The translations under genes and the position numbers were made by a program. The notes under the pieces were generated by a model. That model had not been told where the DNA came from and ran no database searches. It worked only from the letters and a program-made list of their open reading frames with translations. A DNA stretch of 35,243 bases from Pirellula sp. (GTDB lineage Bacteria > Planctomycetota > Planctomycetia > Pirellulales > Pirellulaceae): NCBI GenBank assembly GCA_025459245.1, contig JALOQZ010000010.1:1-35243 (forward strand). Reading direction: 5' to 3'. Below, in pieces: positions 1 through 35,243 of the stretch. The stretch's first letter is position 1. Every line of letters starts with the position of its first letter.

Positions 1-9
1 CTCCGGCAT

Positions 10-582
10 TTATCGCTTCGATGCGGGGATGAGATCATCGATGGTTAGCAACGTGACCAACGGGATTCCCGCCGCCTCGAAGTTGGCTCGTCCACCTTCA
101 AGCCGATCGACGACACCGATGGCACCGATCACGTCGAGCCCAAAGTCCTTTGCGGCTGCAGCTGCTTTCAGCGCGCTGCCCCCACTAGTGATCACGTCCT
201 CCACAATCACGACTTTCATGCCTGGGGTTACCGGCCCTTCTACCAGCTTTCCAGTACCATGCTGTTTTGGTTCTTTCCGGACCATAAAGCCAAGAACAGG
301 ATGCTGCCTCAACCCCGCATGCACCACCACCGATGCGGTGATCGGGTCTGCACCGATAGCCAATCCGCCAACGGCCTGCGGCATCCCTCCGAACGCTCCT
401 TTTTCAAGCACATCGAGCATTCCAGCGGCGATCTGATTGGCACCCTGTGGGTGTAGCGTCACCATGCGACAGTCCAAGTAAAAGGTCGCTTGCTTTCCAC
501 TCGCCAGCGTGAATTGCCCGAATTTGAGGGCATGCTGATGGATAATCTCGATGAGCTGCTGTTTATCGTAGGAAATGGACAT
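10..582 (-). CDS. pyrE: Orotate phosphoribosyltransferase
   Basis: This cytosolic enzyme of de novo pyrimidine synthesis transfers the phosphoribosyl group of PRPP to orotate to make OMP. The 190-residue product has the usual family length. It shows the PRPP-binding loop VIVEDVITSGGSA at about residues 126-138 and the mobile catalytic loop RKEPKQHG at about 102-109. The N-terminal part (FTLASGKQATFYLDCR) matches the hood region of bacterial PyrE. The ORF is complete: TAA at 10-12 and ATG at 580-582. No convincing Shine-Dalgarno sequence precedes the ATG. It follows nadE on the same strand after 119 bp, so it may have its own promoter or be read through. The identification is secure; only the start is a judgement. 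Confidence 0.96.
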   Translation of the reverse strand: MSISYDKQQLIEIIHQHALKFGQFTLASGKQATFYLDCRMVTLHPQGANQIAAGMLDVLEKGAFGGMPQAVGGLAIGADPITASVVVHAGLRQHPVLGFMVRKEPKQHGTGKLVEGPVTPGMKVVIVEDVITSGGSALKAAAAAKDFGLDVIGAIGVVDRLEGGRANFEAAGIPLVTLLTIDDLIPASKR

Positions 583-657
583 AGTTTGTTGGGAAATTGG
601 GAAGCCTCATGCGTCATAGATAACGCAATCACCAGTTCAGTTGGGTTGCTCATCCTA

Positions 658-701
658 CTTGCTACTACCCGTTTTTAGCAAGGATACGCCGCTGCGAGCG
701 G
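658..701 (-). terminator. Possible weak hairpins between nadE and pyrE
   Basis: Directly after the nadE stop (minus strand) lies a 5-bp stem with a 3-base loop (689-701, CCGCT/AGCGG). It is followed by a second 6-bp stem with a 13-base loop (658-682, CTTGCT/AGCAAG). Neither has a clear T-tract, so termination is only possible, not shown. Confidence 0.25.
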
Positions 702-2702
702 TTACTCTTCGCGCCAGATACTCGGATCGGCATCGGTCGGCATTCGCCAATCACCTCTCGGCGATAAGGAGACGGTTCCCACCTTCGGACCGTCGGGCAC
801 ACACGTGCGCTTGAATTGCGCCGCGAAGAATCGCTTGAGAAATAAGTCGAGCCAGCGATCGATCTCCGCCTCGGTGTACGGTTTGTCAAAAGTCGTGGCT
901 CGCGACAACTCTCGTATCTTCTGAGGTGAAGCACCAGTCCTGACGAAGTGGTATAGAAAGAAGTCATGCAATTCGTAGGGACCAACTGTCGCTTCGGTGC
1001 TCTGCTCGATCGTCTTGTCTTTGGACAACGGCAACAGCTCGGGACTGATCGGAGTATCAGCGATGTCGAGCAGTACGTTGCGAATCTCACCATCATACTT
1101 CGTCTGAGCTACATGCCGCACCAAGAAACGTACCAAGGTCTTGGGAACCGAACAGTTGACGTTATACATCGACATATGGTCGGCGTTGTAAGTGCTCCAT
1201 CCCAGAGCGCTCTCCGACAAATCACCTGTACCGATCACGAACCCTCGACTCATCAGGAGCAAGGTTCGCATTCTTGCTTGAACATTCTCAAAAACCAAAT
1301 CATGCCGCTTGTCACTCGGGAGATGCTCAAGCTCTCGCTGCAGCGATTCCCAAGTCTTCCCTGCGCAGGAAACCCCAAATGGGGAGTGATTCAAGTTTTG
1401 AAAGATTTGGAAGCAGCTGGGACGAATATCGATAATCTCGCTTCGCAAACCCAACAGCCGAATGAGATCCAACGCATTCCGACGTGTTTTATCCGAAGTA
1501 CCGAATCCCGGCATCGTAATCCCAAGAACGCGTTCGCTCGACGCTCCGATAGCATCCAGCATCTTGGCTGCGACTATCGTGGCTAGCGTGCTATCCAGGC
1601 CTCCCGATACACCGATAACCAACGGCAATTCCGATGGCAGTTGCTGCACCCGCTTGGCCAACGCGGCAATTTGAATTTCGAAGATCTCATCGCATCGCTC
1701 CTGCAGAGCTGCATTGTCCTTGGGAACGAACGGATGCGGATCGATCCAGCGCTGCAACGGTCGTTCACTTCGCTCCAATCCGAACGGTATCCGACGAAAA
1801 GACAATTCGAATGGTAGCGACTGGTGCATCGTCCCAGTAGCGCGTCTGTCTTGCTCGATGCGATCCATATCCACATCGCTCGTAGCAAAGCTTACGACCG
1901 GTGAAAGGTCAACGGCAGGACCAATCGACAATCCAGTCCCCACCCGCTTGGATTCAGCCAGGAGCGTACCATTCTCCGCGATAAGGCAGTGACCGCTGAA
2001 CACGAGATCCGTTGTCGATTCCGAAGGTCCCGCGCTGGCGTAGCAATAGGCTGCGTTGCATTTCCCAGATTGCGTGACGACCAGCCCCTTTCTGTAGACC
2101 GCCTTGCCGACGGTCTCGTTGCTCGCTGAGAGATTCAATAGAACGTTCGCGCCTGCAATCGACTGAAAACTACTAGGAGCTACAGGAACCCACAGATCTT
2201 CGCAAATCTCAATCCCAACGATAACTTGATCATGCTGAAAGAGCAAATCGCATCCCAAAGGAACCGAATAGTCTACTTCGGCGCATCGAATGGTTTCATA
2301 AATTCCCTCGCCGGATTGAAACCAACGTCCCTCGTAGAATTCTTGATAGGTGGGCAAGTGTCGCTTGGGAACTAGTCCTATCACCCGGCCGTTGTTGAGA
2401 ATCGCGGCGCAGTTCAGAAGCTTGCTCTCGTGGACCCAAGGCAATCCAACCACGACGAGCTGATTCGAAGGAGCGCTCGCCGCCAATTCAAATAATTCTC
2501 GGCGGCAACGGTCCAAAAGATGGGATTGTCTGAATAGCTCCCCGCAGGTGTATCCGCTCAGGCAAAGTTCACCGAACAAAACAATATCCGATTCGGTGAA
2601 GCGTTCCAAACTGCGTTGTATGCACCATCGATTCGCATGCGGATTGGCAACACTGGTGGTGGTCGAAGCCGCAGTGACGCGAAGGAACCCTGTGGGAGTC
2701 AT
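702..2702 (-). CDS. nadE: Glutamine-dependent NAD+ synthetase
   Basis: This enzyme performs the last step of NAD synthesis, amidating deamido-NAD with ammonia released from glutamine. It is a two-domain protein of about 666 residues. The N-terminal nitrilase/CN-hydrolase glutaminase domain carries the expected Glu-Lys-Cys triad: Glu in GELCLSGY (~45), Lys in LVPKRHLP (~113) and Cys in EICEDLW (~167). The C-terminal synthetase domain carries the ATP P-loop SGGLDST (~366-372). The open frame extends to a GTG at 2711. I chose the ATG at 2700-2702, codon 4 of that frame, because AAGGGG lies 8 nt upstream of it. That ribosome binding site overlaps the stop of the preceding gene (2715-2717), suggesting co-transcription and possible coupling. 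Length and motifs agree with the two-domain bacterial NadE class. Confidence 0.95.
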   Translation of the reverse strand: MTPTGFLRVTAASTTTSVANPHANRWCIQRSLERFTESDIVLFGELCLSGYTCGELFRQSHLLDRCRRELFELAASAPSNQLVVVGLPWVHESKLLNCAAILNNGRVIGLVPKRHLPTYQEFYEGRWFQSGEGIYETIRCAEVDYSVPLGCDLLFQHDQVIVGIEICEDLWVPVAPSSFQSIAGANVLLNLSASNETVGKAVYRKGLVVTQSGKCNAAYCYASAGPSESTTDLVFSGHCLIAENGTLLAESKRVGTGLSIGPAVDLSPVVSFATSDVDMDRIEQDRRATGTMHQSLPFELSFRRIPFGLERSERPLQRWIDPHPFVPKDNAALQERCDEIFEIQIAALAKRVQQLPSELPLVIGVSGGLDSTLATIVAAKMLDAIGASSERVLGITMPGFGTSDKTRRNALDLIRLLGLRSEIIDIRPSCFQIFQNLNHSPFGVSCAGKTWESLQRELEHLPSDKRHDLVFENVQARMRTLLLMSRGFVIGTGDLSESALGWSTYNADHMSMYNVNCSVPKTLVRFLVRHVAQTKYDGEIRNVLLDIADTPISPELLPLSKDKTIEQSTEATVGPYELHDFFLYHFVRTGASPQKIRELSRATTFDKPYTEAEIDRWLDLFLKRFFAAQFKRTCVPDGPKVGTVSLSPRGDWRMPTDADPSIWREE

Positions 2703-2714
2703 CGAAAACACCCC

Positions 2715-3107
2715 TTATGCGGGGGAACGATGGAAGTGAACGTGTTTCCACTTCCCGTTCTGTCGATGCCATACCCGGGTTTCTTCCATGGCAGTTGTTA
2801 CAGGCTTTCCGTCGACCATCTTTTGAGTCAAGCGAACGTAGGCGATGATCCCGACGTCACCGATGATGCGAATGTGCGGTCCGATCATCGTCGATTGCAC
2901 GGCGCTCGGAGCACCACTGCTCGGAAGGTTGAAGTAGTAGCGGTGGAAATCCAATCCATCGACGAGGTTCCCAAGGGCTTCGGGTTCGAAGCACGTGAGA
3001 GTGGGGTCACAGATTTCTGCGTACGCATCCCAATCACCTGCGGTGATAGCGACTAAGAGTTGTTGCGTACGAGAGAGAATCGCATCACGATCGGATTCCA
3101 AAGACAT
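2715..3107 (-). CDS. CaMKII association-domain (SnoaL/NTF2-like) protein
   Basis: This is a small cytosolic protein of 130 residues with the conserved pattern of the CaMKII association domain (NTF2-like fold). Signatures are AITAGDWDAYAEICDPTLT, CFEPEALGNLVDGLDFH and the closing W-K-HVHFHRS. In animals the domain oligomerises CaM kinase II. Bacterial stand-alone members are common but mostly without a known substrate, so no reaction is assigned. I chose ATG 3105-3107 rather than the TTG at 3113 because AAGAAGG lies about 10 nt upstream of it. The stop is only 12 bp before the nadE ATG, so the two genes almost certainly share a transcript. Family assignment is firm, function unknown. Confidence 0.85.
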   Translation of the reverse strand: MSLESDRDAILSRTQQLLVAITAGDWDAYAEICDPTLTCFEPEALGNLVDGLDFHRYYFNLPSSGAPSAVQSTMIGPHIRIIGDVGIIAYVRLTQKMVDGKPVTTAMEETRVWHRQNGKWKHVHFHRSPA

Positions 3108-3173
3108 CTGCAATCAGCCTTCTTCAAGAAATAGGGATCAAGGTTTCATCGACCTGCCGCCGAAGCCAATATC

Positions 3174-4100
3174 CTATTCGCTTGGATGGTGATTGACTAT
3201 GGAGGTCGATCGGGCTTGTTGTGGAATCGAGAACGCGATCACGCACTGCCGCTTCATCCAATCCGAAACATACGCGAAGAATCGCTCGCGTTGAAGATCA
3301 TCGTGCAGGTCATGTCTGCAGCCCATCCAAATTTTAAGTTTCGCGAATCCTGCCGCTGCCTCGGCGAATTCAGCGCTCGCTTGTGGACTGGTGAGAGTGT
3401 CCTCCGAGCCATGCATCAAGAGGGTAGGTACGCGAAGGGCACTTGCGTTTTCCAAGGCCCAAACACCGCTGTCGATTAAATTGATGGCAAGCCGCAAGGA
3501 CATTGCGCGGTGTACATAGCGATCGCGCAAATAGGCGTCCTGAGCACGTCGATCATGGCTTAATTTGTCGACTTGAATGGGGGCTTTAATTCGCCAGTTG
3601 GGAACGCGCTTTGCCAGCCATCGTCCCGCATCCATGAATCGCTCTTTGGGCATCGTTACCGGCCGAAGCATCGGCGAACCCGCCACGATCCCTCGAATAC
3701 TGTCACGGATATGCGGACGTCGCAGGGCCAAGTTGAGGACCAGATTTCCACCCATGCTCTGCCCGAAGAGGAAGCTTGGAATGTTCCCCACAAGCCCCTT
3801 GGTGTACTCCGTGCTAGCTTCGACATCATCGAGCAATTGCTCGTAAGACTGAATACATCCCCGTCGTCCAGGGCTTCGACCGTGACCGATCAAATCGACA
3901 GCGGTTAATGCGATTCCCATCGCAGCCAAGGAAGTCCCCATGCCCGCAAACCGCTCACCGTGGTCGCCAAAGCCGTGAATGATGGTAAGGGCAGCCCAAG
4001 GAGTCTCTCGGGCGGGTAGCCAGGTGTACGTGTAGCGGTACGAGCCTCGCAAATCTGCGATTCTCGATTCGCATGCGACAGATGTTCCGTATCCAATCAC
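3174..4100 (-). CDS. Alpha/beta hydrolase, monoacylglycerol lipase-like (serine aminopeptidase S33/Hydrolase_4)
   Basis: This is a probable cytosolic esterase or lysophospholipase/monoglyceride lipase-type hydrolase. The oxyanion region IIHGFGDHGERF is followed by the nucleophile elbow GQSMGGNL. A catalytic Asp lies in MHGSEDTLTS and a His in GCRHDLHDD, giving a full Ser-Asp-His triad in the right order. The open frame runs up to a TTG at 4220. Family members usually have about 30-35 residues before the HG motif, which fits the GTG at 4098-4100, preceded by GAAGG about 10 nt upstream, so I used that start. The longer form of 348 residues is not excluded. The actual substrate cannot be told from sequence. 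It lies upstream of the CaMKII-domain gene with a 66-bp gap and may head that transcript. Confidence 0.85.
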   Translation of the reverse strand: MIGYGTSVACESRIADLRGSYRYTYTWLPARETPWAALTIIHGFGDHGERFAGMGTSLAAMGIALTAVDLIGHGRSPGRRGCIQSYEQLLDDVEASTEYTKGLVGNIPSFLFGQSMGGNLVLNLALRRPHIRDSIRGIVAGSPMLRPVTMPKERFMDAGRWLAKRVPNWRIKAPIQVDKLSHDRRAQDAYLRDRYVHRAMSLRLAINLIDSGVWALENASALRVPTLLMHGSEDTLTSPQASAEFAEAAAGFAKLKIWMGCRHDLHDDLQRERFFAYVSDWMKRQCVIAFSIPQQARSTSIVNHHPSE

Positions 4101-4336
4101 GCTGGTGAAACCTTCGGCTCGAGTTGTCGTTTGCTTTCCCACCCCGCCAGTTCGCCAAGGCGGAAAAGTCGATACCTTCACCGTTAACCATCGGTATCCG
4201 AATCGAGAAAGCTGAGTCAAAGGCGACCCAATCCGAAAAGGTTTCGCAACTCCGAAGAATAGGTAAATGAGGAAAGGTTCCCAGCCGATACATCGATTGT
4301 GAATCGTCCCCTTCCGATAACGCTAGCATTGATCGC

Positions 4337-4606
4337 ATGCTGAACCATCCTGCAGACAAGATCCGTGAATCATTTCGCGAATACGTTGCCCAGAGAGTGA
4401 CCATCCCCGCGGATGCGATCATGCTCGAAACAACCTTGATTCGCGACGGCATGTATTGCGGACGGAGATTTGCGTTGGAGGGGTACTGCGTCGTCTACTT
4501 CGTCGAAGAGCAGCAGATCAAGATGTATAGCCCCGCTGGAACCGTCGAGTTCAGCTGTCCTCTGGCAACCTTTCTCTCGCCACCTTCCCAGTCGATTGCT
4601 GCCTAA
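4337..4606 (+). CDS. Small conserved-looking hypothetical protein (89 aa)
   Basis: I do not recognise a family. The 89-residue product is acidic to neutral, without a signal peptide or membrane segment. It has a plausible folded core (RRFALEGYCVVYFVEEQQIKMYS) and a proline/serine-rich tail. The opposite-strand frame over the same bases is Arg/Gly-rich and looks like a shadow. It starts at ATG 4337 with no obvious Shine-Dalgarno. It lies divergent from the hydrolase gene and 98 bp before the DUF1559 gene on the same strand. Coding potential is judged from composition only. Confidence 0.55.
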   Translation: MLNHPADKIRESFREYVAQRVTIPADAIMLETTLIRDGMYCGRRFALEGYCVVYFVEEQQIKMYSPAGTVEFSCPLATFLSPPSQSIAA

Positions 4607-4704
4607 GGGCATCTACGTTTGCAAAAGTTCGATGTCGCCCCATGTCTTGCGTCCCTGCAGGGACTACTGGCGAATGGAATTGAGTTTCCATTACACTGAA
4701 TTCC

Positions 4705-5508
4705 ATGATGACATTCAGTACTCGAACTCTCTTTACTTCGACAGCAATCGTTGCAGCAATATTCGCGTTGGGCTATCCGATGATTCAGTCCGCTCAGGAG
4801 GCGGCGATGGAGATTCAATGCTGCAACAACGCTAAACAAATTGGTCTTGCCATTTTGAACTATGAGTCAGCCTACCGACGTTTGCCGATAGCCATCGAAA
4901 TCTCTGAGCAGGGAAAACTGTGGCGAAGTTGGAGATCCCATGTTTATCCAACCTTCATCGAGCAGACTTCGCAGCCTTACGATGGTTCACAAGCATGGGA
5001 TTCCAGAACGAACTTGCGATTGATCAATGGGACGCCAATCGCGAGCGCTGCGAGCAAGGGAAGTGGAAAAACCGTCGCTCGGACGTACGATCGTGTCCCT
5101 TGGTGCTTCCGATGCCCTAAATGCGCAAACCCCGCCGGTGTAAATTACGTCGTCATCACAGGGGAAGGGACTCCATTTCCTGATTCCAAGTCCATCCGAC
5201 TTTCCGATATTACAGATGGACTGGATAACACTCTCCTTGTCGTCGAGTCAGTGAATTGCACACCAGACTGGATTGAGCCTCAAGACCTCCATATTGCAAC
5301 CATGGATTTCAAGATCAACTCTCTGACAAAACCATCCATATCCAGTTTCCATCCGAAAGGCGCAGCGGTGTGCTTCGCCGATGGAGCTGCTTTTTTAATA
5401 ACACATCGTATTACTGAGTCTGAACTCAAAGCCCTGATTACAATAGGTGGCGGTGAAGATATAACGCGAGACGATTTAATCAAGCGTGGAATTTTGGTCC
5501 ATCGCTGA
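4705..5508 (+). CDS. DUF1559-family protein without a prepilin cleavage motif
   Basis: This belongs to the large planctomycete family of pseudopilin-like DUF1559 proteins. The sequence shows an N-terminal hydrophobic segment (~10-28), the family signature EAAMEIQCCNNAKQIGLAILNYES (~35-55, quoted in part) and the C-terminal H-x9-DG block FHPKGAAVCFADGAAF (~224-239). Typical members begin with a GFTLVELL-type prepilin peptidase site. Here that stretch reads FSTRTLFTST, so normal prepilin processing is unlikely; the protein may simply stay anchored or be secreted another way. A WCFRCPKCANP cluster (~130-140) could form a metal or disulfide site. Length (267) is near the low end for the family. 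It is followed after 30 bp by the S51 peptidase gene on the same strand, probably one transcript. Confidence 0.85.
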   Translation: MMTFSTRTLFTSTAIVAAIFALGYPMIQSAQEAAMEIQCCNNAKQIGLAILNYESAYRRLPIAIEISEQGKLWRSWRSHVYPTFIEQTSQPYDGSQAWDSRTNLRLINGTPIASAASKGSGKTVARTYDRVPWCFRCPKCANPAGVNYVVITGEGTPFPDSKSIRLSDITDGLDNTLLVVESVNCTPDWIEPQDLHIATMDFKINSLTKPSISSFHPKGAAVCFADGAAFLITHRITESELKALITIGGGEDITRDDLIKRGILVHR

Positions 5509-5538
5509 ACCTGAGCTTTATCCAATAGCCCTATCGCC

Positions 5539-7197
5539 ATGAAATCTACCCTGTCGGTGCTGCCATTTTTTATCTTTGGGATACTTGCAAGCGGCTTTGC
5601 TCATGGCCAAACGTTTGATGAGAGGTTCGACATTTGGCCTGTTGATTTGAAAATCAATGGGTGCGTTGTAGCGATGCACGCGGAAGCTATTTCTGACAAG
5701 ATTCTCGAATCCTCGTTACCGAAGTCGCCCTCTCAATCGATTTTGGTCCTTGCCGATCAGAATGAGGCGGCCGTTCAATCAACGTTGCAATCGATTTTGG
5801 CAAAGTTCTCGTCTTCCGATATTGTTTCGACTTCCGTTATCGAAGAGGAATCAAGCGACGCACTCTTCGCTCCATGGGACACCGTCGTTTGGAGCGATTC
5901 ACGCGAGGTGAATAAAATCCCCCCCGCTTTGTTGAAGCGATTTGAGACGCTTGCTCGCGCCCACATCCGACATGGAAAGAATATTGTGGTCGCAGGCCCC
6001 CATGCTAAAACTCTTTCCAAGTTCTACGTCGAGTCGATCGATCTGGGGCACCCTCGCATTGCGATGGGAATGAATCTGTTGCCCGATGTGGTTTTGGAAA
6101 CCAATTGCGAAGCCTCAAACGAAGGGAATCCGCAAGTACTAAGCGTTCTAGCGAGCCAACCACGCTGTGTTGGAATCGCCTTGGAAAAGAATACGGCACT
6201 TGTGCTGCGAGGGCGAAAACTGAGAGTTTGGGGAGAAGGCACTGGAACCCTGATGCTCCATGCAAATGGACAACAACCCATTCGTTTGCAAACCATCGCT
6301 CCCGAATCTTCGGAGCAACGATCCCCCAATCGATATTTGGCTGATTTGACCGAATGGCGTCGAGACGCGATCGATAGAACTCTCCCTCCGTTCCCACCCA
6401 AAAACCCTGAAGCGCCGATCGTTGAGAACGGTACCCTATTGATCGTCGGAGGTGGCGGTCTGCCCAATGGCTTGATGGATCGGTTCTGCGAACTCGCTGG
6501 CGGACCCGATAATGCCAAGCTTGTGTATGTGCCATGCGAAGAAGCCGATGAGGTTTCTCCAAATCAATCCATCTTGGAAACTTGGAAGAAAAAGGGAATC
6601 CAACATGCGACCATGCTCCACACCAAGGACCGAAAGAAAGCGAATGAAGACGAAGAATTCTTGAAACCGCTACGAGAAGCGACCGGCATCTGGTTCGGAG
6701 GTGGTCGGCAATGGAACTTCGCCGATTCCTATTATGGAACGGCCGCTCACCGATTGATGAAGGAGGTGCTGCAACGCGGTGGTGTTATCGGTGGCTCGTC
6801 TGCGGGAGCTTCGATTCAAGCTCGCTACTTGGCTCGCGCGACACCAATCGAAAACTTCAATATCATGGCCCCAGGTTACGAGCGAGGGGGGCTGGGCTTT
6901 ATCGATGGAGTCGCAATCGATCAACACTTCACCCAACGAGGCAGGCAACGCGATATGACCCAGCTCGTAAATCGCTATCCTCAGCTTTTGGGAATCGGTA
7001 TTGATGAGACGACAGCGATAACAGTGAATGGTTCGAAAGCTACCGTTTCGGGCAAGGGCAAAGTCTACTTCTATGATCGACGCCAAGCTGTCTATCCCGA
7101 TCGCCCTGACTATATCGCACTGGAATCCGGGCAATCTTTTGATCTGGTAACCAGGCGAGAAATCGCTCCGGAGACGTCTCCGACGACCGGCAAATAG
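5539..7197 (+). CDS. Secreted peptidase S51 / cyanophycinase-like protein with N-terminal extension
   Basis: The N-terminus is a signal peptide (MKSTLSVLPFFIFGILASGFAHGQ), so the product is exported. Residues ~297-540 form an S51 domain. It shows GGGGLPNG, the nucleophile elbow VIGGSSAGAS (catalytic Ser about 421), then DQHFTQRGRQRD with the catalytic His (~461) and GIGIDETTAI with an acidic residue. This order matches cyanophycinase and cyanophycinase-like exopeptidases. Residues ~25-295 are an extra region I cannot assign. Cyanophycinases are usually near 270-300 residues, so this is about twice as long. No cyanophycin synthetase is in view, so the substrate may be another beta-aspartyl or Asp-containing peptide. 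It probably forms an operon with the DUF1559 gene. Confidence 0.85.
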   Translation: MKSTLSVLPFFIFGILASGFAHGQTFDERFDIWPVDLKINGCVVAMHAEAISDKILESSLPKSPSQSILVLADQNEAAVQSTLQSILAKFSSSDIVSTSVIEEESSDALFAPWDTVVWSDSREVNKIPPALLKRFETLARAHIRHGKNIVVAGPHAKTLSKFYVESIDLGHPRIAMGMNLLPDVVLETNCEASNEGNPQVLSVLASQPRCVGIALEKNTALVLRGRKLRVWGEGTGTLMLHANGQQPIRLQTIAPESSEQRSPNRYLADLTEWRRDAIDRTLPPFPPKNPEAPIVENGTLLIVGGGGLPNGLMDRFCELAGGPDNAKLVYVPCEEADEVSPNQSILETWKKKGIQHATMLHTKDRKKANEDEEFLKPLREATGIWFGGGRQWNFADSYYGTAAHRLMKEVLQRGGVIGGSSAGASIQARYLARATPIENFNIMAPGYERGGLGFIDGVAIDQHFTQRGRQRDMTQLVNRYPQLLGIGIDETTAITVNGSKATVSGKGKVYFYDRRQAVYPDRPDYIALESGQSFDLVTRREIAPETSPTTGK

Positions 7198-7263
7198 CCA
7201 TGGTCGCCGCGAAGATCTCATTGGGAAAGGCCGTCAGCACAGCTGGATAACAAGTGCACTTTT

Positions 7264-8214
7264 TTATAGTAGATTGGCCACTTTCCCCATGAAGAGAGCG
7301 TAGATTAAGAGTAGAAGCGCTCCTTCAAAGGGGGAGATCTTTTTGTCTTGTGTGAGCAAATAGAAGAACAAGGTTACGGCGGCATAGAATGGAAGCGAGA
7401 AATGGATCAATTCGGACGGCACAGTCAATGCACCAAATAAACTAGCAACACCTGGGATCATAAGACCATTGAAGATGCATGATCCCAGAACATTCCCAAC
7501 CGCCAGTCCTGCCTTGCCCGCCCTCGCTGCCGATACACTCACGACGCACTCCGGCAGCGTTGTCCCAACGGACAAAAGAGTCATCGATACAATCGCTTTG
7601 CTAACACCTAACGACTCTGCAATCTTGCTCAACGAATCGATCGTTTGATTTGCGCTAAAGAAAATCACCACTCCACTCGCGAGCAGGATTCCAATCGCCC
7701 AACCTAATGAGCTTTTTGTCTCTGGCGGATGAGGTAACGCATCCGAAGCTGCGTTGGTGTTGCCGGCTTTTAGCAAGTAGAAAACATAGGCGCAATAGGC
7801 CAACAGCCCAATCACCGCCTCCGAAGCATGCACCGTGCCGTCGAACATCGTCACGACGACAATCAGCGCGGCCCCTGCAAGATAGTTTAAATCGATGTAA
7901 ATGTATTGGGCACCCAAATCGATTCGGCTGCGCGATAGTACTACGGTCAAACCTAGGACAAAAAGAATGTTCGAAAGGGACGAGCCGATGATGTTCCCCG
8001 GCACGATCTCGGAACTCCCGGCCCTCACCGACAAGACCGACGAAATGAGTTCCGGCAACGAAGTACCGACGGAAACAATCACGACCCCAACGACGAACGA
8101 GGACAATCCAAAGCGATATCCCAGCGTCTCAGCTGCCCCGGTGAAAAATTTGGCCGAGGCGATGAGCAAGCCCACCGAGACGACGAAAATGGCCAACGCA
8201 ATCATCAACTCCAT
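7264..8214 (-). CDS. Calcium/sodium antiporter, CaCA family (YrbG-like)
   Basis: This is an inner-membrane cation exchanger of 316 residues with about ten hydrophobic helices. It shows the two inverted alpha-repeats of the CaCA superfamily. The first is VSVGTSLPELISS with PGNIIGSSLSNILFVLG. The second is LSVGTTLPECVVSVSAARAG with VGNVLGSCIFNGLM. The G-T-(S/T)-L-P-E motifs hold the ion-coordinating glutamates. Length and architecture match the bacterial YrbG/CaxB-type group, which exchanges Ca2+ against Na+ or K+. The ATG is at 8212-8214. It converges with the S51 gene, leaving 66 bp between stops, and diverges from the mscS-type gene. Ion specificity cannot be read from the sequence. Confidence 0.92.
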   Translation of the reverse strand: MELMIALAIFVVSVGLLIASAKFFTGAAETLGYRFGLSSFVVGVVIVSVGTSLPELISSVLSVRAGSSEIVPGNIIGSSLSNILFVLGLTVVLSRSRIDLGAQYIYIDLNYLAGAALIVVVTMFDGTVHASEAVIGLLAYCAYVFYLLKAGNTNAASDALPHPPETKSSLGWAIGILLASGVVIFFSANQTIDSLSKIAESLGVSKAIVSMTLLSVGTTLPECVVSVSAARAGKAGLAVGNVLGSCIFNGLMIPGVASLFGALTVPSELIHFSLPFYAAVTLFFYLLTQDKKISPFEGALLLLIYALFMGKVANLL

Positions 8215-8380
8215 GCTGACTTAGCTCCTGATGCGCGAAACGTGGATTGAACCCGTTAGGCCCTCTACGCAATCCCTCTTCAATTGTTCGAAGGTTTTTT
8301 GCTATTAGTACACGTCAGTCATTAGGCACGAGCGTCCGTTCACCCGGTTCCCATCGCAACGATCGGTTCCGTGCTCGGGA

Positions 8381-8411
8381 GCAACCGGGGGCTAGCGCCC
8401 AGCGGCTGATT
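8381..8411 (+). repeat. REP-like element with GGCTAGCGCC core
   Basis: An imperfect palindrome (ACCGGGGGCTAGCGCCCAGC) lies just before the tandem 39-bp repeat. Its core, ACCG-G-GGCTAGCGCC-x-x-GCGGCTRAT, is also the centre of the 54-bp repeats at 24.9, 28.2 and 29.4 kb when those are read on the opposite strand to B and C. It appears to be a short intergenic repeat family. Confidence 0.6.
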
Positions 8412-8479
8412 CGCTTATTTCGCGGAGCGAAATGCGGCGATTGGCTGATTCGCTTGATTCGCGTAGCGAAACGCGACTG
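8404..8479 (+). repeat. Tandem 39-bp palindrome-containing repeat (two copies)
   Basis: Copy 1 (8404-8442) and copy 2 (8443-~8479) both start GGCTGATTCGCTT. Each contains a small hairpin: TTTCGC-GGA-GCGAAA in copy 1 and TTCGC-GTA-GCGAA in copy 2. They lie in the 306-bp non-coding gap between the divergent exchanger and channel genes. The rest of that gap (8215-8380) shows nothing I recognise. Confidence 0.75.
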
Positions 8480-8520
8480 TGATTCGATAACTTTTGCAAG
8501 CATTCAAGGTCTACCAGACG

Positions 8521-9501
8521 ATGAGTAACGAGATCGTTAGTCAGCAAGAGATCAGTGATCAGACGGTCAAGATGTGGGACCAAATTCAACTCTCCGCTCA
8601 AAAGCTGATGCAAGGCGATTTCTCGGACTTGCTCGCTCTTGGTGAAAAATCGCTCGTTCCTGCCGCACAAGCTCTCGGAATTCTCATCGCGTTCTACTTC
8701 GGTGCGCGATACGCATCCAAGGCGATATCTTCCCCCATCTATCGCAAAGTCGATGAGACCCTCGGCCGATTTGTCGAGAAGTTGATTTACCGCGGGCTGC
8801 TCGGCGCAGGGCTCATCTTCACCCTACATCACTTCGGACTTCGCTCGACGAGCTTTGCTGCCGTCCTAGGCGCGGTCGGCTTTGCAATCGGTCTCGCGTT
8901 TCAGGGAACCTTATCGAACTTCGCATCGGGCATTTTGCTCATGGTCTTTCGACCTTTCAAAGTCGGAGACTTGGTTGTCGCCGGTGGGATCACAGCTCGC
9001 GTTCATGAAATCGATTTGTTCACGACGGCTGTCGACACACCGGACAACCGCCGCTTGATCATCCCCAATAGCTCGATCGCCAGCTCGACGATCGAGAATG
9101 TCACTTACCACCCAGAACGTCGAATTGAAGTCCCTGTGGGCGTGGCTTACTCTGCAGATATGGATGCCACAAGGGCTGCGCTTTGGAGCGCGATCGAGGC
9201 AGTGCGAGACGTCATCATCGAAACGGAAGAGCGAAAAAGCCAAGTTCAACTGATCGCCCTTGGCGCTAGCTCGGTAGATTGGCTGGTTCGCGTTTGGGCT
9301 CCGACAAAGGAGTTTGCGAATGTTCGCGATCGCGTTGTCTATGCAGTGAAGAAGCAACTCGACAAGGACGGAATCGTTATTGCCTTTCCGCAATTGGACG
9401 TTCACTTAACGCCGGTCGAAGAAGCTGTTGTCGCCGCGCCTCGGCAAGCGGGGCGACTGCACCCGCGACGCACCGACCCGTCGCAGCGTTATGCGGCCTA
9501 A
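8521..9501 (+). CDS. Small-conductance mechanosensitive ion channel (MscS family)
   Basis: This inner-membrane channel opens on membrane tension and releases solutes on hypo-osmotic shock. From ATG 8521 the product has about 326 residues. An amphipathic N-terminus is followed by hydrophobic helices (~45-65 and ~88-108). The pore helix region SFAAVLGAVGFAIGLAFQGTLSNFASGILLMV leads into the MscS beta-domain signature FRPFKVGDLVVAGG (quoted in pieces). The frame can be extended to a TTG at 8494, but ATG 8521 is the more natural start. The C-terminal tail after LDVHLTP is basic and proline-rich. Its last 96 bp overlap the convergent LEPR-type gene, so one of the two tails may be longer than needed. 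Length agrees with three-helix MscS proteins. Confidence 0.92.
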   Translation: MSNEIVSQQEISDQTVKMWDQIQLSAQKLMQGDFSDLLALGEKSLVPAAQALGILIAFYFGARYASKAISSPIYRKVDETLGRFVEKLIYRGLLGAGLIFTLHHFGLRSTSFAAVLGAVGFAIGLAFQGTLSNFASGILLMVFRPFKVGDLVVAGGITARVHEIDLFTTAVDTPDNRRLIIPNSSIASSTIENVTYHPERRIEVPVGVAYSADMDATRAALWSAIEAVRDVIIETEERKSQVQLIALGASSVDWLVRVWAPTKEFANVRDRVVYAVKKQLDKDGIVIAFPQLDVHLTPVEEAVVAAPRQAGRLHPRRTDPSQRYAA

Positions 9502-10650
9502 CCGTCCAGCAAACGTCCTTTTCCATGCTCTTGTTCGCCTAGCTCCCTCGGTTGCCAATCCCCCCGCAACGATCATAAACACCACATCCGTCATGCCATC
9601 CCTCAAGCTCCATGAGTCCCTGTGGGTGGTCTTTGTGTCACCAATGGATTCTGCGGAGGGATCAATGCGGGCCTCTTTTTCAAATCCTGCAAACCATTGA
9701 ATCAAGTCGAATGACGATGGGCTTAGAGAGGCGACTTGTGGCGCAATTCGAGTCTTCTCTATGCTGACACTATGCAATTCACCTACTTGCAAATGAACCA
9801 TTCCACTGGGAATTGGCAGCCCCTGCGTATACATCGTTTCCCAACTCTTTGCGATGGAAGGAATCGCCGCAACACCTGAGGTCGATTTCGCGAGAAGACT
9901 GGTTCGATCCCGATTCACGTCTCCTGCATCCAAATCATCACCCGAGTCTAAAGCGGTGCTCCACCCATAAACATCTTCCCCAATGTCGGACATGAGTTGA
10001 TCTAAAGCCGCATTGAAATCTGATGTTCTAGGAGCCTGGATGTTACTCCAACCTAGGGACTCGAGCAGCGATCGCGTTCGAACCTCAACGATCGCGCCTC
10101 TGTCAGAAGCCATTGGACTTTCACGAGCCTGTTTTTCCTCTTGCTGAACGAAGGGGGTCATTCCATTCGCGTTCGCCTCAGCGAGACGAGATCCATCGAA
10201 CGCGCCTGGTTGGACGACCGCAATCGAAGCAATCGGAGCTGGATTCTCGAATCGGGCAGAACTTGGATTCCCCTGAGACGGCGCTTGACGTGTCGCTGGT
10301 TGAACTAGCACAATCACCAAAGTTGGCTCCTGATCGGCCCTCCCTGTTTGCGAAGAGGATCCAACCGGAGTTTCATGTGAAAACCGATTCGCTTCCAATC
10401 GTTTCCCTGCTTCTCCTTCGCCCACCAAGCCGCGAGACCGATCGCGAGGCTCTCCCCGTCCCTTTACGAACACATCCATCGCTACATAAAAGGATGGCGA
10501 ACTCTCCACATTGAATACGAGCGAAGGTACTTCCTCGTCCGAAGCCAGCGATCGACTTTCAACAGTTGATGTCCACTCACAACCTAAGTGCGCAAAAGCT
10601 TTCCGTGACTCAAGGGTCTCTAGGAACGAGATCCGCTTCCTCTTGCTCAT
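9406..10650 (-). CDS. LEPR-motif surface/secreted protein of unknown function
   Basis: The product (414 residues) begins MSKRKRISFLETLESRKAFA, a basic stretch followed by an L-E-S-R motif. This resembles the N-terminal LEPR-XLL-like domain of planctomycete exported proteins. The rest is low-complexity, rich in Ser, Arg and acidic residues. It has no recognisable domain apart from a short hydrophobic stretch near the C-terminus (VVFMIVAGGLA). The frame is open upstream to 10695, but ATG 10648-10650 overlaps the kinase stop as ATGA, the classic sign of translational coupling, so I chose that start. It is the last gene of the minus-strand module. The 3' end overlaps the MscS gene by 96 bp. No function is assigned. 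Confidence 0.75.
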   Translation of the reverse strand: MSKRKRISFLETLESRKAFAHLGCEWTSTVESRSLASDEEVPSLVFNVESSPSFYVAMDVFVKGRGEPRDRSRGLVGEGEAGKRLEANRFSHETPVGSSSQTGRADQEPTLVIVLVQPATRQAPSQGNPSSARFENPAPIASIAVVQPGAFDGSRLAEANANGMTPFVQQEEKQARESPMASDRGAIVEVRTRSLLESLGWSNIQAPRTSDFNAALDQLMSDIGEDVYGWSTALDSGDDLDAGDVNRDRTSLLAKSTSGVAAIPSIAKSWETMYTQGLPIPSGMVHLQVGELHSVSIEKTRIAPQVASLSPSSFDLIQWFAGFEKEARIDPSAESIGDTKTTHRDSWSLRDGMTDVVFMIVAGGLATEGARRTRAWKRTFAGRLGRITLRRVGASRVQSPRLPRRGDNSFFDRR

Positions 10651-13190
10651 CGCTTGCTCCCGAAAACAGAAGGTGCGAACGGTTCGATAGTCCACGAACT
10701 CAGATTCGATTTGTATTGCTGAAGTAACTTGGCTTCATTTCCGCTGGTCGAATCCGTTTGCAGAACACTTTGCTGATAGTGAATAGCTTTTTGCATCGAC
10801 TCTGACGCAAGTCTTATTTCACCCATCTTGATCTGTACCATCGCCAGATTGTTCCAAATTCCAGCTGCATGCTTGGCTGCCTCGGCGTTGCTCGAATCCG
10901 AATCAGCGATCGATGTTGCAATACCGATCGCCTTTTGAAATGTTTTTTGGGCTACTTCGAACATCTGAGCACTCGATTGCGCCATTCCCAAATTGTTCAA
11001 TGTGACTGCCAATTCTCGTCGGGGCCCGAGCAAACCCGGTAGTTGATCAACTGCCTGCTCTAAGAGCCCGGCACTCAGAGAGTAGGTTTGGATCGCTTCA
11101 TCGAGATTTCCCTGCTTCCATGCGAGCGATGCAAGTCCGCTGTACGACAAAGCCAATCGCCGCAAATCGTCTGAGGTTCGAGGTGTCGCTGGTCCAGATG
11201 TCCGCATGGCTAAGGACCGCGAAGCAACTCGTTGAGCGACATCCACGTACCCTTGCTCCGCCAAAATCGCACCTAGGTTGTGGAGTGCGTCGGCGATCGA
11301 GTTACGGATCCTCACTTGAAATCGATTGATATCGCGCTCATGTATTGCCAAACTTTTCTCATGATAAGAGTCCAGTCGCTCAATCGCGCGCGTTGCGAGC
11401 TGGCTAGCGCCACGTGTATCTCCCGTTTTGTACGCCAAGATCGCCATGGAATTCCAAAGGAGAGACTCGGTGTAAGCTTTGTCCATTCCGTCGGGCAAAT
11501 CCTTGATCCATGCGCTGGCCAAGTCCAAGGCTATCCGAGCAGATGCAAACTCACCTTGCTCTCCCAAAAGCCTTGCCAACTCGCATTTGGATTGCACGGC
11601 GAGGAGTAGCGAGTTTGAATCCTCGGTTTCTCGCCAGGCAAGGTAAAGATCGTCGACAGCCAAACTCAGAGCATCGACTGCATCCTCTTTGCTCCCCGCA
11701 ATTCCAATCAAGTTCGCCATCTTCCATCTTGTTTCCGCCACATCGCGTCGCAGCATCGGGTCTTGATTAGATCGAGCAATGAATGCTTCATAGTATTTCA
11801 AAGTCTCCGCCAACACCTCGCGTCTCAACGCTTCTGTTCCGGGTAGATTCGCAAGCTGTTCCGACACTCGTAGCCCCAAGGTGTCGACAGCCGCCCGCGC
11901 TTGTTCATAGTTTGCGTTTCCTCGCATCCATTGAATGCGAGTTCGATCGCGTTCCCTTTGTACAATAGTACTGTGAACCCCCATTGCCACGGTAACAGCG
12001 ATCATCGAACACATTCCTACAAGAACTCGATCGGGATGCTTTCTACACCAAGTACTCGCTTTCTCAACGAAAGTCACTCTTCGTGCATGAATAGGTTTAC
12101 CGTCCGCGAATCTCTCCAAATCCTCGGCAAGCTCCCTTGCAGAAGAGTAGCGAGCATTTCGATCCGGACGAATCGCTCGCATGATGATCGTTTCCAATTC
12201 CTTTGGAATGCTTGAACAAATCCTGCGCGGAGGCTCTACCACCGGTGACTGAACCGCTTTGAGCAAACCAGCTCCTTCGAACTGAGAAAATGGGCTCGTC
12301 CATGTGACCGCTTCATAAAGGGTCAATCCGAGAGAATAGATGTCGGTACGAGAGTCTAACAACTCATTGCGTCCTGCCGCTTGCTCAGGACTCATGTAAC
12401 GAAAGGTGCCCACCAAATCGCCCGAGCAAGTCAGAGTCTCGCTGTCGGCGATGGAAGCAAGTCCAAAATCGACAATCCAGAAATGTTCACCTCCATCGAT
12501 CAAAATATTGGAAGGTTTAATGTCTCGGTGCAGAATCCCAGACTGATGCACTTGATGTAGACCATCTGCAATTCCGGCAAACTCTTTCGCTAAATGCTTC
12601 CACGAGTCCGGAGAAGGCACTGACTCGATACTAGATCGCTGACGTCTAAGTCTCTGCGCGAGCGATTCGCCATCGATTCGCTTCATCGTGAAGTAGCAAA
12701 TGTCTCTTTCACTATTCGTCTCATAGACGGGCACAATACTCGGATGGCAAACCAGTGCAGCCGCTTTGGCCTCTCGATGAAACCGTTCAAGATAATTTCG
12801 AGAAAGGCTCGAACTGCGAAGGAGGACCTTTATCGCAACTTCGCTTCCGTCGACAATCCTGCGAGCCGAATAGACAACTCCCATCCCTCCCCTACCAATT
12901 TCCTCGAGTAGCTCAAACCCTGCGATGTCCGGGGGCTCGAGTCGAGTGAGGGATTCGGAGGGTTTCAGACTTCCAACCCAAAGCAACCCATCCAAAGCAT
13001 CGGTTAACGCAACTCCTAGATCGGCGTTAGACTCTAGTAGCGACGCGCGATGATCGTCATTTGTGAACAGTGTTCCATGGAGCTCTTGTCTCTGCAAGCA
13101 GTCCTCGAGGATTGCTACCAACCTATGTTGTTGCTCTGCGGTGAGCTCGCCAAAAGAAACATCATACGATAGTCCGCTATGATTTCGCAT
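10647..13190 (-). CDS. Transmembrane Ser/Thr protein kinase with TPR region
   Basis: This is a Hanks-type kinase of 847 residues. Residues 1-90 form a helical N-terminal segment. The kinase domain spans ~92-365, with glycine loop GRGGMGVVY (99-107), ATP Lys 121 (VAIKVLL), catalytic HRDIKPSN (221-228), DFG (241-243) and SPEQ (267-270). All key residues are present, so it should be active. A single membrane helix at ~389-410 is followed by a ~435-residue region rich in TPR-like helix pairs, for example AVTLNNLGMAQSSAQMFEVA and IWNNLAMVQIKMGEIRLA. The kinase faces the cytosol and the TPRs should lie outside the membrane. AGGA 9 nt before the ATG supports the start. The stop overlaps the next start (ATGA). 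Its place in a module headed by an ECF sigma factor suggests that it takes part in that signalling. Confidence 0.93.
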   Translation of the reverse strand: MRNHSGLSYDVSFGELTAEQQHRLVAILEDCLQRQELHGTLFTNDDHRASLLESNADLGVALTDALDGLLWVGSLKPSESLTRLEPPDIAGFELLEEIGRGGMGVVYSARRIVDGSEVAIKVLLRSSSLSRNYLERFHREAKAAALVCHPSIVPVYETNSERDICYFTMKRIDGESLAQRLRRQRSSIESVPSPDSWKHLAKEFAGIADGLHQVHQSGILHRDIKPSNILIDGGEHFWIVDFGLASIADSETLTCSGDLVGTFRYMSPEQAAGRNELLDSRTDIYSLGLTLYEAVTWTSPFSQFEGAGLLKAVQSPVVEPPRRICSSIPKELETIIMRAIRPDRNARYSSARELAEDLERFADGKPIHARRVTFVEKASTWCRKHPDRVLVGMCSMIAVTVAMGVHSTIVQRERDRTRIQWMRGNANYEQARAAVDTLGLRVSEQLANLPGTEALRREVLAETLKYYEAFIARSNQDPMLRRDVAETRWKMANLIGIAGSKEDAVDALSLAVDDLYLAWRETEDSNSLLLAVQSKCELARLLGEQGEFASARIALDLASAWIKDLPDGMDKAYTESLLWNSMAILAYKTGDTRGASQLATRAIERLDSYHEKSLAIHERDINRFQVRIRNSIADALHNLGAILAEQGYVDVAQRVASRSLAMRTSGPATPRTSDDLRRLALSYSGLASLAWKQGNLDEAIQTYSLSAGLLEQAVDQLPGLLGPRRELAVTLNNLGMAQSSAQMFEVAQKTFQKAIGIATSIADSDSSNAEAAKHAAGIWNNLAMVQIKMGEIRLASESMQKAIHYQQSVLQTDSTSGNEAKLLQQYKSNLSSWTIEPFAPSVFGSKR

Positions 13191-13412
13191 GATCCGCTTT
13201 CCTACCCAACTCCATCGCCAACCGCTTCGAGGTTCTCCATCGTACTTGAACCCTCGTGTTCACGCGTGATCTCGACGAACCCGAGAATAGGAGTAGAAAG
13301 AGTTGCTAGCTACGAAGCCGAATGATCGAGGAAGTCCTGAGCGCAAAGATGAGAATGATCCGAGACGAGAACTTCATCCTATACACACCCGATGCCGAAG
13401 ACAATCAAATCT

Positions 13413-14363
13413 CTACCAGCGCCTCAAAGATCTTTGCGCATTCTGAAAGGCGATCGTGAAACGGATAGCATGCATAGACGGGACTTGCTCATCGCCATAG
13501 CTTGCGTTCACTTCATCTACGTTGCTACTAGGCGAGCTGTTAGTCACGGGGCTCGACATCGTAAACCAGCTTCTAAAGCGCGAGCCAAAGTTGCCCCAGC
13601 TCCCTATCCATCCAGAAACTCGGCCCGTTCTGAAGAATGTCCAAGACCACGTGAACTCTCGATCCGACGGTACGATACTAGTTCCTGGTTTTGAATTCCC
13701 TGAGTTCCCAGATCCAGCAATTGTGCTCCCGCTGGCACCGCCCGCGGTTGGCTGCGTCGATTGTGTTGCATCGCTCTGCCCCGCTGGAGCGTAAATGGCG
13801 AGCGCTGCATCGATATCTGCTGTCCCCAATCCGGTGAAAGCTGATGAAGCATTCGCATACGGCGCCATCACAGAACCTGCCTCATCATGATGGTCCAACC
13901 CCAATGCGTGGCCGATTTCATGTACAGCGACATAGAGCAAGTCGAATGCTGAAGCTCCTAGCGAATTCCCTACTTCCCACTTTTCGGAACTGTCGAACGT
14001 GACGTCTCCGGCAAGTCGCGACGAGTTCACATCCGCAGGAAGATAGGCCTGAGCAAGCGTCCCACCAGCACCATCCAATCGTGCAAAGTTAAAATCCAGC
14101 GATCGCGTTTGTCCGGGCTGACTCGTGCGTGTGAATTCCACATCGATCACATCCGACCAAACCTGGAGCGCCGATTCAATAGCGGACTCTACTTTCGCTC
14201 GATCTAGTTCGGTAGGTAGGTTACCAATATAGTAAGTCAGCTCCGCCGACCCTTTTCCGACACCATCCCATCCATTGCTCGCCACGGCACAGCAACGCCG
14301 ATCTTCGAGTATTTCGAATCTCGAAAACCGCGACTTCTTACGATTGCAAAAACTCATATTCAA
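13413..14363 (-). CDS. Matrixin-like metalloprotease (M10) with LEPR-type N-terminus
   Basis: This is a probable exported zinc protease of 316 residues. The N-terminus (SRFSRFEILEDRRCCAVA) is a variant of the planctomycete LE-x-R motif. Residues ~38-175 are a matrixin catalytic domain: an opening strand ELTYYIGNLP, the zinc site HEIGHALGLDHHD (148-160) and a Met-turn SVMAPYA (164-170). The cysteine-switch prodomain of classical matrixins is absent. After ~185 follow a Ser/Gly-rich linker and an unassigned tail, which could hold the protein at the surface. It lies between the solenoid gene and the kinase gene on the same strand, with a strong hairpin upstream and 222 bp of non-coding DNA downstream. 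Confidence 0.88.
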   Translation of the reverse strand: MNMSFCNRKKSRFSRFEILEDRRCCAVASNGWDGVGKGSAELTYYIGNLPTELDRAKVESAIESALQVWSDVIDVEFTRTSQPGQTRSLDFNFARLDGAGGTLAQAYLPADVNSSRLAGDVTFDSSEKWEVGNSLGASAFDLLYVAVHEIGHALGLDHHDEAGSVMAPYANASSAFTGLGTADIDAALAIYAPAGQSDATQSTQPTAGGASGSTIAGSGNSGNSKPGTSIVPSDREFTWSWTFFRTGRVSGWIGSWGNFGSRFRSWFTMSSPVTNSSPSSNVDEVNASYGDEQVPSMHAIRFTIAFQNAQRSLRRW

Positions 14364-14410
14364 ACTAATTGCTCGGATAGACCGCCAAGGATGAGATGAT
14401 GGAGTAAGAA

Positions 14411-14439
14411 GTGGGGAACCAAACTGTCTGGTTCCCCAC
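14411..14439 (-). terminator. Strong perfect hairpin between solenoid and matrixin genes
   Basis: Two 11-bp perfect arms, GTGGGGAACCA and TGGTTCCCCAC, enclose a 7-base loop. The hairpin begins 15 bases after the stop of the solenoid gene in the direction of transcription. There is no clear T-tract (TTCTTACTCC follows), so it could be a terminator, an attenuator or an mRNA-stabilising hairpin that sets different levels for the two flanking genes. Confidence 0.55.
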
Positions 14440-14454
14440 GGATTATGCGTCGAC

Positions 14455-15351
14455 TCAACGGAAAAAGAATCTTCCTATTCCTCTACCACCGCGTCGTGAA
14501 TCGTTACCAAGTTGCTCGATGACGCGCCCTCCAACGATGGCGGCATCGTCAATGACTACCATGTCTTCGCTGTTCTTCGATACTACACGAAGATTACCCT
14601 CAATTTCCCCGAGGTGTGCCACTTGGTTCGACCCTTCACCCAGGTGAATCGAGACGTGCCCGTAAATAGATCCGCTTTCACCGATCTCTACCGAATCATC
14701 TCCGTCCCCGCCTCGGTAGCTCAATCGATCCTCAATCTGGCCTGAGATCGACGCGCTGTTGGTTCCATCACCAAGTTGGAGATCGACCTTTCGACCGACC
14801 AATCCAGTTTCCGATATACCGACGTCATCCTCTCCCGATCCTCCTCGCACAAAGAGACTTCGCCCGACGCTCCCATCAAGCTGAAACGAGTTATCTCCTT
14901 GACCTAGCCATGCGTAGATATTGTCCTCCACTTCAACTCCCTCAGCGATGAGAAGTGAATCGTTACCGCTGCCTCCCCAAAAAAGCAGACTTCCATTGAT
15001 AGCGCCCGATTCAACAGTGACGACATTGTCGCCATCGCCGAGATCGACCATGACTCGATCTATTTCTGCACCTTCCAATAAAAGAGAGACTTGATCATTC
15101 ACAGTGCCCGCTGAATCCAACTGGATTCGAATATCATCACTGACATCGCTCAAAGTCGCGACGATATTGTCTCCCTCTTTGACTTGAATAGCGCCGTCCT
15201 CCAAAGCGCTGACGGACACCGCCCCTTCCGCAGTACCTCCTATCAGCAAATCACCGTCCACTACACCGACATCGATGGCCATCAATCGACGATGCTCTAG
15301 TGACTCGCATGTCAATCGAGTTATTCTGCTCCGTTTGGTCTTACGCTGCAT
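14455..15351 (-). CDS. LEPR-motif protein with four 44-residue beta-solenoid-like repeats
   Basis: The product (298 residues) starts with a basic stretch and CESLEHRRLMA, the clearest LEPR-like export motif in the window. From about residue 104 there are four tandem repeats of 45, 44, 44 and 44 residues. Each opens with L-G-x-G-x-N and most have G-G-x-G-x-D near position 22-27. Such regular Gly/Asp patterns are typical of beta-solenoid or RTX-like calcium-binding surface proteins; binding of calcium is an inference. A degenerate half-repeat precedes them. The tail is Arg/Gly-rich. I see no catalytic motif, so a structural or adhesive role is likely. It is the fourth gene of the ECF-headed module, 18 bp after the toroid-protein gene. 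Confidence 0.8.
   Translation of the reverse strand: MQRKTKRSRITRLTCESLEHRRLMAIDVGVVDGDLLIGGTAEGAVSVSALEDGAIQVKEGDNIVATLSDVSDDIRIQLDSAGTVNDQVSLLLEGAEIDRVMVDLGDGDNVVTVESGAINGSLLFWGGSGNDSLLIAEGVEVEDNIYAWLGQGDNSFQLDGSVGRSLFVRGGSGEDDVGISETGLVGRKVDLQLGDGTNSASISGQIEDRLSYRGGDGDDSVEIGESGSIYGHVSIHLGEGSNQVAHLGEIEGNLRVVSKNSEDMVVIDDAAIVGGRVIEQLGNDSRRGGRGIGRFFFR
14512..15042 (-). repeat. Coding region of four tandem ~44-residue repeats
   Basis: These bases encode the four repeats of the solenoid protein. The units start LGDGDN, LGQGDN, LGDGTN and LGEGSN. The fourth unit has lost the G-G-x-G-x-D block (VSKNSED instead). The DNA is diverged, so this is an old protein-level repeat, not a recent duplication. 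Confidence 0.7.
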
Positions 15352-15369
15352 GATGTCTCCTTCAAAAAC

Positions 15370-17022
15370 CTAGAGTTGAAATTGATCGGGTTCAATTTCT
15401 TTGTAAATCGGGCTGTACCGGTAGTAGACCTCCAAGGTCAAAACCGCCATGGTCGTGCAATACAATCGTCCACCAATTTTGTTGAACGTATTGCGTCCAA
15501 AGTTCCAACTCCCCGCCTCGTGTCCATCCTGCGATTGCTCACGAATCAAATAATCGCGGCACTGGCGGTTCCATCCGTCCCAAGAGGGATGCTTCATATG
15601 AAATAGGACTTGCGTCGCATAGTAGTTGTAATAAATGCCGTCTATCGAAGGACCGAGCTCTGCCAAATAGTCAGCCCCCCGTAGCAGTCCGGTATCTGTA
15701 AAGCTCGTTCCACGGAATAGTCGAATGAGAAGTCCAATCGCCGTTGTACCAGGCTCTCGATCTTTGCTGCGATATCCGTAAAAGGAGCCGTAGTTGGTAG
15801 ATTGCGTTTCTAGAAAGCGATCCATACGCTCGAGCTGATTCGATTTGATCGCTATTTCCGCCTGAGCAGCGCTCTTCAACGCCATCGCTTGCCATCCTAC
15901 GATCGAAAGGTCTCCCGACTCATTGGGATGGTATCCCCATGAACCATCGCTGGCTTGGGCATTCTGAATGAAGTCAATCGCTCCTTCGCATGAAGGTAAA
16001 AGCATCGAATCTCGCGTCATCGCGTAAGCTTCGCACAAAGCCAATGTCGCAATGCCTTGTTCGTACATCTCATAAGGGCCACCGTTTTGCAGGAATCGTC
16101 CGCGTATCCACCGAGCTCTTTGATCCTGCTTCTTCATGTGTAGCGAAGACATCAGGAAGTTCAGGCCCTTCTGAACAGCTTCCTTGTGCTCTCCCTTTCG
16201 ATGCGTGTAGCCCGCTCCAAGAAAGGAAAGCACAGCAAGCCCTGTGGCAGAAATCCGCTTTGGCGATCCCATCTCGTTAGTACCGTGAGTACATTTGCCT
16301 TTGCACGGTGCATCATTCATGTCCATGCTCCAAGACCCATCGCTCGCCTGGTGAGCTCGTAGCCATCTCAATGCCGCCTCGACAGCGGCTTCACTCGCCT
16401 CGCTTCCCCCGTTTCTTAAAGCCAGCTCGCGTCGACCTTCTAAATCTCTTCCTTTCACGGAAGCATTTGCGAACAGGTTTGATTTTCCAGAAACGTCGCT
16501 AGTGACAGGTTTAGGATCTGTCGCAATTCGCACCATCTGCGAGAGAGATGGACTCACTTGCCGCGGTTCTGCATTCGTGCTTATCGCTGCGACGAGCTTC
16601 ATCGAGTGGTCGATATCCAGTTGAGGCTCTTCCAAACTCACGTCGCTCGCGGTATCGCGTGTAGGACTCTCCACCGACGCAATCTCAAGAGACACTGCAC
16701 TTTCCGCCATGCTTTCGGCAGCTCCCCACGTCTCCGAGAAAGATGCGATCAGAACGGATTTTGTCTTTTCGTTCGCTGGCAGAAACATCAATGCCAAAAG
16801 CAAAAGCAAACCCAGATGAACACAGAGGCTCAATACGAAGGAAAGAGATTCTCTCGAGGATTTTTGGAATCGTCTTTTAAAATCTCTCCAACTGTACCTT
16901 CGCCACCATAGGTAAACTCTTGCAACCCAGTCATGAAATGATGTTTCAAGACTAGCTTGAGCTTGAGGACTCGATACCGCGGATTGATTCCCACTTCGAA
17001 TGACTCCGGAATGCGAGGGCAT
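15370..17022 (-). CDS. Membrane-anchored squalene-cyclase-fold repeat protein
   Basis: This product of 550 residues is of the prenyltransferase/squalene oxidase repeat type. A cytosolic N-terminal part is followed by one membrane helix (~60-82, SFVLSLCVHLGLLLLLALMF). A linker leads to an alpha/alpha-toroid domain (~205-545) with QW-like repeats such as ASDGSWSMDMND and ASDGSWGYHPNESGDL. A PCKGKC insert lies near 237-242. The DxDD acid of squalene-hopene cyclases is not seen, so a terpene cyclase reaction is unlikely; the fold also occurs in non-enzymatic proteins. The membrane helix carries S-x3-H as in TonB anchors. The toroid should lie outside the inner membrane. Related proteins are frequent in planctomycetes but not characterised as far as I know. 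Confidence 0.85.
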   Translation of the reverse strand: MPSHSGVIRSGNQSAVSSPQAQASLETSFHDWVARVYLWWRRYSWRDFKRRFQKSSRESLSFVLSLCVHLGLLLLLALMFLPANEKTKSVLIASFSETWGAAESMAESAVSLEIASVESPTRDTASDVSLEEPQLDIDHSMKLVAAISTNAEPRQVSPSLSQMVRIATDPKPVTSDVSGKSNLFANASVKGRDLEGRRELALRNGGSEASEAAVEAALRWLRAHQASDGSWSMDMNDAPCKGKCTHGTNEMGSPKRISATGLAVLSFLGAGYTHRKGEHKEAVQKGLNFLMSSLHMKKQDQRARWIRGRFLQNGGPYEMYEQGIATLALCEAYAMTRDSMLLPSCEGAIDFIQNAQASDGSWGYHPNESGDLSIVGWQAMALKSAAQAEIAIKSNQLERMDRFLETQSTNYGSFYGYRSKDREPGTTAIGLLIRLFRGTSFTDTGLLRGADYLAELGPSIDGIYYNYYATQVLFHMKHPSWDGWNRQCRDYLIREQSQDGHEAGSWNFGRNTFNKIGGRLYCTTMAVLTLEVYYRYSPIYKEIEPDQFQL

Positions 17023-17095
17023 AGGTCACCGAACACTTCCTGCCGAAAGAGACGAGAGCTGAAAAGTGCTAGACGGTTAAAGGCGATCTGGAAAG

Positions 17096-17566
17096 CTACT
17101 TGGACGCCAAATTAGTCGCTCGTGTCGAAGCTAATCGCTCCGCGCGCTTCTCTTCTTTTTCTTTCTTTACCAAGGCTGCTTTCTCTTGCGCTTCTTGGCG
17201 ACGTCTCGACATCTCTTCGTAGTTCTTCTCTTGCGCAGCTTGCTGCAAAGCGAGCATCTGCTGTGCATTCTGCAACTGCTGCTGCATCATCAGCTGTCGC
17301 ATGTAGGCCTGCTGCATTTGGAGCTGCTGCATGTAAGCCTGCTGTGCCATGAACGCTTGAGGAGAATAAGCGTTAGAAATCGGACTCATGCTCGCCATGG
17401 AACTGGAGCTTGAAGAACCACCGGATGATTGGCATTGTCCGCCGCCCCCTCCTCCGCCGCCCCCTCCTCCGCCACCGCCCCCTCTACCACCCCGCTGTGC
17501 AAGTGCTTCGTTGGAAAGCGCTAATCCCGCAATCAGTCCACAAACCAATACGACGCAAGACTTCAT
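17096..17566 (-). CDS. Secreted Gly-tract, Gln/Met-rich protein
   Basis: The start is ATG 17564-17566. The open frame is longer, but only this start gives a clean signal peptide (MKSCVVLVCGLIAGLALS, cleavage after ALA-Q). The mature part begins with a long glycine tract, then a Ser-rich stretch. A Gln/Met/Ala/Tyr-rich region follows with repeats of QQAYMQQLQMQ type, and then a highly charged predicted coiled coil (QEKNYEEMSRRRQEAQEKAA). The total is 156 residues. It could be a periplasmic or surface structural protein. The repeats may also confer metal or protein binding through Met, but that is speculation. It is the second gene of the module, after the sigma factor gene. Confidence 0.75.
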   Translation of the reverse strand: MKSCVVLVCGLIAGLALSNEALAQRGGRGGGGGGGGGGGGGGGQCQSSGGSSSSSSMASMSPISNAYSPQAFMAQQAYMQQLQMQQAYMRQLMMQQQLQNAQQMLALQQAAQEKNYEEMSRRRQEAQEKAALVKKEKEEKRAERLASTRATNLASK

Positions 17567-17706
17567 GATCCATACTCCATGGCAAAGCCGAATCTGCACC
17601 GGGCGAAACCGCCGTTCACACAAACGGACATGATTCCGGTAAGAAGATCAGTACCGCGTCGGGCTGGATTACCGCCGCGACTTTTTCAAATTTTTTAGAG
17701 AATGAC

Positions 17707-18342
17707 TCAAGCCTCTCCTTGGCTCGGCTTCATCGCTTGCTTCAGCTTCAACAGGGCTCGAATCCAAAGCTTCTCAACGCTATCAATGGATCTGTCCATC
17801 GCCGACGCAATCTCGGGAAAGGATAGACCTTGTAGATTTCGCAATAGGACGACTTGTTGGTAATCTTCAGGAAGTGACTCGATCGCTCGGGCTAGCTCCA
17901 AGGTTGTTTCGTTCCAAGCGACGATTTCACTGGGCGTAGCTCCACCTGCGGAAAGGCAGCTCTCGAGATGTCCAGACGCTTCGTCGAGTTCTCGCTGAAA
18001 TTGCATCTCCAACTGTAGATTGCGTTGCTGTGTCCCGAGGTAGCGTCTCGCCGTTTTGGCGATACGATCTGCCAAGATCCCACGAAGCCAACCTGCGAAT
18101 TCTGCTTGGGAATTTCCGCGAAAGAGACCAATCTGCCGGACTGCTTCTACGCAAGCCTCTTGAACGATATCCGAGGGATCGACTTTTCCCCGCAAGCCTT
18201 GATGTAGCCTGCTCCGGGCGAGCATTCGCAGATAAGCCCTGTACTGCTCGAGCACGCATCCCAACTTTTGCACATCGTCCTGAAGCGACTGCGGTGACCA
18301 ACTGCTATCGGTATTGGAGAATTGGTTCATTCCTTTGCTCAT
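17707..18342 (-). CDS. ECF-type RNA polymerase sigma factor
   Basis: This 211-residue sigma factor has region 2 at ~30-95 (DPSDIVQEACVEAVRQIGLF and the following FAGWLRGILADRI). Region 4 is at ~155-202 (LPEDYQQVVLLRNLQGLSF followed by a helix-turn-helix with SIDSVEKLW). Regions 1 and 3 are absent, as in ECF factors. It resembles the planctomycete groups encoded near Ser/Thr kinases. No anti-sigma factor is encoded next to it, which agrees with control by the kinase five genes downstream, but that link is inferred. Two ATGs (18342 and 18330) are possible; the ribosome binding site AAGGAG is too close to the first to decide. It is the first gene of the minus-strand module. Confidence 0.93.
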   Translation of the reverse strand: MSKGMNQFSNTDSSWSPQSLQDDVQKLGCVLEQYRAYLRMLARSRLHQGLRGKVDPSDIVQEACVEAVRQIGLFRGNSQAEFAGWLRGILADRIAKTARRYLGTQQRNLQLEMQFQRELDEASGHLESCLSAGGATPSEIVAWNETTLELARAIESLPEDYQQVVLLRNLQGLSFPEIASAMDRSIDSVEKLWIRALLKLKQAMKPSQGEA

Positions 18343-18742
18343 TCTCCTTTTTGCGAAAAGCTCTCACCCTATGTCTAAGCTGGATCCTCGCTTCAACGAT
18401 AGTTCCTGGCATCTCGGGGATCAAGGTTCTCATCCTAGGAGTTCTAGCGAACGACGAGTGAGTAGAAGGAGTGGAAATCGCTTCGGGCATAGGAGTACTT
18501 CTTGCTGCCTTTTCCCCGACTTCACAAAGAATTGATCAAGCGGCAAAGTCACCCCAGTCGATACAGTTCAGCACAGAATCAACCGACTGAACTTCCCCTC
18601 GCTAAGAAACTGATTCATGAATCGATCTTCCGCACAAGTGATCGGTATCGAATGCTGCACCTTGAACGAGCAGTACTGCTACTCGGAAACGGTCAGCGCC
18701 CCAGTTATCGATAGGCACATCGATTTACCGAGGGAACGGACA
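18343..18742. other. 400-bp non-coding gap, probable promoter region of the ECF module
   Basis: No convincing gene is seen. On the minus strand a GGAACT element (around 18400-18410) could be part of an ECF-type -35, but no matching -10 is clear. An inverted repeat AGTTCAG/CTGAACT (18565-18571 and 18587-18593) with a 15-base spacer lies upstream of the small gene. Confidence 0.35.
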
Positions 18743-18970
18743 ATGGATGCACAGGGGAAGTTGGTATCTCTACCGTTTCCTTCAACCGGCAATTCGATGG
18801 TTCCATCCGATCGAGTCACGGTCCGAGTTCGCGACCTTGCCGCTGGCTTGCGAGCCATGGCCGCGATGCAGCTCGCTTGGCTTGAAGACCTCGGCGACGA
18901 TCCCATCGTCTTAACCCAAGACTTCTATGAAGTCTTTCTAGCTTGCCAAAAAGTCCGCCGAGCTGGATAG
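18743..18970 (+). CDS. Small hypothetical protein (75 aa)
   Basis: The frame is open from 18617, but ATG 18743 is preceded by AGGGA with 7 nt spacing, so I start there. The product of 75 residues begins MDAQGKLVSLPFPSTG. It has a helical Ala/Leu-rich middle (VRDLAAGLRAMAAMQLAWLE) and ends in a basic tail. It has no signal peptide or known domain. The good ribosome binding site and the amphipathic composition support coding. It stands alone between the ECF module and the lipoprotein gene. Confidence 0.55.
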   Translation: MDAQGKLVSLPFPSTGNSMVPSDRVTVRVRDLAAGLRAMAAMQLAWLEDLGDDPIVLTQDFYEVFLACQKVRRAG

Positions 18971-19056
18971 CTAGCATGGCTTGGAATTAGGAAAATAATC
19001 GCAAACGTTTGGTTTCACCTTGACGCCCAAGCGCTGATTTTTCTATCCCTGCGTGC

Positions 19057-20310
19057 ATGGACTACGACCGTTCACCAACGCATGGAAAATTCGACGCCCG
19101 CCGTGTGCCAAAGGCTCACCGATCGGTTCGCGCTCGGACATTGCTGGTGATCGCTATCGCATCCCTAACCGGTTGCCGCCGCGCTGCGTTCAACGAAATA
19201 TACGTTGAAAATATGGCTGGGGAAATTCGTGCGCTCGAAGACCGGGTCTACGAATACGATTCGGCCTATCAATCGCTCGAAATCGAAAACGAAGAACTTC
19301 GGCGAATCAACGAAGAGTTGCGTGCGAAGAATCGGGCTCTTAAGTCCGAAGCGACCAACGACCGTTCCTTGCTTCCCGTGCCCCTCGAAAGGGAAAAGAA
19401 AGTACCGCGGTCAAGCAAGCCAGAACCAACGTCTGAGCCGAAGTACGATGAGCCGGGGGTTATCGATTTAAGTCCGCCCCCGATTCAATCCAAACCTTCG
19501 ATACCGAAGTCGAATGATCCAAGCTTGGAAGTGGTTCCACCCAGCGCGGTACCAACTCCAATGCCAAGCGACAATGAGTCTCTTTTGCCACCGCCAAAGA
19601 GTTTGCCCGGTCTACCCAAGACGGAGGATAAGGGCACAAGCATAAAACGCCCTCAAGCGAAAGACTTGGTCGAGGACGTCCAGCTTCCGGATGGCTTGAT
19701 TCGTTCGGCTCAGCAACCGCAGCTCAAGGAGACCTCTCCAGCGGCCCCTTCGGTTCCTCCATCATCGAGTGTCCTGCCGCAACCATCGCTACCAAAGCTT
19801 ACACCCGGCGCCATTTTGCAGGGCCGCATCGATCTGCCTGTGGACCCTTCCGTCGTTCCTGCATCGGCAAATGTTCCGGCCCCACCACGGCCTAGCGACC
19901 AACGAATGGTCGAGATCGCATTTCATGAAACGCTTTGCCGAGGTCACAATTTTGATGATTCGCCCGGTGACGATGGCCTTTACCTAGTGCTGGTACCCAA
20001 GAACGAATCAGGCGAGCCGCTCCAACAAACGGGCAAGCTTACCGTGGTTATCGAAGAGACGCTCGACGAGACTTCGAAGCGAATCGCGGCATGGAATGTA
20101 ACACCCGACGAACTTCAAGATTCGCTCGAACCAATCGGAGCTTCACAAGGCTTTCACCTCAGTCTTCCATTTCAAGAAGTTGCTCCAGAGAGTAATCGCG
20201 TTCAAGTCTTTTTGAAGTACGAACTCGAAGATGGTCGCGTTCTGGTCAACCGGAAAGATATCCAGCTTCGTCGACCTGGCTATCGACAAACAACTTGGAC
20301 GCCTCGCTGA
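19057..20310 (+). CDS. Coiled-coil, proline-rich probable lipoprotein
   Basis: The product (417 residues) has a basic N-terminus, a hydrophobic stretch and the lipobox SLTGC (Cys ~40), so it is probably lipidated and membrane-bound. The real start may lie slightly downstream, since ~25 residues precede the hydrophobic part. Residues ~52-95 form a coiled coil (MAGEIRALEDRVYEYDSAYQ, then repeated ENEELRRINEELRAKN). A long Pro/Ser/Lys linker (~100-280) follows, then a folded C-terminal domain (~285-410) beginning VEIAFHETLCRGHNFDD. The design suggests an envelope spacer protein reaching from a membrane to the cell wall or outer layer. I do not know a named family. It converges with the M41-type gene, 12 bp between stops. 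Confidence 0.8.
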   Translation: MDYDRSPTHGKFDARRVPKAHRSVRARTLLVIAIASLTGCRRAAFNEIYVENMAGEIRALEDRVYEYDSAYQSLEIENEELRRINEELRAKNRALKSEATNDRSLLPVPLEREKKVPRSSKPEPTSEPKYDEPGVIDLSPPPIQSKPSIPKSNDPSLEVVPPSAVPTPMPSDNESLLPPPKSLPGLPKTEDKGTSIKRPQAKDLVEDVQLPDGLIRSAQQPQLKETSPAAPSVPPSSSVLPQPSLPKLTPGAILQGRIDLPVDPSVVPASANVPAPPRPSDQRMVEIAFHETLCRGHNFDDSPGDDGLYLVLVPKNESGEPLQQTGKLTVVIEETLDETSKRIAAWNVTPDELQDSLEPIGASQGFHLSLPFQEVAPESNRVQVFLKYELEDGRVLVNRKDIQLRRPGYRQTTWTPR

Positions 20311-20322
20311 GAAATCTCCGAC

Positions 20323-20817
20323 TCAATCGAGGTTTATCGTTCTATCCACGATGTGCTGCACTGCGCGGCCGCTCAAGGATTTTTTGGATACCAATTCCTC
20401 AGCAACACGCTCGATCGCGAGCCAAGTGTCTGGATCGTCGACGAGATGTTCCGTTTTGTCGAGCCACCTCTGTTGCAATCGTTCAACTTGTTTGTCGGTA
20501 GCGCCGCGATAGCGAGCTAGCTGCCGAACTCCGATCATGTCTTGTTGAGCACCGGGCCAGTTGTACCGTCCTACTATGCGAGCTTCGGCGACCACGCCCG
20601 CCAAGAGAATCAGCGCCTGAGCCTCCAACGTATCTTTGATGGGCTGCCCGCGGCGCTTGCTCATTTGTACTTGGCCCAGTCGCATCGAGTTTCGCTCGAT
20701 GGTCACCTTCTCAACGGGCCTACCCAATGTAATGGCGAGCACCGCGTGGCCCGCCTCATGAAAGGCGGTCGCTCTTTCGTCGTCCGCCTCGGCTTGGTCA
20801 ACAGAAGAATCGTGCAA
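20323..20817 (-). CDS. Stand-alone M41 (FtsH-type) peptidase domain protein
   Basis: The 164-residue product is only the zinc peptidase part of FtsH. It has the HEAGH site (20-24), and the FtsH-like third zinc ligand is preserved as Asp ~93 in PGAQQDMIGVRQLAR, which matches the GAxxD motif of FtsH. The LLAGVVAEAR helix also matches. There is no AAA+ domain and no membrane segment, so it may use another unfoldase or act on already unfolded substrates. The start is a TTG (20815-20817) with GAGG 7 nt upstream. It lies 4 bp after the methyltransferase stop, within one operon with the glycine-zipper gene. Similar stand-alone M41 proteins exist in several phyla without a known function. Confidence 0.85.
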   Translation of the reverse strand: MHDSSVDQAEADDERATAFHEAGHAVLAITLGRPVEKVTIERNSMRLGQVQMSKRRGQPIKDTLEAQALILLAGVVAEARIVGRYNWPGAQQDMIGVRQLARYRGATDKQVERLQQRWLDKTEHLVDDPDTWLAIERVAEELVSKKSLSGRAVQHIVDRTINLD

Positions 20818-20821
20818 TCCT

Positions 20822-21640
20822 CTACCTCACTCGATGCGCGATCGCAATGAATCCGCCAGCGCGAAGATGCGAAAACCATCGCGACGATAGCAAACCCGAT
20901 GATTCTCGATTCAATCGATATAAGTTTGTTATTTGCAGTCCAGAGGACTCGATGTCGGAGCGAAGCTCCTTTTCGGAATAGATATGGAGGAACATGCTGG
21001 GAAGGCCTCGATAGGGATAGATTCGATCTCCCAACTCCCAACTCTTATCCCGTTTTTCTCTCCACCAACCTCCGATGGTTTGACGAATGCCACCAGGATC
21101 GCGTAGCCACGACCCTCGGTTATGAACATGAACAATGAGGCAGCCATCCGGACGAAGAATCCTTTGGGCATGCGATAGAAAGGACCTGCGGTTACCGCGT
21201 CCCCTCACCATTCCCAACGAACTGTACATGCACAGCACGCCATCGGCGATATTGTCATGCAAGCATCGAAGGTCTGCCATATTCGCGCGTAGGAAGCTAC
21301 ATCGATCTTCCAGACCTTGTGCGCTGGCTTTCCTCGCGAACTCACCGAGCATCTCGCTGCTCAGATCGACCCCGAGAACGCGAAAGCCGCGCTGGGCCAG
21401 CGGGAGAAGGTTTCGCCCGGGACCACAACCCACATCGACAATCAGCCTTACTGAACTGTCTTCTCGCGTCGGCGACTGCGGAAGGGCTTCGTCGACGATC
21501 CGACGATCAAGCTCTAAGAGAGGATGGCCCGCATGGAACTGATCGTAATCGGTTGCGATTGTCGATTCGTTGACATAGTCCCAAGTGCCTCTCGAAACGC
21601 CAACGGGAAGCTGCCATGCGGGTCTTTCCGGAGTCGTCAT
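20822..21640 (-). CDS. Class I SAM-dependent methyltransferase
   Basis: This cytosolic methyltransferase of 272 residues has motif I at ~68-76 (IVDVGCGPGRN) and motif II (VLGVDLSSEML). An acidic/aromatic stretch LRANMADLRCL corresponds to motif III-IV, and DGVLCMYSSLGMV follows. The core is the Methyltransf_11/25 type. The C-terminal half contains ERF-free, basic residues and no further domain I can name. The substrate is unknown. It is the middle gene of a minus-strand operon: 3 bp after the glycine-zipper stop and 4 bp before the M41-type gene. Confidence 0.9.
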   Translation of the reverse strand: MTTPERPAWQLPVGVSRGTWDYVNESTIATDYDQFHAGHPLLELDRRIVDEALPQSPTREDSSVRLIVDVGCGPGRNLLPLAQRGFRVLGVDLSSEMLGEFARKASAQGLEDRCSFLRANMADLRCLHDNIADGVLCMYSSLGMVRGRGNRRSFLSHAQRILRPDGCLIVHVHNRGSWLRDPGGIRQTIGGWWREKRDKSWELGDRIYPYRGLPSMFLHIYSEKELRSDIESSGLQITNLYRLNRESSGLLSSRWFSHLRAGGFIAIAHRVR

Positions 21641-21643
21641 CCT

Positions 21644-22348
21644 TTAGAATCCACGACGTTCGACATAGACCGGCGCTCGTGTAGACCGATAGGTGGGAGC
21701 GGATGGCGTCGTGATGATCGTTCGCGTCGCAGGTCGGTATTCCTCTTGAATGATCACTTCCGAAGGTTGGCTTCTATAAACCGTCGCCCTCGGTGGCCTT
21801 GGAACATTGCCATTTTGCTGCAGGGCCGTGATGACATAATCGCTTACGCCTCGTTCACTCATCCAAATGACTTCATTAACATCGGGACGTGCCGCGACGC
21901 CATTCGCTTGGATGTGCGAGACGATTACCGTGTCGCTTACCCCGCTTTGCGTCATGCTCACCACTTCACTGACTGTGACGGGGCGCCGAGTAATGACATG
22001 AGTGTTCGCAGGCACATAGGTCCTATGTTCTACATAGGTTGGTGAGTGGTAGTGCGTCGGTCTTTGGTAGTAATACTGAGACGCTGCTTGCCGGCGCTCT
22101 GCGTGATCTCGGTTGTTGCCCAGGACACCCCCTGCAACAGCTCCTACTGCGCCCCCGATCAACGCACCCTCGGTGGTGTCGTCGCGTTGATGCCCAATCA
22201 CACCGCCGATGACCGCTCCCGTAACGCCGCCGAGGATCGCTCCATTGCGGGTATTCACGTTTTGAGGATAGGGTGCGTACTGACCCAAGGCAGTGCTAGC
22301 ACAACAAAGAAAGCTTCCCGCGAACCAACTAGCACGAATCCATCGCAT
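21644..22348 (-). CDS. Exported glycine-zipper protein with two GVSD repeats
   Basis: The start ATG 22346-22348 is fixed by GGAG 7 nt upstream and gives a signal peptide (MRWIRASWFAGSFLCCASTALG). The open frame extends 50 codons further upstream, but that part is not supported. A glycine-zipper segment follows (ILGGVTGAVIGGVIGHQ and GALIGGAVGAVAGGVLGN, ~40-85), typical of outer-membrane or envelope proteins. The C-terminal half has two copies of a ~25-residue unit: SEVVSMTQSGVSDTVIVSHI and NEVIWMSERGVSDYVITAL. These resemble a planctomycete E-V-I-x-M-x-x-x-G-V-S-D-x-V-I repeat. The tail is Pro/Thr/Arg-rich. It heads the operon with the methyltransferase and M41-type genes. Confidence 0.82.
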   Translation of the reverse strand: MRWIRASWFAGSFLCCASTALGQYAPYPQNVNTRNGAILGGVTGAVIGGVIGHQRDDTTEGALIGGAVGAVAGGVLGNNRDHAERRQAASQYYYQRPTHYHSPTYVEHRTYVPANTHVITRRPVTVSEVVSMTQSGVSDTVIVSHIQANGVAARPDVNEVIWMSERGVSDYVITALQQNGNVPRPPRATVYRSQPSEVIIQEEYRPATRTIITTPSAPTYRSTRAPVYVERRGF

Positions 22349-22475
22349 CGGTGCACTCCTGTCGGCAAAGAATCCAGAACACCTTCTTCCTTGAAGGTTG
22401 CCATTCTGAGAAGGCCAACTACCGGAATAAGATATCGGCAAGCGAAAGTCGAGACTGAAAACGGTTGTCGGCAAT

Positions 22476-22667
22476 CTAGCCAATCCAGAACATCGCAACC
22501 CACAAAACCATTGCGATCGCTAACAGGAAGCTCAAAGTCCAAGCCCCCGTTTTGATAGCTTGGCTCAAGATAAGCGGAACCCGCTCGTGCCGCGTCGCCG
22601 CCATAACCATCGACGAAGCGATCAAAACGGGAAACAGCCAGAGCAAATACTCAACAGATATACCCAT
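22476..22667 (-). CDS. Small two-helix membrane protein (63 aa)
   Basis: The product has two hydrophobic segments (VEYLLWLFPVLIASSMVMAA and SFLLAIAMVLWVAMFWIG) linked by a basic loop (TRHERVPLILSQAIKTG), the pattern of a small inner-membrane hairpin protein. The reading frame is complete, ATG 22665-22667. GGAGG lies 13 nt upstream, rather far. It lies between rsfS and the glycine-zipper gene on the same strand, 56 bp after the rsfS stop. The opposite strand has no better frame. Function unknown. Confidence 0.6.
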   Translation of the reverse strand: MGISVEYLLWLFPVLIASSMVMAATRHERVPLILSQAIKTGAWTLSFLLAIAMVLWVAMFWIG

Positions 22668-22723
22668 CCCGTTTGCGGTCCCTCCAGTGACGGTTCAAAG
22701 CGCTCGTTGTTGCGATAGGACGG

Positions 22724-23158
22724 CTAAGCGTTCGGATCGACGCCGCTGACCCGCGCATTGGTATCTTTCAATGTCTCGCTCAAGTCAATACGAACGCTGT
22801 CAGCCCAGAGGCCTTCCAAGTCGTAAAACTTTCGCCATTCCTCATCGAACAAATGGATGACGATTCCGCCGTAGTCGATGGCGATCCATCGGCTCTCGTC
22901 GTAGCCGGAAACGCTGAGCCTCGTTTCGCCATGGGCTTTGAGAACGCGGTGAATTTCCTCGGCGATGGCGTGCAATTGTCGTCGACTGGTCCCCGTGACG
23001 ATCAAAAAGCAATCAAAGATGCTGGTCTGCTTGGAGATATCCAGCAGAACGATGTCCTGTCCTTTGCTTTCCGCAGCGGCCCGAGCCGCCAATTTGGCGT
23101 TTGCAATACTATCGGCAACGGTTTGGGGAGAGAGGGTTGCTGGTTCGGTTTCCACCAT
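22724..23158 (-). CDS. rsfS: Ribosome silencing factor RsfS (Iojap/DUF143)
   Basis: RsfS binds protein uL14 of the 50S subunit and blocks subunit joining, lowering translation under starvation. The 144-residue product carries the family core: DIVLLDISKQTSIFDCFLIV, TGTSRRQLHAIAEEI and the closing RWIAIDYGGIVIHLFDEEWR with FYDLEGLWAD. The C-terminal tail after SVRIDL is ~20 residues longer than in many homologues. In most bacteria rsfS follows nadD; here no nadD is in the window. A possible sigma-70 promoter lies about 50-80 bp upstream. The next gene downstream is the small membrane protein. Confidence 0.95.
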   Translation of the reverse strand: MVETEPATLSPQTVADSIANAKLAARAAAESKGQDIVLLDISKQTSIFDCFLIVTGTSRRQLHAIAEEIHRVLKAHGETRLSVSGYDESRWIAIDYGGIVIHLFDEEWRKFYDLEGLWADSVRIDLSETLKDTNARVSGVDPNA

Positions 23159-23560
23159 GCGATTTCGGTTCTCTATTCGATTTGGTTCTTGGCAAAGGTT
23201 CTACCCACCAGTTTAAGTCACTCAGCCCCTATTGTCACCCTTCCAATCGCCGCGGTTCGCCTCACTTCCGGCAGTTTAAAAGAAATTCTTATCTCGCCTC
23301 CCTTTCCTAGCCTGACTCGTTGAAAAAATCAGTCCAATTTTTCTTGCTAATACTCGAATCCTTTGCGGGTTTTTCGTGCTCCTAGATGTGCGGACTTGGC
23401 CCCCCTTTCCGCCAATAGAAAATCTCATGAACTTTTTCGCTGCTTCGACAGTCGAATACAGCAAGAAAAGACAGGGAAGCAAATCGTGTTAGCGACTAAG
23501 ATGCAGCCGATAGGAGAGCAGGAAGCGACCCCGATCCTACGAGGATGCGACTAGAGAATC
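23159..23560. other. 402-bp gap between divergent rsfS and J-domain-like genes
   Basis: This holds the likely promoters of both divergent transcripts; only the rsfS one shows recognisable elements. An AT-rich imperfect inverted repeat (GAAAAAATC...ATTTTTC, around 23320-23342) is also present. Short open frames here do not look like genes. I see no RNA gene. Confidence 0.4.
23210..23238 (-). promoter_or_regulatory. Possible sigma-70 promoter of rsfS
   Basis: Read on the minus strand, GTGACA (23238-23233) and TAAACT (23215-23210) are separated by exactly 17 bp. They match TTGACA in 5 of 6 bases and TATAAT in 4 of 6. The position, about 50 bp before the rsfS ATG, is suitable. It is a sequence match only. 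Confidence 0.4.
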
Positions 23561-24136
23561 ATGAAAAAACCTTTGAGAACCCGAACGAGAACCGATCAAA
23601 ACGCCCATTACTTCCGAACCCTGGGACTAAATCGAGGGGAGTGCCGCATCGAAATTATTCGCGATGCAGCTAGGAGTCGGGCCAAAGAGCTATCCAGCCG
23701 CTCGCATCCCGCGACGGTTGATTTGCATCGCGCCGAAGTGGCGATCGCTGCTTACAAGCTTCTCGACCCGAGAGGTCGCGTCGATCTTTACGAGCGGGTT
23801 CAGCTCTCCTGCCCTCTCGATCAAGCCGATAACGCTCCTCCGCCACCACCTGCAATTTCCCCTATCAATCGATCGATCGGTCGACAGCCAGCGGCTCCAC
23901 CAGCCACCAACCCAAAGGGAACCATCCAGATAATGGGTGGTCAGATGGTCGATCGAGCGATTGAACTGGAAAACGAGGAATCGAATTCCGACTCGGAGGG
24001 TGAGTCTCAATGCGAGCCGCTTACGCTGTCTCTCGACGAACGCCGCCAAGTCGTCGAGCTGTTAAAGAAGACGGACGAAGAGTCCTCTACTAGCCGCACA
24101 ACATTCGGGTGGCTTCGATCTTATCTAGGTATTTGA
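23561..24136 (+). CDS. J-domain-like hypothetical protein without HPD
   Basis: The 191-residue product begins with a region similar in pattern to a J-domain: HYFRTLGLNRGECRIEIIRD, then RAEVAIAAYKLLDPRGRVDLYE, where the helix IV-like LLDPRGRVDLYER matches the end of DnaJ-type domains. The HPD tripeptide needed to stimulate Hsp70 is missing (SSRSHPATVD occurs near the place, with HP but not HPD). The middle is Pro-rich and disordered, and the C-terminal ~40 residues are helical. A role as a J-like adaptor is plausible, not shown. Its TGA (24134-24136) lies within the ribosome binding site region of the next gene, so the two are co-translated. Confidence 0.7.
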   Translation: MKKPLRTRTRTDQNAHYFRTLGLNRGECRIEIIRDAARSRAKELSSRSHPATVDLHRAEVAIAAYKLLDPRGRVDLYERVQLSCPLDQADNAPPPPPAISPINRSIGRQPAAPPATNPKGTIQIMGGQMVDRAIELENEESNSDSEGESQCEPLTLSLDERRQVVELLKKTDEESSTSRTTFGWLRSYLGI

Positions 24137-24147
24137 AGGAATACTCG

Positions 24148-24864
24148 GTGACCTTGCCATCGACGGACGAGTATGCCTCCCAGTGGTCGAGTCGCTGGAG
24201 TTCCATCATCGTTCCTTGGATACGAGTCCGGTTGGCTGAAGCAGACGCAGGCCACGGATTCGATCATGTGCAACGAGTTGTTCAAAATGCCACTTTGATC
24301 GGCCATCAGGAGCGGGCCTACGCAGAGATTGTTCTTCCCGCAGCTTGGCTCCACGATTGCGTTCTCGTACCAAAGAATTCGCCCGATCGAAGCAAAGCGT
24401 CGCGGATGGCGGCGGCCGCTGCTGTTGAGTTTCTTCATTCCGTCCACTACCCCGTCGAATGGATCGCACCCATCGAGCATTGCATCGCCGCACACAGTTT
24501 TTCTGCAGGGATCCCCTGTGAAAGCCTGGAAGCCAAAGTCGTCCAAGACGCAGATCGGCTCGAAGCTATTGGTGCCATCGGCATTTCGCGATGCTTGATG
24601 ACGGGCGGATCGATGCGGCAATTGCTTTACCATGCCGATCAGCCTTTTCCCATAGAACGTCCCCCACAGGACAATGTGCAGTCGATCGATCACTTCTTCG
24701 CAAAACTGCTTGGGCTAGGAAAGACTATGCAAACCGAGCATGGCCGCGCGATCGCATCTCAGAGAACCGAGTTTATGATCTCCTTCCTCCGCCAGCTTGC
24801 GAATGAAATCGGCGTCGATCAAGCCGATTTGGACCGCGCCTTGGCCAAGGCTTCTTTGAAATAA
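24148..24864 (+). CDS. HD-domain phosphohydrolase (YedJ-like)
   Basis: This is a metal-dependent HD-superfamily hydrolase of ~238 residues. Metal-binding residues are seen as GHGFDHVQRVV (first His), WLHDCVL (the HD pair) and the later IEHCIAAHSF and VQDADRLEAIGAIG. This order matches YedJ-type proteins. These act on nucleotides or other phosphates, but the substrate here is unknown. The frame is open from GTG 24109, overlapping the preceding gene. I chose GTG 24148-24150 because GAAGGA (24135-24140) lies 7 nt upstream. That places the ribosome binding site across the stop of the J-like gene, implying coupling. The ATG-less start is unusual but well supported. Confidence 0.85.
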   Translation: MTLPSTDEYASQWSSRWSSIIVPWIRVRLAEADAGHGFDHVQRVVQNATLIGHQERAYAEIVLPAAWLHDCVLVPKNSPDRSKASRMAAAAAVEFLHSVHYPVEWIAPIEHCIAAHSFSAGIPCESLEAKVVQDADRLEAIGAIGISRCLMTGGSMRQLLYHADQPFPIERPPQDNVQSIDHFFAKLLGLGKTMQTEHGRAIASQRTEFMISFLRQLANEIGVDQADLDRALAKASLK

Positions 24865-24921
24865 ACTCCCTCTGGTCCATCGTTGCATTTTGGTCCTCAC
24901 GCGACGATAACTAAAAGCCTC

Positions 24922-24975
24922 TCCGAAAACCATTGGAAACCGCGGCTAGCTCCAAAGCGGCTAATGGTTTTCGGA
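24922..24975 (-). repeat. 54-bp palindromic repeat, copy A
   Basis: The outer arms TCCGAAAACCAT and ATGGTTTTCGGA are perfect 12-bp inverted repeats. The 30-bp centre contains CCGCGGCTAGC and GCGGCTAA. It is oriented opposite to copies B and C (4 mismatches to C over 54 bp). It lies in the ~200-bp gap between the HD gene and the PVC heme gene. Confidence 0.9.
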
Positions 24976-25063
24976 TATCCCCTCCATCCTCCGATGCCGC
25001 TTACCATGGCGAGAAGTCGGAGATACTCCCACCCCCTCCACTCGTGCCTTGGGCGAACAAATA

Positions 25064-28000
25064 ATGCTGCAACGTCTCGCATGGACATGGCTTCCTCTTC
25101 TAGGCATAGGGATGGGAGCTGCGGTCGTCCCGAACTTGTCGTCTCTAAACGCCCAAGAACCCGGCCAAGCGAATTTAAGCGCCGAACTACCGCGCATCCC
25201 TCCCAAAGAGCCTGCCGAGGCGATGCGTGCTATTGAAATCAAACCAGGGTACCGATTGGAGCTGGCTGCTGCTGAGCCGGAAGTGCGTGATCCTGTCGCT
25301 ATCGCATTCGACGAAGACGCTCGCATGTTCGTCGTGGAAATGTGCGATTACTCCGAACAGGATCAAGACTTTCTCGGTACGATCCATCGACTGGAGGATC
25401 GCGATCAGGACGGCCGGTATGAAACGAGCGTTCTGTTTGCAGACAAGCTATCATGGCCAACAGGTGCGATCTGCTACGACGGAGGGATCTTTGTCGCCGC
25501 AGCGCCGGACATCTGGTACCTGAAGGACACCGACGGAGATGGAAAGTCGGATGTGCGCCGGAAAGTCTTCAGCGGCTTTGGACGACAAAACGTTCAAGGA
25601 CTTTTGAACAGTTTCTGCTGGGGCATCGACAATCGCATTTACTGCCAAGTCAGCAGCTCTGGCGCCGCAATCACCAGACCGGATCGCCCCGATCTCCCCC
25701 CGGTGAACGCCAACGGCCGGGACTTCTCCTTTGATCCCATCACGCTCGATATCCGACTCGAAAGCGGCGGTGGACAACATGGAATGAGCTTTGACGATTG
25801 GGGTCGCAGGTTCGTCTGCCACAACAGCGATCACCTTCAAATGTTTGTCTACGCCGATCGATACTCCAACCTTTGCAAATCCTATCCGCTTCCCCCCTCG
25901 AGACAAAGCATCGCCTCAGATGGTCCACAAGCGAATGTGTATCGAATCAGTCCCGTAGAACCTTGGAGAATCGTGCGCACTCGCATGCGAGTTACCAATC
26001 AAACTCCAGGTGTGATCGAAGGAGGTGGTCGAGCATCCGGTTACTTCACCAGCGCGACCGGAATCACAATCTACCGCGGCGATGCCTTTCCTGACGATAT
26101 GGCTGGTGTCGCAATCGTCGGTGACGTTGGCAGCAACATCGTCCATCGAAAAAAATTGGTCGATTCGGGCTCGTCGATGATTGGCCATCGCATCGACCCG
26201 GAATCCGAGTTCCTTGCAGCTACCGACACCTGGTTTCGCCCTGTGCAGTTTGCAAATGCTCCCGACGGAACTCTCTATGTGGCTGACCTCTACCGAGAAG
26301 TCATCGAACATCCTAAATCGCTTCCCGAAGAGATCAAAAAGCACCTGGATCTAACAAGCGGTAGAGACCGCGGTCGTATTTACCGCATCGCTCCCGCTGA
26401 CTATAAACACAACGCTGCACCCAAGCTTTCGAAACAGTCCCCAATGCAATGGGTGAAGAGTCTTGAGAGCACCAACGGCTGGTCCCGCGATACCGCTTCG
26501 CGGCTTCTCTTTGAACATCTTTCCCTCCGAGCGACCGATCAAGAACGAAAGGAATTGATCGCCGATTTGGAGCAGTTGTTCAAGCGATCGCCTCGGGCGC
26601 AGACGCGAGTCCATGCGCTGGGACTGTTGGCTCGACTATCGGATACGAGAAACAGCCATATAGCGGGTCTATCGGATGTCCATCCCCGAGTGCGTGAATG
26701 GGCAATCTTATGGTTAGAAGACCGATTCGATTCCGATGAAAGGATTCAGACGCTTCTTCCCAAACTTGCGAAGGATTCCGATCCGAGGGTTCGGTTGCAG
26801 CTAGCACTATCGGTTATTGCATCGAAACTGCCAACGACGATGAAATCGGAACTGGCATATCAGATCCTTAAGAATTCCGGTTCGGACCCATGGATCGCTG
26901 CGGCTTGCTTCAACGCGATTGGATCGCAATCAACGGAAATCCTTATCGAACAACTCGCCAGTACGTCCGGAACGGTCGACTTAACCAGCCCCAATCCACT
27001 TGCAAGACTAGCTGGGAAGCTAGCTTCGCCGGATCAGCTTCAATCGTTGGACAGGACACTCTCGGCGCTTTCGAAATCCGGAATTGCCATCGAGCCGTTG
27101 GTTGCGGAGGTGCTCCATGCCATTCATGAACGAGGTCTGGCGGAATCGAAACGGGAGGAGCTATTCGTAGTCCTTCCCTTTCTCTCTTCTATGCGGCTTT
27201 CTTTGATTGAAAAAAGTCGACTCGATTTCAGCCAAAGCGATCTTCCTATCGCAGAACGGAGGGAAGCGATCCGCCGCTTGATGTGGCAACCGCGCGACAA
27301 CGATGTTCCTTCGCTCGCAGGCCTCATCCACCAGCGGGAACCACAAGAGATTCAGATCGCAGCTGCGACTGCTTTGCGACAGTTCACTTCATCCACTGTT
27401 CCTGTCGAGCTGCTTAAGTCATGGTCCATGATGTCCCCCAAACTCCGCTCGATAACATCCGACATACTCTTCTCGCGCGCTGCTTGGGTCGAGGAGTTGA
27501 TCGCACAAGCAGAGAATGGTCAATTCAACTTGGCCGATCTGGACATCATTCGGCAAAACGGCCTGAGAAACGATCGCAAATGGAAAGATCGTGTTGAAAA
27601 GCTATTCGCAAGCTCTTCTTTCGGGTCTCGGGGAGAGGTATTCGAAACGTACCGCGCCGCCCTGAACCTATCTGGTGACAAGCAGAAAGGAAAGCAAGTC
27701 TTCGCTCAATCCTGTGCAGCTTGTCATAAACTAGAAGGCGTAGGTTACGAGCTGGCCCCGAGTTTAGCGTCCTTTCAATTCCGCGGTTCCGAAGCTTTCC
27801 TCCAAAATATTATTGAACCCAATCGTGAAGTGAATCCGCAATACGTTTCCTACACGATCGTCACCGCTGACGAACGCGTCTTGAGCGGAATGATTCAATC
27901 CGAATCGGCAGCGAGCGTCACGTTGGTTCGCGGTGAGAATCAAACCGACACCATCGAACGAAGCGATATTGCGGAGATGAAGAGTTCGAAGCTTTCTCTC

Positions 28001-28078
28001 ATGCCAGAGGGATTAGAGAAGCAAATCGACGTCCAAAGCATGGCCGATCTTCTCGCATACCTGATGTCCGTCAAGTAG
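25064..28078 (+). CDS. PVC-type beta-propeller/HEAT/cytochrome c protein
   Basis: This is a large exported protein of ~1004 residues typical of Planctomycetes and Verrucomicrobia (PVC-type heme-binding, membrane-bound dehydrogenase domain). The signal peptide is LAWTWLPLLGIGMGAAVV and cleavage is near LNAQE. Residues ~45-410 form a beta-propeller with GYRLELAAAEPEVRDPVAIA, LEDRDQDGRYE, DTDGDGKSD and GGGQHGMSFDDWG. Residues ~430-830 carry HEAT-like helical repeats. The C-terminal ~130 residues are a c-type cytochrome with heme site SCAACH (Cys ~884 and ~887) and the following VSYTIVTADERVLSGMI strand block. It should sit in the periplasm and oxidise an unknown, perhaps sugar-type, substrate. 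The frame is open from TTG 25049, but ATG 25064 starts the signal peptide properly. It is flanked by repeat copies A and B. Confidence 0.93.
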   Translation: MLQRLAWTWLPLLGIGMGAAVVPNLSSLNAQEPGQANLSAELPRIPPKEPAEAMRAIEIKPGYRLELAAAEPEVRDPVAIAFDEDARMFVVEMCDYSEQDQDFLGTIHRLEDRDQDGRYETSVLFADKLSWPTGAICYDGGIFVAAAPDIWYLKDTDGDGKSDVRRKVFSGFGRQNVQGLLNSFCWGIDNRIYCQVSSSGAAITRPDRPDLPPVNANGRDFSFDPITLDIRLESGGGQHGMSFDDWGRRFVCHNSDHLQMFVYADRYSNLCKSYPLPPSRQSIASDGPQANVYRISPVEPWRIVRTRMRVTNQTPGVIEGGGRASGYFTSATGITIYRGDAFPDDMAGVAIVGDVGSNIVHRKKLVDSGSSMIGHRIDPESEFLAATDTWFRPVQFANAPDGTLYVADLYREVIEHPKSLPEEIKKHLDLTSGRDRGRIYRIAPADYKHNAAPKLSKQSPMQWVKSLESTNGWSRDTASRLLFEHLSLRATDQERKELIADLEQLFKRSPRAQTRVHALGLLARLSDTRNSHIAGLSDVHPRVREWAILWLEDRFDSDERIQTLLPKLAKDSDPRVRLQLALSVIASKLPTTMKSELAYQILKNSGSDPWIAAACFNAIGSQSTEILIEQLASTSGTVDLTSPNPLARLAGKLASPDQLQSLDRTLSALSKSGIAIEPLVAEVLHAIHERGLAESKREELFVVLPFLSSMRLSLIEKSRLDFSQSDLPIAERREAIRRLMWQPRDNDVPSLAGLIHQREPQEIQIAAATALRQFTSSTVPVELLKSWSMMSPKLRSITSDILFSRAAWVEELIAQAENGQFNLADLDIIRQNGLRNDRKWKDRVEKLFASSSFGSRGEVFETYRAALNLSGDKQKGKQVFAQSCAACHKLEGVGYELAPSLASFQFRGSEAFLQNIIEPNREVNPQYVSYTIVTADERVLSGMIQSESAASVTLVRGENQTDTIERSDIAEMKSSKLSLMPEGLEKQIDVQSMADLLAYLMSVK

Positions 28079-28140
28079 TCCGACCCTGCGAGCTTGTTCA
28101 AAATTCGCTTGGCTGCCCTCGCCTTTATGAAGACTTTGGA

Positions 28141-28155
28141 CACTTTCGAAAAGTG
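28141..28155 (+). terminator. Short hairpin after the PVC heme gene
   Basis: CACTTT-CGA-AAAGTG is a perfect 6-bp stem with a 3-base loop, 63 bp after the stop. There is no T-tract after it, so a terminator is only possible. Repeat copy B follows 13 bp later. Confidence 0.3.
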
Positions 28156-28168
28156 CATTACGAGTCTA

Positions 28169-28222
28169 TCCGAAAACCATTAGCCGCCCTGGCGCTAGCC
28201 GCGGTTTCCGATGGTTTTCGGA
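28169..28222 (+). repeat. 54-bp palindromic repeat, copy B
   Basis: The perfect 12-bp arms extend to 15 bp here (CTATCCGAAAACCAT and ATGGTTTTCGGATAG, 28166-28180 and 28211-28225). It differs from copy C at 2 of 54 positions, in the centre only. The outer arm ends 3 bp from the cysA stop. Confidence 0.92.
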
Positions 28223-28228
28223 TAGGCT

Positions 28229-29311
28229 CTAAATACTGTAGTCGGGCACGAAGATTCGGGTGTTCGTGGGTTGAACAAAGACGGCATCTCCGGGAACAAG
28301 CCGCAGGTGCTGGAATCGCTCCATCGGCAGATCCACCCGAATCTCTTCATACTGTGCGGTGCTAAGAATCACTTTGGCTTGTGCGCCAGCCAAGTTGATG
28401 CGTTGGACTCTCGCAGCGATACTCTCATCGCTTAGCTTGTTGCGATCAACGGCCAATTCATGAGGGCGAACATAGATCTTTGCGGAGTCGCTTGCATCGG
28501 CGCCTCGACTCTCTTCACCCCTTTCCTCGCGAGCCGCCCCCCAAGTCGCCTTGCCATCCTGGACCCGTCCACGAAATACGTTCACGTTACCTAAGAAGTC
28601 AATAACGAACTCGGAGGTCGGATTATGAAAGACTTGTTCAGGCGATCCTACTTGTTCGATCTTTGCTTGATTCATAACGACCACGCGATCTGATACTTCT
28701 AACGCTTCTTCTTGATCGTGTGTTACAAGCACGGTCGTGGTATTTAGCTCGTCATGAAGTCTCCGCAACCATTGCCGCAGACTTTGTCGCACCTTGGCAT
28801 CGAGCGCACCAAAGGGTTCATCCAGCAAAAGTACACGAGGTTCGATGGCGAGCGCTCGGGCAAGCGCGACACGCTGCCGTTGACCACCAGATAGTTGCGT
28901 CGGAAATCGATCGCCGAAGCCTTCCAGTTGAATCAATCGAAGAAGTTCGCGTACTCGATCTTGAATCTCTTTCTTGCTAGGTCTCTTATCTCGAGGTCGA
29001 ACTCGCAACCCGAAGGCGATATTGTCGAAGACGGTCATGTGTTTGAAGAGGGCATAATGCTGGAATACGAAACCAACATGCCTTTTTCCTACCGGCATAC
29101 TTACAACATCCTCATCGAAAAAGAGGATTTGACTGCCCGGGTTAGAATCTGGGATATCCATCCCGGCGATGATACGCAGGAGTGTCGTTTTTCCTGAACC
29201 GGAAGGCCCCAACAGAGAGATCAACTCCCCTGTTTCAATACGCAGATTCACATCCTTCAGCGCGGTGAAAGACCCAAACGATTTGCTGATGTTTTTTATT
29301 TCGACGGACAT
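28229..29311 (-). CDS. cysA: Sulfate/thiosulfate ABC transporter ATP-binding protein
   Basis: This is the ATPase subunit of the sulfate uptake complex. Walker A is GPSGSGKTT, the ABC signature [16 protein letters not shown], Walker [13 protein letters not shown] and the switch His is in [11 protein letters not shown]-terminal regulatory TOBE-like part spans ~235-360. It has the usual length of CysA (360). It is the last gene of sbp-cysT-cysW-cysA but is separated from cysW by 127 bp that hold repeat copy C, so its expression may differ from the others. Sulfate rather than molybdate is chosen because Sbp/CysT/CysW precede it. Exact anion range cannot be told. Confidence 0.95.
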
Positions 29312-29378
29312 GGCTATTGAAATTGGTAGTTGGTTGTGGGAACCGGTGGCTAGTGTCTTGTTGTTGACTTACAGCCTG

Positions 29379-29432
29379 TCCGAAAACCATTAGCCGCTCC
29401 GGCGCTAGCCGCGGTTTCCGATGGTTTTCGGA
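29379..29432 (+). repeat. 54-bp palindromic repeat, copy C, inside the sulfate operon
   Basis: It has the same orientation as copy B, with 52 of 54 identical bases and perfect outer arms. It occupies the gap between the cysW stop (29439) and the cysA start (29311), so it should fold into a long hairpin in the operon mRNA. Confidence 0.92.
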
Positions 29433-29438
29433 TGGGCT

Positions 29439-30272
29439 CTATGTGGACTTCATACGACGCTCTAAGATCGTCTTGCCGATCAACGTTAATACACCTAAAC
29501 CCGCGAGAACCGATGCCAGGGCGAAAGCTGCAGCCGACTGGTATTCCGAATAAAGTGCATCGATCTGCAATGGCAGTGTATTGGTTCTCCCTCGAATATT
29601 GGAGGAAACGATGGAAACCGCGCCAAACTCACCCATGGCTCTCGCATTGCATAGCAGGACACCGTAGAGCAATGCCCATTTGATGTTGGGTAGGGTGACT
29701 TTCCAAAAGGTTTGCCATCCGTTGGCACCTAGCGATATTGCAGCCCACTCTTCGTCGCTTCCTTGCTCCTGCATGAGAGGTATCAACTCTCTCGCCACAA
29801 ACGGAAACGTTACAAAGACGGTTGCGAGTATCACGCCCGGTACACCAAAGATGACTTGGATTCCGCGATCGGAAAGCCACTCTCCCCACCAACCTTGCGA
29901 TCCGAATACAAGTACGAGCATCAATCCTGCAACGATAGGCGATATAGCGAATGGTAGATCGATGATGGTTATCAGAATGCTCTTGCCTCGAAACTGGTAC
30001 TTGGTGGTCGCCCAGGCGGCAGCGACTCCAAACACCAAATTGAGCGGTACAGCCACTCCCGCTGTCAGGAGAGTCATCTTGACCGCGCTCCAAGCGTTTC
30101 GGTCTGAGAGCGATCGAATGTAGAACGCGATCCCTTTTGCCAATGCCTCTTGAAAGATAACGATCAACGGCAACAGAAGAAGGAACGTGAGAAAGGAGAT
30201 GGTGACTCCGATCAGCAGCCATCGGACCCACCATGGATCCTGAGAATATAGTTTGGTCTTGCTAGAATCCAT
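29439..30272 (-). CDS. cysW: Sulfate ABC transporter permease CysW
   Basis: This is one of the two membrane-spanning subunits of the sulfate permease. The start is ATG 30270-30272, preceded by GGGAGG with 8 nt spacing. The open frame runs much further upstream into cysT and should not be used. The product has 277 residues and about six helices. The family pattern includes LIVIFQEALAKG, FAISPIVAGLMLVLVFGSQG (CysW-type) and the cytoplasmic EAA-like loop EEWAAISLGANGWQTFWKVTLPN, which docks on CysA. It lies 2 bp after the cysT stop, so the two are tightly coupled. Confidence 0.93.
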   Translation of the reverse strand: MDSSKTKLYSQDPWWVRWLLIGVTISFLTFLLLLPLIVIFQEALAKGIAFYIRSLSDRNAWSAVKMTLLTAGVAVPLNLVFGVAAAWATTKYQFRGKSILITIIDLPFAISPIVAGLMLVLVFGSQGWWGEWLSDRGIQVIFGVPGVILATVFVTFPFVARELIPLMQEQGSDEEWAAISLGANGWQTFWKVTLPNIKWALLYGVLLCNARAMGEFGAVSIVSSNIRGRTNTLPLQIDALYSEYQSAAAFALASVLAGLGVLTLIGKTILERRMKST

Positions 30273-30274
30273 GT

Positions 30275-31111
30275 TTAGGCCCTCCCTGTTTTCTTGTTCG
30301 CGATCCACTGGATTCCTTGCACGAGCATCAAGCTGGCAAAAGTCGCTAACAATAAAACCATGGCGACTGCGGATGCGCCCGCGATGTCCGATTCCTCGAT
30401 CTTGTTCGAGATTACAAGAGATATGATCTCCGTTTTGTTGGGCAGATTTCCTGACATATAGACAACGCTTCCGTACTCCCCGAGAGATCGAGCGAATGCC
30501 AACGTAAAACCGGTGATCATTGCAGGGAGGATGCTCGGAAAGGTTACCTTGGTGAACGTCTGCCATCGGCTAGCCCCCAAACTTGCAGCAGCCTGCTCCA
30601 TTTCAGCGTCCAATTCTTCGATCGCCGGTTGCATCGTGCGCACCACGAAGGGCAAACCGATGAAGAGTAGTGCGATTAAAACCCCCAGAAAGGAAATGGA
30701 CGTCTGAATTCCCCAAGGCAGGAGAAAGCTTCCAACGGGCCCATTGGGACCATAGATCGCCATGAGGGCGATACCGGAAACGGCAGTTGGCATCGCGAAA
30801 GGAAGATCCACAATGGCATCGAAAAACCGCGAACCGAAGAATCGATACCGGACTAGGGACCAAGCGATGATGGAACCGAAAAGCGTGTTTATTAGTGCCG
30901 CTAGAAAGGACGCTCCAAACGTTAGCCGTAGCGCCGAACTAACTCGAGGATGCGTTAAAGTAGCCGCGAGCTCCGTCCAAGGTGTCGCGGCGGACTTGAG
31001 CATCAGGGCGGTTAGAGGAATGAGCAGGATCAAAGACGAGTATAAAAGCGTATACCCGATCGTAAGACCAAAACCGGGTAAACGGTTTTGTCTCTTCAAA
31101 TTGGAAAACAT
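30275..31111 (-). CDS. cysT: Sulfate ABC transporter permease CysT (CysU)
   Basis: This is the second permease subunit of the sulfate complex. The start is ATG 31109-31111, with AAGGAAG 6 nt upstream. The upstream extension to 31204 overlaps sbp and is not supported. The product has 278 residues and about six helices, starting with IGYTLLYSSLILLIPLTALM. CysT features include VDLPFAMPTAVSGIALMAIYG and the EAA loop EMEQAAASLGASRWQTFTKVTFPS, followed by GEYGSVVYMSGN. It stops 2 bp before cysW begins and starts 23 bp after the sbp stop. Confidence 0.93.
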   Translation of the reverse strand: MFSNLKRQNRLPGFGLTIGYTLLYSSLILLIPLTALMLKSAATPWTELAATLTHPRVSSALRLTFGASFLAALINTLFGSIIAWSLVRYRFFGSRFFDAIVDLPFAMPTAVSGIALMAIYGPNGPVGSFLLPWGIQTSISFLGVLIALLFIGLPFVVRTMQPAIEELDAEMEQAAASLGASRWQTFTKVTFPSILPAMITGFTLAFARSLGEYGSVVYMSGNLPNKTEIISLVISNKIEESDIAGASAVAMVLLLATFASLMLVQGIQWIANKKTGRA

Positions 31112-31134
31112 GACGCACTTCCTTGATAGTCGTT

Positions 31135-32220
31135 TTATGGAGCGAACACTTGATCGAAGATTCCCGTTCGATCCTTGAAATGGACCTCTTGTGCTTCCTC
31201 CCAATCACGGACGATATCTGATAGCGCGAAGAGCTTCAGATCGACAAAGTTCTTCTTTGTCTCTTCGGTCAGCGCATTCGAGTTGCGGGGGCGATAAAAA
31301 TGCTTGGCTGCCAAACGTTGACCTTCGTCGCTATAGAGGTATTCAAGATAAGCAGCCGCGACTTGATTCGTACCATGCTTGTTCGCGTTTTGCGTGACAA
31401 CGGCAACAGGAGGCTCTGCCAAAATACTAAGGCTTGGTACGACGATCTCGACTTCACTTTGCCCCGATTCTCGCAACGCCAAGAAAGCTTCATTCTCCCA
31501 AGCGAGGAGGACATCGCCGATCTTGCGTTGCAGGAACGTATTGGTCGCAGCCCGAGCAGCCGTATCGAGAACCGGAACATTCTTGTACAGCTTGCCAATG
31601 AACTCTTTTGCCTTAACCTTCGCTGCCTCGACTTCAGCCTCTTTGCTCGGATCCTTGATGACCGCCAAATCGCCGAGTTCTTTTTGAAGTGCAAAGCCCC
31701 AAGCAGCAAGGTAGTTCCAACGCGCTCCACCACCAGTCTTGGGATTCGGGGTGATCACCTCGACTCCGTCTCGAACGAGATCGTCCCAGTCTCGAATATT
31801 CTTGGGATTCCCCTTCCGAACCAAAAACACAATCGTCGATGTGTAGGGCGAACTATTGTGAGGAAGCTTCGTCTGCCAATCCGGATCGAGGCGCTTAGAA
31901 CTCTTTGCGATCAAATCGATATCTCCCGCCAAAGCGAGCGAGACCACATCCGCATCAAGTCCTTCATTCACCGCACGGGCTTGCTTTCCTGAGCCGCCGT
32001 GGGATTGGTCGATCAGGACCGTTTGCCCCGTCTCTTTCTCCCAATGCTTGGCAAATGTCTCATTGAACTCAACATAAAACTCGCGAGTCGGATCGTAGGA
32101 GACGTTGAGAAGCTTTACCGAACCGGCTCTCCCCCCTGGAGAGGATTCTTCGCTGCTCGAGCAGCCTTGCAAGACTCCGAGCGCTACTAATCCGACTGCG
32201 AAAAGCGACTTTGCATGCAT
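31135..32220 (-). CDS. sbp: Sulfate-binding lipoprotein of the sulfate ABC transporter
   Basis: This is an exported sulfate-binding protein anchored by a lipobox ([15 protein letters not shown], Cys ~19) rather than free in the periplasm. The start ATG 32218-32220 has AAGG 7 nt upstream; the longer frame to 32316 would run into the promoter region. The mature part shows the family signatures [35 protein letters not shown] and [18 protein letters not shown] (the sulfate-binding Ser/Gly residues), with [14 protein letters not shown] further on. Length (361) is usual. It heads the operon sbp-cysT-cysW-cysA. A sigma-54 -24/-12 match lies 67-82 bp upstream of the ATG, divergent from the activator gene. 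Confidence 0.94.
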
Positions 32221-32286
32221 ATTGATACCTTGAGAGTTTCCGAGGCGATCCTTCGCTGGAGCTTTCGACCAGACACTCGCTCGGTC

Positions 32287-32302
32287 TGCAAACTCGGGGC
32301 CA
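32287..32302 (-). promoter_or_regulatory. Sigma-54 (-24/-12) promoter match for the sulfate operon
   Basis: On the minus strand the sequence is TGGCCC-CGAGT-TTGCA. It matches the consensus TGGCAC-N5-TTGCW in all bases but one and keeps the essential GG-N10-GC core. Transcription would begin about 11-13 bp downstream, near 32277, leaving a leader of about 55 bases before sbp. Basis: sequence match; activity is not shown. Confidence 0.65.
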
Positions 32303-32342
32303 TACCTTGATCCCATCCAGGGCTAAACCGTTCGCATCATCG

Positions 32343-32359
32343 AATTTGCTGAGCAAATT
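32343..32359. promoter_or_regulatory. Palindrome, possible activator site 1
   Basis: AATTTGC-TGA-GCAAATT is a perfect inverted repeat of 7 bp with a 3-bp centre. Its centre is about 74 bp upstream of the inferred sbp transcription start and about 145 bp upstream of that of the activator, which fits an enhancer-like site for a sigma-54 activator. Confidence 0.45.
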
Positions 32360-32421
32360 GACCAAGAAAAAATCTTCTCCCCCCAGGATGCGCGACGGGG
32401 AACGGCACCAAAAAGCCGTCA

Positions 32422-32451
32422 TATATCACGGCCGTGTGTTATATTTCACGG
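32422..32451. promoter_or_regulatory. Palindrome and near-repeat, possible activator site 2
   Basis: CACGGCCGTG (32427-32436) is a perfect 10-bp palindrome embedded in a larger imperfect one (ATAT...TATAT). The half-site TATATCACGG recurs as TATATTTCACGG 18 bp further on. It lies about 150 bp upstream of the inferred sbp start. Confidence 0.4.
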
Positions 32452-32468
32452 GATCCTGTGGCCGGCGA

Positions 32469-32484
32469 TGGCTTGTCTATTGCG
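32469..32484 (+). promoter_or_regulatory. Sigma-54 (-24/-12) promoter match for the activator gene
   Basis: On the plus strand TGGCTT-GTCTA-TTGCG keeps TGGC-N7-TTGC and the GG-N10-GC core. It is weaker than the opposite one (the AC of TGGCAC is TT). Transcription would start near 32495, about 110 bases before the activator ATG, implying autoregulation. Confidence 0.45.
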
Positions 32485-32605
32485 ATTCCAAGGCGTTGGG
32501 GAGATCGGCCGTTCGGCACAGGATTCGCAAACTGAGGACAGCCAGCGATCGATGGAAGAGCCATCGCGCAATGGATTCTAGGAAACGAACCGAAGCGAAT
32601 ACAGA

Positions 32606-34198
32606 ATGGATTGGTGGGAACAAGTCTATCGAGCGGAATCGACGATGGGAGCCATTCAAAGGCTGCTCCAGTCGCTGCGACAGGAACTACCGGTTCAAAG
32701 TCTAGTCCTGTACCAGCTGGATCCGGCGCAGCGGGCAGCCAACGTTGTATGCGCGGCAACGCAAGGGCCCATACCCGTCGATGTCCGAACTATTCGTTGC
32801 ACCGAGTCGAAATGGACCGAGTTGGTCGCTTGGCTGGACGAAGGTGAGGTATTGCGGCAGCATGGGCCGCGTAGGAGCGGTAAGCTCGCGTATTTAACAC
32901 CAGACTCCTACACCGGCTACTCGGTCGGTATTCCACTTCGCGGGCTTCAATTGGGTGTGGGTGGACAATCGGGCCTGGTGATATTGGAGATCGAGCATGG
33001 TCGAGCTGTTCGGGATGATCAATGGCAAGTGATGGAGCGGCTGCGTGGCCCCCTTTGGTTTTTGTTATTGGCAGCTAATGCGAAGCTGACTCAATCCGGC
33101 GAGTCAAGCTCGCTCGAGGAAGGACCTTCGGCGACAAAGGATATCATCGTAGGGGCAGATTCGGGGCTTCGATCGGTCATGGAGCGAGTCGAGATCGTGG
33201 CTCCCTCCGACATGCCTGTACTCATCCTTGGAGATACAGGAACAGGGAAAGAGGTTGTTGCGCGCGCCATCCACCAGAGATCCTCTCGCGCGGGCAAGCC
33301 GTTTATCCGAGTCAATTGCGGCGCCATTCCACCAGAGCTTATCGACTCACAGCTTTTCGGACACGAACGAGGTAGCTTCACCGGAGCATCCGATCAACGC
33401 AAAGGTTGGTTTGAAAGAGCCGACGGCGGGACTCTCTTTTTGGATGAAATCGGGGAATTGCCGTTGGCCGCACAAGTAAGATTGTTGCGAGTGCTTCAAG
33501 AGCATCAGATCGAACGCGTCGGCGGGGAGGAGTGGATTCATGTCGATGTTCGCATTGTCGCCGCCACCCACCGCGACCTGGCCAGCATGGTCCATCAAAG
33601 GACGTTTCGGGAAGACCTTTGGTATCGGATCAACATGTTTCCCATTTTGCTCCCAAGGCTTTGCGAACGGATCGAAGATATTCCTGCCTTAGCTCGACAC
33701 TTTTCCAAACGAGCATCGGCTAATTTTGGGCTTCCCTATGTCGAGCTAGTATCGAGCGATATTAAACAGCTCATCGAGTATCGATGGCCGGGAAACATAC
33801 GCGAACTCCAAGCGGTCATTGATCGAGCGGTCATCCTCGGACGAGGCATCAAGCTCGATATTGAAAATGCGTTGGGAATTGGGATCGCAACGAGATACGA
33901 ACCCGCTGTCGAGACCGATGAACCAACTTTCTATGAAGTCATCCCCGAGCAACCTGTTCGACGAATCGTGGAATCGGCGGACAAACCTGCATCGCGAGTA
34001 GACAATGAATCCGAATTAGAACTCGATGCGTTGGATCAAGCGATCCGAAGACATATCGAGAAGGCGTTGGTGTTGACCCAAGGTCAGATCGAAGGGAAGC
34101 GTGGGGCTGCTCATTTCTTGAAGATCAATCCACATACCTTGCGAGCGAAAATGCGAAAGCTGGGAATCGATTGGAATCAATTTCGCGAGACTTCTTGA
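32606..34198 (+). CDS. Sigma-54-dependent transcriptional activator (GAF-AAA+-Fis HTH)
   Basis: This is a bacterial enhancer-binding protein of 530 residues. Residues ~10-160 look like a GAF-type sensory domain, not a phosphorylatable receiver. The AAA+ domain (~180-415) has Walker A GDTGTGKE (209-216), the sigma-54 contact loop GSFTGA (256-261) in place of GAFTGA, Walker B GTLFLDE (275-281) and the arginine-finger region FREDLWYRIN. After an acidic linker, residues ~485-525 form a Fis-type HTH (QGQIEGKRGAAHFLKINPHT). The divergent sulfate operon with its sigma-54-like promoter suggests that it activates sulfate uptake in response to a small ligand. Which ligand is unknown. The ATG follows no strong ribosome binding site. 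Confidence 0.93.
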   Translation: MDWWEQVYRAESTMGAIQRLLQSLRQELPVQSLVLYQLDPAQRAANVVCAATQGPIPVDVRTIRCTESKWTELVAWLDEGEVLRQHGPRRSGKLAYLTPDSYTGYSVGIPLRGLQLGVGGQSGLVILEIEHGRAVRDDQWQVMERLRGPLWFLLLAANAKLTQSGESSSLEEGPSATKDIIVGADSGLRSVMERVEIVAPSDMPVLILGDTGTGKEVVARAIHQRSSRAGKPFIRVNCGAIPPELIDSQLFGHERGSFTGASDQRKGWFERADGGTLFLDEIGELPLAAQVRLLRVLQEHQIERVGGEEWIHVDVRIVAATHRDLASMVHQRTFREDLWYRINMFPILLPRLCERIEDIPALARHFSKRASANFGLPYVELVSSDIKQLIEYRWPGNIRELQAVIDRAVILGRGIKLDIENALGIGIATRYEPAVETDEPTFYEVIPEQPVRRIVESADKPASRVDNESELELDALDQAIRRHIEKALVLTQGQIEGKRGAAHFLKINPHTLRAKMRKLGIDWNQFRETS

Positions 34199-34352
34199 GA
34201 TCGGCTCGCCAGGAGATAACCCAGGGCATAAAATCTGGACATTGCTGTCGTATTTTGAGCCTACCTAACAGTCATTATCTACTAGGGCACAAGCTCCGGT
34301 TTGCACTTGTTTTGAGTTAGGTTCCGAGCCCAATTCCTTCAAGGAATCGAAC

Positions 34353-35243
34353 TTGCATATCTCGCGCGGTCCGGTTGTATTCTCTGCTGCTGTCGCTCTC
34401 GCCCTCATCGGACTGAATCTTATTCTATCCGCTCAAATGGCGCGTGAGTTGTTTGGGCGTGCGGACTGGGTGACGCATACCCATGAAGTCCTCACGAAAT
34501 CGGAGCATCTTCTTTCAACGGTTCTTGATGCCGAATCCGAGTTGCGAGGCTTTCTGCTCACCAATCGCGATGAATATCTGCAATCGATTACCCAGCTCGA
34601 ATCGAATTCGACAGAGGTTTTAGATTCACTGAGCCAGATGGTCGAGGATAATCCAGAGCAAGTTGCCCGCTTGCAAGAAATCAAACAACTCACGGCAGCG
34701 AAAGTGAACCAACTGCTTGAGACATTGCGAACGGCTCGAGAAAACGGAATGGAACAAGCCAAGGGAATGGTCACTACGGGTGAAGGTCGCCAACGGATGG
34801 AAAGGCTCGATCAAGCCGTTAGCGATTTCGAAAATGCGGAGAAAGTCCTGCTCGATTCACGGCAGGCCGATTTAAACGAAGCGTATCGCACAACTCTCGT
34901 ATCGGCGATTGGATCTGGCGTGGCAGTACTCCTAGCTATAGGGCTTCATTTCGGCCTTTCGAAACAGCAATCGAAGAAGCTGATTCAACAAGCGGAATCG
35001 ATCCACGCCAGTAGTGAACTGATGCGATTCACTTTCCAAAGCATCGGGGATGGTGTGATCACAACAGATGCCCAAGGTTTAGTCGTCGACATGAATGCCA
35101 TCGCGGAAGGCCTGACGGGATGGACTCGGAACAACGCACAGGGAATCAAGCTGACCGATGTCTTTCGCATCGTGAACGAGACCACACGCGAAGTAGTCGA
35201 TAACCCAGCAATCCAAGCGTTGAAGACCGGGGCAATCGTTGGA
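34353..35243 (+). CDS. CHASE3-PAS sensor protein, probably a histidine kinase (3' end outside window)
   Basis: This frame runs to the window end without a stop, 297 codons visible. It starts at TTG 34353-34355, with AAGGA (34341-34345) 7 nt upstream. The next in-frame ATG is 34437, after the first membrane helix, so the TTG is preferred. The first helix is FSAAVALALIGLNLIL (~10-25). A CHASE3 domain follows outside the membrane (~35-180) with the signature VLDAESELRGFLLTNRDEYL. A second helix (SAIGSGVAVLLAIGLHFGL, ~187-205) leads to a PAS domain beginning FTFQSIGDGVITTDAQGLVVDMN (quoted in part) and GLTGWTRNNAQG. A kinase or GGDEF domain should follow. It is 154 bp downstream of the sigma-54 activator on the same strand. 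Confidence 0.88.
   Translation, partial: MHISRGPVVFSAAVALALIGLNLILSAQMARELFGRADWVTHTHEVLTKSEHLLSTVLDAESELRGFLLTNRDEYLQSITQLESNSTEVLDSLSQMVEDNPEQVARLQEIKQLTAAKVNQLLETLRTARENGMEQAKGMVTTGEGRQRMERLDQAVSDFENAEKVLLDSRQADLNEAYRTTLVSAIGSGVAVLLAIGLHFGLSKQQSKKLIQQAESIHASSELMRFTFQSIGDGVITTDAQGLVVDMNAIAEGLTGWTRNNAQGIKLTDVFRIVNETTREVVDNPAIQALKTGAIVG

What the first reader, a model, noticed from the sequence alone, without database searches (positions are those of the whole stretch)
32287..32484. Divergent sigma-54 promoters around two palindromes between sulfate operon and activator gene
Seen: TGGC-N7-TTGC occurs on the minus strand (32302-32287) facing sbp and on the plus strand (32469-32484) facing the activator gene, each with the GG-N10-GC core. 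Two palindromes (32343-32359, 32427-32436) lie between. Eight fixed bases should occur about once in 65,000 positions, so two correctly oriented hits in about 770 positions are unlikely by chance. Known: sigma-54 activators bind sites about 80-150 bp upstream and often lie beside their targets. Inference: sulfate uptake in this planctomycete is a sigma-54 regulon with an autoregulated local activator, unlike the CysB or CymR systems of model bacteria.
Basis: partly seen in the sequence, partly recalled or inferred. Interest (0 to 1): 0.75.

Follow-up and report, generated by a model that had tools for sequence, protein, structure and literature searches.

The report
Sigma-54 switch for sulfate uptake
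Beside the sulfate-uptake genes of a planctomycete lies a sigma-54 promoter with an array of palindromic activator-binding sites and the likely activator gene, and the same arrangement recurs next to sulfate- and cysteine-assimilation genes in other bacteria, which points to a widespread and apparently undescribed way of controlling sulfur uptake.

Summary
The sbp-facing box is strongly supported: boxes facing sbp (core at least 3 of 4) occur in 45 of 59 sbp upstream regions, 6 of 59 in reversed sequence. Its strict pattern has one place in this 4.5-Mb genome, 32416-32431. The activator-facing box at 32469 is absent in the nearest relative; another, weaker element at 32514-32529 is conserved there. 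The activator belongs to a family of GAF-type sigma-54 activators: 25 of 26 family genomes with sbp have it, 9 of 173 without sbp do. Elsewhere it stands beside cysK, ATP sulfurylase, APS kinase or TauE genes. Best reading: a sigma-54 enhancer-binding protein that turns on sulfate assimilation; I found no description of this regulon. The inducing signal and the mode of autoregulation are inferred or open.

The parts
32287..32302 (-). Sigma-54 (-24/-12) element facing sbp, TGGCCCCGAGTTTGCA; predicted transcription start about 32276
   Evidence: conserved in G105; facing elements with core >=3/4 in 45 of 59 sbp upstream regions, 6 of 59 reversed
32416..32431 (.). Activator operator (UAS) 1, CCGTCATATATCACGG, centred about -147 from the predicted sbp start
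   Evidence: PWM score 21.2; only strict match in the window's genome; spacing. That the activator binds it is inferred.
32436..32451 (.). Activator operator (UAS) 2, GTGTTATATTTCACGG, degenerate left half, 20 bp from UAS 1, about -167
   Evidence: PWM score 13.6; largely conserved in G105
32514..32529 (+). Candidate sigma-54 element facing the activator, CGGCACAGGATTCGCA (two of eight core bases differ); operators would be at -116/-96
   Evidence: 14 identical bases in G105; operators at -93..-97 in 5 of 61 loci, all in or near the window's genus; best reversed-control window 4: suggestive only
32469..32484 (+).
   Evidence: not conserved in G105; operators would be at -71/-51
32606..34198 (+). 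Activator gene, 530 aa: GAF-like N-terminal domain, sigma-54-interacting AAA+ domain with GSFTGA loop, C-terminal region with a conserved helix-turn-helix-like stretch
31135..32220 (-). sbp, sulfate-binding lipoprotein; likely start ATG at 32220 (the longest ORF starts at 32316, upstream of the predicted transcription start)
   Evidence: sulfate ABC transporter substrate-binding protein, 433 bits, cut-off 288
30275..31111 (-). cysT, sulfate permease subunit
   Evidence: TIGR02139, 337 bits, cut-off 246
29439..30272 (-). cysW, sulfate permease subunit
   Evidence: TIGR02140, 401 bits, cut-off 329
28229..29311 (-). cysA, sulfate transporter ATPase
   Evidence: TIGR00968, 378 bits, cut-off 343

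Best explanation
The gap holds the control region of a sigma-54 regulon for sulfate assimilation. RNA polymerase with sigma-54 binds the -24/-12 element at 32302-32287 and waits closed. The neighbouring activator, an enhancer-binding protein with a GAF-like sensing domain, binds an array of 16-bp palindromes (32416-32431, 32436-32451) and by DNA looping opens transcription of sbp-cysT-cysW-cysA. Shown by sequence comparison: the promoter element, the operator, their fixed spacing in many loci, the gene link and the co-occurrence. Inferred: that this activator binds the operator, that sulfur limitation is the inducing condition, that the GAF-like domain senses a sulfur metabolite, and that the operators beside the activator gene also regulate it (as activator through 32514-32529 in this clade, or as repressor).
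For: (1) Facing TGGC-N7-TTGC within 350 bp of sbp in 26 of 59 regions, 3 reversed; core >=3/4 in 45, 6 reversed. (2) A PWM whose sites came from 14 regions finds sites (score >=12) in 32 of 45 other regions; 500 column-permuted PWMs average 0.45 regions, maximum 4; 0 of 44 control stretches inside sbp. (3) Geometry: operator centre at -104..-107 in 19 of 59 loci, -127..-130 in 16, -147..-150 in 10; mean per 4-bp window 1.86; reversed control 0 (box score >=5). (4) sbp in 26 of 199 family genomes, activator in 34, both in 25; Fisher p 3e-23, not corrected for kinship. (5) sbp copies not next to the activator: L172 and L173 (activator on another contig) have operators and a 4/4 box; L174 has operators without a well-placed box. 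(6) Box and operators also stand between the activator and cysK, ATP sulfurylase or TauE. (7) rpoN is in this genome; the activator has the GSFTGA loop.
Against: No experiment; starts are not mapped. 8 of 59 sbp regions have no operator at score >=9 and 13 of 59 no box at my score >=5; for three of these (L063, L064, L079) both elements stand before an upstream gene of the operon, the others are unexplained. The window's operators sit at -147/-167, not at the common -106/-127. At cysK the spacing differs: -154/-196/-216 in three loci, -220/-262/-282 in two, -54/-96/-116, -140/-222 and -640 or more in one each. The APS kinase neighbours (L092, L096) have operators but no box >=5. In 11 genomes 35 places match the strict operator pattern, by my count 14 of them in the activator-sbp gap; the reversed control has 17 places. 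Many loci are related, so counts are not independent.
Confidence: 0.86

Rival explanations
1. One reading: the activator is transcribed from the sigma-54 box at 32469-32484 and activates itself.
For: The box has all eight core bases. 4/4 boxes face the activator in 5 of 61 regions, 0 reversed.
Against: Absent at the aligned place in G105; operators would lie at -71/-51; the five 4/4 hits lie 49-253 bp from the start codon with no common spacing, and those of L054 and L065 overlap operator-like sites.
Confidence: 0.08
2. The activator is transcribed from the conserved element at 32514-32529 with operators at -116/-96, so the two promoters are divergent after all, from another box than the reader's.
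For: 14 identical bases in G105; operators at -93..-97 in window, L040, L041, L045, L087. Elements with core >=3/4, not over operators, face the activator in 17 of 61 regions, 4 reversed.
Against: Two of eight core bases differ; the fixed spacing shows only in the window's close relatives, and the reversed control reaches 4 loci in its best window; with a stricter box score only 3 of 61 (0 reversed) have an operator at -85 to -180. In many other loci the operators are 40-100 bp from the start codon (71 of 109 matches), which leaves no room.
Confidence: 0.4
3. The palindrome is the operator of another regulator, or the family protein represses rather than activates, and the sigma-54 boxes are incidental.
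For: Operators lie close to the activator gene in 52 of 61 loci, as repressor operators would. G010 and G074 carry a good palindrome upstream of an encapsulin gene but have no orthologue at my cut-off.
Against: Fixed spacing of operator to box; 79 of 120 sites (score >=13) in 68 fetched loci lie in the 4.5% of bases within 500 bp upstream of activator or sbp; co-occurrence.
Confidence: 0.08
4. Chance: boxes and palindromes are random matches in a gap of about 385 bp.
For: The box pattern is common in this genome, 301 copies.
Against: The comparative evidence for the sbp side.
Confidence: 0.02

Closest known systems
NtrC/NorR/NifA-type bacterial enhancer-binding proteins (the general kind)
   Same: Sigma-54-interacting AAA+ domain with GAFTGA-type loop, -24/-12 promoter, palindromic upstream sites
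   Different: Below the NCBIfam cut-off of each of the 25 models shown of 28 (NorR 327 against 476, NifA 329 against 529); its own operator; sulfur genes as targets
SfnR of Pseudomonas (function recalled; papers seen only as a search listing)
   Same: Sigma-54 activator in the response to sulfate starvation (recalled)
   Different: Acts on organosulfur monooxygenase genes (recalled), not on the sulfate transporter; sequence relation not tested
FisR of Cupriavidus pinatubonensis (title seen in the reference list of PMC12170894)
   Different: Its targets are sulfide-oxidising genes; sequence relation not tested
CdsR of Clostridiales (passages of PMC6615313)
   Same: Sigma-54 promoter plus upstream activator site at a cysteine gene, inferred by comparative genomics
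   Different: Controls cysteine catabolism (cdsB), not sulfate uptake or cysteine synthesis
TSUP and PSE transporter operons in the sigma-54 regulome of Desulfovibrio vulgaris (passages of PMC4641369)
   Same: Sigma-54 control of possible sulfur-oxyanion transporters; TauE-like genes occur beside this activator too
   Different: Substrates unknown according to that paper; other activators; not the sulfate ABC transporter
CysB (enterobacteria) and CymR (bacilli), recalled
   Same: Same physiological role, control of sulfate uptake and cysteine synthesis
   Different: LysR-type and Rrf2-type regulators that do not work through sigma-54 (recalled)

Membership tests
Sigma-54 enhancer-binding protein | Sigma-54 interaction AAA+ domain | tested here: met
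   PF00158, 243 bits, residues 181-347
Sigma-54 enhancer-binding protein | GAFTGA-type loop | tested here: met
   GSFTGA in 16 of 17 aligned members, GAFTGA in one
Sigma-54 enhancer-binding protein | C-terminal helix-turn-helix | tested here: inconclusive
   Strongly conserved stretch EGxRGAA..LxINPHTLRA.MRKLGI, but no Pfam HTH hit for P0001 at 1e-3
GAF-type sensing domain (N-terminal) | Match to GAF profiles | tested here: met
   14 of 27 members match GAF_3 at E <=1, best 5.6e-6; the window's own only 0.15, under the curated cut-off; family profile matches GAF chain 2vjw at 1e-4. Met for the family, weak for the window protein alone; no structure model.
Sigma-54 promoter (sbp side) | TGGC-N7-TTGC facing the gene, conserved in relatives | tested here: met
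Sigma-54 promoter (sbp side) | Mapped start about 12 bp downstream; loss in an rpoN mutant | not testable with these tools
   needs RNA and mutants
Sigma-54 promoter (activator side, 32469) | Conservation in relatives | tested here: not met
   absent at the aligned place in G105
Sigma-54 promoter (activator side, 32514) | Conservation and fixed distance to operators | tested here: inconclusive
   conserved in G105; 5 of 61 loci with operators at -93..-97, reversed control up to 4
NorR, NifA, NtrC and other activators named in NCBIfam | Score over the curated cut-off | tested here: not met
   25 of 28 matching families are shown, each below its cut-off
SfnR, FisR | Orthology by sequence or tree | not tested
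   no reference sequences were fetched

The most novel reading that the evidence does not exclude
One sigma-54 activator family governs sulfur assimilation in several phyla through a single palindromic operator held at a fixed distance from the promoter, and in some planctomycetes its regulon reaches the family 2B encapsulin, an adjacent cysteine desulfurase and cysteine synthase, tying sulfate uptake to sulfur handling in a protein nanocompartment.
Probability: 0.35. Interest if true: 0.78.

Novelty: new member of a known kind. Interest (0 to 1): 0.62.

Why it matters
Control of sulfate uptake is known mainly from CysB- and CymR-type regulators (recalled). Here a sigma-54 enhancer mechanism seems to do that job in planctomycetes and, going by record titles of mostly metagenome-assembled genomes, also in Gemmatimonadota, Krumholzibacteriota, Latescibacterota and Deltaproteobacteria. 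The result gives an operator motif, a promoter geometry and a functional annotation for a family of unnamed activators, and makes the control of sulfur metabolism in planctomycetes directly testable.

Tried and rejected
Led nowhere: of the one-mismatch operator places in G000 (34 places with the strict one; reversed control 32; not all listed) I fetched four; all four lie in reading frames and none has a well-placed box, so no second target is claimed in the window's own genome. In G105 I fetched five one-mismatch places; one precedes an encapsulin gene; two further strict places in G105 were not examined. The encapsulin lead is uneven: of 14 loci 12 could be read, 7 of 12 have a site at score >=10, only G105 has a box at a sensible distance; where two encapsulin copies stand in tandem, the start that was read may be that of the second. 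The tree kept 93 of 93 family sequences apart from 8 other activators, but support at that node is low, 0.128, so monophyly is not proved. Structure prediction gave nothing. Paper searches that found no description of this regulon: (open-access library only).

The orthologue cut (E 1e-99 or better; next matches 1e-87) was set by eye. Fifteen gaps were scanned to refine the PWM; L071 gave no site and is counted with the held-out regions; some held-out loci are close relatives of training loci.

Full report
What is in the window. sbp (likely start ATG 32220, lipobox LQGC), cysT, cysW and cysA run on the minus strand; the activator runs on the plus strand from 32606. Between the two starts lie 385 bases. 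The motif is not rare in this genome: 301 copies in 4.53 Mb, 200 for the reversed pattern; the window has five, 1.12 expected. rpoN is present.

The gene pair. The activator has a clear set of orthologues: 34 of 199 genomes of the same family, the window's own included, with a gap in score to the next activators (cut set by eye). sbp is in 26 of 199. Both are in 25; the one sbp genome without an orthologue, G089, is 72% complete. In the same genus 9 of 14 genomes have both and 5 of 14 neither. Fisher p is 3e-23, not corrected for kinship. In 15 loci, the window's included, the two genes stand head to head.

The promoter. Each of the 15 head-to-head gaps has an sbp-facing GG-N10-GC element with at least three of the four other core bases, 11 of them with all four. 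Over 59 sbp upstream regions, last 350 bases: 4/4 core in 26, reversed 3; >=3/4 in 45, reversed 6; on the opposite strand 3 (reversed 0) and 19 (reversed 1). In G105, the nearest relative in that search (activator 82% identical), the sbp-facing element is conserved and the activator-facing one at 32469 is not.

The operator. Reading the gaps side by side showed a 16-bp palindrome, about CCRTSATATATSAYGG, in arrays. A PWM seeded with it and refined on the gaps (42 sites from 14 regions) was tested on 45 other regions: 32 of 45 hold a site at score >=12; 500 PWMs with permuted columns reach on average 0.45 regions and at most 4; 44 control stretches inside sbp hold none. The strict pattern has one place in the window's genome, in this gap. 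Over 11 genomes it has 35 places, by my count 14 of them in the activator-sbp gap, and the reversed control 17 places; G123 has none and the one place in G177 is elsewhere. With one mismatch it is hardly more common than its control (34 against 32 places in G000, 50 against 37 in G105), so only strong or paired sites mean much. In 68 fetched loci 79 of 120 sites at score >=13 lie in the 4.5% of bases within 500 bp upstream of activator or sbp; many of the others lie in the gap between activator and cysK.

Geometry. Measured from the predicted start, an operator is centred at -104..-107 in 19 of 59 loci, -127..-130 in 16 and -147..-150 in 10, against a mean of 1.86 per 4-bp window and 0 for the reversed control. 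Taking only the best box per region the first figure is 17 of 59, 11 of these held out of training. Window and G105 (L040) have -147/-167 and -156/-176. In 37 of 59 regions the best box (score >=5) has an operator at -85 to -180. Not fitting: 8 of 59 without an operator at >=9, 13 of 59 with the best box under 5. Three of these (L063, L064, L079) have both elements before an upstream gene of the operon; the rest I cannot explain.

sbp away from the activator. Six sbp regions not next to an activator were fetched. L172 and L173 have operators and a 4/4 box; L174 has three operators but no well-placed box; L171 (G089, no orthologue found) has three operators and a 3/4 box; L175, a second sbp copy, has one weak site; L176 has no upstream sequence.

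Other neighbours. A search with the C-terminal alignment in named genomes kept the best 80 of 230 loci; 68 after dropping duplicates. 35 of the 68 have sbp in the fetched stretch. By record title they include Gemmatimonadota (L104, on a 4.7-Mb chromosome record), Krumholzibacteriota (L136), Deltaproteobacteria (L121), Phycisphaeraceae (L145) and Sandaracinaceae (L148, with only 34% identical sbp); L121 and L145 have operators but no box at score >=5. A cysK cluster recurs in 12 of 102 loci (L112 is cysteine synthase A by NCBIfam): upstream of cysK 7 of 12 have a 4/4 box and 6 of 12 an operator within 500 bases; the spacing there is not that of sbp. Divergent to the activator stand ATP sulfurylase in L085 (box TGGAACGGGTTTTGCG, operators -108/-130/-150), TauE/SafE in L119 (Pfam) and L150 (by likeness, not scanned) with box and operators, and APS kinase in L092 (Pfam) and L096 (by likeness) with operators but no good box. 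Several loci show no recognisable sulfur neighbour (for example L088, L091, L097, L111, L134, read by eye). Operators stand within 300 bases upstream of the activator gene in 52 of 61 loci; 85 of 109 matches are 20-120 bases from its start.

Does the activator have its own sigma-54 promoter? 4/4 boxes face it in 5 of 61 regions (0 reversed) at unrelated distances; elements with >=3/4, not over operators, in 17 of 61 (4 reversed). In the window and close relatives weaker elements recur with the operator at -93..-97 (window, L040, L041, L045, L087); the window's is 32514-32529, identical to G105 over 14 bases. The reversed control reaches 4 loci in its best window, so this is a lead. In many other loci there is no room between operator and gene; repression of its own gene is as likely there.

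The sensor. 14 of 27 N-terminal domains match GAF_3 in Pfam (best 5.6e-6; the window's 0.15), and the profile finds a solved GAF protein at 1e-4. A cysteine near residue 69 of the window protein is shared by near relatives but not by all, so a cysteine-based sensor common to the family is unlikely. The ligand is unknown.

Encapsulin lead. In L105 the activator is followed by a family 2B encapsulin (over cut-off), a cysteine desulfurase (SufS model over cut-off; the encapsulin-cargo model below its cut-off) and a gene of the cysK cluster, with operator-like sites at the end of the activator gene. In G105 one of five fetched one-mismatch sites stands before an encapsulin 2B gene, with a 3/4 box 141 bases on. 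Encapsulin 2B is over cut-off in 14 of 199 genomes, 12 of these with the activator (p 7e-9, not corrected for kinship); the window's own genome, 82% complete, has none over cut-off. Of 12 readable upstream regions 7 have a site at >=10, only one has a plausible box, and two with good sites (G010, G074) lack the activator. This stays a lead.

Literature. I saw passages of PMC6615313, PMC4641369, PMC12170894 and PMC3162934, and otherwise search listings only. None of these passages describes a sigma-54 activator of the sulfate transporter; the library lacks most subscription journals. SfnR, CysB and CymR are recalled.

Verdict. Mechanistically this is a classical enhancer system; what appears new is the activator family, its operator and its regulon.

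Noticed in passing
28170-28232, 29380-29441, 24957-24974: A REP-like palindromic element flanks cysA; its 18-base end occurs 57 times in the genome (29+28, reversed control 0) and one copy folds far better than shuffles (z -5.3).
   Followed up: partly
L105:10446-14938; L186:1822-3582; G162:C284:5901-7517 (L196): Family 2B encapsulin genes with operator-like palindromes nearby; in L105 next to the activator, a cysteine desulfurase and a cysK-type gene.
   Followed up: partly
L064:4394-5977 and other loci: A small lipoprotein and a DUF1559 pseudopilin gene recur near the activator or in the sulfate operon (17 and 19 of 102 loci); in L063 and L064 box and operators stand before them. DUF1559 genes are numerous in planctomycetes (recalled), so part of this may be chance.
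   Followed up: partly
L202 (G074) and L201 (G010), upstream of encapsulin: Strong palindrome CCGTCAAATATGACGG (21.7) in G074 and a weaker one (17.2) in G010, genomes without an orthologue of the activator at the cut used; it lies just before a terminator-like hairpin (by eye).
   Followed up: partly
L068:3371-5155: An activator relative in a genome without sbp stands divergent to an SLC13-type transporter (CitMHS and Na_sulph_symp matches), with only weak operator-like sites.
   Followed up: no
L148:1466-1519: A further array of three operator-like sites in a Sandaracinaceae locus, far from activator and sbp; the gene it might serve was not identified.
   Followed up: no
L114:5962-6885 and L140: Two activator relatives in Planctomycetaceae records stand near a HAD-type hydrolase gene on the other strand (L114 by Pfam; L140 by likeness), with operator sites in the gap.
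   Followed up: no
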